From contig QWPB01000184.1 in the NCBI GenBank assembly GCA_003671275.1, forward strand, positions 1-64,000: 64,000 nucleotides of DNA, in the 5' to 3' direction. This DNA comes from Planctomycetota bacterium. Lineage in GTDB: Bacteria > Planctomycetota > Planctomycetia > Planctomycetales > Planctomycetaceae. A program made the position numbers and the translations under genes. The stretch's first letter is position 1. Every line of letters begins with the position of its first letter. A model generated the notes under the pieces. It was given only the letters and a program-made list of their open reading frames with translations, did no database searches and was not told the DNA's origin. Of the stretch, positions 1-64,000 are shown one piece after another.

Positions 1-15
1 CCCTGCGTGATCGCC

Positions 16-1089
16 ATGCGTCGGCTTGCGTTCTGCTGGCTGGCGGCCCTGTTCCTGTCGGGAATGTCCCCACAGCCCGCCGCCACGATCCCGCCACCGC
101 CCCCCGCTGCGGTCCGGCTGCCCCTGCAACGCTATGAGGCCGATTTTGTTGCGATGGGAATGAAGTACCACATTGCACTATTTGCCCCCAATGAGTCCAC
201 CGCCGTCGAGGCGATCAATGCCGTGATGGACCGCGTCCACGCCATGGACCGGACTTTCAGTGACTACAACACCGAAAGTGAACTTTCCCGGCTCTGTGAG
301 CATTGCCGACCGGGAATGCCGGTTCGTGTGTCCCCTGAACTGTTCGAGGTGCTGTCGCATGCGGGGACTCTCGCCGAACAAACCCACGGGGCCTTCGATG
401 TGACCATTGGCCCGGTCATCGAACTCTGGCGGACCGCACGACGACAAAAGCGATTACCCCCTCCTCCCGCGCTGCTCGCCGCCCGGAAAAAGGTGGGCTG
501 GTCCCAGCTGCGTCTTGATCCACTGAATCGCACCGTGGAGTTCACACAGCCGGGAGTGCAGATCGACTTGGGAGGAATTGCTGCGGGATATGCCCTCGAC
601 GAGGCTGCGGAATTGCTGAAAGTCCGCGGTCTGACCTGTGTCCTGATGGACGCCAGTGGAGATATCCGGGTCGGAGATCCCCCGCCGGGCCGACCGGGCT
701 GGAGAGTGACCGTCTCGGGGCTGGCGGGTACAACCGACGTCCCTGAGGCTCAGGAGCTGATCCTGAAGAACTGCTCCGTTACCACCAGCGGCGATGCCCG
801 GCAGTTCGTTGAAATCGAGGGCACCCGGTACTCGCATATCGTGGACCCCCGAACCGGACTGGGAATGCCCCGTCGCTCCAGTACCACAATCATTGCCCCC
901 ACGGGCTGGCAAGCGGACAGCTACGCCACCGCTGTCAACGTGATGGGCAGCTCAGCGGGTCTGCGCTGGCTGGAATCCCAGCCGGGCTGCCAGGGAGTGA
1001 TGTTCGAGATGACCGACGCGGGAATCAGTCGTCGGGCCACTGCTCACTTTCCCCAAACCCGTGTGCCCGAGACAGCTCCCCCCCCGTAA
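16..1089 (+). CDS. apbE: FAD:protein FMN transferase (ApbE family)
   Basis: Predicted to transfer FMN from FAD to a Thr side chain of exported flavoproteins, outside the cytoplasmic membrane. Visible ApbE hallmarks are the DASGD segment (residues about 212-216), the SHIVDPRTG metal/FAD motif (about 273-281) and the Asp of QADSYAT (about 301). The N-terminus has a hydrophobic stretch followed by a Pro-rich linker and looks like a signal peptide, with no lipobox Cys. ATG at 16 is preferred; an in-frame GTG at 7 is the alternative, and because the window starts here the 5' context cannot be judged. No FMN_bind, Nqr or Rnf target is encoded nearby, so the substrate protein is unknown. The next gene runs the same way after about 125 bases. 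Confidence 0.9.
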   Translation: MRRLAFCWLAALFLSGMSPQPAATIPPPPPAAVRLPLQRYEADFVAMGMKYHIALFAPNESTAVEAINAVMDRVHAMDRTFSDYNTESELSRLCEHCRPGMPVRVSPELFEVLSHAGTLAEQTHGAFDVTIGPVIELWRTARRQKRLPPPPALLAARKKVGWSQLRLDPLNRTVEFTQPGVQIDLGGIAAGYALDEAAELLKVRGLTCVLMDASGDIRVGDPPPGRPGWRVTVSGLAGTTDVPEAQELILKNCSVTTSGDARQFVEIEGTRYSHIVDPRTGLGMPRRSSTTIIAPTGWQADSYATAVNVMGSSAGLRWLESQPGCQGVMFEMTDAGISRRATAHFPQTRVPETAPPP

Positions 1090-1143
1090 GCGTTGCCGCC
1101 CAATCGCGGAGTTCTCCCTCACGATGGACACTGTGGCGTATGG

Positions 1144-1172
1144 CTGACCGATGGCTTGCTGCCGGTTATGCT
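1144..1172 (+). promoter_or_regulatory. Possible sigma70-type promoter of the PQQ-propeller gene
   Basis: CTGACC (1144-1149) and TATGCT (1167-1172) each match 4 of 6 bases of the -35 and -10 consensus with a 17-base spacer, about 43 bases before the ATG at 1215. Weak matches of this kind occur by chance, so this is tentative. Confidence 0.28.
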
Positions 1173-1214
1173 ACCCAGCGAACTGAACCGAACTGAATGG
1201 TGGGAGATCAACAG

Positions 1215-2465
1215 ATGCGTGCTCTTCTGATGGCAGTCTGTCTGGCATGGGGCACTCCGGGGATGGCGGGTGACTGGCCGTCGTGGCGAGGGCCCCATGG
1301 TAATGGGGTCGCAGACGGGGCCACCTACCCCCTCGAGTGGTCGAAAGAGAAGAATATCGCCTGGCAGCTGACAATGACCGGCTCCGCGGGATCTACGCCG
1401 GTGGTGCTCGGCGACCTGATCGTGTTGACCTGTAGCGAAGGCGGTAAAAACAGCGTCTGGGGCATCAGTTCCTCGGGTGAGATCCTATGGAAGACCACCG
1501 TGGGAGACGAAAAGCCCGGCAAGCACAAGAAGGGCAGTGGATGTAACCCCTCCCCGGTCTCGGATGGCGAGCGGGTCTTTGTGTACTTCAAGAGCGGGGA
1601 TTTCGCAGCCATCGATCGGCAGGGAAAAACCCTGTGGCACAAGAACCTGCAAACGGAGTACGGGCCAGACACTCTGTGGTGGGACCTGGGGACCAGCCCT
1701 GTCCTGACCCAGGAACATGTCGTAGTCACCGTGATGCAATCGGGCCCGTCCCCTTCGTACCTCGCAGCGTTTCACCGGGCTACAGGACAGGTCGCCTGGA
1801 AGGTCGACCGGGAACTCGGGGCTCCGGAAGAGGCCGCTCAAAGCTATTCGACTCCGGCGGTAACCACCTTCGAAGGACAGGAAACCCTGCTCACCATCGG
1901 GGCCGACTTTGCCACAGCTCACTCCGCCAAGGATGGGAAGGAGTTCTGGCGGGTCGGTTCGCTGAACGCCGAGCAGAACAAGTATTACCGCTCGATCGCC
2001 TCCGGTGTGGCCGACGCGGGCATCTATGTCGCCCCCTACGGTCGTGGCGAAATGCTGTATGGCATCAAGCTCGGGGGGACGGGCGATGTCACAAAATCAC
2101 ACGTTGTCTGGTCCCGAAAGGGCTTGTCAGCGGATGTTCCGACTCCCGTGGCTCTGAACGGTCGAGCCTATGTACTGACCGACAAGGGCAAGGTCGGCTG
2201 CCTGCAGGTGGGCACGGGGGAAATCGTCTGGGAGGGCGAGCTGGAGAAAAACCGTAACGCCTACAGTGCCAGCCCGATCCTGGCGGGCGGCCACCTCTAT
2301 CTGGTCCGCGAGGATGGAACGGCCTTTGTCCTCAAGTCCGGCGACACCTACGAACTGGTCTCGAAAAATGAACTGGGCGGGACCGTGATCGCCACCCCGG
2401 TCTTTGTGAATGGAAAAATCCTGCTGCGGACCTTCGAGACGCTGTACTGCATTGCGGCACAATAA
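1215..2465 (+). CDS. Exported PQQ-binding-like beta-propeller protein
   Basis: A 416-residue protein with a short signal peptide followed by the planctomycete-type DWPSWRGPHGNGVADG opening and then repeated propeller blades of the kind xVVWxxGLE / GxLYxLDxxTGxxxW (examples: GEILWKTTV, GKTLWHKNL, GQVAWKVDR, GEIVWEGEL). The family (BamB/PQQ-like) includes many periplasmic proteins of unknown ligand; the PQQ-dehydrogenase catalytic residues are not evident, so an enzyme function is not claimed. The start at 1215 is chosen over the in-frame ATG at 1197 because GGGAG sits about 7 bases before it and because it begins a proper signal peptide. It converges with the histidine kinase gene 22 bases downstream. 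Confidence 0.85.
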   Translation: MRALLMAVCLAWGTPGMAGDWPSWRGPHGNGVADGATYPLEWSKEKNIAWQLTMTGSAGSTPVVLGDLIVLTCSEGGKNSVWGISSSGEILWKTTVGDEKPGKHKKGSGCNPSPVSDGERVFVYFKSGDFAAIDRQGKTLWHKNLQTEYGPDTLWWDLGTSPVLTQEHVVVTVMQSGPSPSYLAAFHRATGQVAWKVDRELGAPEEAAQSYSTPAVTTFEGQETLLTIGADFATAHSAKDGKEFWRVGSLNAEQNKYYRSIASGVADAGIYVAPYGRGEMLYGIKLGGTGDVTKSHVVWSRKGLSADVPTPVALNGRAYVLTDKGKVGCLQVGTGEIVWEGELEKNRNAYSASPILAGGHLYLVREDGTAFVLKSGDTYELVSKNELGGTVIATPVFVNGKILLRTFETLYCIAAQ

Positions 2466-2487
2466 TCGCCCGACGAGCGGGGCGGTG

Positions 2488-3225
2488 TTATTGAGAGAGT
2501 GGGGATTTTGCCGAGGTCGTGATCGGCAGCTCTATCGTGAACCGCGTACCGTGCCCGACCTCGCTCTCGCAGGCGATTGTTCCGCCATGGGCTTCCACAA
2601 TCTTACGAACGGTCGGCAGTCCGAGCCCACTGCCGTTCGCCTTGGTCGAAAAGAACGGCTCAAACGCCTTCTTCCGCGCCCGTTCGTCCATCCCCTTACC
2701 TGTATCAATCACTGCCAGCCGGACATGGCCATCTGCGGTAGAGGTTTGAATCTCCAGCTGCCCACCATCGGGCATGGCCTGCTGTGAGTTCCGCACCAGA
2801 TTGGAAAGAACCTGCCGAAACAGGCCGGCATCAATTGCGACCAGTGGCAGATCGGCTGCCAGGTGGGGTGAGACATCGATCCCGCTGGCCGTGGCCTCCG
2901 GGCGGTAAAACTCCACGAACTCGGAGACCAACTGGTTCAGTGAGGTATCCGTCCGTTGCATCTCACCAGCGCGGGCAAACTGCAAAAACGCGTTGAGGAT
3001 CACTTCCATCCGCCCGCACTCGCGACGCATCGTTTCCAGCTTGCGTCGCATCCGTCCCAACTTAGGATCGCTGGCCTCTTCCAGGTCTTCAGCAAGGAGT
3101 TCCAGGTTCATCTGGATGGTCGACAGCGGATTCCGAACTTCATGCGCCAATCCCCCCGCCAGAGTGGCGATCTCGGCATTCAGTCGAAGTAGTCGGTCCC
3201 GTTCGCTCGCGTCGAGTTCGGACAC
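2488..3225 (-). CDS. NtrB-like sensor histidine kinase, no visible sensor domain
   Basis: Contains every box of a HisKA/HATPase kinase: H-box LAGGLAHEVRNPLST with the phospho-accepting His, N-box NLVRNSQQAMPDGG, G1 DTGKGM, F-box FEPFFSTK, and G2 GSGLGLPTVRKIVEAHGG. No transmembrane segment, PAS or HAMP domain remains upstream of the H-box, so this is a soluble kinase core. Start: the frame is open back to a TTG at 3348, but that codon lies inside the pnp terminator hairpin. GTG at 3225, preceded by GAGG with 5-base spacing, is therefore preferred (245 residues). No response regulator is adjacent, so the partner is unknown. It follows pnp and may be read at low level through the terminator. 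Confidence 0.8.
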   Translation of the reverse strand: MSELDASERDRLLRLNAEIATLAGGLAHEVRNPLSTIQMNLELLAEDLEEASDPKLGRMRRKLETMRRECGRMEVILNAFLQFARAGEMQRTDTSLNQLVSEFVEFYRPEATASGIDVSPHLAADLPLVAIDAGLFRQVLSNLVRNSQQAMPDGGQLEIQTSTADGHVRLAVIDTGKGMDERARKKAFEPFFSTKANGSGLGLPTVRKIVEAHGGTIACESEVGHGTRFTIELPITTSAKSPLSQ

Positions 3226-3327
3226 AGTGGCCTCAATCGAACTTGCTGCCCCCGGCGAGTGGGTCCAATTCCGTGGGAATGGTCCCGTTCTCGAATCCGC
3301 AAATCCGAGGCAGGAGAAGATGATGTA

Positions 3328-3360
3328 GAAAAAAGAAACGCCTCGCAAGGCGAGGCGTTT
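3328..3360 (-). terminator. Rho-independent terminator of rpsO-pnp
   Basis: On the minus strand AAACGCCTCGC-CTT-GCGAGGCGTTT forms a perfect 11-bp stem with a 3-base loop, followed by C and six T. It begins 27 bases past the pnp stop codon, a textbook intrinsic terminator. Confidence 0.92.
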
Positions 3361-3386
3361 CCGTCGTTCAACAATTCACCAGGGGA

Positions 3387-6029
3387 TTAGCGATCCCGGC
3401 TGCCGCGATCGTATCGATCGCCGCCGCGATCGCGGTCTCCACCGCGGTCACGATCACTGCCCCGATCGCTCGCCGGACGGTCGCTGCGGTCTCGGTCACC
3501 ACCGCGGTCGCGTTCGTAGCGATCACCGCGATCGGATGCCGGTCGCTCGGTACGTTCGCCGCGATCCCGTTCGGGAGCCGGACGATCCCGGTCGTATCCC
3601 CGATCACGATCCCCACGGTCTGCCACCGGACGATCACCGCCCCGATCGCTCGCCGGAGCCCGTTCGCTGCGAGTACGTTCCGGAGCTGGCCCCCGATCAC
3701 GATCTCCGCCGCCCCGCGGACCACGGTCATCGCGACCGCGATCTTCCCGAGAACCACGATCATCGCGGTCTTCCCGGCGCGGAGGTCGGTCCCCCCCACG
3801 ATCTTCACGATCTTCGCGGGCCGGGCGTTCACTGCGTTCGCCTCGGTCTTCACGCGGCGGACGCTCCGACCGCTCGGGACGTTCTGCGCGTTCCGGACGA
3901 TCGCCCCCTTCGGCAGCGGGAGCTTCCGTCGGTCCGCCATTACGTTCGATCAGCACAGCTTTGTGCGACAGCTTAACGCGGTTCTGGTCATCCACGGCGA
4001 TGACCTTCACTTCGAGCCGGTCACCGACCTTGCAGATGTCGCCCACGGACTTCACGAACCCTTCGGCGAGTTCGCTGATGTGGCACAGACCATCCTTACC
4101 CGGAGCGATTTCCACAAAGGCACCGAAGTCCTTGATGGAGCTGACGGTTCCGTTGTAGACCCGGCCCACCTTGATCTCTTCAGCAATGGCTTCCACGCGA
4201 GCCAGGGCATCCTCACAACCGATCTTATTCGTCCCGGAGATGAGCACCTTGCCATCGTCCGTCACGTCGATCTGTGACTTGGTCTGTTCCTGGATCGCAC
4301 GGATGTTTTTCCCGCCAGGTCCGATCAGCAGGCCAATCTTCTCCGGATCGATCTTCGTCTGAAGAATCCGCGGCGCGTGATCCGAGATTTCCGCACGGGG
4401 ACGGCGGATCGCACTCAACATCATGCGAAGCAGTTCCAGGCGAGCATCGCGGGCAGCTTCCAGCGTGCCGCGAATGATCTCTTCGTTGATGCCGTCGATC
4501 TTGAGGTCAAGCTGGATTCCGGTGATCCCCTTCTGAGAACCGGCCACCTTGAAGTCCATATCCCCGAAGTGATCTTCATCACCCATGATGTCGGTCAGCA
4601 GCACGTACCTGCTGCCTTCCTTCACCAGGCCGATCGAGATTCCGGCCACGGGCTGCTGAATCGGCACCCCGGCATCCATCAGGCTCAGCGTACCACCGCA
4701 CACCGAGGCCATGGAACTGGAGCCGTTGGACTCGGTGATATCCGAGATCAGGCGGATCGTGTACGGAAACACTTCCGACTTCGGCAGAACCCACTGCAAG
4801 GACCGCTCAGCAAGCGCCCCATGTCCGATTTCCCGGCGACCGGGTCCACGGATCGGCTTCACTTCACCGACTGAGTAGGACGGGAAGTTGTAGTCCAGCA
4901 TGAACGGCTTGGCGAATTCACCAAACAAGCCATCCGCCTTCTGCTGATCCCGAACGGTTCCAAGAACCAGCGTACAGACCGACTGGGTTTCCCCACGGGT
5001 GAACACCGCGGAGCCGTGAACGCGTGGCAACACACCGACCTGGCAATCCACAGATCGCAGCGTGGTCAGTGACCGGCCATCCAGCCGCTTGCCCGCCAGA
5101 GTCAGATCACGGCAGGCCTGATGGTCGACCGCCGAAACGGCGTCCTTCAGCTGCTGAAGAGTCCGGCCATCCGCCAGCTCGGTCGCTCCGTTCGGGAAGT
5201 ACTTGTCGACGAGGCCCTGCTTCACAACACCGGCCGCTGCGGAACGCTCCTTCTTTTTCGGGTTGGAGCGAGCCTTGCAGAGCTGGTCGTAAGCTTCGGA
5301 CTTCACCGAATCGAGGAATGGGTTCTTGGCCGGAGCCTTGAACGGCACCTTCTCCTTGCCACCCTTTTCGACCAGTTCGTCCTGCAGATCGCAGATTTCG
5401 ATGATGGCCTTATGGCCGAACATCAGCGCATCCGTCATCAGATCTTCGGGCAGCTGATCGGCAAAGCCTTCGATCATCAGGATCGAGTCCTTGCTGCCGG
5501 CGACAATCAGGTCGAGCCGCGAGACGGCCACCTGCTGCACGGTCGGGAACAGCACGAACTCATCGTTGATCAGACCGACACGAACACCAGCGATCGGGCC
5601 ACTGAACGGCAGTGGCGAGACCGACAGGGCGGCACTGGCACCGGTGATCGACCAGACATCGGGATCATTCTCGCCATCACAGGACAGCACATTGGCCATG
5701 ACCTGCACGTCTTCGATGTACCCTTCCGGGAACAGCGGACGAATCGGTCGGTCGGTCAGACGCGAGGTCAAAACCTCCTTCATCGTCGGACGGCCTTCCC
5801 GCTTCAGGAACCCACCGGGGAACCGACCGGCTGCGGCGAGCCGCTCCCGGTAGTCACAGGTCAGCGGGAAGAAGTCGGTGCCCGGCCGCGATGGGCCGTT
5901 CTGTGCAGCAACAAAAACAGCCGTCTCGCCATATTGAACGAGGACGGCTCCAGCAGCTTGTTTGGCCCATTCACCTGTCGTAATTGTCAGCGTACGACCC
6001 GCAATTTCACGTTGAACAGAGACCTTCAC
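3387..6029 (-). CDS. pnp: Polyribonucleotide nucleotidyltransferase with Arg/Asp/Gly-rich tail
   Basis: Phosphorolytic 3'-5' exoribonuclease. Two RNase PH domains are followed by a KH domain ([16 protein letters not shown]) and an S1 domain ([20 protein letters not shown]...GLCHISEL), the standard PNPase order. Residues about 700-880 are an extra 181-residue low-complexity tail dominated by R, D, G, E and P with repeated units such as GDRDRGG and [10 protein letters not shown]; most bacterial PNPases end shortly after S1. GTG at 6029 (protein begins [11 protein letters not shown]) is preferred over an open TTG at 6059 because AAGGG precedes it and the homologous start falls here. Downstream of rpsO, the usual rpsO-pnp order. 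The tail is probably disordered and may bind RNA or RNase E/helicase partners; that part is inference. Confidence 0.96.
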
Positions 6030-6349
6030 GGGGGAGAACCCTTTGTAACAGCGACGCAAAAACGACTTTCAAACGCACTGCCGAACGACACCAGCACCAA
6101 CTCAATTCACGACAGACGGGTGTTAAAGCCGAACAAAGCCACCCTGCGCGGTTCTTCGCCCCATAAAGACAGCGCCTCTTCTGGCGGAAACCAATTCCCC
6201 GCCCGCGCTCATCTCCATCGCCAGAAACCGCAAACCGCTCCTTCGAACACTTGTCCGTTCGAGGAATTACATTCACGCGATTAAGACTCCCCAGAGGGCA
6301 GCACTCGCTACCCCGGAGCCTTCCACGCACACAATTCCCTCTACGGAAA
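6030..6349 (-). other. rpsO-pnp intergenic leader with stem-loops
   Basis: 320 bases without a credible gene. Apart from the hairpin at 6287-6318, a weaker inverted repeat lies at 6241-6264 (CTTCGAAC / GTTCGAGG around an 8-base loop; a mismatch interrupts it on the minus strand). In Escherichia coli the equivalent spacer holds an attenuator and the RNase III site through which PNPase represses its own synthesis; a similar role here is inference. Confidence 0.5.
6287..6318 (-). terminator. Stem-loop after rpsO, possible attenuator or processing site
   Basis: Minus strand: CTCC, then GGGTAGC-GAGT-GCTGCCC (7 bp with one G-U), then an internal loop and GGAG, followed by TCTTAAT. It begins 32 bases past the rpsO stop. 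The U tract is poor, so partial termination or RNase cleavage is more likely than full termination. Confidence 0.5.
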
Positions 6350-6619
6350 CTACTTACGCAGCGACAAGCGACCGATCAGCTCCACATAGCTGGCCGGGTT
6401 CTTTGACCGCAGGTATTCCAGCAGGCTGCGACGCTTGCTGACCATCTGCAACAGCCCGCGACGGGCGGCATGGTCTTTCACCTGACGCTTCAGATGCAAA
6501 GTCAATTCGTTGATTCGTGAGGTCAGCACCGCAACCTGGACTTCGGGGGATCCCGTATCCTTCTCGTCGCGACGGTATTCCTGAATCAGCTGGGACTTAC
6601 GCTCTGGGGTAATGGACAT
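6350..6619 (-). CDS. rpsO: 30S ribosomal protein S15
   Basis: An 89-residue protein of exactly the usual S15 length. Recognisable features are the opening [33 protein letters not shown], the [16 protein letters not shown] central helix that contacts 16S rRNA, and the end [23 protein letters not shown]. It binds 16S rRNA early in small-subunit assembly. First gene of rpsO-pnp, with a plausible promoter about 80 bases upstream. In several bacteria S15 represses its own translation; no conserved leader structure could be assigned by eye here. Confidence 0.98.
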
Positions 6620-6677
6620 GATCGAGATTCCTCTCCGACCCCGCAGCAGTTTGCCGCCGGGACTGGACCTTGGGTAT

Positions 6678-6690
6678 TCACACTGTGTGA
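6678..6690. promoter_or_regulatory. Palindrome TCACACTGTGTGA in the rpsO 5' region
   Basis: A perfect 6+1+6 palindrome 8 bases past the putative -10 of the rpsO promoter, where a repressor operator or initial-transcript hairpin would lie. No regulator is assigned. Confidence 0.35.
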
Positions 6691-6697
6691 GGTCGGT

Positions 6698-6725
6698 ATC
6701 TTATCCGCCACGAGGCAAGTTGCAA
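6698..6725 (-). promoter_or_regulatory. Putative sigma70-type promoter of rpsO-pnp
   Basis: Minus strand TTGCAA (6725-6720) and TAAGAT (6703-6698) are separated by 16 bases; each matches the consensus at 4 of 6 positions. It lies in the gap between the STAS gene and rpsO and gives a leader of about 70 bases. Confidence 0.4.
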
Positions 6726-6744
6726 CGGATCGAGTGTACGGGTG

Positions 6745-7119
6745 CTACGACGCACACAACGCCAACGATTCATCCAGCGTGTGACGCACTTTGAAATAGT
6801 TCAGCAGCCGGGCCGTATCCAATATCGTTTGAACGTCCTTCGTCGGCTCCGACAGCACCAACAACGATTCCGATCGAATCATCTTGCGATGCAGCGTGAT
6901 CAGCCGACCAATCGCCGAACTAGTCATGTAACGAACCTGATTCAGCCGAATCACCAGACGCTTGATCTCGTATTTCTCAATCAGCAGCTGAAAGTCCTGA
7001 GCGAACTGTTCCAGATTATCGTCGTCGGTCAACTGCTCGCGATTCAGCACGACCACGTAGATCCCGGAGGCTTGTTCGACTGAAAAGAAAGTCGACGGAA
7101 AAGCGACCGGTTCGAACAT
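6745..7119 (-). CDS. STAS-domain protein (anti-sigma antagonist type)
   Basis: About 124 residues spanning one STAS domain. The core strand-helix pattern is visible: YVVVLNREQLTDDDNLEQFAQDF, then RLVIRLNQVRYMTSSAIGRLITLHRKM, then ESLLVLSEPTKDVQTILDTARLL. The segment MTSSAIGRL corresponds to the DSSGLG loop of SpoIIAA/RsbV proteins; the Ser normally phosphorylated is kept but the preceding Asp is Thr. Family members regulate sigma factors or signalling complexes by partner switching. The ATG at 7119 overlaps the mtaB stop (TGATG) with GAGGG 8 bases before it, suggesting translational coupling; a GTG at 7122 is also possible. No kinase or sigma factor partner is adjacent. Confidence 0.82.
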   Translation of the reverse strand: MFEPVAFPSTFFSVEQASGIYVVVLNREQLTDDDNLEQFAQDFQLLIEKYEIKRLVIRLNQVRYMTSSAIGRLITLHRKMIRSESLLVLSEPTKDVQTILDTARLLNYFKVRHTLDESLALCAS

Positions 7120-8390
7120 CACTCAGCCCTCAGATAACCCTCACACACTTCTGCCCCGCGACAGGCAATCATCGCCCCTACATCGGACTTCTGCCCCGGC
7201 AGTTGTACCGGAATGTAGTGACGATCGGTCCCATGGACCCAGCCTGGGCGGGCATGGACCACCCCTTCGACGAGAAGTTCCAGCGGGCGACCCACGAAGC
7301 GGGAATAGTAGTCGCTCGCCAGACCCTGTTCCACACCAGCCAGTCGCTGACACCGAGCCTTACGAATTTCGGGCGAAACCTGATCCGGATATTCGGCGGC
7401 GGGCGTCCCCCGCCGGGGACTGTACGGGAAGATGTGCATCTTCATGAACTGCGCCCGGCGGCAGGTCGCAATCGTCTCCTCAAACTCCGCATCGGTCTCT
7501 CCCGGAAACCCCACGATCAGGTCAGTCGTAAAGGCCACATCCGGCATGATCGCCCGGATACGGTCCAGTTTGTCCAGGAACTTTTCGGTGCGATACCGTC
7601 GCCGCATCCGAGCCAAAACCGAGTCGGAACCGCTCTGCAAGGCCGGATGAAACTGCGGGCACAGATGCTCGCAATCGGCGGCAGCCTTAAAGAACTCCTC
7701 GTCGACTTCGTTGGCCTCGATACTGGAGAGCCGCATTCGCCAGTCACCGGGGATCTGGTCGAGCTGTCGAAACAAATGCCACAACCGAAAGGGAGCCTGG
7801 CCCGACTTACCGCGCGTGGTGTCGACGCCATAATGCCCGACGTGAATCCCGGTGAGGATGATCTCCTTGTGCCCGTGATCGACCAGTCGGCGGACCTCGG
7901 CCTCGATGGAGGCCGGGGAGCGGCTGGCCAGGCCGGGACGCACCTTGGGGATGATGCAGTAGCTGCATCGCAGGATGCAGCCGTCCTGCACCTTGACATA
8001 GGCTCGCTTACGCCCCTCGAAGAAGCTGATCCCGTCCGGGATGTCGTGGACCCCTTGACGGGACAGAACATCCGGAAGTTCTCGCTTGTCAGTGACGACC
8101 TCAAATACCCCCGGCAGCTCACCGACTGCCATCGGATCGCGGGTCGCATAACACCCCATGACGATCGTCCGCGTTCCGGGGTTGTCGCGGGCCAGGGCGC
8201 GAATGATCTTGCGGGATTTGTAGTCCCCCTCACCCGTCACCGTGCAGGTATTCACCACGCACAGGTCCGCATTGTCCCCCTCACCCGCCTCGCGAAAGCC
8301 CCCGGCAACGAGAGCCTCCTTGACGAGTTGCGTCTCGTATTGGTTGACCTTACAGCCGAGGGTCACAAGGCGAACAGTGCGGGTGGACAT
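7119..8390 (-). CDS. mtaB: tRNA t6A37 methylthiotransferase MtaB
   Basis: Radical-SAM enzyme that adds a methylthio group to t6A37 of tRNAs reading ANN codons. The N-terminal UPF0004 domain supplies cluster cysteines C13, C49 (VVNTCTVT) and C80 (VMGCYA); the radical-SAM motif CILRCSYC gives C138, C142 and C145. The TRAM-like C-terminus ends near ELLVEGVVHARPGW. The signature LGCKVNQYETQ is typical of MtaB rather than MiaB or RimO. Start: ATG at 8390 gives the canonical MSTRTVRLVTLGCKVN; a GTG at 8417 in the same frame would overlap the HNH gene end. It lies directly downstream of the ATPase-HNH pair and overlaps the STAS gene. Confidence 0.93.
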   Translation of the reverse strand: MSTRTVRLVTLGCKVNQYETQLVKEALVAGGFREAGEGDNADLCVVNTCTVTGEGDYKSRKIIRALARDNPGTRTIVMGCYATRDPMAVGELPGVFEVVTDKRELPDVLSRQGVHDIPDGISFFEGRKRAYVKVQDGCILRCSYCIIPKVRPGLASRSPASIEAEVRRLVDHGHKEIILTGIHVGHYGVDTTRGKSGQAPFRLWHLFRQLDQIPGDWRMRLSSIEANEVDEEFFKAAADCEHLCPQFHPALQSGSDSVLARMRRRYRTEKFLDKLDRIRAIMPDVAFTTDLIVGFPGETDAEFEETIATCRRAQFMKMHIFPYSPRRGTPAAEYPDQVSPEIRKARCQRLAGVEQGLASDYYSRFVGRPLELLVEGVVHARPGWVHGTDRHYIPVQLPGQKSDVGAMIACRGAEVCEGYLRAE

Positions 8391-8409
8391 GGCGGATAAT
8401 CGCGAAATC

Positions 8410-9108
8410 TCAGACACATGGGAACATGGCAGATGCGACGGTTGAGTCCTCTGGGCGAAGTCGCCCTTGCCTCAGTAACTCCCTGGCAACAAACGGTGAC
8501 TGTTTCACCAATTCCTGCCAACTCCAATCACCGCTTACGTAGCTATCAATGTCATCCTCTCGTTGAGTCAAGTGGTGTTCGTCGTTCAGGTTAAGGCGAA
8601 GAATCGTGGCTTTCACTCGCTTTGTCATGTCCTGATTCAGCTCTGGGTTCGCACAAACAGCAAACCCAAAGTCTGCTAATTGAAACCAGCCGTTTTCGAT
8701 TTCAAAGGGATCGAGGATATCCTCAAAATTATTCTTTCGAGCATTCATGCGGGAACTGGCTAAGCGGTAGTTGGACCATTCGTAGACTTGATCCCAACGG
8801 CGTGACTTGGGGGCCATGTGGTCGACCGAAGCCGCACCGGTCACGCGGTGAATTCGAAAACAGGAGTAGGCACAAATGCGATTGTAAGCTATCAGCATGT
8901 CATCAATCGCTTCTCGCCAGTAGTCCTTGAATTCATCGGCTGGGATCTTGTCTCGAGCGTCGACCCCCGCAAGCTTCTTAAACGGTTTTCCCTTTTTTCG
9001 AGACCGAATCGGCTTCTCGCCGATTTTCTCGGCAATCAATCGAAGCCCGGGTTGTCGGACCGTTGAATCAAAGTCAGCAGGTTCTGGCGCGGGGCTCACC
9101 GGGATCAT
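8410..9108 (-). CDS. HNH endonuclease, PtuB-like, paired with the ATPase
   Basis: 232 residues. The nuclease core is SVDHMAPKSRRW (D96-H97), then YEWSNYRLA (N113), then RMNARKNN (N122, K125): a His-Asn-Asn HNH arrangement with the VDHxxPKS...YEWxNY pattern of the HNH family found with Septu ATPases and some retrons. Cys79 and Cys83 precede it but no full zinc knuckle is obvious. The start ATG overlaps the ATPase stop by four bases (ATGA), the usual mark of a co-translated pair. Base composition is low: the 60-base lines beginning at 8581 and 8641 contain 29 and 28 G+C, against 40 in the sampled mtaB line at 7921. Likely the effector of an anti-phage system; substrate not predictable. Confidence 0.78.
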   Translation of the reverse strand: MIPVSPAPEPADFDSTVRQPGLRLIAEKIGEKPIRSRKKGKPFKKLAGVDARDKIPADEFKDYWREAIDDMLIAYNRICAYSCFRIHRVTGAASVDHMAPKSRRWDQVYEWSNYRLASSRMNARKNNFEDILDPFEIENGWFQLADFGFAVCANPELNQDMTKRVKATILRLNLNDEHHLTQREDDIDSYVSGDWSWQELVKQSPFVARELLRQGRLRPEDSTVASAMFPCV

Positions 9109-10457
9109 TGCTTTCCCCTCCGCGTCGCCTCAGCAACACCCTCACTCATGTGTGGTGTTTTGATGCCCTTGGCTTCCAGGAATCGCTCCCATTCTCTCCA
9201 GAATCGATCCTCGGATCCCAATGTGCTCATCAACTGCTGATCGACGCTTACGACTTCTGGCGATTTTACGTCAGCTTTCACGAAGCATGCCCTCGCCGCA
9301 TGGATTGCTTGCTCTGCCTCAAGTGACCGTTCAGTCGCGAGGTCAAATGCCTCACTGGTTAGCCAGTTCCCCACTCCGCCCAAGCGAACGAAAGTTCGCT
9401 TCTGAAGTTCGATTCGACCTGACTGTCTGTCCAAATCTAAATCAAACCAAGCATCGTTATTCGCGTCGAAAAACGGCTCCGCCGAAGCAAGTACCAATGG
9501 GGAGTGAGTCGCAGCGATCAATTGAATCTCAGCGTTTTTGTGAATCCGTTGAATCATCTCCAGCAGCGATCGAAGGATTGTCCTCTGCCATCGCGGGTGC
9601 AGGTGGCATTCGATTTCATCGATGAGGAATACGACTCGGTTTGTGCGTGTTTCTCCGAGTTCCTTGGCAGCTTCCTTGTGCTTCAACCATGTCCAGACCA
9701 GCATGTATGCCAGTTGAGTGATTCGCTTAATGCCCGACGAAGCGTACAGGACTGGAATGGGTTTGCCAGGCCCAAATTGAACATATGGAACCATTCGGCT
9801 ATCGTCGATGGACATGACCGCAGCTTTGTTGACGCTGATCTGGTCCTCTTCTAAGGAACTCGGGGACAGTCTCTGCAGAACCGCATTCATGTTCCTTGCT
9901 TCAGGTGAATCAGAAGCAATCCAAAGAGCCAAATCGGCCAGCAATCCGTTGCAGACGCGGATTTCCCGCCCACCATCTTCAACTTTCAGTTCGTTCCATA
10001 CCTCACCGGCGGTAAACACGAATCCTGAGAGGCGATCCTGGATATCGACCTGGCCGCTCTTTTTCCAGTAATTCCTCGCCGGATCCCAGACTGAAAATCC
10101 TCCGTCCGCCTGAGCATAAATGACGAGGCCAGGGTTCAAGAGGCGACCCGATTTGCCCGTCCACGCTTGATCGCGGGGGACAAAGACGCTTTCGTAATTG
10201 ACGGGTTTGGATTTTGCCCCCACCCGAAACCCGATCTTTGCTTCTCGCTTCGGATTCGTCGGTTTCGCCATGTAGCCGCTATTCAACTTGGGATTCAGCT
10301 GCTGCGGCCATTTTCGAGTTAATGCCCACCAGATCGTGTCCAGCAGGAAGCTCTTTCCCAGTCCATTGTCCCCTGTGATTAAATTGAGACGAGTCCCGAA
10401 CTCCAGTTCCATAATCGGAGCCGGGCCAACGTTTTCCATCGAGAGTGAGTAGATCAT
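9105..10457 (-). CDS. AAA/RecF-like ATPase, PtuA-like, of a two-gene defence module
   Basis: 450 residues of ABC/RecF-type ATPase: Walker A GDNGLGKS (29-36), a signature-like segment ASSGIKR (239-245), Walker B VVFLIDE (275-281) followed by HLHPRWQ, and the switch His in ATHSP (H318). No Toprim nuclease domain follows, so it is not an OLD nuclease. The gene overlaps the downstream HNH gene by ATGA. This architecture, a stand-alone AAA_15/21-type ATPase plus HNH, is that of Septu. Start ATG 10457 has GGGAG about 10 bases upstream. Sampled 60-base lines at 9421 and 9601 have 27 and 29 G+C, against 40 in the sampled leuC line at 10801, supporting acquisition from another genome. Confidence 0.8.
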   Translation of the reverse strand: MIYSLSMENVGPAPIMELEFGTRLNLITGDNGLGKSFLLDTIWWALTRKWPQQLNPKLNSGYMAKPTNPKREAKIGFRVGAKSKPVNYESVFVPRDQAWTGKSGRLLNPGLVIYAQADGGFSVWDPARNYWKKSGQVDIQDRLSGFVFTAGEVWNELKVEDGGREIRVCNGLLADLALWIASDSPEARNMNAVLQRLSPSSLEEDQISVNKAAVMSIDDSRMVPYVQFGPGKPIPVLYASSGIKRITQLAYMLVWTWLKHKEAAKELGETRTNRVVFLIDEIECHLHPRWQRTILRSLLEMIQRIHKNAEIQLIAATHSPLVLASAEPFFDANNDAWFDLDLDRQSGRIELQKRTFVRLGGVGNWLTSEAFDLATERSLEAEQAIHAARACFVKADVKSPEVVSVDQQLMSTLGSEDRFWREWERFLEAKGIKTPHMSEGVAEATRRGKQ

Positions 10458-10487
10458 CCGTCTTCTCCCGAACTCACGTGACAGAAT

Positions 10488-11900
<1,413 letters not shown>

Positions 11901-12054
11901 CGCTTGCTACGGAACCGAAGGGAACCATTTTCCCGTCCGGACGTACCAGTATAGCAGACCGCCGCCCGGCGTCAGCCTGCCGAGGGGCTCGCACTCGCCA
12001 AGTGAGTCGGCAAAACCCGGAGTCTTTTCGGAAAGGTCTTCTGAAAAACCGCCT

Positions 12055-12110
12055 GGAATGTCTGTCCCACCGATCCGTGGTACCGACATTCCTGTCTGTC
12101 TGTGCGAACC
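12055..12110. repeat. Dispersed GGAATGTCTG hairpin repeat, copy A
   Basis: GGAATGTC (12055-12062) and GACATTCC (12085-12092) are inverted around an inner CCAC/GTGG pair, followed by TGTCTGTCTGTG. Copies B and C lie at 24874 and 62815. It is just past the kinase stop codon; on the minus strand a TTTTT run 6 bases beyond the stem suggests it could double as a weak terminator. Confidence 0.6.
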
Positions 12111-12132
12111 CAAGACAGAATCTGGTTCTGAT

Positions 12133-15100
12133 CTAAAAACCAGGGTTTCCGGGTTTCCCTGGGACCGGCTTCCTGCCCGGCCCGACGGGGATCGGCGGAA
12201 CGGTGGATTGGAATACCACCGGAACGGGCCCCACAGACTCCGTTGGTGCCCCAATTTCCTGGAGGGCGGCGCGGCACTCGGGCACTAGCGCAAAGTGCGA
12301 TGCGGCCAGCTCATTCAATACTGTCGGCGACGTGGGAAGCACGGTCTCGCTGGGCCCGGACAAAGCGTGCAACTCATGTCCCGGTCCCCAGCCTGCGGCC
12401 CAATCCGTCTCAAATACCTGTGCCGCAGCAACTCCTCGCAGCTGGAGGTAGGTCTTGATCGACTGTGAATATCCATTTTCATCCCCCCACCAGTGAACCA
12501 GTGACGAATCGGTTTCCAGATTCATCACGGCCGTTCCGTGAAAGACCGTGCAACGAGACAGCATCTGGACGGCTGCCATTCCCGGGGGTTCCACCCAGAG
12601 ACTGGCCTGCCCACTGAAGAGTGTGCATCGGTCCATAAAAACTGTTGACCCGCTTGATCCGCTTCCGATGCGAATCACAGCCCCGGCGGGGGCCGCCAAG
12701 ATGGACCGGCGGATATTCAGAAGCGTCTCTTCCGCAGCGAGCTGAATCAGATGCCGCCCCCCGGTAATCACCGAAAGATCGACCAGCAATTGCGGGGGGG
12801 CGTGTCCCTGAGAAGGGATGCATTCAATGGCAGCTGTCGTTCCGTCCTGAGCTTCGACCCGGCTATGGATGATCGCCGCCAGCCCCCCCGACATCCTGAG
12901 AAAACGTTCTGGATAGACCCGACTCGTACTCGTCGGCATGCGAAAATTTCCATTGCGCAATGTCAACTGACCATCTTCCACATCAAACCAGGCGGGAGGC
13001 CGTTTGGCATTGGGCTCCGTCTCAAATCCCGGCTGAAGCGTCAGCGGTGTCTCATCCGATTGCTCGAAAATCACCTGAACACGTTTCTGTCGGACCAGCA
13101 CCGGCTCAATCGTCCGCAACCCGGATCCAAAGGCCACCACGGTGCTACCGTCCGGACATTCGGAGCTGTTCAAGAACCGGTTGAACTGAGCCCCCTTTTT
13201 CAAGTCAAAGCGAATCTCGCGACCCGCGTGAGGAGACTCCAATGACGTGGGGAGTTGTGGTGCGGAGGCGAAGGCCTGCAGGTGCTGCAGCAATGAATGC
13301 GATGGTACGGGAATCGACGGGAGTGTCGCCCCATTCGAAAGTTCCGCCCCCAGTACAGAGTCCAGGGGAGCCAGAGCCGTTCGAATCTGAGCCGGGTCCA
13401 GTTCGACAATGTTAGAGCCCAAACTCCGAAAATCGCACATCGGATCCACCAGGGATCGGGGCGCAGGGAGCGATTGCCAGAACTGGTTCCACTGTTCATC
13501 GGACTCGACGTACACCGGATCGGGACGCCCTTCCACCTGCAGTGCCGCCCAGCGTGGCCAGCCGACCAGCGTTGTGCGATCCGCCTTCCATTGCACCTGA
13601 GCGGGCAGAACCAGCCCCTGAGCTTCCGGCAGTCGTTGCCAGCCCTGAAACGAGATCGCGGCGGCTGGCTCGGAGTTCTGTGGCAAATGGATCAGTCGAC
13701 TTTGGATCATGGTCAATCCAATGGTCGGGGGACTCTTGCCGTGATGCATGCAATGCACCATGCCGCGTACCGAAAGCCCGGTCGACTTCACCCAGGTGAC
13801 CGTTCGGTTGTCCTGCGTCGCGTCTTGTGATTCGACTTGCACGAGGGGCCCCTGCGACAGCAACAGTCCATTCCCGATCGCCACACAGGACTGCGCCCCC
13901 CGCAATTCGATCACCGGGGCCTGGCTCGCCGTCCGCAATAACACATCTTCTAACAGGCAGCGGGCTCCCGCTTCCGCCAGAATGGCTGGCGATTCTCCCA
14001 GACTACGGTTCGTCAACGTTCCACTCCGCAGGGCCAGCTGGCCCTTTTGGACGATGAGACCCGGCTGATTCCAATCCGCATCGAATACCAGATGTACTCG
14101 CTCTAACGAAATGGCCCCCTGGGCCACCGTCAGCGGGCTGCTGCCCGCCTGGGACGACCAATGCAGTATGGCCCCGCTGACTGCCGGGCCCCGCAACACC
14201 AGCCGGGCCGGCCAAGTCTGAATGTGCCCCACTTCGTGCGGACCAACATCGGCAAACTCAATCACACTGTCACTGCCAGCTGCAGCCAGCGCGGACTCCA
14301 GGGTCGCGAACTCGCCCGCTAAGGGAGCGGCCCGACGGACAACGATCACGTTCTCACCCGCGACGGCAGTTCGCCGAGCAGCCCAGACCCACCCTGGCAG
14401 TTCGCCACCCCCTGGGCCAGGCACTGGAATCACACCCGCAAAGGGAGTCTGGTCGACCCCCGCAGCCATCGGATCATTCACGGGAACCGGGATCTTTGAA
14501 ACGGTCATCGGACCCGGATGCAGATCGACCGGCGTGGGCTCGGGTGTTTCTGGGGGCTTCGGATTCGCATCGTGGGCGACTGTGTTTTGCGGATCAAAGG
14601 CATTTCCATCTCCGCCGGTTGCCTGTTGATACGGGTTCTGGTCCGCCGGCTGAACTCCACTTTCCCCTGGGAATTGAGAGACAATCAGTGCGACAACCGC
14701 CACGACACCCAGCACCAGCCCTGCCAGTTTGATGATCTGCGAATTCCCCGAACGACTGGGCGCGTCGGGCAGCAGTTCGGGACGGTCGATACGTCCCGGC
14801 AATACCCGTTCAGGCTTCGCCTTGCGAGTGGGGAACTCCGTTACGGGTTCCAGACGCTGAGCATTGCGAGGCGGAAGTTCTTCAATCGAGGTGGAGCGCC
14901 CCCGCCGGGGAACAGTGGCGGGTGATGAAATCACCTCAGCGGTCGCCGCCTGGTCCTGAGGGATCAGGCGATCCATTGCTCCCGCGCGACGGGCCTCTGC
15001 AGCTTCCGGCTTGAGTAGAGTCCCCGCACCCGGCGGGGCGGGATACGGCGAGTCCTCGGCCTCGGATGCTGCCTGTGTCCCCAGTTTCAGCAGATGGTCC

Positions 15101-15990
15101 GCCGAAAAATCACTCCGCAGCAGTGTCGGCGAGCCCAAGTCGACAAGCAGCTCCGCAGGGGTCTGATACCGATCCTCGGGCTTCTTGGCCATCATCCGGC
15201 GCATCACCGCGGAGAGTCCCTCAGGAACGCCTTCATTAAGTATCCGAGGATCGGGAACTGGTTGAAAAGCGTGAGCCCGGAGCTTGTTCACCATGTCCCC
15301 CTCCGGAAAGGGAGGACGCCCCGTCAGCAAGTGGTACCACGTACATCCCAGTGAATAAATGTCGCTGCGGATGTCCGCTGCCTTACTGTCGCGAGCCTGT
15401 TCCGGCGACATATAATCGACAGTCCCGACGGTTGTCCCCGCGCGGGTAATCCGGGAATCGAAATCCTCTTCCATCATGCGGGCCAGCCCCATATCGGCCA
15501 GCTTGACCACCCCGTCCACTTCACGAATCATCAGGTTCGACGGTTTGATGTCGCGATGAACGACCTGTCGCTCATACGCATGCTGCAAGGCGATGGTTGC
15601 TTGACGAATGATCTCAAGCGACCTCCGGGGAGGCAATACCCCGCGTTTGCGCAACAGTTCATAGGCATCCTTTCCATCGACATACTCCATGGCGATGTAG
15701 AGATGTCCGCTGATTTCCCCGGATTCATACACCGAGACAATATTGGGGTGCTCCATGTGAGCCCCCGTCTGTCCTTCGGCTCGAAACCTTTTGACCAGGA
15801 CCGGATCGCTGGCCTTCTCGGGAGGCAAGACCTTAATGGCCACGGTCCGCTTCTGGTTCTGGTCAATGGCCAGATAGACCGTCCCCATCCCTCCGGCACC
15901 GATCTTCTTCTGAAGGGCATACTTGCCCAGCGTCTGAAGCTCTCCGAGGTCGTTGGCACTCTCTGGCGAGGGAACCCCTTCACTGGCCAT
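12133..15990 (-). CDS. Membrane Ser/Thr protein kinase with giant extracytoplasmic domain
   Basis: 1,285 residues from the ATG at 15990. Numbered from the upstream in-frame GTG at 15999 (subtract 3 for this start), residues about 27-290 form a Hanks-type kinase: GAGGMG loop, K56 in AIKV, catalytic HRDIKPSN (H148-D150), and a metal loop reading DMG where most kinases have DFG. A Pro/Arg-rich linker leads to one transmembrane helix near 421-441 (KLAGLVLGVVAVVALIV). The remaining 850 residues are outside and contain many short beta-strand segments of the kind GxLxLRNGNF, suggesting a pectate-lyase-like right-handed beta-helix. No PASTA repeats. The bulky exterior may sense or bind a wall or matrix component; ligand unknown. 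It follows the pilus-type operon but is separated from it by a strong terminator. Confidence 0.88.
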   Translation of the reverse strand: MASEGVPSPESANDLGELQTLGKYALQKKIGAGGMGTVYLAIDQNQKRTVAIKVLPPEKASDPVLVKRFRAEGQTGAHMEHPNIVSVYESGEISGHLYIAMEYVDGKDAYELLRKRGVLPPRRSLEIIRQATIALQHAYERQVVHRDIKPSNLMIREVDGVVKLADMGLARMMEEDFDSRITRAGTTVGTVDYMSPEQARDSKAADIRSDIYSLGCTWYHLLTGRPPFPEGDMVNKLRAHAFQPVPDPRILNEGVPEGLSAVMRRMMAKKPEDRYQTPAELLVDLGSPTLLRSDFSADHLLKLGTQAASEAEDSPYPAPPGAGTLLKPEAAEARRAGAMDRLIPQDQAATAEVISSPATVPRRGRSTSIEELPPRNAQRLEPVTEFPTRKAKPERVLPGRIDRPELLPDAPSRSGNSQIIKLAGLVLGVVAVVALIVSQFPGESGVQPADQNPYQQATGGDGNAFDPQNTVAHDANPKPPETPEPTPVDLHPGPMTVSKIPVPVNDPMAAGVDQTPFAGVIPVPGPGGGELPGWVWAARRTAVAGENVIVVRRAAPLAGEFATLESALAAAGSDSVIEFADVGPHEVGHIQTWPARLVLRGPAVSGAILHWSSQAGSSPLTVAQGAISLERVHLVFDADWNQPGLIVQKGQLALRSGTLTNRSLGESPAILAEAGARCLLEDVLLRTASQAPVIELRGAQSCVAIGNGLLLSQGPLVQVESQDATQDNRTVTWVKSTGLSVRGMVHCMHHGKSPPTIGLTMIQSRLIHLPQNSEPAAAISFQGWQRLPEAQGLVLPAQVQWKADRTTLVGWPRWAALQVEGRPDPVYVESDEQWNQFWQSLPAPRSLVDPMCDFRSLGSNIVELDPAQIRTALAPLDSVLGAELSNGATLPSIPVPSHSLLQHLQAFASAPQLPTSLESPHAGREIRFDLKKGAQFNRFLNSSECPDGSTVVAFGSGLRTIEPVLVRQKRVQVIFEQSDETPLTLQPGFETEPNAKRPPAWFDVEDGQLTLRNGNFRMPTSTSRVYPERFLRMSGGLAAIIHSRVEAQDGTTAAIECIPSQGHAPPQLLVDLSVITGGRHLIQLAAEETLLNIRRSILAAPAGAVIRIGSGSSGSTVFMDRCTLFSGQASLWVEPPGMAAVQMLSRCTVFHGTAVMNLETDSSLVHWWGDENGYSQSIKTYLQLRGVAAAQVFETDWAAGWGPGHELHALSGPSETVLPTSPTVLNELAASHFALVPECRAALQEIGAPTESVGPVPVVFQSTVPPIPVGPGRKPVPGKPGNPGF

Positions 15991-16094
15991 CCGAACCACT
16001 CGTTGAGGTTACGGTGCCCCGAACACGGGGAAGTGAAATCAGCAACTGGCTGACTATACCTTGGGAAATCAATGCGAGTCAAAATACAGTATCG

Positions 16095-16134
16095 GGAAAA
16101 GACACAGGCGAACCGTATCGAGGGTTCGCCTGTG
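16095..16134 (-). terminator. Rho-independent terminator of the PilM-type operon
   Basis: Perfect 12-bp stem CACAGGCGAACC (16103-16114) / GGTTCGCCTGTG (16123-16134) with an 8-base loop. On the minus strand the stem is followed by TCTTTTCC. It lies 45 bases past the stop of the gene ending at 16180. Confidence 0.88.
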
Positions 16135-16179
16135 GGCATGACTCACAATGCGGAATGCCAACCAGGGGATTATCGCGAA

Positions 16180-18600
16180 TCAGGGATTGCGGCCCCGACT
16201 GCTACGAGCCCCACCGGAAGATGCACCACCCGGCGCGGACGGAGGGGCGTGCCCCGCTCCCCCACCCGGAGGCATCTCCCCCGGCGGACCGCCGGGGAAT
16301 CCCCCCGCAGCCAACGGATTCGCACGTTTCTTACGGGACGACTTCTTACCGCCACCCGACCCGTACATATCGCTACCCGACATCATTTCGCCGTACATCG
16401 ACGAATCTGACATCAACGGATCGTAACCCATGCCCCCCGCAGCGGCTTGTCCCACGTTTTCATACGCCTTGTTCTGGACGGTCTGTCGATCGGCCAGTTT
16501 CTTCTGCTCTTCCGACTGCCGCACCGGATCCAGAATTGTCAACTCGCCCGTCGCGGCCTGCGCCACCAGAACTTCCTCCGGCAAAAGAGCCTCTCCGCGG
16601 GAACCACCGGGCATCTTCAGGTCCTTATGCAAGGCCCTGTCCAGCAGAGCCACATCGGGACGGGCATCGACGAACACATCTTTCGAGTTGAACTCGTAGT
16701 CCGCCTTTTCCTCGTTGGTCATCTTGGCCGCATCGATCACTCGCGTCTTTGTCTTACCCGCAATGTATGACCCGGGATAGAGATCCAGGTCGGCATTGAC
16801 CGTGGTCCCCTTCTGGGTATCCCACTGGTAGACGGTCAAGGCGGTGCGGCCCCGTTGCGGGTCCACATCCTTGACGAAGTAATGCACGTCCCGCTCAATG
16901 GTGACCGCCGGGGTGGTCTGACTCCATTCAGTCAGAAAGGTTTCCGCTTCCACCACCGAAGTTTCACCATTGGCTTCCGATGCATTGCGACCGAAATTCG
17001 GGTTATTGAGCTTCAACTGCACACGGTAGCGGTAGGTCTTGCCAGGCTTCACATCAAAGTCGATATAGCGAAACAGCAGCAGTTCTCCACTGACCGTGAT
17101 GGTCTTCCGAATGTATTCGGCCAGCGACTTGTTCTGCTCGTCCTTGTCATCGGTTGTCAGAATTCGAGCCATCATGTCTTCTTGACGCTCCGGTGCGGCT
17201 CCCCGCTTGCCCCCGACACCGGGACGAACACCCGGCATGGACATTCCCATTCCGGGCATCATGGAAGAACTAGACATCGAGCCGGAGTTGTACATTCCCC
17301 CGCTGCCATATCCGGAAGAGTCCATTCCCATGCCCCCGTACGGGTCGCCCCCGAACACCGAAGCCTGAAGGGACCGAGAGTCCATCATCCGCTTGGCAAA
17401 TCCGCCCTTTTCCACCTTGGGCTTCGTCAGTTTGTCGATTTCTTTCTTCTTCTCCCGAGCCACCTCCAGAAGCTTGGCATTCAGCTCCACTTCCTGCTGA
17501 ATGTCCGCATCGTTCAATTCGAAGTCGTCGATCCGCGGGTGAGAAGCGTGTTTCTTCCACAGCCCCATCACGCGGGTTGGCAGCGGCATCGTGATCACGC
17601 TGTTCGTCACACTACCCGCCACCACATCCGGCTCGGGGCCGATGGTCTGATCGAGGACATCATTGGCAGCCTGCAAATCGACCAAGGCCCATTCACTCCA
17701 GGTATCCGCCCCGGCATCGACCTGCTCCTGCCGCTCCATGTTGAAATCGATCAAGTCAAAGTTCTGGGCGGCGTTCTGCCAAGTCTTGGCCCCCATCGCT
17801 TCCTGGTACTTGGTGATCTGGGCCCGCAGAGGGAACACCGCGCGAACACTGGCATAGAAATAACCCTGTCCAGCCCGATTGGCCGAGGTCATCCCCATCT
17901 CGCCTTCCATACCCGACTCGCCGATCGGATATTCCCCTGTGTATCCCGGATAGGTTCCCGTATCAGAGACGATCGTACCCGCGCCAACGGCTCCCGGAAG
18001 ACTCGCCCCGGGCAGTCCAGATCCCGGAAGCCCCGATCCTGGCAGGCCAGATCCATCCGGAGCAGCCCCAGCTCCGCGAATTGCGAATTCATCGTCCGCA
18101 CCGTCACCCTTGTCCTTGACCGCCAGTGCTCCGTCTTTGCCAGCTGCACCTTCCGTCTCTTCGGGGTTAAGCTCTTCCGTGGCGGATGGATCAGACAGGA
18201 TCTCGATCAGCACCTTTCCGCCATCGACAATGGGATCTTCCAGTGCCAGCAAATCCGGCTTGCGCAGTGGTTCGCGCCCCTGCCAGGGAGAGGTCACAAA
18301 CCGAGTGGACAGTGGGAAGTGCTCTGCCAAAATCGGCTGACGCAGATTTTCTTCCACGATCTGCTTGGGAACATTCTGCGGAGTCAGCAGGTAGGAGGCC
18401 CTCTCATCCTGGGGCCAATCGTGCCCTTCGAGAGCTTGCTTGCCGGACTGGACGCTACTGGTGATTTCCTGGGGCGTCCCCTGGTAGGAGGACCAGCGTC
18501 CCCCCAGCCCGGCAAAATAGAGCGCCATCACAGCCGACACGCCGAACACGACTTTCTCGCCGTGATCTACGAAAAACGATTTTGCGTTGAACTTGGCCAT
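16180..18600 (-). CDS. Large membrane-anchored protein of a PilM-type operon
   Basis: 806 residues. A single N-terminal membrane anchor (VVFGVSAVMALYFAGLGG) follows MAKFNAKSFFVDHGEK, so nearly all of the protein is extracytoplasmic. Visible features are a GSGLPGSGLPG-type repeat, a second Gly/Met/Ser-rich stretch (GGMYNSGSMSSSSMMPGMG), a beta-rich region with KPGKTYRYRVQLKLNNPNFGRN and a Gly/Pro-rich end. No family is recognised; it may replace PilP-like outer components of a type IV pilus or type II secretion platform, inferred only from position. The frame is open upstream to 18942, but ATG at 18600 has AGGTG 7 bases before it and starts the membrane anchor; the upstream extension is antisense-like composition overlapping the previous gene. 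Last gene before the terminator. Confidence 0.85.
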   Translation of the reverse strand: MAKFNAKSFFVDHGEKVVFGVSAVMALYFAGLGGRWSSYQGTPQEITSSVQSGKQALEGHDWPQDERASYLLTPQNVPKQIVEENLRQPILAEHFPLSTRFVTSPWQGREPLRKPDLLALEDPIVDGGKVLIEILSDPSATEELNPEETEGAAGKDGALAVKDKGDGADDEFAIRGAGAAPDGSGLPGSGLPGSGLPGASLPGAVGAGTIVSDTGTYPGYTGEYPIGESGMEGEMGMTSANRAGQGYFYASVRAVFPLRAQITKYQEAMGAKTWQNAAQNFDLIDFNMERQEQVDAGADTWSEWALVDLQAANDVLDQTIGPEPDVVAGSVTNSVITMPLPTRVMGLWKKHASHPRIDDFELNDADIQQEVELNAKLLEVAREKKKEIDKLTKPKVEKGGFAKRMMDSRSLQASVFGGDPYGGMGMDSSGYGSGGMYNSGSMSSSSMMPGMGMSMPGVRPGVGGKRGAAPERQEDMMARILTTDDKDEQNKSLAEYIRKTITVSGELLLFRYIDFDVKPGKTYRYRVQLKLNNPNFGRNASEANGETSVVEAETFLTEWSQTTPAVTIERDVHYFVKDVDPQRGRTALTVYQWDTQKGTTVNADLDLYPGSYIAGKTKTRVIDAAKMTNEEKADYEFNSKDVFVDARPDVALLDRALHKDLKMPGGSRGEALLPEEVLVAQAATGELTILDPVRQSEEQKKLADRQTVQNKAYENVGQAAAGGMGYDPLMSDSSMYGEMMSGSDMYGSGGGKKSSRKKRANPLAAGGFPGGPPGEMPPGGGAGHAPPSAPGGASSGGARSSRGRNP

Positions 18601-18709
18601 AAGACACCTCGATTCGATCGCTGCTCTGGTTGAGTCTAGCTGTACTGTGGGATGCCGAATATGTCGAAAGAGTTCCCGGTTCTTCCATCGACATTCATGG
18701 TTTGCAAAT

Positions 18710-20401
18710 TCAGGGAGCGGGAGTTTCCGCTGCCGGGACTTCTGCAGCTGGGGTTGCTGCGGGGGCCGGTGCGGGCGGCTCCCCGCCTGGAACCGGTTCC
18801 GCAGCCGACGTCTCGGCTGCCGGGGCCGTCCCCTCCACGGGCCCGGCGGGGGTCGTTGGAGCCTCTGGACTTGCCGGGGCAGGAGTACCCTCGGCCGCAC
18901 CTGCCGCTGGCTCAGCAGCCGGCGATCCGCCCTCTGGGGCAACCGGCGTCTCAGTCACGGGGGCTGCAGCTTCTGAACTGCCTTCCACTGCGGCTTCCTC
19001 TGCCACGGGCTGACGGTAGAGAGTAATCAACCCCGCCAGATCCAGTTGAATCAGGTCGGCATTCTGCAATGCCGCCTGGGGGTAATTCGCGTTTCCCCCA
19101 CCCATGCTGGAAGATGGTCCGCCAATGCCAGGCAGCCCTCCACTGAAAAGGCCGATGTCCCCCGTGTCGGGAGATCCCAAGCTTTCAACCCCACTGGATT
19201 CGGGAACGAGTTGCGAACTGAATGAATCTGGCATCGAGCTGCTGGGCATCCCTCCACGGGCTCCAGGACCGGCAAATGTGTCCGGGGCGTAGGGGTTCTT
19301 TCCGAAGTGGAATCGCACAATCCGAATTGGCCAATCCGAATTCTGCAGCCGAACCATGAAATCGACCATCTTCGACTGATGGACAATCACGCTCAGATAG
19401 AAGCCTCGTTCGACGAAGGGGGCTTCCGGGACTTCCTTCACGTAACGCAGGGTTTCCGTCGACTCGGCGCCTTCCGAACTGTCTGTATCTCCCGACTCAC
19501 CGGACGGTGAATAAGACGCCGACGAATTTCCCGAGAACCCCATCCCTTGCCCCATGGCGGCAGAGGCTACGCCCCCAGTTCCGAACTCTTCCTGGGGATC
19601 GAATCGAATCATGGGAGCCCGGGCCATTCCGCCCCGACCACCACCGGATGATCCGGAACTCATGGAGTCCATCATGCTGGCATCGGGAGCCCCATAACTG
19701 GGCCCGCCCTCACTCCCCTCCGCAACGGCCCCGCCCACGGACGACTCTCCGTTTCCGCCCAGCAGCTGGTACTTAATCACCTTTCGCACGACGGCACTCT
19801 GCGGCGAGTCCGCATCGCGGTTCATGTCACGGATGGCATCGATAATCAACTGGGTAAACCACACATCTTCCTGAGCATCCCAAATTTCGTTTTCCGGCGG
19901 TGTCAGATGCCACGGACGAGCCCTTGGAATCAGGGATCTCGGAAAATCGACCTTCTCCGTCCACGTAACGCGAGTCTTGTCTGCGATAAAGGGCTCCACG
20001 CTGTGATGGAGGTTTTCCAGAATCTGTTCGTATTCCGTGCGGTAGTTTTCTCGCGTCTGGATGTCCGCGATCGTTCCCCGGTACTTCTCCGGAATCCCCG
20101 GCTTGACGATCTCCGGCCAGACCATCTGCGGCAGCTGGCGGACCCACAGTTCATTCAACTCATCCTTGACGAACTTGTCGAGCTGATCATTCTGGCCCTT
20201 CAGTCCATCGATGTACTTCTGATTGGGATCAGCGGCCCCCTTGGGGACCGAACTGAGAGCCTTTTTCAGCTCATCTTCGCGTGTCTGTGTGGCCGCTCGC
20301 AGCTTGCCATTCGTCGAGACGTACCCCCAGATTGTCAGGCTGAGCAGCGGGACCAGCAGAATCCAGAACTGGTGCTTCAGAATCGGTTGGAGCTTGTCCA
20401 T
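18710..20401 (-). CDS. PilO-position membrane protein with Ala/Pro-rich tail
   Basis: 563 residues. MDKLQPILKHQFWILLVPLLSLTIWGY is a short cytoplasmic start and one membrane helix, followed by a coiled-coil-like segment (ATQTREDELKKAL...LDKFVKDELNELW), the topology of PilO. A Ser/Gly-rich middle and a C-terminal tail of about 95 residues made almost only of A, P, E, G and T follow. The core residues RGFYLSVIVHQSKMVDFMVRLQNSDWPIRIVRFHFG resemble the ferredoxin-like fold of PilO/GspM proteins by pattern, not by proven homology. ATG at 20401 has GGGGAT about 9 bases upstream. It lies 60 bases after pilM. Confidence 0.8.
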   Translation of the reverse strand: MDKLQPILKHQFWILLVPLLSLTIWGYVSTNGKLRAATQTREDELKKALSSVPKGAADPNQKYIDGLKGQNDQLDKFVKDELNELWVRQLPQMVWPEIVKPGIPEKYRGTIADIQTRENYRTEYEQILENLHHSVEPFIADKTRVTWTEKVDFPRSLIPRARPWHLTPPENEIWDAQEDVWFTQLIIDAIRDMNRDADSPQSAVVRKVIKYQLLGGNGESSVGGAVAEGSEGGPSYGAPDASMMDSMSSGSSGGGRGGMARAPMIRFDPQEEFGTGGVASAAMGQGMGFSGNSSASYSPSGESGDTDSSEGAESTETLRYVKEVPEAPFVERGFYLSVIVHQSKMVDFMVRLQNSDWPIRIVRFHFGKNPYAPDTFAGPGARGGMPSSSMPDSFSSQLVPESSGVESLGSPDTGDIGLFSGGLPGIGGPSSSMGGGNANYPQAALQNADLIQLDLAGLITLYRQPVAEEAAVEGSSEAAAPVTETPVAPEGGSPAAEPAAGAAEGTPAPASPEAPTTPAGPVEGTAPAAETSAAEPVPGGEPPAPAPAATPAAEVPAAETPAP

Positions 20402-20416
20402 GGGTCAGATCCCCAG

Positions 20417-20434
20417 GTTTGTGTTTGTGTTTGT
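20417..20434. repeat. Three tandem GTTTGT units before the PilO-like gene
   Basis: GTTTGT repeated three times without error, ending 16 bases before the ATG of the next gene (ACAAAC on the coding strand). Copy number change would alter leader length but not the reading frame. Confidence 0.7.
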
Positions 20435-20461
20435 CGCTGGCAACACGCCGTGGAGATTCCA

Positions 20462-22648
20462 CTAAGGAGTTGCTGGCTCAACCGGAGGTGTGGTGGCATC
20501 CGCAGGAACCGCAGCTTCCGTTGCGGCTCCCGAGGCGGCTTCGCCTTCAGCGGTCACTCCGTCAGCTGGAACCTCTTCCTCTGGTGGGGGAAGGTCGGGC
20601 CGGTAGGCCAGTTGTACGATGAACGATGTGACCTCAATGATCTGCGTATCCTTGTCGCCCTTGGGAGGCAGCCCTCCCGCTGAACTATTGGGAAAGCCGG
20701 TTTCCGTACCGGGATACTCGCCTCCCGTGAAGCTTTCGCTCCCCGGTTCAATGAAGTTTTCCGAAGTGCCCCCGGGGAACGACGAGGCTCCAGGATTCAG
20801 CGGGTTGGCGACCCCCGGAAGCCGAGTTCGGGTGCCCTTTTCGATCTTCTGCCCGTTCGGGTTATACGCGATCTTCTTCGTCAGCGAATCGATCAGCGTC
20901 GCATGGGTCAGCCCCATCCGACGAACATCCCGCACGGGAAACCCTTCATGCTGAATCGTCATCTGCTTGAGGTTGTTCAGGAACGTATTGTTCACATAGG
21001 ACCGGCCCCGGAATTTCGGATCAACCTTGTCGTTGTGCCAATGCTGCCCTCGGATCGTGAAGACATACCCCGCACCCGCAGGAGCCACCTCCTGCTCTTC
21101 CTTGACGATCATCTGCTTTTGTGAGTCAACCAGTGTGGCAAACCATTCGGCGTCAAGATCCGCCACCTTCTTGGCACTGATTTCGTCCAGTGTCATCTGC
21201 TTGCGTTGGGTGATGTCGCTGATGTCGGCCCCGTCATCGTCGCGCGGCAGACAGTCATTGATCGCCAGGTAGGCTTTCATCCATTCCATGCCGCGGCGTC
21301 CCTGCACAGCTGCCAGCAGGTTGGCCCGAGCCGTCTCGTTTCGGGTCTTTTCCGTCCCATAGGTTCCCGCCAGCCCACTCACCGTGGCGCTGAAAGCCTT
21401 GGAGGCATCTTCCGCCTTCTTGAACTCCTCAGTATGCACCTTGGAGTACGGGATCGCGTTGCCGATCGTCGCCAGTGAGGTTCCAATCAGCAGCGTCGCC
21501 GCCGTCGCCAGCGCCCAGGGCTTCTTACGACGAATAATCCGCTCGCGGGTGATTTCTGGCGGCAACAGCGTCGTCTTGATAAACGTCTGATCAATCGCCT
21601 GCAGGGCTAGACCGTACGGCACCGCGAAGCTGAGCACGTTGTCGGCGAACAGCGGTGAATTGATCACCGTATCGCCCGCCAGCGCCTTGTACATGTCCGG
21701 GCGTTCCACATCGTATTGCAGGTTCTGCTGCAGGAACTTTTGCAACCCCGCCAACTTGAACCCGTTACCCAGTCCGATGACCTTCCCAATCTTGGCCTGA
21801 CGATTCACGCTGGAGAAGAATCCAATCGATCGCTGAATCTCCGAAACAAAATCGTTGAACACCGGACGCAGAGCCTGGAAGACGGCCCGCGGGTCTTCGG
21901 ACTTGGTCGCATTACACTTGAGCAGTTCCGCCTTGGCGAAGCTCAGCTTCATATCCTTGGCCAACGCCCGCGTGAAGTGGTTACCCCCAATCGGAACGTT
22001 ACGCACCCAGATTTTCTTGGCATTCGACACCAGCAGCGTTGTGTTGTCGCATCCCATATCGAGAATGATTGTGAAGTCCGCTTCGACATCCACACCCGGA
22101 CGCTGACCAAATTCGTCGTAGCACAGGACGTTGTACAGCGCCAGGGGGGCGATCTGGATCAGTTCCAGTTCCACCTTGTTTTGTACATAGGGCCGCATGC
22201 ACTGGGCCAGCTGATCGCGTTTCATGGCGAACAGGCCCACTTCCGCATCCAGCAGGAAGCCCCCTTCCTCAATTCCGCTGCCTAGCCGCTGGTAGCTCCA
22301 CACCACATCTTCGAGGGCAAACGGGATCTGCTGGCGGGCTTCGTACTGAACGATCTGATGGACACGCTTGCCTTCCACCGGTGGCAATTGAATAAACCGG
22401 GTCAGCGAGGTTTGTCCGGGCACCGAGATCGCCACATTCTCGCCGGCCAGATCATTGCGAGACAACAGCGTCTTCATCGCCTCCTGGATGATTTCTTCCG
22501 GCACGGCATCCGGCTGGCTCAGAATCTTCGGATATTGGATGTAGTCGAACGCCGCAGCCATCACCTGGCCCGTTGATTCGACATATTGCAGCTTGACCGC
22601 TTTGAGAGCGGACTGCCCGATGTCAATACCCCATGCAGCTCTGGCCAT
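20462..22648 (-). CDS. pilM: PilM-PilN fusion, type IV pilus assembly protein
   Basis: 728 residues. Residues 1 to about 360 are an actin-like PilM ATPase domain: WGIDIGQSALKAVKL phosphate loop, VAISVPGQTSLTRFIQLPPV, FTIILDMGCDNTTLLV, and VIGLGNGFKLAGLQKFLQQNL. A membrane helix (ALATAATLLIGTSLATIGNAIP) and an extracytoplasmic coiled coil plus beta domain follow, as in PilN, so cytoplasmic and membrane partners that normally are separate are joined. The C-terminus is an Ala/Pro/Glu-rich tail. ATG at 22648 starts the canonical MARAAWGIDIG; the frame is open to 22777. First gene of the three-gene pilus-type operon; no PilB, PilC, PilQ or pilin gene is in this window. Confidence 0.9.
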   Translation of the reverse strand: MARAAWGIDIGQSALKAVKLQYVESTGQVMAAAFDYIQYPKILSQPDAVPEEIIQEAMKTLLSRNDLAGENVAISVPGQTSLTRFIQLPPVEGKRVHQIVQYEARQQIPFALEDVVWSYQRLGSGIEEGGFLLDAEVGLFAMKRDQLAQCMRPYVQNKVELELIQIAPLALYNVLCYDEFGQRPGVDVEADFTIILDMGCDNTTLLVSNAKKIWVRNVPIGGNHFTRALAKDMKLSFAKAELLKCNATKSEDPRAVFQALRPVFNDFVSEIQRSIGFFSSVNRQAKIGKVIGLGNGFKLAGLQKFLQQNLQYDVERPDMYKALAGDTVINSPLFADNVLSFAVPYGLALQAIDQTFIKTTLLPPEITRERIIRRKKPWALATAATLLIGTSLATIGNAIPYSKVHTEEFKKAEDASKAFSATVSGLAGTYGTEKTRNETARANLLAAVQGRRGMEWMKAYLAINDCLPRDDDGADISDITQRKQMTLDEISAKKVADLDAEWFATLVDSQKQMIVKEEQEVAPAGAGYVFTIRGQHWHNDKVDPKFRGRSYVNNTFLNNLKQMTIQHEGFPVRDVRRMGLTHATLIDSLTKKIAYNPNGQKIEKGTRTRLPGVANPLNPGASSFPGGTSENFIEPGSESFTGGEYPGTETGFPNSSAGGLPPKGDKDTQIIEVTSFIVQLAYRPDLPPPEEEVPADGVTAEGEAASGAATEAAVPADATTPPVEPATP

Positions 22649-23181
22649 GATCTCAAGCCTCGAACACGACAACCGCCGCGGGAAACCCGTGCGGTATGGC
22701 TGAAGAAAACAGGAAAGGACCGGTTCCCGTGAATCCGGTCCGGAGATGAGGGAAAGATGTGACGGAAATCCCCCCAAGGCACACTAACGCAGGGATTTGC
22801 GGCGGGTCAACCGAAAACAGCCTGCCGGGACGGGGATTCCAATGTTGTGAGAACGCAACATGGAGTCCGCCAACCCTGCCGAATGCACCAATTGCACGGA
22901 ACACACCACAAACACCGCCTACGGTGTGTCTGAATGTAAGATGTGTCGCCGATTTCGAAAGTTCCCAATGAATCTGGCTCGCGCAGCCAATTCGCTGGAA
23001 ATCAACTTTCTCCCCGCTTCACCCTCCTTGTCCACCATTCTCGCTTCCGTCGGAAAGTGGTCTTCCCGATCTGCTTCCTATCGGGTTTCAGGATTCCCGG
23101 ATGAAGTCGAAGCCTTCTCGATCCCAGCTCCTCGATAAATCGAGGCCGATTGTCCCGGTGGATCGGTGTACTGTATTCACC
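22649..23181. other. Intergenic region upstream of pilM
   Basis: 533 bases with no convincing gene. It holds the leader stem-loop described at 22705-22741, a 6-bp hairpin at 22841-22860 (ATGTTG/CAACAT), one at 22912-22927 (ACACCG/CGGTGT), and one at 23130-23145 (CCTCGA/TCGAGG) 37 bases past the aminotransferase stop. A 92-codon plus-strand frame at 22860-23138 contains two CxxC pairs but lacks support. Confidence 0.5.
22705..22741 (-). promoter_or_regulatory. Terminator-like stem-loop in the pilM leader
   Basis: Minus strand GGACCGG (22741-22735), an 11-base loop, CCGGTCC (22723-22717), then TTTCCTGTTTTCTTC. It lies about 57 bases before the pilM ATG, with a second GC-rich hairpin between it and the ribosome binding site. 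The arrangement resembles an attenuator; no peptide or ligand motif is seen. Confidence 0.45.
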
Positions 23182-24039
23182 CTAAATCGCTCCGCGCTCC
23201 ACAAACTCCCGATACGCCTGTTCCAATCGGCGGGCGATAGGGCCGGGCTCGACCCGGTGAAACTCCGCTCCGATGGTCTCGATCACCGACAACACTTCGG
23301 CAATGGTGCTGGTGACGAACAGTTCATCATAGGTCGCCAGTGATCCCACCGTCATCGACTCCTGAACGACGGGAATTCCCAGTCGATCCGCCAGACGCAC
23401 CACCAGGCTGCGGGTAATCCCCGGCAGGATGTTGGCTTCGAGCGGTGTCGTAATGATCGCTCCCTCCCGCACACCGAACACGGTCGAGTGCGAACCTTCC
23501 GTGATCGCCCCCTCAAGATGCATGATCGCTTCGCCGCATCCGGCTTCCGCAGCCGCCTGCGAGGCCAGGACATTCCCCAGCAGATTGAGCGACTTGATAT
23601 CGCATCGTTTCCATCGCAAATCCGGCACCACCAAGGCTCGAATCCCCTGGGCCCGAGCCTCGGCGTAGGGATCGTCGTCGTACTCCCGCACGTAGATCAG
23701 TTCGTTGGGCGGCACGGGCGGATTTGGAAAGGCGTGATTACGCGGTGCTTCCCCGCGTGAAATTTGTAAATAAACCTGTCCCTCCTGCACTCCGCTGGCC
23801 TTCAAGGTTTCGTACACCCGCGACTCAATCCGGACGACATCCGCTGTGATGCGGATCTCCGCCAGCGAGTCCCGCAACCGGTCGAAGTGCGGCCGCGCCA
23901 GAAAGGGCTGACCGCGATAGACGCGAAACACCTCGTAAACGCCATCGCCAAACAGGTAGGCCCGGTCGAGCACCGAAACCCGGACCTCGGACAAGGGCAT
24001 CAATTGACCATTCCAGTTGGCCAGTGACGGACGGGACAT
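23182..24039 (-). CDS. dat: D-amino acid aminotransferase (class IV PLP enzyme)
   Basis: 285 residues. Converts D-amino acids and 2-oxo acids, typically giving D-glutamate or D-alanine for the cell wall. The PLP Lys lies in RCDIKSLNLLGNVLASQAA, which matches Bacillus D-amino acid transaminase almost word for word; the PLP-contacting Glu is in ITEGSHSTVFGV; and LPGITRSLVV is the class IV phosphate-binding end. The motif DRAYLFGDGVYEVFRVYRG is also class-typical. These features favour Dat over branched-chain aminotransferase IlvE, though substrate range cannot be settled by sequence. ATG at 24039 with GAGAGG about 7 bases upstream is chosen over an open frame to 24093. Confidence 0.88.
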   Translation of the reverse strand: MSRPSLANWNGQLMPLSEVRVSVLDRAYLFGDGVYEVFRVYRGQPFLARPHFDRLRDSLAEIRITADVVRIESRVYETLKASGVQEGQVYLQISRGEAPRNHAFPNPPVPPNELIYVREYDDDPYAEARAQGIRALVVPDLRWKRCDIKSLNLLGNVLASQAAAEAGCGEAIMHLEGAITEGSHSTVFGVREGAIITTPLEANILPGITRSLVVRLADRLGIPVVQESMTVGSLATYDELFVTSTIAEVLSVIETIGAEFHRVEPGPIARRLEQAYREFVERGAI

Positions 24040-24157
24040 GCAAACCTCTCCCAGGGGGGACTTCCAATCGGAGAAGAATATGCAATCGTTCACCGAACGA
24101 CGATCCGAGTTTCGTCACGCCCCGCGATCAGCCCCGTGCTTCTGGACAGTTCCGGCC

Positions 24158-24742
24158 CTAGGAGGGCCGGTTAATCAGTGCCATGACTTCCGCCCGACTG
24201 GAATCGTTCGTCTTGAACAACCCCCGCACCGCACTGGTGATCGTCAGCGATCCCGGCTTGCGAATCCCGCGGATCGACATGCACGAGTGTTCCGCCTCCA
24301 GCACCACGACCACGCCCTTGGCGTCGAGTTCTTCCATCATCATGTCGGCGATCGTGTGAGTCATCCGCTCCTGCACCTGCGGACGACGCGAAACTTCCTC
24401 GACCACGCGGGCCAGCTTACTGAGTCCGACGATCTTGCCCTTGGGCAGATATCCCAGGTGGGCCTTCCCCAGAAATGGCAGCATGTGATGCTCGCACATG
24501 CTGTGGAAGCTGATGTCTTTGACGAGTACCAGTTCGTCGAACGTCTCCTCAAAGACCCGGTTCAGATGCCGCCGCGGATCGGTATGCAGACCGCTGAACA
24601 TCTCCGCATACATCCGCGCGACGCGGGCGGGCGTTTCGAGCAACCCGTTGCGGTCCGGGTCTTCCCCCACCGCAGCCAGGATTTCACGGACGGCCCGCTC
24701 AATGCGGGGCAGATCAGGTTGGAAAGATTTCGAAGCAGTCAT
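24158..24742 (-). CDS. folE: GTP cyclohydrolase I, FolE type
   Basis: 194 residues. First enzyme of tetrahydrofolate (pterin) synthesis, converting GTP to dihydroneopterin triphosphate. Zinc ligands are visible in [12 protein letters not shown] (Cys and His) and [16 protein letters not shown] (Cys); [15 protein letters not shown] and the end [16 protein letters not shown] are family-typical. The zinc-dependent IA form is therefore expected, not the FolE2 form. ATG at 24742 gives the normal family length; the frame is open to 24832 but those residues are not family-like. Downstream of the MFS gene and upstream of dat, all on the minus strand. Confidence 0.95.
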
Positions 24743-24873
24743 CAGTCGTCGGTTCTCAGTCGTCAAAGGGTCGATGGCTTCGTGTGGAAAGTTGATCGAA
24801 CGATATTCCGATCGATCCACCATCAACGACAAATCCCACTTCGCACAGATTCAGAAACTGTCATCCAAGCACA

Positions 24874-24918
24874 CAGACGGGAATGTCTGTGCCAGTGGGG
24901 CAGACATTCCTGCCTGCC
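24874..24918. repeat. Dispersed GGAATGTCTG hairpin repeat, copy B
   Basis: GGAATGTCTG (24880-24889) and CAGACATTCC (24901-24910) form a perfect 10-bp inverted repeat with an 11-base loop, flanked by CAGAC and TGCCTGCC. It sits about 30 bases past the MFS transporter stop codon. Same family as 12055-12110 and 62815-62840. Confidence 0.7.
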
Positions 24919-24947
24919 TTTCCTGAAGACCATTTCTGACAAGGCAC

Positions 24948-26291
24948 CTAGTGCGGTAACACCACATCGCCCGTGGACTCGGCCTTGTTCTTCGGCGGAT
25001 GAAAGAAGAGCAGTAGTAGCACGGCTCCTACGATTGCAATGCCCGACGGGAACAGCAGGAGTTTGCTGTACACCACCTCCCCCTTCACGGTGTATATGTC
25101 TTGCAGGTACGGCCACAGATATCGCGCCGTGATGGGGCCCATCCCGAGTACGAGGAAGTTGAACAACCCCTGGGCACTGGTTCGCGAATCTTTGGGCAGG
25201 AACTCATCAATGAAGATGTACAACGTGGCAAAGAAGAAGGCGTAACACACACCATGCAGCACGTTGACCGCGACTGCGCAGTACGGATTCGGCACCAGAG
25301 CAAAGACGGCAAACCGGGCGGCGTGTCCCAGAATCCCGATGACCATCGTCTTCCGCCAGCCCAGCGTCGCCAGCACCGGAGCCAGGAAGGCCATCGTGCC
25401 GATTTCAGCAATCTGCCCCACGCTCATCGCGGTTTGCACCCAGTTGGATGGCACACCGACCTTCGCCAGATAGGTAAACGCGAAGAAGAAGAAACCATCA
25501 TGCACCGTCGAATCGATCCAGGTCACGACGAATAGCACCAGAATGAACGGCGTGGCCAGATGCTTGAGCGCCCCCAGACCAGCGGAAGACTCCTGGCCAA
25601 TGGTCACGGGCTTGGGCGGCGTATGCGGCAGCATCAAGCTGAAGACCGCCATGAGAATCGAGGCCACCCCCGCCACCGTGAAGGCCATCGCTTCCTTCTT
25701 GATCAGGGCTTCCCCCACGAGTGATGTCTGGAACGCGGTTCCCAGCCATTTGACAAAGCCGCCGGCCTCGGCCATCGCGGGCACCTTCGCCCAGTCGACC
25801 AGAATGAAGATGAATGGCCACGCCGCAGCGATCCAGCCGATCGTCCCCCACAGGCGAACCGGGCCAAACTCCTTCTGTGCGTCCTTGAGATTAGCAAAGG
25901 CAATCGCATTCGTGATCGAAATCGTTGGCACATAGAACAGGCAGTGCAACGCCATCAGTCCCAGCATCCCCTGGAAACTCGTGACCTGCCCCATCCCGAG
26001 CAGTGCCAAGCCGCCAATGAAGTGACTCAGTGCCAGGAATTTCTCAGCGGCAAACGTGCGATCGACGAACGCGTTCGTAAAGAACATCGCCAGAATCGCT
26101 GACAGCGGGAAGCAAATGGAAACGAGCGACTGCTCACCCGGCGTGAACTTCAGACCGGCATCCCCGAAGTACCCAAAGCTCACCGGCAGCCAACTGCCCC
26201 AGATGAAGAACTCCAGGAACATCATCACCGACAGCTTGAACTTCACACCGCTCGGGGCACTCGACGAGTCGTTCGCCAGTTGGTCCGACAT
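24948..26291 (-). CDS. MFS transporter, nucleoside:H+ symporter-like
   Basis: 447 residues with about 12 hydrophobic segments. The start region KLSVMMFLEFFIWGSWLPVSFGYF, the LFYVPTISITNAIAFANL segment and FGPVRLWGTIGWIAAAW are characteristic of the NupG/XapB nucleoside:H+ symporter family of the major facilitator superfamily. Planctomycetes carry many members next to catabolic genes whose substrates may be sugars or nucleosides; the substrate is not fixed. ATG at 26291 places the start just before the first helix; an open frame to 26345 adds a non-homologous stretch. Divergent from hcp. Confidence 0.85.
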   Translation of the reverse strand: MSDQLANDSSSAPSGVKFKLSVMMFLEFFIWGSWLPVSFGYFGDAGLKFTPGEQSLVSICFPLSAILAMFFTNAFVDRTFAAEKFLALSHFIGGLALLGMGQVTSFQGMLGLMALHCLFYVPTISITNAIAFANLKDAQKEFGPVRLWGTIGWIAAAWPFIFILVDWAKVPAMAEAGGFVKWLGTAFQTSLVGEALIKKEAMAFTVAGVASILMAVFSLMLPHTPPKPVTIGQESSAGLGALKHLATPFILVLFVVTWIDSTVHDGFFFFAFTYLAKVGVPSNWVQTAMSVGQIAEIGTMAFLAPVLATLGWRKTMVIGILGHAARFAVFALVPNPYCAVAVNVLHGVCYAFFFATLYIFIDEFLPKDSRTSAQGLFNFLVLGMGPITARYLWPYLQDIYTVKGEVVYSKLLLFPSGIAIVGAVLLLLFFHPPKNKAESTGDVVLPH

Positions 26292-26631
26292 GAAATCACT
26301 CCGCAAGTCGCTCGATAGCAGATCGGGAACCGCCCTGCGGTCCACCGGAATCGTCTCAACCTACTGGTGAATGCGACCGGGAGCAAGCGTCAACGATTCC
26401 TGAAACGTCCAACCACCTGCCCCCAGCTGTGCCCCGCCGCTCAGTGAGTGCGCCGAAATAGCCTTCGACTGTGCGAACCTGTCATTCCTACAGGCCAATC
26501 CGCCCAGAACGCTCTGCGATTCCTCTCCCACCAAAAACAGGCATGGGAAGTGCGTCTTTTGCTGCCGGATGCGGGTCTCCATGGGAAGGGGGCTCCGCTG
26601 TGCGCTCTCTGACGTTCCGAAGGAATCTCTG
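26292..26631. other. Divergent intergenic region, MFS transporter / hcp
   Basis: 340 bases between divergent start codons; it should contain both promoters. No HcpR-type TTGAC-N5-GTCAA or FNR-type palindrome was found by eye, and no clear -10/-35 pair. Confidence 0.4.
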
Positions 26632-27918
26632 ATGTTTTGCAACCAGTGTGAACAGACTCAGAACGGCACCGGCTGCACCGATATCGGTGTCTGCGGCAAA
26701 GACCCGGACATGCAGTCGCTGCAGGAGATCCTGCTGTACGGACTGAAAGGGATGGCGGCCTACGCCGCCCATGCCCGACGGCTCGGCAAGACGGACGAGA
26801 AGGTCAGCGCCTTCATCGAAGAGGCCCTGTTCGCCACAATGACGAATGTCAATTTCGACATTCCCTCCTTGTTCGAACTGGTTCTCGAATGCGGACGGAT
26901 GAACCTCCGTGTGATGCAGCTGCTGGACGAGGGCCACACCGAGAAGCTCGGCAAACCGGTCCCCACGACAGTACGTGAGGGGACGTTTTCCGGGCCCGGT
27001 ATTCTGGTCACTGGCCACGACATGGTCGATTTGTACCACCTGCTGAAACAGACTGAAGGGACGGGCATCAATGTCTACACCCATGGCGAAATGTTGCCGG
27101 CTCATAGTTACCCGGAATTGAAGAAATTTCCGCACCTGGCGGGGCATTTCGGCGGGCCGTGGCAGAACCAGCAGTGGGAGTTCCCGATGTTCTCCGGGCC
27201 GATTCTGGCCACGACGAACTGCGTGCTGATCCCCTCGGATGTCTATGCCGATCGGCTGTTCACCACGCGAGTCACCGCCGTCCCTGGTGCAACGCGGCTG
27301 GCAACTGATGATTTCTCCGCAGTCATCGAGAAGGCCAAAACCTGCGAACCGCTTCCGGAGAACTTCGTTCGCGAATCCACGATCGGCTTCCACCACAGCG
27401 TGATCCTCGGGATCGCTGACAAGGTGATCAACGCCGTCAAATCCGGGGAAATCAAACGGTTCTATCTGATCGGTGGCTGTGACGGAGCTGAACTGGGCCG
27501 TAACTATTACACGCAAGTCGCTGAGCAATCGCCGGAGCAGTCGGTGATTCTGACCCTCGGCTGCGGCAAGTACCGGATTCGGAACCACGACTACGGAACG
27601 GTGGCCGGGATTCCGCGACTGCTCGACATGGGGCAGTGCAACGATGCCTACGGAGCTGTGCAGGTCGCAGTCGGGCTGGCGAATGCCTTGGGCTGCGGTG
27701 TGAACGATCTGCCACTGGAGATCGTGCTGTCGTGGTTCGAGCAGAAGGCTGTGGCGGTGCTGCTGACGCTGCTGGCTCTGGACGTGAAGGGAATCCGCGT
27801 CGGCCCGGTGGCCCCGGCCTTCATTTCGCCGAACGTGTTTAAGATCCTTCAGGAGAAGTACGATCTCAAACTGATCGAAGCCGAACCGCCCGCGGAACTG
27901 GTTCAGCTGGCATTGTAG
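26632..27918 (+). CDS. hcp: Hydroxylamine reductase / hybrid cluster protein, short form
   Basis: 428 residues. Reduces nitric oxide or hydroxylamine using a [4Fe-4S] cluster and a hybrid Fe-S-O cluster. The N-terminal cysteines are C3, C6, C15 and C21 (C-x2-C-x8-C-x5-C), the anaerobe-type spacing. Hybrid-cluster ligands can be followed in order: H of LVTGHD, HGE, TTNC, IGGCDGAELG (persulfide Cys), TLGCGK, DMGQCNDA, and E-x-K in FEQKA. Length is over 100 residues less than the 540-550 of class I/II, matching the class III form that lacks part of the helical domain. ATG at 26632 has AAGGA 8 bases upstream. A protoglobin gene follows 105 bases later. Confidence 0.94.
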   Translation: MFCNQCEQTQNGTGCTDIGVCGKDPDMQSLQEILLYGLKGMAAYAAHARRLGKTDEKVSAFIEEALFATMTNVNFDIPSLFELVLECGRMNLRVMQLLDEGHTEKLGKPVPTTVREGTFSGPGILVTGHDMVDLYHLLKQTEGTGINVYTHGEMLPAHSYPELKKFPHLAGHFGGPWQNQQWEFPMFSGPILATTNCVLIPSDVYADRLFTTRVTAVPGATRLATDDFSAVIEKAKTCEPLPENFVRESTIGFHHSVILGIADKVINAVKSGEIKRFYLIGGCDGAELGRNYYTQVAEQSPEQSVILTLGCGKYRIRNHDYGTVAGIPRLLDMGQCNDAYGAVQVAVGLANALGCGVNDLPLEIVLSWFEQKAVAVLLTLLALDVKGIRVGPVAPAFISPNVFKILQEKYDLKLIEAEPPAELVQLAL

Positions 27919-28023
27919 CACTCCTGCTGGCTCCCCCTCTCTCCCCGGGGAGATGGAGGGTGTCTGGGATATCGTGAGATAATTCACCTGCAGCCCTACG
28001 TCAACGTAGCCTATTACCTCACC

Positions 28024-28596
28024 ATGAAGTCCATCGACGAACCCCGCCTCGAAACCGATCCGCAGTACCGCTACGAGTTTCTCGCCGAATTCATCGGCTT
28101 TGGTCCCGAGGATGTGAAGCGGATTCAAAGCTCAGCCCCCCACCTCGGACCGCGGATTCCACAATTGGTCGAGGCGACTTACCAGAAACTACTGGCCTAT
28201 GACGCCACCGCCCGGCATTTCGTCCCCCGGCAGACCGGCTACGAGGGACCGACCCCGGCGAACCTGAAGGAACTAACCGCCGAACACCCACAGATCCAGT
28301 TCCGCAAGGACCATCTGAACCGCTACTTCATCGCCCTGATCGGTCGGGCCTATGACGCCAAAATGGTGCAGTACCTCGACATGGTCGGTCGCATGCATAC
28401 GCCGAAGGCCGGGAACAAGGAGATTGATGTTCCGCTGGTGCAGATGAATGCCCTGATGGGCGTTCTCTCGAACGTCCTGCTGACATCGATCAGCGAGTGG
28501 CCGATCCCGCCCGAAGTCCAACTGAAGACGATCCAGGCATTCAATAAACTGCTGTGGATTCAAAACGACTTCATCAATCGACATTACGCTTCCTGA
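28024..28596 (+). CDS. Protoglobin-domain haem protein
   Basis: 190 residues forming a single protoglobin (globin-coupled-sensor-type globin) with no attached signalling domain. Recognisable parts are YRYEFLAEFIGFGPEDVKRIQ at the start (pre-A/A helix), the haem-pocket region LNRYFIALIGRAYDAKMVQYLDMVGRMHTPKAG with His125 as candidate proximal ligand, and VPLVQMNALMGVLSNVL. Family members bind O2, NO or CO. Position after hcp, same strand, suggests a joint role in nitric oxide sensing, trapping or detoxification; this is inference. ATG at 28024. Confidence 0.85.
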   Translation: MKSIDEPRLETDPQYRYEFLAEFIGFGPEDVKRIQSSAPHLGPRIPQLVEATYQKLLAYDATARHFVPRQTGYEGPTPANLKELTAEHPQIQFRKDHLNRYFIALIGRAYDAKMVQYLDMVGRMHTPKAGNKEIDVPLVQMNALMGVLSNVLLTSISEWPIPPEVQLKTIQAFNKLLWIQNDFINRHYAS

Positions 28597-28700
28597 ACCC
28601 AGACCCGCGCATTCGTTATGATGGGGTCTGGATCTTCGGTGCCGTGCGGACAGAACCCGTGCTGATCCGATCGACGGCGAAGACAGCCAGGAGTCGTACG

Positions 28701-28988
28701 ATGTCGGATCGCGTCCCGTCGATTGAGTTGCTGGAAGCCACTCATCATTTTCCCTGTACCTACTCCTTTAAGGTGATCGGGCTGGCAACAGATTGTTTTG
28801 TGGGACGTGTCCTGGCCGCTGTAAAAATGGAGCTTCCCGAAGGGACGGAACCCGCCTTCTCGACGCGATCCACCTCTGGAGGGCGTCATGTTTCGGTCTC
28901 GATCGAACCGGAGTGCACATCGGCCCGGCATGTGATCGCCATTTATCATCGGGTTCACGCTCTCGATGGAATTGTCATGGTGATGTAG
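28701..28988 (+). CDS. DUF493 (YbeD-like) family protein
   Basis: 95 residues. The pattern PSIELLEATHHFPCTYSFKVIGLATDCFVGRVLAAV, then STSGGRHVSVSIEPECTSARHVIAIYHRVHALDGIVMVM is that of the DUF493/YbeD family, a small ACT-like fold that in Escherichia coli is linked to lipoate regulation without proven mechanism. ATG at 28701 has AGGAG 8 bases upstream, which decides it over an open frame starting at 28554. Stands between the globin and pyk on the same strand. Confidence 0.85.
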   Translation: MSDRVPSIELLEATHHFPCTYSFKVIGLATDCFVGRVLAAVKMELPEGTEPAFSTRSTSGGRHVSVSIEPECTSARHVIAIYHRVHALDGIVMVM

Positions 28989-29153
28989 CAAACACCCGGC
29001 AGCCCACCGCCGCAGTCCGACGGATCAACGCAATGACACTCGTGGATGGAATCCGAAATCAGTGCCGTCTTGGTCAGTGACTGGCTATCATGCGTCACGC
29101 GGCCGCTGGTGCTCAGCTGAATTTCCGCAGCCTCCCTTCTCCCCCGCGTTGCA

Positions 29154-30605
29154 ATGCCTAACAAATCTGTCTGGAAGCGTGAAAGTCACACCAAGATCGT
29201 TTCCACGGCAGGGCCGGCCTGCGACTCGATCGAAAAGCTCCAGGAATTGATTCTGGCGGGAGTCGATGTCTTTCGACTGAATACGGCCCACGGGTCGAGC
29301 GAACAGCATCAGGTCCGGCTGGATCGGATTCGTGCTGCCGAGAAGCGGGTCGGGCAGCCGGTCGCCGTACTGGTCGATCTGGCCGGACCCAAAATGCGAC
29401 TGGGTACCATCCCTGGGGGGCAGGTCGATCTGATTATCGGAGATCAGGTCACTTTCATTCGCGGTCAGGAAACGGACGATCCGCACGTTCTGACCTGTGT
29501 GTATGAACCGCTGCTGGATGAGCTGGAAGCCGAAAACCGCGTGATGCTGGCCGACGGGACCGTCGCGCTCCGCGTAATCTCAAACGATGGGCAACGTGCC
29601 GCATGCGTGGTGACCCAGGGGGGCACACTCCGCAGCAAGCAGGGAGTCAATCTGCCGGGAGTCAAGCTCAAGGCGGCGGCCATGAGCGACCTGGACCGGG
29701 CCAATGCCGTCTGGGCGGTGGGTGCGGGAGCCGACTACATCAGCCTCAGCTTCGTGCGGACGGCCCAGGACATCCTCGATCTGAAGTCGCTGATCGCCGG
29801 GACAAAATCGGGTAACGCTCCGCACGTTATTGCCAAGATCGAAAAGCCCGAAGCGCTCGACAATCTGGAGGCCATCGTCGCCGCCAGTGACGGAATCATG
29901 GTCGCCCGCGGCGATCTGGGTGTCGAGGTGGATATCGCCGAGATTGCCATCGTTCAGAAGCGGATCGTGGCGGCTTGCCATCGCGCCCGGAAGCCGGTGA
30001 TCATCGCGACGCAGATGCTCGACAGCATGCACCACTCCCGAATCCCGACCCGCGCTGAAGCGACCGATGTGGCCAATGCCATTCTGGACGGGGCGGACGC
30101 CTGCATGCTCTCTGGAGAAACCGCCATCGGAGAGTATCCCGTGCAAGCGGTCGAGATGATGCATCGCATCGCCGTCTCCACGGAACCGCTGCTGCACACC
30201 TACTCTCGATTCACCAGCGATGACAAGCACCCCACCCCGGGTGTCAGCCCCATCACGGACGCCGCCGCACGCTCGGCCGGACGCCTGGCCGAGGAACTCG
30301 GGGCCAAGCTGGTAATCGTGGCCAGCTCCACCGGACGGGCGGCACTCAGCCTTTCCAAGAACCGTCGTTTTGTTCCGACGATTGGCGTCAGTGACAGCCT
30401 GTCTTCGCTGCGGCGGATGTGTCTGTACTGGGGCGTGATCCCTGTGCCCGAGGCTCCAGCCCACGAAGACCGGGAGCTTCTCGATTATGTCATTGGTCGG
30501 GCCCTCGAAGCGGGCGACCTGAAAAAGGGCGATCGAATTATCCTGTTGTCTGGAACTGGTTTACCGACCAGCCGACACAACGTCGTGCTGGTTCACGAAG
30601 TCTGA
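29154..30605 (+). CDS. pyk: Pyruvate kinase
   Basis: 483 residues. Makes pyruvate and ATP from phosphoenolpyruvate and ADP. Landmarks: TKIVSTAGPACDS, VARGDLGVEV, KPVIIATQMLDSMHHSRIPTRAEATDVANAILDGADACMLSGETAIG, and a C-terminal domain with GDRIILLSGTG. Two variants stand out. The usual RLNFSHG reads RLNTAHG, losing a Ser that contributes a potassium ligand, and the usual DTKGPEIRTG reads DLAGPKMRLG, with Lys at the position that in potassium-dependent enzymes is Glu. Together they indicate a potassium-independent enzyme. ATG at 29154 lacks a clear ribosome binding site. Confidence 0.95.
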   Translation: MPNKSVWKRESHTKIVSTAGPACDSIEKLQELILAGVDVFRLNTAHGSSEQHQVRLDRIRAAEKRVGQPVAVLVDLAGPKMRLGTIPGGQVDLIIGDQVTFIRGQETDDPHVLTCVYEPLLDELEAENRVMLADGTVALRVISNDGQRAACVVTQGGTLRSKQGVNLPGVKLKAAAMSDLDRANAVWAVGAGADYISLSFVRTAQDILDLKSLIAGTKSGNAPHVIAKIEKPEALDNLEAIVAASDGIMVARGDLGVEVDIAEIAIVQKRIVAACHRARKPVIIATQMLDSMHHSRIPTRAEATDVANAILDGADACMLSGETAIGEYPVQAVEMMHRIAVSTEPLLHTYSRFTSDDKHPTPGVSPITDAAARSAGRLAEELGAKLVIVASSTGRAALSLSKNRRFVPTIGVSDSLSSLRRMCLYWGVIPVPEAPAHEDRELLDYVIGRALEAGDLKKGDRIILLSGTGLPTSRHNVVLVHEV

Positions 30606-30844
30606 CACCGGACCGGTACGTCAGATCCCACCCGGGGCGACCCTCCTTCGGCGGTTTCTGCCCGTAGAGGCTGCGGGGAACGGGCCGCTGACCCGACGGT
30701 CTTGACCCACAGGAAACGGTACTCGTACTGTCCCGTCCCTTCCCCTGCGGAGGGCGGCGGGGCATTGCGCCCAGCCCCTTCTGCCCGGTGTGGCGCCGAA
30801 TCCTCTCTTCGCCGCTCCGGTTTCTCCCGCCAAGGATCGGCGAC

Positions 30845-32677
30845 ATGCATTCCACTCGCTCTGCTGCATGGTGGCTGCTCGGCTTGATGGTCCTATCCGC
30901 GGGATGCCAGGCACTGGATCTGGATTTCGAACTGCCGGGGATGTTGAACCCCGACAACCGCCGTCGAGCCCGCGTCACCGACGCCATCCGGGGAGAAAAG
31001 GGACATTCCCGGCTGATCGGCGACTATATTTCCATTGGCGGTGACACCGTCCGCATGGTCCAGGGAGTCGGTCTGGTGATCGGCCTCGACGGAACCGGAG
31101 AAGACCCGCCCGCCACCAACCAGCGCAAGATGCTGCTGGAAGAAATGCGCCGCCGCCGGGTCGACGAACCCGAAACCCTCCTGCGCTCTCCCAATACCAC
31201 CATGGTGGTGGTCACCGCTTATATCCCACCGCTGATCCGGACCGGAGACCCGCTGGATGTCGAAATCAAACTGCCGGACGGCAGTCTGACTAAGAGCCTC
31301 AAGGGCGGCTATCTTCTGCCGAGCTTCCTGCGCGAGTATGCCTACCTGCCGGAAGGTGGCCTGCGAGAAGGGCGCGAACTGGGGCTGGCGGGCGGCCCGA
31401 TTCTCCTCAACGGGGACGATGCCAATGGTCTGCTGCGGGGAGTGATCCCCGGAGGTGGACAGTTCACCGGCACGGAACGCAACCTGACGATCCGGCTGCG
31501 GGAGGATTACCGAAGCGCCAAAATGACCGTCCGCATCGCCGACAAGATCGGTTCCCGCTTCCATGGATATGACTCGCACGGCATCAAACGTCCGCTGGCC
31601 AAGCCCAAGACCGATCAAGCCATTGAGCTGTTTGTCTCCGACCAGTACCGCGATAATTACCCTCGTTTTTTGCAGGTAATCCGAAACATCCGCCTGACCG
31701 AATCCCAGGTTGACAATCAGCTGCGTCTTCAGGAGTTGCAGAGTGCCCTGATGAAGGGGGACACCAGTGAACAGGCGGCGCTGGAACTGGAGGCTATTGG
31801 CACGAACGCGATTCCGCTGCTCAAGGAAGGGCTTCAGGCCATCGAACAGGAAGCCCGCTTCCGGGCTGCCGAAGCCCTCGCTTATCTCGACGATCCGTCG
31901 GGAGTGGAGGTTCTAAAGGAAGTCGTGGAAGACGAACCAGCCTTCCGGGTATTCGCCCTGGCAGCACTCTCGACGCTGAAGAATGGCGAATCCGTTCTGG
32001 CGATACGTGATCTGATGAATCACTCCGATATTGAAGTGCGTTACGGTGCCTTCCGGGCCCTGTCGATTGCCTCTCCCAACGATCCGTCGATCCTGACGCA
32101 CAAATTCAAGTACGGCTTCAAAATGCACTTTGTGGAATCCACAGCCTCGCCAGCTGTCCACCTGACTCGCCGTCGGCAGCAGGAGATGGTGCTCTTTGGT
32201 GCGGATCAAAAACTTGCCACGCCAATCGTTCTCAGAGCTGGCAAGAACATCCTGGTGCAATGCCCCGACAATAGCGACCGCGTGAAGATCTCGCTGTTCC
32301 TCCCCGGGCAGGCCAACCAGGAGTTGGTCACGACAACCCAACTCTCCGATATCGTCGGGGCCGCCGTGGAACTGGGAGCGACATACCCGGACATCTATGA
32401 CCTGCTCAAGCAGGCGGAAACCCAGCGAAATCTCAGCGGGGAGCTGGCCATTGACCGCCTGCCACGGGCGGGCCGGACCTTTGATCGTCCCGATTTGGTG
32501 GAAGGCCCCAGCTCCGAAACGGTGGGCAGCCCGGCCCTCATGCCGAACATGTTCGACATCGATCACAGCGGGCTGGAAGTCGAATCCGAGATGGACGCTG
32601 GTGCCGAGGCTCCGAAATCCGCCGCCGAGGCTTCGGCCCAGGAGCAGATGAATGGAGTCAGCTTCGAGGTCCAGTAG
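30845..32677 (+). CDS. FlgI-like lipoprotein with HEAT-like repeats
   Basis: 610 residues. The signal peptide ends in a lipobox LSAGC (Cys21). Residues about 60-270 resemble the flagellar P-ring protein FlgI: SRLIGDYISIGGDTVRMVQGVGLVIGLDGTGEDPP followed by LEEMRRRRV, PNTTMVVVTAYIPP, GDPLDVEIKLP and GGYLLPSFL. This is followed by HEAT-like alpha repeats (IPLLKEGLQAIEQEARFRAAEALAYLDDPSGVEVLKEVV) and a further beta region. No flagellar gene is nearby. FlgI proper is a periplasmic non-lipidated ring protein, so this is a divergent homologue tethered to a membrane. ATG at 30845 has AAGGA about 10 bases upstream. smc follows 85 bases later. Confidence 0.82.
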   Translation: MHSTRSAAWWLLGLMVLSAGCQALDLDFELPGMLNPDNRRRARVTDAIRGEKGHSRLIGDYISIGGDTVRMVQGVGLVIGLDGTGEDPPATNQRKMLLEEMRRRRVDEPETLLRSPNTTMVVVTAYIPPLIRTGDPLDVEIKLPDGSLTKSLKGGYLLPSFLREYAYLPEGGLREGRELGLAGGPILLNGDDANGLLRGVIPGGGQFTGTERNLTIRLREDYRSAKMTVRIADKIGSRFHGYDSHGIKRPLAKPKTDQAIELFVSDQYRDNYPRFLQVIRNIRLTESQVDNQLRLQELQSALMKGDTSEQAALELEAIGTNAIPLLKEGLQAIEQEARFRAAEALAYLDDPSGVEVLKEVVEDEPAFRVFALAALSTLKNGESVLAIRDLMNHSDIEVRYGAFRALSIASPNDPSILTHKFKYGFKMHFVESTASPAVHLTRRRQQEMVLFGADQKLATPIVLRAGKNILVQCPDNSDRVKISLFLPGQANQELVTTTQLSDIVGAAVELGATYPDIYDLLKQAETQRNLSGELAIDRLPRAGRTFDRPDLVEGPSSETVGSPALMPNMFDIDHSGLEVESEMDAGAEAPKSAAEASAQEQMNGVSFEVQ

Positions 32678-32762
32678 TCTTTCCCGGCATCTCGGCCCGC
32701 CCCGTCCTGATGAACTTCCGATCGATCTCCTCTTCTGAAGCCCTGACCGATCGATCTGCTCC

Positions 32763-35700
32763 ATGCTCAAGTCCCTCGAACTTTTTGGTTTCAAAAGTTT
32801 CGCGGACCGAACTGTGTTCGAGTTCGCGGCGGGGGTAACGTGCGTCGTCGGTCCCAACGGCAGCGGCAAGAGCAACGTCGTCGATGGCATCAAGTGGCTA
32901 CTGGGGGATCAAAGCCCCAAGAGCCTCCGCGGCACGGAGATGACGGATGTCATCTTCAACGGATCGAATGGCCGCAAGCCGAGTGCCTTCTCGGAGGCAG
33001 TTCTCACATTCGACAACTCGAATAAGCTGTTTGCCTTCGACGCAGCCGAGGTTCAGGTCGGTCGCCGCCTGTATCGCAGCGGCGACTCAGAATACCTGAT
33101 TAACAAACAGGTCGTCCGTCTGAAAGACGTGAGGGATCTGTTTCTGGGGACCGGTGCGGGCACTGCGGCCTACAGCATTATCGAGCAGGGGCGGGTCGAC
33201 CAGATCCTGCAATCCAACCCCGCCGCTCGCCGGCAGGTCTTCGAAGAAGCCGCCGGAATCTCCCGCTTCAAAGCCAAACGAATTGAGGCCCAAAAGAAAA
33301 TCGAACGGGTTGACCAGAATCTGCAACGACTGGCCGACATCGTCGACGAAGTGGAAGCCCAGCTGAACGCCACCCGCAGCCAGGCCAGCAAGGCGGCCAA
33401 GTATCGCGAGATTGCCTCCGAGTTGAAGACGCTGTGGACGGGACTGGCCGCCGATGACGCTCGTCTCTGGTCTGCGGAACTGACCACACTCCGGGCGAGT
33501 GAAACCACGGCCCGCGAAAGAGCCGAAAAACTGGCAGCCCGCGTTGAGGAATTGGAATCACAGGTTCGACAGTTCGAATCCGAACATGAGGTGATCGAAC
33601 AACGGACCCGCGATCTCGAACGAATGTCGGCCTCCAACCGGGAGGGAATCGCCTCTCAGGAAGCCACGATCCGTCACCAGACTTTCCGCCTGCGGGAACT
33701 GCAAGCCGATCTCGAACGCCTCCGTAAACAACGATTGGAGCTGACGAATCGCGCTGGCTCGGTCGCCCGCGAGATCGAAGAAACACGCCTCCGACTCGCT
33801 GAGTATTCCGCCAGTTTCGCCACCCGGAAAGAGGCCATGCTGGGGCGTGACGAGGAATTGCGATTCCTTCAAAACGAACTGGACTCGGCGCGCGGCCGCA
33901 TTCGAACACTCCGTCAGCAGCGCGACGATCTGGGGCTGCGTGTTCAAGCCGCCACAACGCGCATCGCCACTCTGGAACTGCAGCATCAGACCGCACGCGA
34001 GGCTTTGGACCAGACCCGCAGCCGCATCGATCAGCGACTCGCCGAACTCTCGGCAGCCCAGATGGAACTCGAGTCGCGGCGGACCGCACTGGAAAAAGCC
34101 GACTCCACCAACCGGAAGACGCGTGACGAACTGGAGATGCTGCGATCGGAACGATCGGCCCTGATTCAGGAACAGTTGCAGACGGATAAGCGGCTGGCGG
34201 AACTGCGGGAAAAACGCAGCGCCGCCCTCGCCCGGCTCAACGTGCTGCAAGACCTCGAACGACGACAGGAAGGAATCGGGCTCGGTGTCCGCGAGATCTT
34301 GCGACGGGCCGAATCTCTCCGTGAGGCTCCCTGGTCCAATATCCTCGGAACGGTCGGAGATCTGCTGGATACCTCGCTCGACACCGCCCCCCTCGTCGAA
34401 TTGGCCTTGGGCGATCGAACCCAGATCCTGGTTGTCAACCAGTTGCGGCCTCTGCTGGACTACCTCAACCGGGGCGAAGGGCAACTGCTTGACCGCGTGG
34501 GATTCATCGAGCTGCGAACCGCTCAGGGCGTCGCGCGGTCGCGAACATCGACGCCGGACTGGCTCGAAATCTACAGCCTCGACGGACGGGACTGGCCAGA
34601 CCTCAGCCGTGAACCGGGAGTCATTCAGCGAGCCGACCAACTAGTCACCGAAACTCTACGGACCCCCGGACTGGCGGCTCGCCTGCTGGCTGATACCTGG
34701 ATCGTGTCCACACTGGATCGAGCCATTCAACTGGCGGCCACCGTGGGTCAGGGCTGCCGCTTCGTGACATTGCAGGGCGAACTGGTGACCGGCGATGGCG
34801 TATTGTTCATTGGTGCGGTGCCGGTGGATGGTGCGGTCCTCTCCCGCAAGAGTGAGTTGCGAAAGCTCCGCAGTGAAGTCGTGCGATTTGAGCGGGCGAT
34901 CGATTCCGATGTCGAACGCCTGGCGTTGCTGGCCCGAACGCTGGAGTCCCGATCCGGACGGCAGGACGAAATCGAAGTCGTCGCCCAACAGCGGTCTTCA
35001 CAGGTAACAGAAGCCTCGCACCGGTTGACCACTCAATCCGAAGAGGTCACTCGCCTGACATCCGCCCTGCAAAAATTCGAGCTAATCGCGGCGGAACAGG
35101 AACAAAAATCCCTCTCGATCGAATCGGAACTGCAGTCGGTCCGCACCCGGCAAGAAACCGAATTGCGAGAATCCGACGAATTGGCCCGCACGGTTCAGCG
35201 GCACGAAGCCGAAGCCATCGAGATCGAAACCGCCCTACAGTCCGTTCATCAACTGGTCCGCGAAGAACAGCTGGAACTGGCCAAACACGAGGAACGGCTC
35301 AACAGCCTGCGGGAAACACAGAATCGACTCGGACAGGACCAGCTGCAGAGAGTCGAGCAGGAACAGGAATCCACGGAACGGTACGACGCGTTGCTCAAGG
35401 CTCAGGAACAATCGACCTTACTGCTGCTGCGTACGGAATCGATCATCGCGGAGCGTATGCGGCAACAGGAACGGGTCCAAGCCGACCTGCGAATTGCCAC
35501 GCGAGAACGCGAAGCCCTGCGTGAAGAACGGAACCGCCGCTCACGGGAACTAGATGACTGGCACCGGCAACGCCGCAAGGCCGTCGAGACGGCCCATGAG
35601 ACCCAATTCAAGATCCGCGAGATCGAACAGAAACAAACGGTCCTCGCCCAGCGCATCGACGAAGAATACCAGCTGTCGTTGGATCAGCTGGTTGCATCCC

Positions 35701-36515
35701 CGGCCTCGGCTTATCGCGATTACCTGCAACAGCGGTCGGGGGGCTCCCTCGAACAGGTCAGCGAAGAGCCCGTCATAGAGCGCCCCCGGTTGCCGGAAGC
35801 GCCCGATCCCTGCTACGACGAAATTCGCCCCGACCTGGAAGCGGCAGTGGAACGGCTCCGCCGCCGCATCAAGATGATGGGACACGTCAACACCGATGCC
35901 CTGGCGGGACTTGAAGAAATCGAGAACCGTTACAACGAACTGAGCGCCCAGCTGCGCGACCTGCAGGAGGCCAAGAGTGCTCTGGAAGACATCATTCGCC
36001 GGATCAACACGGAGTGTAAGCGGCTGTTCATTGAAACGTTTGAAACGATTCGCCAGAACTTCCTGATCCTGTTTCGCAAGCTGTTCGGCGGGGGGGATGG
36101 AAACATCATTCTGGAGAATCCCGATGACGTACTGGAGTGCGGAATCGAGATTGTGGCCAGGCCTCCCGGGAAAGAGCTGCGCAGCCTGAGCTTGCTCAGT
36201 GGGGGCGAGAAGACCATGACCGCTGTCGGTCTGCTGTTTGCGATGTTCAAAAGCAAGCCCAGCCCGTACTGCATTCTGGACGAAGTGGACGCGGCCCTGG
36301 ACGACGCCAACGTGGGACGGTACGCGAATGTTCTGAAGGAGTTCGCGTCGATGACTCAGTTCGTCGTCATCACGCACCGCAAGCCCACGATGACCGCCGC
36401 AGATTTTCTGTACGGCGTCACCATGGAACAGGCCGGAGTCTCCAAACGCATGGCCGTTCGTTTCGATCAGGTCGGCGAAAATGGCGAGATCCTCGCGAAC
36501 GCCAAGGCCGCCTAG
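32763..36515 (+). CDS. smc: Chromosome segregation ATPase SMC
   Basis: 1,250 residues, the full-length arrangement: Walker A GPNGSGKS (30-37) in the N-terminal head, long coiled coil, hinge at about 520-690 ([12 protein letters not shown] ... [10 protein letters not shown]), second coiled coil, and C-terminal head with signature LSGGEK (1145-1150) and Walker [13 protein letters not shown] (1169-1180). Condensin core that is loaded on DNA by ParB at parS sites and organises the origin region; a parS-like site lies about 12 kb downstream. ScpA and ScpB are not encoded nearby. The start [17 protein letters not shown] is canonical, although no clear ribosome binding site precedes it. Confidence 0.97.
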
Positions 36516-36621
36516 CGCCATTCCCCTCGATCGCCCTGCACGAAGGGGGCGGGCATCGACCACTCGCCGCCGGGCCACGATCCGGGCGGCTCCTCCGGCT
36601 CGAGACAAGGGAGAATTTCCC

Positions 36622-37725
36622 CTAAAAATCGAGTGACACGACGGTCGGCTCGCAGCAATCACCCGTGGAACCACCCGGCCCGCAACAGTCACTGGCGGGG
36701 ACCGGCTGAAACTCACCAGACCAGATCAAGTGATCTCGATACGGTGGCAAGGCCAGTTGAGCCCGCTGTGAATCAGTCAGCGGAACCCGTTCTCCCCGCG
36801 GCAACTCGGCGCCCGTGTCATCGATCGCGACAGCCCACGGCCCCCGGTAGATCACTTCGCAGCCATCCTGCGTTTCGACGGATGCCAACGGTTTATAGGC
36901 CCGCAGAGTCAGGCTACGGAATTCAATCCCTTCGATCACCTGCCAGGGTTCGGCCTGTCGTTCCAGAATCTCCACTCCCACGAAGCCCGCCGCCTCGAAC
37001 GCCCGTCCGAATTGATCCTCTCGAAACGCGCCGCTGACACATCCGCTCCAGAGAGTGGCATCTTTCTGCAACGGCTCCGGAACATCGCGACTCGCCACGA
37101 TATCACTGATAACTGCTCGGCCCCCCGGCTTCAGAACACGAAACAACTCGTCAAACAGCTGGTCACGATCCGCAGTCTTCACCAGATTCAGCACGCAGTT
37201 TGACACCACCACATCGATCGACGAGGACTCAATCAACGGGGCCGATTGCCGCAATTGCTCGATGGTCTCATCCAGACTCAACCAGTCATGCGCCGAACTG
37301 ACCGGAGCCCCTGCCAGCTTGGCATCCAGGCGGTCCAGGCTCAACTGAAGATCCTGAATCCTCCCCCGCCGGAATTCGACATTGGCATATCCCAGTGTGT
37401 CTGCCATGGCAGTCTGGTACTTGCGGGCCAGTGCCAGCATCGGCTCGTTGAAGTCGACCCCGATCACATGCCCGGCCGCTCCGACGATCTGTGCGGCGAT
37501 GTAACAGATCTTGCCGCCCCCGGACCCCAGATCCAGTACGGTGTCGCCGGGCAGCAGGTGGCGTGACGGATCACCGCAACCGTAATCCTTTTCCAGGATC
37601 TCTAAGGGAATCCGTTCGAGAAACCGGGGGGCGTAACTGACGGGACAGCACAAGGCCACCTCGCGCTGCTCGGCGGCGGCGGCGTAACGTTCCCGAACCG
37701 AACTTTCGAGCGAGGGCGTTGTCAT
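36622..37725 (-). CDS. arsM: Arsenite S-adenosylmethionine methyltransferase
   Basis: 367 residues. Methylates As(III) using S-adenosylmethionine. The SAM motif is VLDLGSGGGKICYIAAQIVG; the three arsenic-binding cysteines expected of ArsM are present as C50 (KDYGCGDP), C177 (VVSNCVLNL) and C229 (SGCVSGAF). A C-terminal beta domain ends with two extra Cys pairs, C347-C348 and C357-C358 (DCCGPGG and DCCEP), and C26-C27 sits near the N-terminus. ATG at 37725 is preferred; the frame is open to 37854. No arsR, arsB or acr3 gene is adjacent. Convergent with smc. Confidence 0.9.
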   Translation of the reverse strand: MTTPSLESSVRERYAAAAEQREVALCCPVSYAPRFLERIPLEILEKDYGCGDPSRHLLPGDTVLDLGSGGGKICYIAAQIVGAAGHVIGVDFNEPMLALARKYQTAMADTLGYANVEFRRGRIQDLQLSLDRLDAKLAGAPVSSAHDWLSLDETIEQLRQSAPLIESSSIDVVVSNCVLNLVKTADRDQLFDELFRVLKPGGRAVISDIVASRDVPEPLQKDATLWSGCVSGAFREDQFGRAFEAAGFVGVEILERQAEPWQVIEGIEFRSLTLRAYKPLASVETQDGCEVIYRGPWAVAIDDTGAELPRGERVPLTDSQRAQLALPPYRDHLIWSGEFQPVPASDCCGPGGSTGDCCEPTVVSLDF

Positions 37726-37901
37726 GGCGAAACCTGTTTCTGTCAGCAACATGGGTGTCAATGAAGAGCATGCCGAACACCCGACAAATTCCTCTCCTTT
37801 CGCCCGACTGAGGCCACGATTGGGGGAACTCGCGGGGGGCCGAACAGCACACATAATGTAGAGTCCCTCGTCTCCGCGTAACAGCTCTTTCCCAATTCCG
37901 G

Positions 37902-37930
37902 TTCACCGTGCCGGGAGGGGCTGTTATAGT
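37902..37930 (+). promoter_or_regulatory. Probable sigma70-type promoter
   Basis: TTCACC (37902-37907, 4 of 6) and TATAGT (37925-37930, 5 of 6) with a 17-base spacer, in the gap between divergent arsM and the zinc-ribbon gene. Predicted leader is about 78 bases. Confidence 0.5.
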
Positions 37931-38014
37931 GGGCACGACACCCATCGCATGGCCGTCGGCGTATCCCTTCCCAGGGACGTTTCCCGCGCACGACGTACCG
38001 CAAAGGCATACACC

Positions 38015-40555
38015 ATGGATTTTCGCATCTGCCCGGCCTGCAAGGCGTCGGTCCTTGAAGACGATGTCGAAGACTGCCCGTTCTGTGGCAGTTCGATGTC
38101 GGGTAAACCCAGCGTGAAGGCCCCTGCTAAACCGGTCACCGCCAAGCCCGGGACACCCGGTGCCCCCCGGCCCGCTGCCGGGTCCGGAAAACCGGCAGCT
38201 CCCGTCAGTAAGCCGGCAACTCCCGCGGGTAAGAGCCACCCCGCGCACGATCAGGACGAAGAGCCCCAGGTCGATGATCCGTTCGAAGTCGACTCGCTGG
38301 CACATCAGCAAGCCAGCCCCGTCAGCGCAAAGACCGGAAAGGGACGGACCATCGAGGTGAAATGCCCGATGTGCGACACTGCCGGATTCATCAGTCCGGC
38401 ACAATACGGCAAGGAGATCAAGTGCTGTAACCCCGGTTGTCGGATGCCGATCTACAAGGCCCCGCCCGCTCCGATCGTCAAGACCGAGGAAGCGAAACCG
38501 TCCGGTCTGACAACGCCGATGCTCTCTCTGATCGGTATCGCAGGACTGGGGATCGTCGGAGGTGCCGTGTGGTACTTCGTCCTCCGCGAGGAACCCCAGC
38601 CGGTTGTGAAGCTGCCGACTCCCGTGAATCCGGTGGGCCCCGTCGACGATAAACAACCCGAGAAGATTGAGAACGTTCCGATCACTGTGAAGGCCGCCCC
38701 GCCCGCCACCCTGCCCGAGATGCGAACGCAATCGCTCAAGGCGATCGCCGAGGCAGCCCAGAAACGCGATGGAGTTCGTAACAAGACGCTGGCCCGGGAA
38801 CTGGCAGCCGATGCCTACCTGCTGGCCGGGATGAATGCCGAAGCCACCGAGCAGATCACCCGTCTGCTGGCCATCGACAAGAATACGACGTTCTACGCGG
38901 TCACTCCGTTCGCCATGCAGGCCGAGGCGGCTTCGACTGCGGGTGACATGGCAGCCCGAGATGCCGCACTGCGGCAGGCTCTGGATGTGGTGGCCAAACT
39001 CCCCGATGTGGGACGACAGCCCCTCGATTCGATGGCGATTCTGGCAGCGGCACTCGTCCGGGCCGAGCGGATCGATGAGGCCAAGAAGCTGGTGGGACGC
39101 TATGCCCAGGGCGATTCTCGCTCCCGTACGATGATGTCCGCGTTGTGGCGCGGAGGACTCGATGGGGGAACCTTCGACTTCGAAGCCATGGAAGATCTGC
39201 CGCACCACGAATTCAGTGGGAACTCTCTATGGATGACCACAACCCAACACCTCTGTTCGCATGGGCAGTGGGATCACGCTCTGGCCTGGATCAAGGCGGC
39301 GCCTGATGTAATGACCGCTGATGCCTGCTCCGCTGCCTGGGCAACCATCCGGACGAGGCATCTGGTGCGACACCCCGATCCGGCGGGTGAAACTGCGTTG
39401 ACGGCAGCTCTCGAAGCGGCAACACCGGCCGCCCGGATTCGCATGTCCGTCGCATCTGCCATTGTCCGGTTGCAATCCGGAGATCGGGCAACCGCCGAGA
39501 AAGGCCGGGATGCCGTCACCGCACTCGTCAATGCATTGACAGCCCCGACTGCCAGCGTGCCGCCTTCCATGAAGGCCATCCATGACAGCAAGGGGCGGCC
39601 ATTCGCGGGCCTGCCGGACCCTCGTCCCGGAAAGTCACTCGCCCTGGCTGTGGCCGACCTGGCTTTCCTGCAGATGCAACTCGGTGACCTTCCCGGTAGC
39701 TGGACGACTCTGGAGCAGTCCCTGGATCGACTGCGCAGCGTGGCTCCGGGACCGCTGGCGGTCCAGCGATTACTGACTCAGTGCGAAGAAAACTCGACGA
39801 TCGTCAAAAGTCTCCTGGAAAATGATCTGAAACTCGAACCGCAGGAAACCAAACGAATCGCGGCGTTCAATCAATACCGGGCGCAATGCCAGGTGCTCCT
39901 GAAAGAATCCCAGGAGCGATTCACCATTCAGGAATCCCTGCTGGTCCGCGCGGCCCGCGCCGGTCTGGCCCAGGAAGTGTGGGAGCATGTTATGGCCCGC
40001 AACACGGGTGAGATCGACACGCTGGAACCATATCGGCTGGAATCTCAAGTGCCGCTGGCGGTCTGGCTCGGAGCCAATACATACGGTCAGACCGACATGT
40101 TCAAAACAATCAGTGCCGCCTACGACAAGAACAAACGCCCCAAGGCCGAAGCCTTCCCCAGTGACCCGTTGCTGCTGGCGCTCGGCAAGATTGAAGCCGC
40201 CACCCGCAAGCCGAAAGCCGATGCCGCCGCCAGCACTGTTGCTGAAATCAAGAGTCTGTACTCGCAGAGGGGGTATGACCGCCAGAAGATTGACCGGTTA
40301 GTGCTCTCTCTGATCAGTCGACTCGGTAAGACCGATTTGGCGATGGCGTTCGACTATGCCCGGCGTCTGTCCGATCCACCGATTCGCGAAGATGCCCTGC
40401 GGATGCTGGCGGGTTGGGCTGTCGTTCAAGGCCAGGGGCCCGAATTCTGGAAAATGCTGGATGCCCCCAATGCCAAAGACCTGCAACCTCTGGATCGCGA
40501 GGCTCTCTATCTGGGGCTGATCGAGGGAATTCAGGTGGTGGAAGGACGCCCCTGA
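38015..40555 (+). CDS. Zinc-ribbon, single-pass membrane protein with helical repeats
   Basis: 846 residues, no recognised family. In order: a zinc ribbon MDFRICPACK...DCPFCGSS (C6, C9, C21, C24), a Pro/Ala/Lys-rich linker, a second ribbon (VKCPMCDTAG ... KCCNPGCRMP), one membrane helix (MLSLIGIAGLGIVGGAVWYFVL), then about 600 residues of alpha-helical repeats resembling degenerate TPR units (ATEQITRLLAID, RIDEAKKLVGRYAQ). The cysteine ribbons would be cytoplasmic and the repeats outside. Likely a scaffold; function unknown. ATG at 38015 has AAAGG about 10 bases upstream. Confidence 0.75.
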   Translation: MDFRICPACKASVLEDDVEDCPFCGSSMSGKPSVKAPAKPVTAKPGTPGAPRPAAGSGKPAAPVSKPATPAGKSHPAHDQDEEPQVDDPFEVDSLAHQQASPVSAKTGKGRTIEVKCPMCDTAGFISPAQYGKEIKCCNPGCRMPIYKAPPAPIVKTEEAKPSGLTTPMLSLIGIAGLGIVGGAVWYFVLREEPQPVVKLPTPVNPVGPVDDKQPEKIENVPITVKAAPPATLPEMRTQSLKAIAEAAQKRDGVRNKTLARELAADAYLLAGMNAEATEQITRLLAIDKNTTFYAVTPFAMQAEAASTAGDMAARDAALRQALDVVAKLPDVGRQPLDSMAILAAALVRAERIDEAKKLVGRYAQGDSRSRTMMSALWRGGLDGGTFDFEAMEDLPHHEFSGNSLWMTTTQHLCSHGQWDHALAWIKAAPDVMTADACSAAWATIRTRHLVRHPDPAGETALTAALEAATPAARIRMSVASAIVRLQSGDRATAEKGRDAVTALVNALTAPTASVPPSMKAIHDSKGRPFAGLPDPRPGKSLALAVADLAFLQMQLGDLPGSWTTLEQSLDRLRSVAPGPLAVQRLLTQCEENSTIVKSLLENDLKLEPQETKRIAAFNQYRAQCQVLLKESQERFTIQESLLVRAARAGLAQEVWEHVMARNTGEIDTLEPYRLESQVPLAVWLGANTYGQTDMFKTISAAYDKNKRPKAEAFPSDPLLLALGKIEAATRKPKADAAASTVAEIKSLYSQRGYDRQKIDRLVLSLISRLGKTDLAMAFDYARRLSDPPIREDALRMLAGWAVVQGQGPEFWKMLDAPNAKDLQPLDREALYLGLIEGIQVVEGRP

Positions 40556-40627
40556 CTCCTCCTGTTGAGAACACAGTCCGCCGGATTTGCCCGCGACTTC
40601 CCACGTATCAGGAAGGTGTTCAACCCC

Positions 40628-41740
40628 ATGCGTATTGACCGGATCGAGCTGTTTCATGTGGCCATGCCGCTGATCTCTCCGTGGCGGACAGCTTACGGCG
40701 AGGATGCGGTCGTCGAGTCGGTGCTTTGCCGAATGAGCAGTGGATCGGTCGATGCCTGGGGAGAAGCCTGCCCACTGGCAGCTCCGTGCTATAGCCCCGA
40801 GCATGCCACGGGAGTCTTTCAGACCGCAGCTCGCTGGATGGCCCCGCGAATTCTGGGGCAGACCATCGATTCAGGGGCCGACCTGCAGCAACGCCTGAGC
40901 CTGTTTAAGGGCAATCCGTTTGCCAAAGCAGTGCTGGACTGTACGTGGTGGAACCTGCAAGCCCGGCTGGCCAACCAACCGCTGCATCACCTTCTGGGAG
41001 CCACCCGCAATGAGGTACCCGTCGGCGATGACTATGGAGTGGCCGACTCGGTGGACGAACTGCTCACGAAAGTCGGCTGGTCCGTGGAGACAGGTTTTCC
41101 CCGGATCAAATTGAAATACCGCCCCGGCTGGGATCTCCCCATGTTGAGAGAGGTTCGCCGGGCGTTCCCGGATGCCGTGCTGCACATCGACTGCAACAGT
41201 GGCTACACGCTGCGGGACCGGGCAATGTTTCAGACGATCGACGAACTTCAACTGGCGATGATCGAACAACCGCTTAATCATGACGATCTGGTAGACCACG
41301 CCACGTTACAGCGGGCAATTCAGACCCCGGTGTGCCTCGACGAAAGTATTGCGAGTGTCCGACACGCCGAGCAGGCGATTGCCCTGCAAAGCTGTCGCTA
41401 CGTCAATATTAAGCCTGGACGAGTGGGCGGACTGACGAATGCCATTCGCATCCACGATCTCTGTCAGGAGGCGGGAATCCCCTGCTGGGTCGGGGGAATG
41501 CTGGAAAGTGCCGTGGGCGTGGGGCAATGCATTGCGCTGGCCATGCTCGACAACTTCACCTACCCCGCCGACATTTTTCCCTCCCAGCGGTATTACCGGG
41601 ATGATTTGTCTGAACATGCGATCACACTAACAAACGATGGTCCGGTCCCCTCGGTCCGAGCTTTGTCACGAATGCCTGAACCTGATCCGCAGCGTCTGAA
41701 GAGAATGACGCAACAGTCTGTGGTGGTTGGGGATAGATAA
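40628..41740 (+). CDS. Enolase-superfamily enzyme, o-succinylbenzoate synthase-like
   Basis: 370 residues. The catalytic set of the muconate-lactonising/OSBS subgroup is complete: KLK (K161, K163), metal ligands D188 (LHIDCNSGY), E213 (MIEQPL) and D238 (CLDES), and second-side K262 (NIKPGRVGG). The closing WVGGMLESAVG is typical of OSBS/N-acylamino acid racemases. OSBS dehydrates SHCHC in menaquinone synthesis; N-acylamino acid racemization is the main alternative, and no other men gene is in this window to decide. ATG at 40628 with AAGGTG upstream is preferred over an open frame to 40565. Confidence 0.85.
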   Translation: MRIDRIELFHVAMPLISPWRTAYGEDAVVESVLCRMSSGSVDAWGEACPLAAPCYSPEHATGVFQTAARWMAPRILGQTIDSGADLQQRLSLFKGNPFAKAVLDCTWWNLQARLANQPLHHLLGATRNEVPVGDDYGVADSVDELLTKVGWSVETGFPRIKLKYRPGWDLPMLREVRRAFPDAVLHIDCNSGYTLRDRAMFQTIDELQLAMIEQPLNHDDLVDHATLQRAIQTPVCLDESIASVRHAEQAIALQSCRYVNIKPGRVGGLTNAIRIHDLCQEAGIPCWVGGMLESAVGVGQCIALAMLDNFTYPADIFPSQRYYRDDLSEHAITLTNDGPVPSVRALSRMPEPDPQRLKRMTQQSVVVGDR

Positions 41741-41867
41741 GTAAAGTTTGCGTGTCGCCAAGAGTAAGACTGGTCTCGGTCTGGTTGACGACACCCCCGG
41801 TCGGCTGTAGCGTGTCGATATGCTTCGGCAGCGCAGCTCTGGAACTTGAATCGGATTTTCTCTGTGG

Positions 41868-41886
41868 GAACTGTTTGGGACAGTTC
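41868..41886. promoter_or_regulatory. Inverted repeat upstream of the MMPL exporter
   Basis: GAACTGT-TTGGG-ACAGTTC, a perfect 7-bp inverted repeat 80 bases before the exporter ATG. It could be an operator for a TetR/MarR-type regulator or a weak terminator after the upstream gene; no U tract follows. Confidence 0.35.
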
Positions 41887-41966
41887 GTTCCGTGAATGTG
41901 CCGTGCGAAACGTGATTCATCGGCGGTCACCGCTGACCGCTCCTGTCCTCTCGCAGAAACTCCCGG

Positions 41967-44612
41967 ATGTACAACTGGTGTGGCAAGTTCGTAAGCCGGT
42001 GGCCCGTTGGCACCTTATTGGCGTGGGTGGTCATCCTGGTGGTGGTCATCACCACGGCCCCCACCTTGCAACAGGTCGCCAAGGATGGTGAGTTTGCCTT
42101 TTTGCCTCAGCAAAGTCCCAGCATTCTAGCGGAACAGGCGTTTCGCGAAGCTTTTCCGACCGACAAAATCCCTGCTGATGCCCCCCCCGTTGAAGTCACC
42201 GACAATGAGGGCAGCCAACCGACGAACGAACAAGCCCAACTCGATCCCCTGGGGTCCAGCATTGTCATCGTCGTCCAGCGTGAACATGTTCAGCAGGGGC
42301 TGACCGATGCTGACAAGCTGTTCGTGACAAAAGAGCTGGAATCCGGTCTGCGAACAATCCAGCAGAAGACCGCGAAAGGTTACAAGGAGGAACCGCTCCT
42401 CCCGAACGCGCCGCTCATCCCGACCAGCGATCGGATCATCCGCGGGATCTGGACATTCGAAGATATTCGCATCGGCCCGCTCCTGCAAAGTGAGGATGAG
42501 AAGTCGACGTTGATCCGCGTGGAGCTAGCCACCGAGTTCCTTGATCGGGGAAACAAGCTCGTCGTCTCACGGATCGAAGAGCTGATCGAGCAGAAGCGGA
42601 ATGTGATGCCGGCCGGTCTGGATGTGGCCCTAAGCGGATCAGCCACGGTCGGTCGCGACATGCTGGTGGCCGAGTCCGAGAGCGCGGCCAAAACCGACCA
42701 CTACACCAAGGTGCTGGTGATCATCCTCCTGCTGTTGATTTACCGGGCACCGTTAATGGTGCTGATCCCGCTGGTCACCGTCGGGGTGGCTGTGCGCGTG
42801 GCCTTGCATTCGCTTCGGATTCTGGCGGACTGGAATATCGTCGGACTGTTCACGGGATTGGACGTGTATGTGACCGTGGTCGCATACGGTTCGGGCGTCG
42901 ACTTCTGCCTGTTCCTGCTGGCCCGGTACAAAGAAGAACTGGATCGCGGTGCCTCCTTTAAAGAGGCCATCACTCTGGCGGTGACCCAGGTGGGAGCCGC
43001 CCTGGCCACCAGTGCGGGCACCAGTATTGTCGGTATTGGAATGCTGCACTTCACGGAATTCGGCAAGTTCCAACAGGCCGGGGTCGCCATTTCATTCGGC
43101 CTGTTCATCGCCCTGTTGTGTTCACTGACACTGACACCCGCGCTGATTCTGTTGTTTGGTCGGTGGACCTTCTGGCCGGATGTCCGACAGGAACGAATCA
43201 CCGCCTCGTCCAGTTTCATTCCCGCGTCGTCGTTCTGGACATTCCTGCAGCAGCAGCGGTGGCTCGAACGGGGATGGGAATGGGTGGCCGAACTCGTCTC
43301 CCGGCGTCCCGGGGCCGTCTTCGTTTCCACGGTGCTGCTGCTCACACCACTCGCTCTCGTGGGTGCAATATTCAAGGACCATCTGAGCTACGGGCTGCTC
43401 TCGGACTTGCCGAGTGATGAACCGAGCGTGATGGGAGCCAAAGCGGTTCAGAAGCACTTCCCGCCCGGTGCTGCCGGCGTTACGACGTTTCTGGTTGAGC
43501 ATCCGCAGTTTGACCTGACCTCTCCCACGGACTCCGCGCGGCTCTCGGCAACGCTGACCGCCTCGCTGATGAAGCGACGCAGCGAGCTGGCCATTGCCGA
43601 CGTACGTTCCCAGTCCTCGCCCCATGGGCTGGTGGTCTCGGAACGACGACTGACATTCCGCGAAAAGAAGCTCCGCAACAAAGCCGCATACGACGCCTAT
43701 TGCAGCCATGATCCCGCCAGCCCCCGCAAGGGCAAGCTGATGCGGTTGGACATCGTGTTTGAGACCGACCCGTTCGCCCGCGATGCCATCACCCGGCTGG
43801 AAGATGCCGAACTTGCTCTCGCCGAGGCCGTGGCGGAGCACTCTGCTGCCGAACGAGTGCGCGATTCTGAGCAGAGTACCGAAGCCTTGGCGGAAGACAC
43901 TTCCGAAGAGGAACCGTCTGCCGATGCGGTTCCCGTGGTGGCCTCCCCAACGACGGCGGACTACGAATTTGCGGATCAGGCCAACATCTACACACTCGGT
44001 CCGACAGCCAGTATTCGCGACCTCAAGAACTCCACGGACCGGGACCAGACCCGGATCAATGTCTACGTCTCGGTCGCGGTATTTCTGGTGCTGATGGCTC
44101 TCCTGCGCCAGCCCGCGCTGTGTGCCTATCTGATCATCACGGTGATCTTCAGCTACCTGGTGACCCTGGGAGCCACTTTCCTCGTCTTCCGATATTCGCT
44201 TGGAGAGGATTTCGTCGGTCTGGACTGGAAGGTGCCGGTCTACCTGTTCACCCTGCTACTGGCGCTCGGTGAAGACTACAACGTCTTGTTCATGTCCCGC
44301 GTCACCGAAGAGCAGCCAAAGCATGGAGCCGTTCCGGGGATTCTGCTGGCCCTGACAAAAACCGGTGGCATCATCTCCAGCTGCGGCGTCATTATGGCGG
44401 GGACGTTCGCCTCGCTGATGACCGGTACGCTGGCCGGGATGCAGCAGATGGGATTCGCTCTGGCCTTCGGCGTGCTGGTCGATACGTTTGTCGTGCGGCC
44501 GATTCTGGTCCCGGCCTATCTGGTGCTGCTCAACAACGGCTCATTCGGCAGCCTGAGTCAATTCCTGGGAGCCTATAAACCCCAGGCCCCGGAGACTGGC
44601 ACACCGAGCTAA
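41967..44612 (+). CDS. MMPL/RND-superfamily exporter
   Basis: 881 residues with two similar halves, each made of a first membrane helix, a large extracytoplasmic loop and a block of about five helices. Typical stretches are VLVIILLLLIYRAPLMVLIPLVTVGVAV and VSVAVFLVLMALLRQPALCAYLIITVIFSYLVTLGA, with GLDVYVTVVAYGSGVDFCLFLLARYKEELDRG and YLFTLLLALGEDYNVLFMSRVTEE holding the acidic residues used for proton flow in MmpL proteins (GVDF and GEDYN). The likely cargo is a lipid or hydrophobic metabolite; not predictable. ATG at 41967. Convergent with the DUF1501 gene 22 bases downstream. Confidence 0.9.
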   Translation: MYNWCGKFVSRWPVGTLLAWVVILVVVITTAPTLQQVAKDGEFAFLPQQSPSILAEQAFREAFPTDKIPADAPPVEVTDNEGSQPTNEQAQLDPLGSSIVIVVQREHVQQGLTDADKLFVTKELESGLRTIQQKTAKGYKEEPLLPNAPLIPTSDRIIRGIWTFEDIRIGPLLQSEDEKSTLIRVELATEFLDRGNKLVVSRIEELIEQKRNVMPAGLDVALSGSATVGRDMLVAESESAAKTDHYTKVLVIILLLLIYRAPLMVLIPLVTVGVAVRVALHSLRILADWNIVGLFTGLDVYVTVVAYGSGVDFCLFLLARYKEELDRGASFKEAITLAVTQVGAALATSAGTSIVGIGMLHFTEFGKFQQAGVAISFGLFIALLCSLTLTPALILLFGRWTFWPDVRQERITASSSFIPASSFWTFLQQQRWLERGWEWVAELVSRRPGAVFVSTVLLLTPLALVGAIFKDHLSYGLLSDLPSDEPSVMGAKAVQKHFPPGAAGVTTFLVEHPQFDLTSPTDSARLSATLTASLMKRRSELAIADVRSQSSPHGLVVSERRLTFREKKLRNKAAYDAYCSHDPASPRKGKLMRLDIVFETDPFARDAITRLEDAELALAEAVAEHSAAERVRDSEQSTEALAEDTSEEEPSADAVPVVASPTTADYEFADQANIYTLGPTASIRDLKNSTDRDQTRINVYVSVAVFLVLMALLRQPALCAYLIITVIFSYLVTLGATFLVFRYSLGEDFVGLDWKVPVYLFTLLLALGEDYNVLFMSRVTEEQPKHGAVPGILLALTKTGGIISSCGVIMAGTFASLMTGTLAGMQQMGFALAFGVLVDTFVVRPILVPAYLVLLNNGSFGSLSQFLGAYKPQAPETGTPS

Positions 44613-44634
44613 CGGGCCACGCGAGCCCCCGTCG

Positions 44635-46032
44635 TTAGAGGATCGCCGTGACAACCTGCCCTTCGCTCAACCGGTGAGGGCGGTCCTGAGAGTCGTGGAT
44701 TAACGTCTCGGGGGGCAACCCCAGACAGTGGTACGCGGTGGCGATGACATCTTCTGGACGAACCGGGTCTTTGGTGGGGAACGCCGCCTGGGCATCGCTC
44801 GCGCCATGCACCACACCTCCCCGCACGCCGCCCCCTGCCAAAACCACGGACTGGCAGGCTCCCCAATGATCGCGGCCCGCGTCCTTGTTGATCTTGGGGG
44901 TGCGACCGAACTCACCCAGCATGATGACGAGTGTCTCGTCGAGCAGCCCACGCTGACTCAGATCGTCCAGCAAGGCGGCATATGCCTGATCCAGGGAAGG
45001 CAGGCAGTACGGCTGCTTGAGCATTTCATAACCGCTGATTCCGCCGAGTGAACCCGTGCCACCATGATTGTCCCAGACATTGGCAACGTTCCCATCTGGA
45101 CAGACGTAGTACCACGTCATTGTCACCAGACGAACGCCCCCCTCGATCAGGCGGCGAGCCAGCAGGATGGCCTCGCCATACTCATTCCGCCCGTATTGAT
45201 CGCGGGTCGCATCAGACTCGCGGGTGATGTCGAACGCGCCCTTCGCTTCCGGTGACACCAGCAGTGAGAACGCCTGTTCGCGAAATCGGTCCATGCCGCT
45301 CTTTGCAGAGACCCGCATCAGGTCGGCCCCCTGAGCGGTCCGGTCTTCCTTCTCCAGCAAGGACAGAATCCCTTGTCGAGCCTGCAGCCGGGCCTGGCTC
45401 AACTGGTCCGGCAGTTCCATGCTGTGGGCCGCCGGAACATTGACCTCCGCTGGTGGCTGGAGTTCCAGGGGATCAAATCGAGGCCCGAGAAACCCGGCAT
45501 GCGTACCAGTGTAGATCACCCCGTCATGCCCGATCGGACGCGGAATGGTCACACTCGCCGGAAGGACACTCGGCGGGCTGAACTTCGAAACGATTCCCCC
45601 CAGGCTCGGAAAATCACGTCGACTCCGCCGATTGCGGGGAACCGCTAGCGTGTTATCGATCTTGCCTGTCAGGGTGTGGTAGACACCCACTTCATGCTGG
45701 TTGCTCTCGTGAGTGTACGACCGGATTACAGCCATCTTGTCGGCATGCCGAGCCATTCGAGGCAGCTGGTCGGTGAACTGAATGCCCGGAACGCGGGTCG
45801 CGATTGGCAAGAACGGACTGCGAATCCCCTCCGGAGCATCCGGTTTGGGGTCCCACATGTCCATCTGCGGCGGCCCTCCCCATAGATAGATCAGGACGCA
45901 CGATTTGGCGGTTCCGGAACCCACCAGCGGCTGCGACGAACGTACAGTCTCAGCCTGCAACAGCTGCGGCAAGGCCACACTGCCCAGTCCCACCTGACCC
46001 AGCCGCAAGAGTGCATCACGTCGATGGAGCAT
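44635..46032 (-). CDS. DUF1501 protein
   Basis: 465 residues. HRRDALLRLGQVGLGSVALPQLLQAE is the Tat-like start common in this family, and CVLIYLWGGPPQMDMWDPKPDAPEGIRSPF, VWDNHGGTGS, VIMLGEFGRTPKINKDAGRDHWG and VVLAGGGVRGGVVHGASD are family hallmarks. The fold is alkaline-phosphatase/sulfatase-like; planctomycetes have dozens, usually paired with a DUF1549/DUF1553 cytochrome-type gene, which is absent here. Substrate unknown. ATG at 46032 is chosen because it starts the family-typical MLHRRDALL; frame is open to 46071. Confidence 0.9.
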   Translation of the reverse strand: MLHRRDALLRLGQVGLGSVALPQLLQAETVRSSQPLVGSGTAKSCVLIYLWGGPPQMDMWDPKPDAPEGIRSPFLPIATRVPGIQFTDQLPRMARHADKMAVIRSYTHESNQHEVGVYHTLTGKIDNTLAVPRNRRSRRDFPSLGGIVSKFSPPSVLPASVTIPRPIGHDGVIYTGTHAGFLGPRFDPLELQPPAEVNVPAAHSMELPDQLSQARLQARQGILSLLEKEDRTAQGADLMRVSAKSGMDRFREQAFSLLVSPEAKGAFDITRESDATRDQYGRNEYGEAILLARRLIEGGVRLVTMTWYYVCPDGNVANVWDNHGGTGSLGGISGYEMLKQPYCLPSLDQAYAALLDDLSQRGLLDETLVIMLGEFGRTPKINKDAGRDHWGACQSVVLAGGGVRGGVVHGASDAQAAFPTKDPVRPEDVIATAYHCLGLPPETLIHDSQDRPHRLSEGQVVTAIL

Positions 46033-46162
46033 GAGCGTCCCCACTGTCCCCGACTGGACAAATAGATCCACGATTACTGATGAGTATCGTATCGCCGTCC
46101 GGGATCATTCGCGAGAGAACGTCGTCCCCGGGCCGAATCTCCATGCGACCACGTCGGGGCGA

Positions 46163-47125
46163 CTACGCCGCGCGTAACTCGGACTCTTTGGACTTCTGGC
46201 GTGTGACCGGATCGGTCTTCCAGCGACGATGCACCCAGAAATATTGTTCGGGGGCCCGACGGATCGCCCGTTCGAGGGCGGTCGTAAACCGCTGGGTAAT
46301 CTCCCGGACTTCATCCCGAGCCACGATTGTCTGAGTATCGATCACCTCTTCACAGCCGATCTCGAAACGAGCCCATGGAGCATCCAGCGGGACATCCTCC
46401 AGCCGGATGCCATATCCCACGACCAGGATCGCCTTGTACTCCAGGGCCATCAGAGCGATCGATTTGAACGTCGATGCGGGCTGACCAAAGAAGTCGACAA
46501 ACACCCCCCGCCGTCCGGCATCCTGATCCACCAGCAAAGCCAGGTTCCCACCCGCCTGGGCCAGTTCGATCATGCCGTCAAACCCGCCCTGTTTCATATA
46601 GAGTTTGTTGCCTGTCTGTTCCCGTGACGCTTGGAACCATTTATTGAGGTACGGGTTGTCGAGCTTGCGAGCCACGACTCCCATGGGACAGCCAAACATC
46701 CCAAACGTTGATGCCGCCAGCTCCCAGCTGCCAAAGTGCCCCCCCAGAAAGAACACCGGTCGCCCCGAGCAGAGGGCCTGAACCGCCACAGCGCGATCGC
46801 GAAAGACCACCGACTCCCGAAAATTTCGCAGGCTCAACTTCCGCGGAAGCTGAATCGTCTCGATCAGCAGTCGAACCAGATGAACCCACATTCCATAGAT
46901 CAGGCGGTCGACCTCGGCATCGGGCAGTTCGCGGCCCAGTGCGGTGCGGATGTTTTCGGCAGCCACCCGATACCGCGTCATCTTTCGGGGCAACAGATGC
47001 AGTACCATCCAGGCAACACCCTGCGAGATTGCCCGCGACTGCCGCACCGACAACACCTCAATCACACAGGCGAACAATCGGAAGATCAGATATTCGAGCC
47101 GGTAGCGCAGGTCACGAATGTTCAT
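46163..47125 (-). CDS. LpxL/HtrB-family lipid acyltransferase
   Basis: 320 residues. An N-terminal amphipathic/membrane segment is followed by the acyltransferase motif GGHFGSWE (the HxxxxE catalytic pair), GVVARKLDNPYLNKWFQASRE, LALLVDQDAGRRGVFVDFFGQPAST and the end YFWVHRRWKTDP. These are the conserved blocks of the late acyltransferases of lipid A synthesis. Planctomycetes possess many Lpx genes; this enzyme may add secondary acyl chains to lipid A or another glycolipid. ATG at 47125. Starts about 350 bases from, and divergent to, clpP1. Confidence 0.9.
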   Translation of the reverse strand: MNIRDLRYRLEYLIFRLFACVIEVLSVRQSRAISQGVAWMVLHLLPRKMTRYRVAAENIRTALGRELPDAEVDRLIYGMWVHLVRLLIETIQLPRKLSLRNFRESVVFRDRAVAVQALCSGRPVFFLGGHFGSWELAASTFGMFGCPMGVVARKLDNPYLNKWFQASREQTGNKLYMKQGGFDGMIELAQAGGNLALLVDQDAGRRGVFVDFFGQPASTFKSIALMALEYKAILVVGYGIRLEDVPLDAPWARFEIGCEEVIDTQTIVARDEVREITQRFTTALERAIRRAPEQYFWVHRRWKTDPVTRQKSKESELRAA

Positions 47126-47473
47126 GGGATCCTTCCCGAGTCGACAGACCAGCCGCCTGATAACAGAGTGAGTCTCGACCAGATCGCAGCCACGGTCAAG
47201 AGGACATTTCCCACCTGCGGACCCTCGCTTGGATTTGTCAGAGCGTTCCGCACCCGGGACCAGATTCTGATGGCGGACTCATCCGCCGTCACTGATGGGA
47301 TGTTTCTCCGGGAAAGGCTCTCCGGGGTTGACCGTCTTCGAGGGATTGCGAACAATCCGGAGTCCGCCCTCTCCCGATCCGCAACGGGGAACTTCCCCAT
47401 TGCAAACCGACAAGGCGGACGGTCTCGAACAACCTCTTTCCTGTCGCCCTGACGCGATCCCCCTCTGGACCAC
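47126..47473. other. Divergent intergenic region, acyltransferase / clpP1
   Basis: 348 bases. The only structure noticed is a 13-base palindrome GGGGAACTTCCCC at 47386-47398, about 75 bases before clpP1, which may be an operator. No CtsR-type or CIRCE-type (heat-shock) element was found by eye. Confidence 0.4.
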
Positions 47474-48127
47474 ATGAACCTCAAGCACGCCACTATGGAT
47501 CCCCGGATTGCCGCCGCCGCAGGGGCCGACTACCAGCGTACCCGGCAAATGACGCTGGGTGATTTGCTGCTCGAAAACCGGATCGTCTTCGTCGACGGCG
47601 AGATCTACGACGGGATGGCTAATCTGATTGTGATGAAGCTGCTCTATCTCCAGAGCGAGAATCGTCACCAGGATATCCACCTGTACGTCAACTCGCCCGG
47701 CGGTTCCGTAACCGCCACGCTGGCGATTTACGACACGATGCAGTTCATCGAGTGCGACGTGGCGACCTACTGCGTAGGCCTGGCAGCCAGTGGCGGAGCG
47801 ATCCTTGTGGCGGGGGGAGCCGCTGGTAAGCGGCGGATGCTGCCGAACGCCAAGATGATGATTCACCAGCCCCACGGTCAGGTGGGTGGCCAGGTTTCGG
47901 ATATCGAGATCCAGGCCAATCAGATCATCGAGACTCGCGAACTGCTCAACCAGATTCTGGCCGAGCACACCGGGCAGCCGATCGACCGGATCGCCCGGGA
48001 CACCTCCCGCGACTGTTACCTCAACTCGGCGCAGGCCAAGGAATACGGCCTGGTCGACGAAGTGGTGGCCATCAAGAAAGACAAGAAGAAGGCCAAGTCC
48101 ACCGAAGCCTTGCCACCCACCGCCTAA
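47474..48127 (+). CDS. clpP: ATP-dependent Clp protease proteolytic subunit, first copy
   Basis: 217 residues. Serine protease barrel component used with ClpX/ClpA-type unfoldases. The triad is S106 (GLAASGGA), H131 (MMIHQPHG) and D176 (ARDTSRD). In this copy the nucleophile loop reads AASGGA rather than the usual [30 protein letters not shown] is the standard oligomer loop. A Lys/Thr-rich end of about 17 residues follows the domain. ATG at 47474 or 47495 possible. Forms a pair with clpP2, 65 bases downstream; the two probably make a mixed or separate set of rings. Confidence 0.94.
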
Positions 48128-48192
48128 GTCCAGTGGACTGAACCGCTGGCCTCGGCTGACGCTCCCCTCCTTCGCACACATCGTTCACGGAA

Positions 48193-48825
48193 ATGCCCTC
48201 CACAATGTCCAACCTTGTTCCGATTGTCATTGAAAAGTCCGGCCGCGAAGAGCGGGCCATGGACATCTATTCCCGGTTGCTCAAAGACCGGATCATCTTT
48301 CTGGGAACACAGGTCAACGATCTCGTGGCCAACTCGCTCGTGGCCCAGATGCTGTTCCTGCAGTTCGATGATCCCAAAGCAGACATCCACATGTACATCA
48401 ACTCGCCCGGCGGGTCGGTGACATCGGGGATGGCGATCTACGACACCATGCAGTATCTGACCTGCGACGTGGCCACCTACTGCCTGGGTCAGGCCAGCAG
48501 CATGGGAGCGTTGCTCCTCACCGCCGGAACCAAAGGGAAGCGGAACTCGCTGCCCAACAGCCGGATCATGATTCACCAGCCTCTGGCCGGGATGGAAGGG
48601 ACCGCCACGGAACTCGAAATCCATGCCAAGGAGCTGCTGCGGATGAAGCGGAAGCTCAACGAGATTCTGCTGCACCACACCGGACGGACCTACGACGAGA
48701 TCGAACGCGATACCGATCGCGACAACTTCATGTCTGCCGAAGAAGCTCAGAAGTACGGTCTGATCGACCAAGTTCTGACGAAGCTGCCCAATCCTCCCAA
48801 AGCAGGACATGGTGAGAACGCCTGA
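48193..48825 (+). CDS. clpP: ATP-dependent Clp protease proteolytic subunit, second copy
   Basis: 210 residues, closest to the canonical ClpP. Triad S103 ([10 protein letters not shown]), H128 (IMIHQPLAG), D173 ([24 protein letters not shown]). The N-terminus [31 protein letters not shown] includes the axial gate residues that the first copy lacks in this form. ATG at 48193 or 48205 possible. It differs from clpP1 over the whole length, so the pair is an old duplication rather than a recent one. Followed by the parS-like palindrome. clpX is not adjacent. Confidence 0.95.
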
Positions 48826-48858
48826 GCCGCAGGGTTCGACGGGCCATGAACCCCGTAC

Positions 48859-48882
48859 GAAACGTTTCACGTGAAACGTTTC
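48859..48882. promoter_or_regulatory. parS-like ParB-binding site (24-bp perfect palindrome)
   Basis: A perfect 24-bp palindrome built of AAACGTTT, CACGTG and AAACGTTT with outer G/C. Its central 16 bases (48863-48878) are CGTTTCACGTGAAACG, identical to the consensus TGTTTCACGTGAAACA at the inner 14 positions. It lies between clpP2 and the lipoprotein gene, in non-coding DNA, with no loop or U tract to make it a terminator. ParB spreading from parS and SMC loading are the established role. Confidence 0.75.
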
Positions 48883-48999
48883 CGACTGGGCAAACGCCAT
48901 CAGTCGTTCCTGAAAGACTCCGTTCGATGATTCGAACGGTTCCGTGGAGCAGGATGCCTCCCCGTTGTCTGCCCGACACCCGCCCCCTGAAGGTCACGG

Positions 49000-49950
49000 A
49001 TGACCACCCGGTTCGCCCAGCTTCGACCGCTTTCCCGGCAGTGGATCTCCCTGTCCGGGTGGGCGGTTTTGTTCTTGGGGGGGTGCGCCTCACGCGGGTC
49101 AATGGACCTCCTCGAAGCGGAAATCCGGCAGACCGAAGATGCCCTGCACCAGGCCGAGTCCCAGCGGAAGAGCCTCGAGTTCCAGTTGGTGGAGGCCCAT
49201 CGCGAGACAGCGTTGCTGCGAACCCAGTTAGTTTCCACAACCGGTAACGCGCCGCTACCCGAGCAGACGGGAAACCTCGTGCGACTGTCCGGCCTGTCGA
49301 TCAATACGCTCCTCTCGGGCGGCAAGGATCGCGACGGCCACCCCGGCGATGAGGTTCTCGTGACTCTCGTGGCTCCCATCGATCAGCAGGGCGACCTCGT
49401 CAAGATTGCGGGCGAGGTCGAGATCGAAGCGTACGACATGTCCCGACCCGGCGACAAACTTGTCGGTCGTTGGACGTTCACCCCCGCCGAGGCCGCACAA
49501 GCCTGGCATAGTGGTTTTGTCGGGGCGGGCTTGCAGTTCGAACTGCCGTGGCAGACGCCCCCCAGCTCTCCCGAGCTGGTAGTCCACGCGCGGCTCCGTA
49601 CGGAAGATGGTCGGCAACTCGACACCAGCACGAAGCTGAAAGTGGCTCCGGTCCCCGGCACGATTCCCCCTGTTTCCATCGCTCCACAGGCAATCCAGCC
49701 CGTGAAGTTCGACACCTCACGAACGCCCCCCCGGAATATCCCCACCGCACTCGACCATCACCTCCCACCGGCTAGTCAGCTCGTCCCGAATTATGAGGAT
49801 GTGGAAGGGGCTCCCGATGTCAACGTTCGACCGTTTCCCAACTCGGCGATCCCGCCCTCCACGTACAAACCTCGTCCGGCTCCTCCGTCACTGGACGGAG
49901 TACAAACCTCCGACAGCTGGACGGACGAAACCATCCCTCGACTCCGATAA
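49000..49950 (+). CDS. Coiled-coil lipoprotein, family not recognised
   Basis: 316 residues. The signal peptide ends in a lipobox (LFLGGCAS) placing a lipidated Cys at residue 29. A heptad-rich coiled coil follows (MDLLEAEIRQTEDALHQAESQRKSLEFQLVEAHRETALLRTQL), then a beta-rich domain and a Pro-rich tail of about 100 residues. It would sit on a membrane facing the periplasm; function unknown. ATG at 49000 has AAGG about 7 bases upstream. Stands alone on the plus strand, convergent with the eight-gene envelope operon. Confidence 0.8.
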   Translation: MTTRFAQLRPLSRQWISLSGWAVLFLGGCASRGSMDLLEAEIRQTEDALHQAESQRKSLEFQLVEAHRETALLRTQLVSTTGNAPLPEQTGNLVRLSGLSINTLLSGGKDRDGHPGDEVLVTLVAPIDQQGDLVKIAGEVEIEAYDMSRPGDKLVGRWTFTPAEAAQAWHSGFVGAGLQFELPWQTPPSSPELVVHARLRTEDGRQLDTSTKLKVAPVPGTIPPVSIAPQAIQPVKFDTSRTPPRNIPTALDHHLPPASQLVPNYEDVEGAPDVNVRPFPNSAIPPSTYKPRPAPPSLDGVQTSDSWTDETIPRLR

Positions 49951-50005
49951 AACCGTTTCGTTCTGATACCGCCTTGCTCCCGACAGGCGATTCGACTGCG
50001 GGCTG

Positions 50006-51445
50006 TCAGTTATCAAAGAAGATCGCTTCGGCCTGAACCCCATCCACCGGGGGATCTGCTCCGGGGTTTTGGACCGCTTCCAGAATCTCTTCGATCCGAA
50101 AGGCAATCTCCGGATCCTTGTTCTCCTTTTCCGCTGCCAGCTGGGGAATGGCGGTTGGACCGAGCTTGAGCAATTGGGCCTTGGCCTCCATTCGTTTGGA
50201 ATAGGAGAGATCCCCCAATTGAGCGATGAGCGTCGTGATACGAGTTTTGATCTCCGGATCAGCCCCGTCGAAGATGACCAGCCACACCCGGTTCAGTCTG
50301 TCCGGTGCGGGGGACACTTCCAGGGGAGCCAGTGTCTCAATCGTGGCGGCATCCAACCGGAACACCACTCGTGCCGAGTCCTTGTCGAATGCATGGGCCC
50401 GCAGGATCGACTGGACGTGTGCGACCTCTACGGCTCCCAAACCCAGAGCGGTGAGCCGGGGTTCCCAGTCGGCGATCAACTCCTCGCGAGTCCGATCCTC
50501 GCTCGCCCACGTCACATCGTGCTGGGGCGTATTCGAGGCGGGGGCCACCGTCGCCGCGGGCTTCTCACCAGCCGGGGTGGGCTGCTCAGGAGCCGCCTGG
50601 GTGGCGACATTCCCCACGAGCAACCGGGCGAGCAGCCCCGCCGGGTTGGCCGGAGCAACAACCACTGCGGTGGCCGCTCCAGGCGGAGTGTCGCCTGGGG
50701 CGGGTTCGGCTGTCGCTGTGGTCGCGGCAGCCTTGCCCAATCCTGGCAGTTCCTGAGCGTAAGCTGCACGGAACTTTCCATTCCCGCTCGGGCGATAGAC
50801 CATTACGTCATGAATGACAGCGGGACCAATGTTTCTCGCCTTATACCCAGTCGGGGCCGCTTCCAACTCGATCGATGTCGTTGCCTTCAGAGACAGATCA
50901 TACGCAATCAACTTGTCGACCCGCTGCTCCTGCTTAATGGCCAGACGGTCGGCATTGCGCAGCGGGTTCAACCAGCTGGTCGTGGGAAAGGGCGTACTGG
51001 GCGGATCGGTGGCCCGTACAAGGTCCATCCGCCGCCACAACGCCCGCGTCGACCGGGAATCGATATGCGGCCAACGAGCCAGCAGCCGGGCCGACTGATC
51101 GTACTCCAGAAGGATGTCGACCCGATCCGTCGGGGTTCCTTCGAATGTGATGACTCCCAGCGGTTGAGGGACGGTATCGTTCGGCTTCGTCGGAACCGGA
51201 CGCTGAGACAACACCACGGCAGGCAGGGACGATCGAAACGCTGTCCGGTCGTTCATGGATCCTTTGGCTACGAACCCCACATTCACATCGCGAACGATCA
51301 GCCCCTTTCCCTCCTGCGCTTCCGCCGAAATCACGGAAGCCCCCAGAGAGACCGTCAATGCCAAATTCCTGATCGTGCGGGTCATGGTTCTCGTCTTCTG
51401 TTTCCAGATCGTGTTGTTCGCCACCGCGATCTTCCCATCGATCAT
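50006..51445 (-). CDS. Exported protein of the envelope operon, HEAT-like end
   Basis: 479 residues, no recognised family. Signal peptide (LALTVSLGASVISAEA), a beta-rich region, an Ala/Pro-rich linker of about 80 residues, and a C-terminal segment (ITTLIAQLGDLSYSKRMEAKAQLLKLGPTAIPQLAAEKENKDPEIAFRIEEILEAV) that reads like one or two HEAT repeats. The start ATG at 51445 overlaps the upstream stop by four bases (ATGA), so translation is probably coupled; a second ATG at 51385 would give a shorter, more typical signal peptide. Last gene of the eight-gene minus-strand run. Confidence 0.75.
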   Translation of the reverse strand: MIDGKIAVANNTIWKQKTRTMTRTIRNLALTVSLGASVISAEAQEGKGLIVRDVNVGFVAKGSMNDRTAFRSSLPAVVLSQRPVPTKPNDTVPQPLGVITFEGTPTDRVDILLEYDQSARLLARWPHIDSRSTRALWRRMDLVRATDPPSTPFPTTSWLNPLRNADRLAIKQEQRVDKLIAYDLSLKATTSIELEAAPTGYKARNIGPAVIHDVMVYRPSGNGKFRAAYAQELPGLGKAAATTATAEPAPGDTPPGAATAVVVAPANPAGLLARLLVGNVATQAAPEQPTPAGEKPAATVAPASNTPQHDVTWASEDRTREELIADWEPRLTALGLGAVEVAHVQSILRAHAFDKDSARVVFRLDAATIETLAPLEVSPAPDRLNRVWLVIFDGADPEIKTRITTLIAQLGDLSYSKRMEAKAQLLKLGPTAIPQLAAEKENKDPEIAFRIEEILEAVQNPGADPPVDGVQAEAIFFDN

Positions 51446-53220
51446 TCGCTGTTGCGAACCAACCGGGGGTTTCCAAATGTGACGTGGTCACCCACATCAA
51501 AATTCTGGCCGAAATCGACCTCCAGCGTCAGTGACTTCTTGCCCTTCACATCGAGTAACAGTTCCTGCCGCCCAGCCTGCAGCGTCAGGTCACGGTTCTC
51601 GAAGGCTGCCTGGCCATCCAGCAACACCCGCACGCTGGCACGCCCCAGCTGGCCGTCCGCGTGCTGCAATCCGAGGTCGGTTTGAAACTGTTGATAGTCC
51701 CCGGACAGGTCGTAACTCAGCACCGTGCGGGAGTGGAGGCACAGTCCCCGGGGATACGTTTTCTCCGCCAGTTTCAACTCGGTCCCCGTCAGGCTCTTGT
51801 CCGTTGACCAGCCCAGATGCCGCTCGAAATACGGGGTTTGCTCGACGGTCTGAGGAGTCAGATCTGTCAGCCAGGTGTTCCTGCCATTTCGAACGTCGTA
51901 TCGGACGACCCGATCATACGGCCAGACGATCGTCTGGCCCCAGGCGGTCTGATAGGTCAGTGGCGTGGCATGAGCTGCCTCGACAATCCGCCCCGGAAGT
52001 CGAATCTCCCCCGCCACCAGCAGAACCCCCTGCGCGGGACGATCGATGGTGCGACGCCCTTGAAAGACCACACCGACCACTCGCTCCATTTTCAGACCGC
52101 GTTTCTCGCCCTCATACTCCACTTGCAACGAATCGCCTTCCCGCCCCAGCACCAGACCGTTCACACGTTGGATCGTGTTCCCGTCCGCTGATTTGACATA
52201 GATCGAGTCCGCCGTCGAGGACTCCCCGGTCCGATCGACTTTGACCGTCTTCAGCACCGCCGGCGTCGACCACATTTCCTGAATATAGGGGATCGCAGCG
52301 TCGAGGGACTGCGTCTGCCCCCCCAGAGTGACCTCGATGGAAAGCGTCTCACGAGTCCAGTTCCCGAGCGTTCCCCACCAGGCCCCCCCGTCAGCCCCCT
52401 GTACCGAGAAATGCTCCCCCTGCAGAGTCTGGCTGCCCGGATGCACCCCCGGGGGATCTTTGCCGACCCACAGGACGAGATCATTGGACGACTTCAGGTA
52501 GAAGGTGTACTCCCCATCGGCGGGCACCTGAAGATACCCTTGAATGACCACTGCGTAGTGCGTGTTCGTATGCCGGAACGCCCCTAGATCCAGGCTGTTC
52601 GCCACGGCATACCGCGCCACACGAATCCCTTTGAAGTCCGCGAAATCTTCGATGTCCGCATCGAGTCCGAACTCGTGAACGCGGGCCTGAACCCCTTTCT
52701 CCACCGGGGAGAATTCCTCCGAGACCAGGAATCCCTCGGCATCCCACCCTGTGAAATCGCGAGTCCGCTGAGCGTTCGCTTCCGGATGAGACCATAGACT
52801 CGCGGCGATTTTCGTGCGTTTGATTTGCGGCCCGGAATACTCCAGCTTCAGAGTGGTGGGCCCGGTCTTGTGCCAGAATGCCAGCCCCACAGGATGCTTG
52901 CCCGACCGCAGCTTGATCGTGGAGGTCAACTCCCTGTCCGGCTTTTCCTGACCTCGATTGTCGATCAGTATCCGCGTGGACTGAGCGTTCCCATCCCGGT
53001 CGCGAAATTTAATGGCATTCAGATCCCGATAGGACACCTCAACCCGGGCTTCCGAACCAGCCCCTTCGGGCGCGATCACGATCGACTTTTCTCTCGCCTC
53101 AACGAGATCCCCAACCAGGACGGAGCCATCGTGCTTCCTCAATCGATCCCCCCCGGCCCATGCCATGGCCGGGATCAGCAAGAGAACCAGAAGAACGACG
53201 TTGCAAGAAAGTTGCCGCAT
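51442..53220 (-). CDS. Exported protein with PA14-like and NPCBM/NEW2 domains
   Basis: 592 residues with a signal peptide (LLVLLLIPAMAWAG). The middle part VIQGYLQVPADGEYTFYLKSSNDLVLWVGK is the pattern of a PA14-type carbohydrate-associated domain. The C-terminal part (GTELKLAEKTYPRGLCLHSRTVLSYDLSGDYQQFQTDLGLQ ... VRVLLDG ... LTLEVDFGQNFDVGDHVTFGNPRL) is an NPCBM/NEW2 galactose-binding-like domain. A short SM-like region follows the signal peptide (LRKHDGSVLVGDLVEAREKSIVI). Likely binds glycans or envelope polymers. Overlaps the next gene by ATGA. Confidence 0.82.
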   Translation of the reverse strand: MRQLSCNVVLLVLLLIPAMAWAGGDRLRKHDGSVLVGDLVEAREKSIVIAPEGAGSEARVEVSYRDLNAIKFRDRDGNAQSTRILIDNRGQEKPDRELTSTIKLRSGKHPVGLAFWHKTGPTTLKLEYSGPQIKRTKIAASLWSHPEANAQRTRDFTGWDAEGFLVSEEFSPVEKGVQARVHEFGLDADIEDFADFKGIRVARYAVANSLDLGAFRHTNTHYAVVIQGYLQVPADGEYTFYLKSSNDLVLWVGKDPPGVHPGSQTLQGEHFSVQGADGGAWWGTLGNWTRETLSIEVTLGGQTQSLDAAIPYIQEMWSTPAVLKTVKVDRTGESSTADSIYVKSADGNTIQRVNGLVLGREGDSLQVEYEGEKRGLKMERVVGVVFQGRRTIDRPAQGVLLVAGEIRLPGRIVEAAHATPLTYQTAWGQTIVWPYDRVVRYDVRNGRNTWLTDLTPQTVEQTPYFERHLGWSTDKSLTGTELKLAEKTYPRGLCLHSRTVLSYDLSGDYQQFQTDLGLQHADGQLGRASVRVLLDGQAAFENRDLTLQAGRQELLLDVKGKKSLTLEVDFGQNFDVGDHVTFGNPRLVRNSE

Positions 53221-53284
53221 GAAAATCTCTGAATAACGCCACCGGATCGGTCACGGCCCAATGCTGCCCTACGGCTTCGCCAGG

Positions 53285-53980
53285 TCACTCTTTCGAGGGC
53301 GGGGACAGGTCGGGCTTCGTTCCTGGAGTCGTTTTTTCCGAAGCGGCCAGCTTGCGGAAGTAATCTTGCAACACGTCTTCATAGCCAGCGGGAAATCCCT
53401 CGCCCTGTGCCTGTAGAATCTTCTCGCGTTCTTTCGGCGTCAGACGATCGAGACGTTTGCCATCGGTATCAACGGCCCGCATCTCGCCATCCTTCATTTT
53501 GCCCTTACGCAAAACTGACTTCTCGGCGGGCTTGTTTCCCGCATTGTTGGACCCCTTGCCACTGCCGGTCTTCTTCTCCAGCTCTTCGATCATCACATCC
53601 AGCCGCGAAATAATACGCGGCTGGGTAACCAGGGCCGGAGGCTTGGGCTTGCCATTCGAGAGATCCTCGATGGCTTCCTGCATCTCCATTTCCAGGATGC
53701 CCAGGGCATACTCTTTCCACTCGTCATCTTCGAGGGGGTACTCCGTCGCCCGCCGGGCTGCGACATCGGGATCATCGTCGACTGGTGGCTTCGCAGGCTC
53801 CTTCGGAGCTGCGGGCTTCGGGTCTGCGGGGGGCGTCGATTCCACAGCCACCGGGTTGGGCTTTGCGGGCTCAGACACCGTGGAGGTCGTTGTTTCCGAG
53901 GCAGGCTTCGCCGGTTCATCCGCGCGGCTCACCCCCAAGGAGAAAGAGAGAACCGCCAGTGCCCAAATCGGTGTTCGCAT
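53285..53980 (-). CDS. Small exported protein of the envelope operon
   Basis: 231 residues with a signal peptide (ALAVLSFSLGVSRA) and a long Pro/Lys/Thr/Glu-rich disordered region. The conserved-looking core is YPLEDDEWKEYALGILEMEMQEAIEDLSNGKPKPPALVTQPRIISRLDVMIEELEKK, followed by TPKEREKILQAQGEGFPAGYEDVLQDYFRKLA. The closing stretch is typical of proteins found next to DUF4175 genes in planctomycetes. Function unknown. ATG at 53980 has GGAG about 10 bases upstream; the frame is open to 54187. Confidence 0.75.
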   Translation of the reverse strand: MRTPIWALAVLSFSLGVSRADEPAKPASETTTSTVSEPAKPNPVAVESTPPADPKPAAPKEPAKPPVDDDPDVAARRATEYPLEDDEWKEYALGILEMEMQEAIEDLSNGKPKPPALVTQPRIISRLDVMIEELEKKTGSGKGSNNAGNKPAEKSVLRKGKMKDGEMRAVDTDGKRLDRLTPKEREKILQAQGEGFPAGYEDVLQDYFRKLAASEKTTPGTKPDLSPPSKE

Positions 53981-54105
53981 GATCGTCGCTCCGGATGATT
54001 CGTTGACTTCTTCCGCACGACAGGCAATCCCGTCTGTGCATGTCCCGGGAATCACGTTCCCTCGAAACTCGCCGGGCAGGCCGGATGACCTCCCGTGTGT
54101 TTCAC

Positions 54106-55506
54106 CTACTTCTTGTCCCCGTACGTATCCGCGATTCGGGTGGTGGTCTCCAGCACCTGCTCCTGCCGTGATTGCAATGGAGCACACCGTTCGGCCCGCT
54201 GTACTTCCGAAATCTTCCGGGCGGCGACCTGCTCATCCAGCCGCTGGGTCTGTGACTGCAACGAGACTTCCATCTGCCGCAACATCTTCAGTTCGGCCAG
54301 CAGCTTGTTCATGTTCCCCTTACAGCCCATGCACTCGCCGTCTCCCTCCGGATTCGGCTTGCTGGCCTGCTTCAGGGCATCCAGTAGTCCTTGCAGATCC
54401 GCTTCGATTTCCAATTCCAACAAAATGACTTCTTCGTTCCCCAGCCCGTTCTCCAGGTTGTCACGAACGAGCTCCATCTTGGCGACGATATCCCGCAAAG
54501 CCGTGGGGAAGGCCACGCTGAAGTCGGTCAACTCGCACAGATCGATACAGTCATTGGCCAACCGGACAATCTCCTCTTCGGAATCGCCCAGTCGTTTCAG
54601 AGAGGCCACCGCCGGAGCGGACCCTTCGGCAATCCGGGGCTGAAGCTTCTCGGTTGTCTCACGTACTTCTCTCTGCATCACAATCATATTGGTCAGGTGT
54701 TCCATTACCTGCCGACGGACCAGCCCTTCAAGTTCCTTCTTGAGCTGCTCCTCCGCCTGAGCCAGATCCTTGTCGGCCTCGGTCAACTTCTTGACGGCTT
54801 CGGCCTGCTCCGGCGGGGCGGATTTGCCGTCCCCTTTTCCCAGACTGCTACCCGCTTTGCCCATCGACTGGCTGGCCGCACCGACCGCACTGGCCGCCCC
54901 GCCCGTCAACCCGCCAAACTGCTTGACCAGTTGTTCGAGGTCGTCGGCCTGACGCTGGTTTCGTTTCTCGGAGGGTTCGAGGTTTTTGAACTCTCCGGGC
55001 TGAGCATTCTTCGTAAGTTCATCCTCTGTTGATTTCAGCTGGGCCTTTTCGGCCTCCGTCAACTTGGCCAGTTGCTCCCGCGCCTCCTTAAGCTTCCGCA
55101 GCTGATCGAGCTTCAGTTGCAGGCCAATATCCGCCGTCAGCAGGAGCTTCTTCAACTCGTTGAGTTTCTCGATGATCTCCTTCTGCTCGTCAGTGGCCTG
55201 ATCCAGCTTCAGGGAACTCAGGAGCGTCGCGGCTTCCCCCATCTGCTCGGCAATCAGATGCTCACGGGCCTTCTGAACCCCCATGATGAGCCGGGCGGAA
55301 TCCTCGGGCTGGGACTCCCGGATCAGCTTCGCCAGCTCGAACATTCGCTCTTCCAGTTCCCGCATGTGGGCCTGGGCTTTGTCCTGATCGAACTTGATCT
55401 GTTCCTGGGCGCCGACCTCTTTGGCCTTCTCCTGTCCCCTGGCATTCAACGGCAAACCGAGGGCCATCACCCCCAGCAGGATCCAACTCATCATTCGCTG
55501 CGACAT
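54106..55506 (-). CDS. Exported coiled-coil protein of the envelope operon
   Basis: 466 residues, no recognised family. Signal peptide (MSWILLGVMALGLPLNARG) followed by almost continuous helical, charged sequence with heptads, interrupted by a Gly/Ser-rich stretch (GGLTGGAASAVGAASQSMGKAGSSLGKGDGK). A CxxC (ECMGCKGNMNKL) lies near residue 390. Probably a periplasmic coiled coil working with the upstream DUF4175-like membrane protein, 33 bases away. ATG at 55506. Confidence 0.75.
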   Translation of the reverse strand: MSQRMMSWILLGVMALGLPLNARGQEKAKEVGAQEQIKFDQDKAQAHMRELEERMFELAKLIRESQPEDSARLIMGVQKAREHLIAEQMGEAATLLSSLKLDQATDEQKEIIEKLNELKKLLLTADIGLQLKLDQLRKLKEAREQLAKLTEAEKAQLKSTEDELTKNAQPGEFKNLEPSEKRNQRQADDLEQLVKQFGGLTGGAASAVGAASQSMGKAGSSLGKGDGKSAPPEQAEAVKKLTEADKDLAQAEEQLKKELEGLVRRQVMEHLTNMIVMQREVRETTEKLQPRIAEGSAPAVASLKRLGDSEEEIVRLANDCIDLCELTDFSVAFPTALRDIVAKMELVRDNLENGLGNEEVILLELEIEADLQGLLDALKQASKPNPEGDGECMGCKGNMNKLLAELKMLRQMEVSLQSQTQRLDEQVAARKISEVQRAERCAPLQSRQEQVLETTTRIADTYGDKK

Positions 55507-55539
55507 GTTCTGTCTCCCGGCAAGGGACCGTTTGGGCCC

Positions 55540-57876
55540 TTAGTTGTCAAAGATCGAGTCGGTCTCTTTTTTACGCTGCTCGCCCGCGCTCTTCTTCAGC
55601 TCTTCCGTACGATCACGGACGCGTGTTTCCAGCTTGATGACTTCGTCGAACTGATTGACGATGTCGATAAAGCTGTCCCATTGGGACATATTCTTCAGGA
55701 TTTTGTCCAGATCCGCCACAATTTTCTGTTGTACGGCGAGGATTTCGTCGAGACGCTCGCCCGGCGATTCGACCAGCGATTCGAGATTCTGACGCTGTCC
55801 CGGCAGGTCACTTTCCGCCAGATTACGCAGCGGTTTCAGCACAATCTCCTCGATCAGCTGATTGGCCTCTTCGCCGCCCAGCTTGTTCAGTTCCATCTCC
55901 AGCCGCGTCGCCTCCAATCCTTGCGACACTTGGCCAACTTCACGTGTGACCACTTGATGCTGCCGGGCAATCGCCCGAGCATCTTCTGCGGTCACCGCAA
56001 ACTTCAGCTTCGACGCCATATCGTCCGCCTGATCTCGGGCTTTGCGCAGCCTCACCCGCAACTGCTGCTGACGGAGGAGGATCTCCTTAAACAGTTCCTT
56101 GTCTGAAACGATTTTAAAAATTACCGGAGCGGAGTTTGTGGACTGAGCCCCCAGAACACAGTCATCCGTCGCTGTGGCGAAAATCACCAGTGTGCGACCC
56201 GGTTCAAGCTTCCAGTCAGCTACCTCGACCCGGTGCTCCAAGTCAACCACCAACTGTCGTGGAATCTGAGAACCGCCTCCCTCGACCGGCGGCGGAAAGA
56301 GTGTGGCGACACGCGGTGCCGCAGGACTCGCGATCGGCGGAGCAGCTTCCGGGGCAGACTCTTTCACCTCCGGGAGTGCGGCAGCGGGATCGGTCGACTC
56401 AGACCCCGACACGGGGGGGGCCTCCGAGTCAACAGCACTCGACGGCGGTGTCGCGGTGGTGTCTTCGGGCCCGATCGCGGGAGATGGCGGACTCGGTGCC
56501 GCAGCTTCCTCGGGGGCACTCACCTTGGACGATATCGCTGCCAGTTCCTGCTTGAGGTTCACTTGGGCGATGCCAAAGTCATCCCGCGCACTGATCGTAA
56601 ACGGGATCGTCGCGGAAGGCGTCACTCGCAGGCGAACGCCGCTATGCCGGACACTCATCCGCGGAGCCCGATCCGGAAGTTCGCCAATGTTGATCGACTG
56701 GGGATGTGACTCCAAACCGGACTCGCTGGAAACCAGCACAACACGCAATGAGACAGATTCCTGATGAGTCCACTCCACGGCATGGGCCAATGTCGATTGC
56801 CGCCGGAAGGCTGGAACTGTGGCTGAAGTGGACTCTACCTTGACGGTCTCACATTCGATATTCGTTTCAAAGTGCAGTGAAACCTGAGTCTGTGGAGGCA
56901 ATCGGACCCCACCCTCCGTGGCCGAGAAATCGTAGTTCTGCGGTGTCTTATCGCGCGGTGTCCGTGCGGTCAGCTGAATCTGTGTGATGCGCGGACGGTC
57001 TACCGGCTCAACACGAAATGGTTCCGCCCGACCGTCGCCCCCCCAGACCTCCATCCGACTGACCTGTTGTTGGGGGGCCAGCTGAAGGCGGAAGTCGCCA
57101 TCCGCGAACTTCTCCAGAGTCAATGTCTGCGTCTTGCCTTCGGCGGGACGCTGCCGTAGCCAGACAGCCTCCGTGGGAGCTTCGTCATCGATCACACGCA
57201 CCTGCAAGGCCACGGCCTCTCCGCGTGGAACCTGCAGCACCCCGTTCCGGACCCCTTCCACGACGATCCGTGTCGAACGTGGCCACGGTCGGTCGGATCC
57301 CGAAAACCAGCGTTCGGCCCACAACCGGGCGGTACTGGGAAACGCCAGAGCAATCCCTGTCGGCAGCATCAGGGCTCCCACAGCGACAGCAATTGCCGTC
57401 CAGAAATGCCGGGGGTTGAGTGTCGCTGTGAAGTCGACCTGTTCGAGTGCCGCATGACTGGCCCGAACAGCCTGCTCACGCATTGCCGCGGACTCCCCAA
57501 ACTGATCCGGCGAAGCCTCCGCCAGTTGCATCACACTCGCCACCTGCGAGGCCAAGGGGGCTCCGCCCCGTTTCTGGTCCAGCACCGCGGCGACATCGAT
57601 CGGTCCCAGCGGCAGCTTCCAGGGGCGAATGACAAACCAGTACAGCAGCCCGCTCGCCACAGACAGAACCACCATCCAGTAAATCAACCGGGCGTTCCAC
57701 GACAGATCGAGCCACCAGTCGAGTCCCAGACTGAGGAGCAGCAGACCGACCGTCGCGACCAGCATGCGGGCCAGCCCCTCGGCCAGAAAATGCCTCCGGA
57801 GCGAATACCGAACGACCGCCAGTCGAGCAGCCACCTGCTCGCGGAGGGACATCAAAGAAAGAGGTGTTTCAGACAT
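55540..57876 (-). CDS. DUF4175-like membrane protein
   Basis: 778 residues. Two or three N-terminal membrane helices (LARMLVATVGLLLLSLGLDWWLDL; LIYWMVVLSVASGLLYWFVIRPW), a third near residue 165 (FWTAIAVAVGALMLPTGIAL), then large beta-rich domains, a Pro/Ala/Ser-rich linker, and a C-terminal coiled coil. The layout of N-terminal helices followed by a long periplasmic part containing RITQIQLTARTPRDKTPQNY resembles the DUF4175 proteins of alphaproteobacteria, but this is similarity by pattern. ATG at 57876 begins the protein just before the first helix; the frame is open to 57996. Confidence 0.72.
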   Translation of the reverse strand: MSETPLSLMSLREQVAARLAVVRYSLRRHFLAEGLARMLVATVGLLLLSLGLDWWLDLSWNARLIYWMVVLSVASGLLYWFVIRPWKLPLGPIDVAAVLDQKRGGAPLASQVASVMQLAEASPDQFGESAAMREQAVRASHAALEQVDFTATLNPRHFWTAIAVAVGALMLPTGIALAFPSTARLWAERWFSGSDRPWPRSTRIVVEGVRNGVLQVPRGEAVALQVRVIDDEAPTEAVWLRQRPAEGKTQTLTLEKFADGDFRLQLAPQQQVSRMEVWGGDGRAEPFRVEPVDRPRITQIQLTARTPRDKTPQNYDFSATEGGVRLPPQTQVSLHFETNIECETVKVESTSATVPAFRRQSTLAHAVEWTHQESVSLRVVLVSSESGLESHPQSINIGELPDRAPRMSVRHSGVRLRVTPSATIPFTISARDDFGIAQVNLKQELAAISSKVSAPEEAAAPSPPSPAIGPEDTTATPPSSAVDSEAPPVSGSESTDPAAALPEVKESAPEAAPPIASPAAPRVATLFPPPVEGGGSQIPRQLVVDLEHRVEVADWKLEPGRTLVIFATATDDCVLGAQSTNSAPVIFKIVSDKELFKEILLRQQQLRVRLRKARDQADDMASKLKFAVTAEDARAIARQHQVVTREVGQVSQGLEATRLEMELNKLGGEEANQLIEEIVLKPLRNLAESDLPGQRQNLESLVESPGERLDEILAVQQKIVADLDKILKNMSQWDSFIDIVNQFDEVIKLETRVRDRTEELKKSAGEQRKKETDSIFDN

Positions 57877-57962
57877 CACAAGATTCCGCTCGTTAGCCGT
57901 CGAGCAGACTCGACGTGTTCGATGACGGATGAGTGCGTCGGACAAGTCCGGCGACTCACCGT

Positions 57963-60386
57963 TCAGATCAGTCGGACCCGCTTGCGCACGATCCACTCAA
58001 TGACCAGCAGTAGAAACAAGCCGCCCCATAACATGGGTGCGTCCCAGATCTCCTGCCGGTCTTCAAGAACTCGCGTGACCTCGCCGATAGAGAATGAAGC
58101 GGGGATTTGTGCCACTTGGGTCGCATCAACCACCTGGCCTCCTGTGGCTGCGGCCAGCGGTTCCAGACGGGCCCGATCGATACCCGGGTTCTCATACTCG
58201 GCATTGGGCATCCGCACATCGATGGGGAGTGTCGCCGCCCGGGCTACGCTGCCCGCCGTTTCATCACCCATCCACACCCGGGTGATGTACTGCCCGGGTT
58301 CGTTCGCGGTGAAGCTCACCGCAAATTCGCCCGGTCCGCCGGTCGGCACCAGAATCACCGATTCCGGATCGCCGTCCCCATGTTCCACTTCTCCATGAAG
58401 CGAACTCAATCCCGGTTCCATCTCCGCAGGATCCAGGAACCTCGCAACAACCTTCACCTGACTCCCCGGTGTGTAACTGGACTGGGGCGTTGACAACCGA
58501 AAAGGATACGCCCCGCCCAGCTGTTTGGATCGCCCCGCCCGATCAACAACCCGTGCCCAGAACCCATCGAACGTCTGTTCGCTGAGGTAGCGCCAGCGGT
58601 ACGTACTGTCGAACGACACAAATAGTACCCGCCCCGGCCCGACCAGTTGCGTCGCCATCAGAACATCTGGACCGTATTCGTTCTTCATCCGCGGGTCACC
58701 ATGAACGGCCAGTACGGTCGCCCCGGGCTTGGCCTTGGTCACAGGAAAATGCCAGAACATACCCGGCAGGCTGTCGACGATTTTCTGATTCTCTTCCCGC
58801 GAATCCGCAAAGGTGAACACCGGATCGGTCAGCCCCGATTCGGTGATTAAAAACTTCCAGGGTTCTCGCGAACTGATCTTCACTTCGACTTCGGAGCGGA
58901 ACAGTCCCGGCTCACGTACCACGGGCAGCAGATTCAGCCAGGCCATCGCCGGATCATTGGCCTTGTCGAAGGAGTTTGCGGTATTGATTTCGCCCGCGAC
59001 ATATGCCAATCCCCCTCCGGCTTTCGAGACAAAGTTGACCAGCATCTCCGGAAAGTTTGGCGGCCAGGCGGTCGGGTCCGGGTCATACAGCAGCACGCAG
59101 TCGTAGTCGTCCAGTTCCTGCTGCGTCTGCGGCAGGCGGCGAATCGGCACATCGCCCAGATGTTCGTAGTCCTCATCTGCATTCTGGAGCCAGCTGGACA
59201 TCTCGATCTTACGATCACGGTAGAACGCGTTTTTGAGGAACTGCACTTCAGGAAAGGCGGATCCCGCGATCACCAGGACATGCAGCCGGTCGCGAACGAT
59301 GCGTACCTCGGCATGCCCGCGATTGTCGTCGGTCGATAACTCGGGACCGGCGTCCTCGACCGTGGCGCGGAATTCCAGTTTGGTCGGAGACTCCTCCGTG
59401 AAGTTGAAATCCACGGTCTGCAACGCCCCGTCAAGTCCGAGTATCACGTCTTGCCGCCCGACCTCTTCCCACGGACCACCGTTCTTGCGGCGTTCGAGGA
59501 GCACCCGCGCCGCCTGGTCCTGCAGACCGCGCGACTGCATGTGTACCGTCAATCGGTTGCTGTCCTTGACCAGGGCCACGGCGTTGGTTTCCACATCGGT
59601 CACCAGCACATTGCGAGGCCCTTCCGGCGTCCCCAGAATCAGTGTTGTGACCGGCACCAGCTTCTCGGCCAGTTCCGGCGCGACCGATTCGGGCGCCTCG
59701 CCCGACGTGGAGCGACCATCGGTCACCATCAGCACGCCCGCCAGCGGCATGCCATTATAAGCTAACTGAGCCTGTCGCAGGGACGACCCGATGGCTGTCG
59801 ACTGGCCGGAAACCACGATCATCTTCTGAGTCGCAAAACCTTCGGCTTCGTCCCGTAACCGGTCTGAGAACGTGTGAACATGGACCTCTCGTTTTCCGTC
59901 CTGGGACAGCGTCTTGAGGAACTCCGGCGACAACACGGTCTTGGCCAGATCGAGCCGCGTCTTCTCGCGCAGCCCCGCGACACCGCCCGGGATTCCCAGG
60001 GCTTGGGCCACCTGGGCCCCTTGCGATTCATCTTTCCACGCATCACGCAGTTCCATGGACGGGCTGTTGTCCACGAGAACCAGCAGGTGTGATGGCAACT
60101 TCTCTTCCTTGCTGAGAACCAGGACGGGCTCCAGCAGCATCAGCACCGCAACAAAAATCAGCAACACACGAACCGACAACAGGAACCACCGTGTGGAACG
60201 ACTCGTCTGGCGAGCATCCCACCGATAGACCATAGTCAGGCCGCTCACAAGGATCGCCAGTACCGCCAGCAGCAGCAACATCCGGTCACCCGCCGGCAGG
60301 GAGATCCAGTCCAATCTCCAACGCCCCCCCTCGGTCCACGAGGAGCGGTCCAGGCCGAACAGCATGTCCCACAGACGTTTCATCAT
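57963..60386 (-). CDS. VWA-type membrane protein with glutamine amidotransferase-like region
   Basis: 807 residues. Two membrane helices (LLLLAVLAILVSGLTMVYRW; WFLLSVRVLLIFVAVLMLLEP), then a von Willebrand A domain with the metal site LLVLVDNSPSMELRD (DxSxS), a middle domain with LHVLVIAGSAFPEVQFLKNAF and YDCVLLYDPDPTAWPPNFPEMLVNFVSKAGGGLAYVAG that resembles the class I glutamine-amidotransferase-like fold, and a final membrane helix (MLWGGLFLLLVIEWIVRKRV). This is the layout of planctomycete BatB/YehP-like proteins. ATG at 60386 or 60383. Confidence 0.8.
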   Translation of the reverse strand: MMKRLWDMLFGLDRSSWTEGGRWRLDWISLPAGDRMLLLLAVLAILVSGLTMVYRWDARQTSRSTRWFLLSVRVLLIFVAVLMLLEPVLVLSKEEKLPSHLLVLVDNSPSMELRDAWKDESQGAQVAQALGIPGGVAGLREKTRLDLAKTVLSPEFLKTLSQDGKREVHVHTFSDRLRDEAEGFATQKMIVVSGQSTAIGSSLRQAQLAYNGMPLAGVLMVTDGRSTSGEAPESVAPELAEKLVPVTTLILGTPEGPRNVLVTDVETNAVALVKDSNRLTVHMQSRGLQDQAARVLLERRKNGGPWEEVGRQDVILGLDGALQTVDFNFTEESPTKLEFRATVEDAGPELSTDDNRGHAEVRIVRDRLHVLVIAGSAFPEVQFLKNAFYRDRKIEMSSWLQNADEDYEHLGDVPIRRLPQTQQELDDYDCVLLYDPDPTAWPPNFPEMLVNFVSKAGGGLAYVAGEINTANSFDKANDPAMAWLNLLPVVREPGLFRSEVEVKISSREPWKFLITESGLTDPVFTFADSREENQKIVDSLPGMFWHFPVTKAKPGATVLAVHGDPRMKNEYGPDVLMATQLVGPGRVLFVSFDSTYRWRYLSEQTFDGFWARVVDRAGRSKQLGGAYPFRLSTPQSSYTPGSQVKVVARFLDPAEMEPGLSSLHGEVEHGDGDPESVILVPTGGPGEFAVSFTANEPGQYITRVWMGDETAGSVARAATLPIDVRMPNAEYENPGIDRARLEPLAAATGGQVVDATQVAQIPASFSIGEVTRVLEDRQEIWDAPMLWGGLFLLLVIEWIVRKRVRLI

Positions 60387-60465
60387 CACTCCGTGGCACG
60401 GGCCCATTGACCTGTGCGTCCAGCTTCCACCCGAACGGGCCCCTGGGCCCGTTCCACAAATTCAC

Positions 60466-62595
60466 TCACCGTTTTCGATCGATCCAGGCGGCCAGCATCG
60501 TTTCCACGATCAGCACCCCCAGAAGCACCCGGACCACGTACCGCCACAACTCCGACCCGGCAGCGGAAATCTCCAGCGTCTCACCCGAGACGTGAACAAT
60601 CCTCGGCACCAGCTTCCCGAGCAGTCCCTGGAACGCTTCGTCCGACAGCTTGACCAAACGACTATCCAGATGGTTGGGGCTGACGGCGAACTCACGCTGA
60701 ACCGGATCACCCGCAGGCCCCTTCCAGCTCGCGCGGTAGATCCCGGCCCGGAATGTTTCCGGAACGTTCAACATCGGCTGCGTCGCAGTCATGTCCAGCG
60801 GCGTATTGGTCGACTCGGTCTGTCCCGGTTTTGTCAGATCAACCGACGCCGGAGCTGACAATTTGTCGTAGGGAAAACGCAGTGTTTCACCCGCAGTGAT
60901 GTTCTCCCACCGTGTCACCTGAGCCGCCACCGACTGGGCGGCCAGCCGTGTGGCCAGCACAAAGCTCCCCTCGGTCGGCCAGTCACTCCATGCCCGATCG
61001 GCGGTGATGGTCCAGAGCAACACACGCCCCTCGCCGTACCGCTTTTCAATCAGCGCGGGTGATTGCTGGGGGTCGCTCCACCGGGCCAGAACCCGGACAT
61101 GCGGATCATCCTCGGCAACGATCACCGCTTGAATCCGTCGTGGTCGCACACGTGATAATGCCTCCGGAGTCAACCGTGACAACTGGGAGACCGGCGAATC
61201 GCTCGCGGGTTCCATCACCAGCCCTTTCACTTCAACTTCTCGCGGATCTTCCAGTCGGGCCGGTAACAACCCATCTCCATTTCGGTAGAGCAGGTTGTTG
61301 TACGCGGCCACATCGACATCATCACCGGGGTAAATCATCAACCCCATTCCCGCATGGACCAGCTGCTCCAGATCCCGCACCCGGTCGGCGGGCAGCGTAT
61401 CGACGTTCGCCAGAACGACGACATCCGGACTGGCCAGCGGTTCGCGAACCCATTCCGTATCGACATACGTCGCGACATTCCACGGGGCGTTCCCTGCGGT
61501 CATCGCTAATGCTACGAAGTCGGTCTCGCCGTCAAAGTTGCCAACCCCGGGATCGCCATCCACCAATTCCAGATCGACCGCCCGCCGGACATCAACCATC
61601 AGATGCCGTGTGTTGTCGGCAATGATCGCATCGCCGGGAATCGTTACTGACAACCGATGCTGGCCTGGTGTCTCAAAGGTCACCTGCAATGGGATCTCAG
61701 CTGTGGTGTTCGTAGCGACTTCCGGAATCGCAATCGATTGTTCGACACCGTCCACCAGCAGTACCCCGGACTGCTCCGGCAATACCTCGGCACCATCGTT
61801 GCGAATCCGGGCGATGAACCGCGCGGGGGCATCGACCATCACCACGGGTTCCAGTCGATCCAGTCCTTCCAGCACTCGGTTGCCTGCCGGTTCCGCTCCC
61901 GTATCAAACACCCGGAGCGTCACATCCGCAGCTGCCCACCGATCACAAACCTCACTGACTTCAGCCGTCCAGCCGGCTTCCCACAGGTCGGTGATCACGA
62001 TCACTTCCTTCATCGGAAAGACCGCTGTTTTCAAGTGCTGATCGATGGATCCCAGTGTCGAAGCCCAAGCGCTGCCCGCATCAACCGGTTCGAGCCGTTC
62101 CACGCGTCCCAGCAGATCGGCCAGGGCCGACTCATCGAGCTGGGCCTGTTTCACAAGTGGCTGATCCGGACGGGAGGACGTGACCACGGTCACGCTGTCT
62201 TGCGGCCCAATCTGACGAAGAATCTCTCCCGCTGTTCGGCGAGCCCGATCGAAGGTCGTCGTAGTCGCCAGCTTGTGCCCCATGCTCAACGAATCGTCAA
62301 GCACGACGATGCGGCTGGCCCGGCCCGTCAATCGCAGCATCCCGGCCAGGTTGGTCCCCTTTCCCACCGGTCGGGCAACCGCAAAAACCAGCAGCATCAC
62401 TGCCAGTGTTCGCAGGGCCAGCAGAATCCATTGCTCGATCTGTAGCCGCCGCTTGTTGGTCTTGAGCGTGAGCTTCAGGTACTTCATCGGTGCCCAGTCG
62501 ACCCGAATGAACCGCTTGCGGTTCAGCAGGTGAATGATGATCGGCGCACTGGCAAGCAGCAGACCGAAGAGCAAACTGGGAACGAGGAAGGACAC
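60466..62595 (-). CDS. BatA-type VWA membrane protein
   Basis: 709 residues. [40 protein letters not shown] is the N-terminal BatA domain (aerotolerance-type proteins), with a second helix ([21 protein letters not shown]). The VWA metal site reads [13 protein letters not shown], and an end helix ([19 protein letters not shown]) returns to the membrane. The middle part ([37 protein letters not shown]) is amidotransferase-like, as in the next gene, so the two may be paralogues. ATG at 62595. Confidence 0.85.
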
Positions 62596-62900
62596 GTATG
62601 GAAGGGGTTAGAGGTGAGTGATCAGCGAGCGGCAGACGTCAGTCGACCCAGAAACTCGAAGCACGAAATTCCAAGCGAACGGCAGACGTAAGTCTGCCGT
62701 GAATCGGCGTCTCTCGTCACCGGTCGTCCGTTGAGGAATCACTCTGAAGTCAGAGGATGAACCACGAAGACATGGAGGCGCGGAGGCGGAATCGAGTAAG
62801 TTCAACGGCAGTCTCAGTGGCACAGACATTTTTGTCTGTACGGTGACGTGAGCCTCCTGCGGGCCGGTGTACCTCCGTGGTGAATCCTCTGTTTTGAGTT
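62596..62900. repeat. Repeat-rich spacer between DUF58 and BatA-like genes
   Basis: 305 bases made of short repeats: GGTTAGAGGTGAGTGA (62605), the element GAAACTCGAAGCACGAAATTC (62651-62671), an 8-bp hairpin CGGCAGAC/GTCTGCCG with a GTAA loop (62680-62699), inverted CAGAGGAT/ATCCTCTG arms with ACCACG.. near 62753 and 62884, and the GGAATGTCTG-type copy C at 62815-62840. It has no credible gene. Confidence 0.7.
62815..62840. repeat. Dispersed GGAATGTCTG hairpin repeat, copy C (degenerate)
   Basis: CAGTGGCACAGACATT then TTTGTCTGTA: same half as copy B (CAGTGG..CAGACATTCCTG) with the TTCC centre changed to TTTT, leaving ACAGACA/TGTCTGT as a hairpin. Confidence 0.5.
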
Positions 62901-63836
62901 TCATGCCCCTCCCTCCTCAGCGCGGCCCAGACCGGTCATCCGCCCGCGATGGCGTGTCGGCCCCGAAAGCTGCCTGGCATGGAGGAAATGGCTCAACCGG
63001 ATGCCGAGATTCTCATCCGTCAGCACTTGCAGGTAGTCAATCCCACAGTATTGGCACCGCGTCCGGACCTCGCTGATGAACCCTTCCATCGCGGCCTGAT
63101 ATGCTTCGCGGAAGGCCCACGGCTCGGCAAACAGCTCCTCGGTCCCCTCGATATCCTTGAAGATCACCGAGTCCTTGAACGGCATTTCGATCTCGTCTCG
63201 ATGCAGAACGTGCAGGATTAGAATCTCGTGACCCGAGTGCTGGAGTTTGCCCAACGCATCATACAACCGGTCCAGCGGAGTCAGCAGATCGGACAGCAGT
63301 ACCATCATTCCGCGACGGGGGTACTTGTCGGCCAGCATCTTCACGACCGCTCCGAGGTCGGTTTCGCCCGTACATTTTGTTTTTCCCAGCATGTCATCCA
63401 GCCGCATCAATTGCGACGAGGCACTCGACTGCGGGAGTTCTTGCGAGACCTTCGTACTGATCGTGGCCAGTCCTACCGAGTCACGTTGCTGAATCAGCGC
63501 GCCAGCCATGGAACAGGCAATCGTCGACGCAACATCAAACTTGCTGCGCGGTTGGCCATAGGTCATCGACGCACTGGCATCGACAACAAAAAACGCCCGC
63601 AGGTTCGACTCTTCTTCGTACCGCTTGATGTAGAACCGGTCGCTGCGGCCAAACACTTTCCAGTCGATGTTCTTGAGGTCATCGCCCGGAGTGTACGACC
63701 GGTAGTCGGCGAACTCAGGCGAAAGTCCATGCAGCGGAGACCGATGCAGTCCGGAGATTGACCCCTCCATCGGCTGACGGGCTTTGACGCCAATCGCCGA
63801 GAGTCGCGAGAGCAGTTCGGGGTCGATGTAGGACAT
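62901..63836 (-). CDS. DUF58 domain protein (MoxR-operon type)
   Basis: 311 residues, complete. The hallmark block DYRSYTPGDDLKNIDWKVFGRSDRFYIKRYEEE and the following VWA-like site FFVVDASASMTYG (DxSxS) identify DUF58. Such proteins are encoded next to MoxR AAA+ ATPases and VWA membrane proteins and are thought to help assemble or activate other complexes; here the BatA-like VWA gene follows. A MoxR gene is expected upstream, past the right edge. ATG at 63836. No good ribosome binding site is visible. Confidence 0.93.
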   Translation of the reverse strand: MSYIDPELLSRLSAIGVKARQPMEGSISGLHRSPLHGLSPEFADYRSYTPGDDLKNIDWKVFGRSDRFYIKRYEEESNLRAFFVVDASASMTYGQPRSKFDVASTIACSMAGALIQQRDSVGLATISTKVSQELPQSSASSQLMRLDDMLGKTKCTGETDLGAVVKMLADKYPRRGMMVLLSDLLTPLDRLYDALGKLQHSGHEILILHVLHRDEIEMPFKDSVIFKDIEGTEELFAEPWAFREAYQAAMEGFISEVRTRCQYCGIDYLQVLTDENLGIRLSHFLHARQLSGPTRHRGRMTGLGRAEEGGA

Positions 63837-64000
63837 GAGGGGGACGAGAGGTTAGAGGCGAGTGACGAGAGATGGAAACTCGAAATCCGAAGCACCAAAT
63901 TCGAACATGCGAAGAACAGTCGGCTGGTTTCGAATTTCGGATTTCGTGCTTCGAGTTTTCCTACTTCAGGGCCCTCTGAACCTGCGGGTCGCTCGTCGTC
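63837..64000. repeat. Repeat-bearing region upstream of the DUF58 gene
   Basis: Opens with GGTTAGAGGCGAGTGA (63850), the same as 62605. An imperfect inverted repeat follows: GAAACTCGAAATCCGAAGCAC, CAAATTCGAA on one side (about 63873-63904) and TTCGAATTTCGGATTTCG, TGCTTCGAGTTTTC on the other (about 63930-63960). It is the same family as 62651-62671. Truncated by the window edge. Confidence 0.65.

Follow-up and report, generated by a model that had tools for sequence, protein, structure and literature searches.

The flagellar P ring is a 26-fold ring assembly. Its protein, FlgI (PF02119; PDB entries 7bgl, 7cbl, 7nvg and 8z5n), is exported and has three domains, the upper inner ring (IRU), the outer ring (OR) and the lower inner ring (IRL). 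The lipid-anchored outer-membrane partner of the P ring is the L-ring lipoprotein FlgH (PF02107). HEAT_2 and PBS-lyase HEAT-like repeats (PF13646 and PF03130) form helical repeat arrays.

We found a FlgI-related protein of different build in a member of the Planctomycetota. The window (the whole stretch of DNA that we analyzed, 64,000 nucleotides) encodes a 610-residue protein that, with its relatives, we call the long form. Like FlgI, the long form is predicted to be exported, has domains in the order IRU, OR and IRL-like, and retains the glycine-rich core motifs GxGLVxGLxGTG and SLxGG. Unlike FlgI, it has a HEAT insert at the OR/IRL junction, a predicted lipid anchor and a charged FlgH pocket; its gene has no flagellar neighbors, adjoins smc, and is present in genomes without FliF and FliP. 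Among the papers listed on FlgI in Planctomycetes, on FlgI paralogs, and on the P ring with HEAT repeats, none concerned such a protein, judged by title or by title and opening of the abstract. Passages retrieved on the P ring and Rhodopirellula mention P-ring genes in a planctomycete genome and do not describe the long form. The features of the locus are as follows.

29154..30605, + strand: pyruvate kinase, upstream neighbor, not conserved (PK, 2.7e-99)
30845..32677, + strand: gene for the FlgI-HEAT predicted lipoprotein (P0001), 610 aa (ORF, Pfam, AlphaFold model, Foldseek)
30845..30904, + strand: predicted lipoprotein signal peptide, codons 1-20, the last being the candidate lipid-bearing Cys20 (sequence and pattern)
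31016..31708, + strand: FlgI IRU and OR domains, aa 58-288 (PF02119, hhalign, VIA)
31640..32071, + strand: HEAT-type helical repeats, about aa 266-409, at the OR/IRL junction (HEAT_2, HEAT_PBS, model helices)
32066..32548, + strand: FlgI IRL-like C-terminal region and conserved tail, aa 408-568 (hhalign, VIA)
32763..36515, + strand: smc, 1250 aa, conserved downstream neighbor (SMC_N 6.4e-66, SMC_hinge, synteny)

Fold and domain architecture

The Pfam FlgI profile matched residues 58-288 of the window protein (E = 3.8e-19; 69.2 bits against a cut-off of 25.3; profile positions 2-229). Both FlgI motifs quoted in a first-pass annotation of this DNA, QGVGLVIGLDGTGE and TTMVVVTAYIPP, are present in the ORF, and the FlgI-like N-terminal region claimed there was borne out. 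The best sequence match in the PDB was a flagellar P-ring chain (7bgl; E = 6.1e-11). The protein missed the NCBIfam P-ring equivalog/subfamily cut-offs (60.2 bits against 300 for NF003676 and 30.3 against 557 for NF009430), and the Pfam scan gave no match to FlgH. Two HEAT profiles scored above their cut-offs: HEAT_2 at residues 307-370 (8.1e-10; 39.3 bits against 27.7) and HEAT_PBS at residues 338-363 (3.2e-4). The length of 610 residues is counted from the ATG at 30845; a start at the in-frame GTG at 30788 would make the protein 19 residues longer.

An AlphaFold model of the window protein, built from 63 sequences, had a mean pLDDT of 93.1 and a pTM of 0.90. The four best Foldseek matches of the full model in the PDB were all P-ring FlgI (top E = 2.0e-12). 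The top match spanned 494 alignment columns for a target of 306 residues, which is the expectation if the model comprises a whole FlgI with a long insert. By VIA, model residues 36-265 superimposed on FlgI (7cbl_a; Z = 15.8, 202 aligned, rmsd 7.9), and residues from approximately 264 onward matched alpha-Rep HEAT proteins (Z = 8.2). Model helices at 246-389 of the mature chain correspond to the HEAT array. The modeled protein has the FlgI fold for which the first-pass annotation had proposed structure prediction as a check.

We found that FlgI homology resumes behind the HEAT array. By hhalign, the N-terminal part of the long form aligned with mature FlgI residues 3-223 (E = 2.1e-28) and the C-terminal part with residues 237-336 (E = 0.0019). 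When the C-terminal part was modeled separately (pLDDT 87), the top three VIA rows were all FlgI (entry residues 247-365; Z = 6.9-6.6), the best of them with 81 aligned residues and an rmsd of 3.0 (Z = 6.9). Foldseek with this domain alone gave no match under E = 0.001; its FlgI match, at E = 0.11, is not significant by itself. Support for an IRL-like domain is modest, with hhalign and VIA in agreement. In FlgI, OR comprises residues 1-11 and 160-230, IRU residues 12-159, and IRL residues 231-346 (given in part of PMC8298488). Because of these borders, we placed the HEAT array of approximately 145 residues at the OR/IRL junction. In the model, then, the array is inside the FlgI fold, between the second and third domains, and all three FlgI domains are recognizable; its setting within an exported FlgI fold distinguishes it from the HEAT_2 and PBS-lyase repeat arrays that it resembles. 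The alpha repeats of the first-pass annotation are present as HEAT repeats, inserted into the fold rather than appended after it. Taken together, alignments and model establish a predicted order of export signal, IRU and OR, HEAT insert, and IRL-like domain.

A search against PHROG gave no match, and we rejected a phage origin of the protein. The interval 30500-33000 yielded neither a sigma-70 promoter nor a + strand terminator, a result that weighs little. Long open frames on the - strand of the window (30893-31618 and 31913-32893) are most likely a by-product of codon use and show no sign of being genes.

Predicted lipid anchor and changed surfaces

The N-terminus of the window protein is a typical export signal ending in ...LMVLSAGC20Q, with LSAGC at residues 16-20. 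The lipobox Cys noted in the first-pass annotation is Cys20 in our prediction, and fits a PROSITE-type lipobox pattern. The same pattern matched 41 of 60 long forms and 4 of 28 canonical FlgI proteins; the remaining 19 long forms had no match to it. A stricter pattern matched 33 of 61 long forms, with the window protein not among them. We infer that the window protein is lipidated and, with Gln at position +2 after the Cys, tethered to the outer membrane. Three long-form N-termini (L047, L048 and L049) have twin-arginine-like SRR motifs near the lipobox region, and some orthologs may be exported folded.

We found that the surface contacting FlgH has changed. The hydrophobic FlgH-binding pocket of FlgI is formed by positions 18, 22, 46, 50, 103 and 104 (described in part of PMC8298488), at which the window protein has Q, L, E, R, L and P, respectively. 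Position 46 is charged in 50/60 long forms (0/28 canonical planctomycete FlgI), position 50 in 40/60 (2/28 canonical), position 18 in 35/60 (0/28 canonical) and position 104 in 23/60 (2/28 canonical). Positions 22 and 103 retain their hydrophobic character. Judged by these residues, the FlgH-binding pocket is lost in the long forms and is charged instead. Lys95, a residue close to the rod in Salmonella, is replaced by Thr in 43 of the 60 long forms and is still Lys in the window protein. Rod-facing Lys63 says little, since it is conserved in just 4 of the 28 canonical proteins.

Our results are tentatively explained by the long form being an ancient FlgI paralog that acts outside the flagellum, as an outer-membrane-tethered scaffold or collar in the peptidoglycan zone with a HEAT docking platform; we consider this account nearly as probable as not. 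The protein's own lipid would take over the anchoring that the flagellar P ring receives from FlgH; the long form may combine the anchoring role of FlgH with FlgI. The OR domain has been likened to peptidoglycan-binding and secretin N3 domains (in part of PMC8298488), and because of this domain we would place the protein in the peptidoglycan zone. The HEAT array would point downward into the periplasm and offer partners a docking platform. Retained IRU and IRL contacts may allow self-assembly into an arc or ring that would form a collar around some structure other than the flagellum; a ring is possible because all three FlgI domains persist. Assembly of the flagellar P ring uses FlgA (stated in part of PMC8298488). 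FlgA is absent from the home genome, so a ring, if formed, would assemble differently. If this account is true, a P-ring-type protein works without a flagellum, and the outer rings of the motor are reusable like its export core.

The same surfaces could be read differently. The charged pocket, the missing FlgA and the Thr that most long forms (43 of 60) have in place of rod-facing Lys95 would fit an envelope lipoprotein that stays monomeric, with the FlgI fold serving only for binding and no ring being formed. This is unlikely, if the strongest of the alternatives, as all three FlgI domains and both the GxGLVxGLxGTG and SLxGG motifs have been kept.

Pairing with smc

smc starts at 32763, on the same strand, 85 bases after the stop codon of the window gene. 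At 18 of 19 loci with the long form in the family, smc was downstream on the same strand; the other locus (L033) ends at a contig edge. No other neighbor family was common to more than 6 of these loci. Among the best 80 named loci, which overlap in part with the 19 (some contigs are shared), the pairing was found at 73. Six of the seven misses had under 0.7 kb to the contig end, and L102 is a true exception. At 40 loci from other families, an smc-like gene was downstream on the same strand at 34 (33 of them within 290 bases) and was not found downstream at L144, L146, L151, L167, L178 and L180. Neighborhoods were surveyed for seven of the eight genomes (all but G379) that have the long form without FliF and FliP (below); smc was directly downstream in six and 2.8 kb away in G274. 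The position before smc reported in the first-pass annotation was confirmed, and the survey of gene neighbors that it had suggested extends the pairing to distant relatives.

This near-fixed place before smc suggests co-expression with a cell-cycle function. The adjacency may also reflect no more than a shared promoter. A further alternative holds that the long form belongs to the division or segregation machinery and links the envelope to SMC-dependent chromosome segregation, with gene order reflecting function. Consistent with this, the adjacency persists across two deeply split clades while other neighbors change. However, a periplasmic lipoprotein cannot directly touch cytoplasmic SMC and would need an unseen inner-membrane partner, and adjacency by itself is weak evidence and is broken at 6 of the 40 loci from other families. 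Of all the readings this one, drawn from gene order, is the boldest, and we regard it as improbable.

It can be joined to the collar account. Division without FtsZ has been described in Planctomycetota (in part of PMC12283558). A P-ring paralog might have become a collar of the outer membrane and peptidoglycan that anchors itself and has a HEAT docking platform, have been inherited together with smc from a time before two major clades of the phylum diverged, and couple envelope construction or FtsZ-less division to chromosome segregation. We give this combined proposal a rather low probability.

Distribution of the long form and of flagellar genes

We found that the long form is nearly universal in the class. 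It was present in 243 of 248 class genomes and in 131 of 131 genera (match at E <= 1e-40). In a sample of the phylum (392 genomes), the 40 class members listed all matched with at least 429 bits, and 35 of the 352 genomes outside the class had a long form of greater divergence (E below 1e-25). A first scan of the genome collection, with the single protein as query, had found no relative. Nine further long forms, seven of them from outside the class, were tested by Pfam; all nine scored over the FlgI cut-off and all had HEAT matches. In one of the nine (L174), the HEAT score was below its cut-off. The class has an unusual envelope and cell division, and a protein almost universal there should have a basic function. 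For Planctopirus limnophila, genetics is available and essential-gene data have been published, which makes the question directly testable; the main text of the essential-gene report (PMC10632474) does not mention flagell*, P-ring or smc.

A tree of FlgI domains was made with the same 60 long forms and 28 canonical planctomycete FlgI proteins that were used for the residue counts, and with E. coli FlgI. L017 and L029 (canonical, partial or fused) were left out, as was L036 from the long set. All 60 long forms grouped together, apart from the 28 canonical proteins and E. coli FlgI; support was 0.90 at the rooted node, and the split itself had 1.0. Within the long-form clade, the two main halves were the class and the divergent group. 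Because all long forms cluster in this way, the tree points to a single early origin, before the class and the divergent group split.

The home genome (5.03 Mb, 99.2% complete) has no FlgI match other than the window protein, and no match for FlgH, the rod/hook domain Flg_bbr_C or FlgA. Its FliF-like and FliP genes are on contigs other than the window contig. FliO, FliP and an FlhB-like protein are present (L053 16162-17661 and L204 8342-11595). The gene is indeed far from any flagellar gene, as the first-pass annotation had it, and the genome contains neither a separate FlgI nor a full flagellar set of which this could be the sole flgI. Within the family, 60 of 61 genomes had a FlgI match and 59 of 61 had the long form, most with a separate canonical FlgI as well. 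The two genomes in which it was not found, G010 and G014, are 78-79% complete; in G020 and G031 the long form was cut short. FlgH and Flg_bbr_C were both absent from 15 of the 61 genomes, and 14 of these 15 kept the long form.

Outside the class, eight genomes with the long form had no match for FliP, and all eight also had none for FliF (G184, G360 and G379, which are single contigs and 98-99% complete, and G274, G113, G395, G410 and G421). These comparisons show the long form to be long conserved, independent of the flagellum and of FliF and FliP, and linked to smc. The relation to a flagellar component and the non-flagellar role proposed in the first-pass annotation stand, given the FlgI fold and the lack of FlgH, rod/hook and FlgA; an adaptor that spans the envelope in connection with a type III or flagellar core does not hold in general, as the long form persists in the eight genomes.

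The family genomes without FlgH and rod/hook matches have a FliF-like gene (14/15) and FliP (15/15), and with the long form in 14 of them, the protein could form the outer ring of a type III core that derives from the flagellum, has no rod (FliF-FliG, FliH, FliI, FliP and FliQ) and is kept by non-flagellate planctomycetes. Against this, the eight genomes outside the class, three of them nearly complete single contigs, have the long form and neither FliF nor FliP; in the home genome the long-form gene is on a contig separate from FliF and FliP; and no core gene recurs beside it. Co-occurrence led us to reject a ring of the retained core as the general role, and we consider the proposal quite unlikely.

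Near-universal presence in the class would also suit a structural component of the planctomycetal crateriform pits, in which the outer membrane is joined to the inner. This seems very unlikely. The long form is present in G403, probably the Phycisphaeraceae species Phycisphaera mikurensis, for which pits are scored as 'no'. According to parts of two reports (PMC8882080 and PMC7783415), the described Phycisphaeraceae are without pits, and together these observations weaken a role in pits, even though those of P. limnophila touch the inner membrane (in part of PMC5394234).

That the window protein is merely a modified flagellar P-ring protein of its host is hardly credible: the home genome has no other FlgI match and keeps FliF, FliO, FliP and FlhB-like genes, but FlgH, rod/hook and FlgA are unmatched in this 99%-complete genome (on which ground we rejected it), most flagellate relatives also have a canonical FlgI, and the long form occurs without FliF and FliP in eight genomes.

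Three further observations concern flagellar genes of the family. Non-flagellate genomes keep a type III core without rod or hook (L186, L187, L188, L190, L191, L192, L193 and L195). At L195 10078-16575, a 571-residue protein comprising FliF and both FliG domains is followed by FliH, a T3SS-type ATPase, FliP and FliQ. For Planctomycetes, the retrieved passage of PMC3459982 lists flagella and no non-flagellar type III systems. A flagellate relative (G038) encodes a further FlgI paralog of 605 aa (L036 6142-7956); it too is a FlgI-domain protein, and differs from the long form in that a weak FlgA-like domain precedes the FlgI domain and a HEAT match is absent. The canonical FlgI proteins of the family (L003-L032) fall into two separate tree groups, scoring approximately 320-390 and 160-260 bits. 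Both G012 and G026 seem to possess a member of each group, which suggests two flagellar systems.
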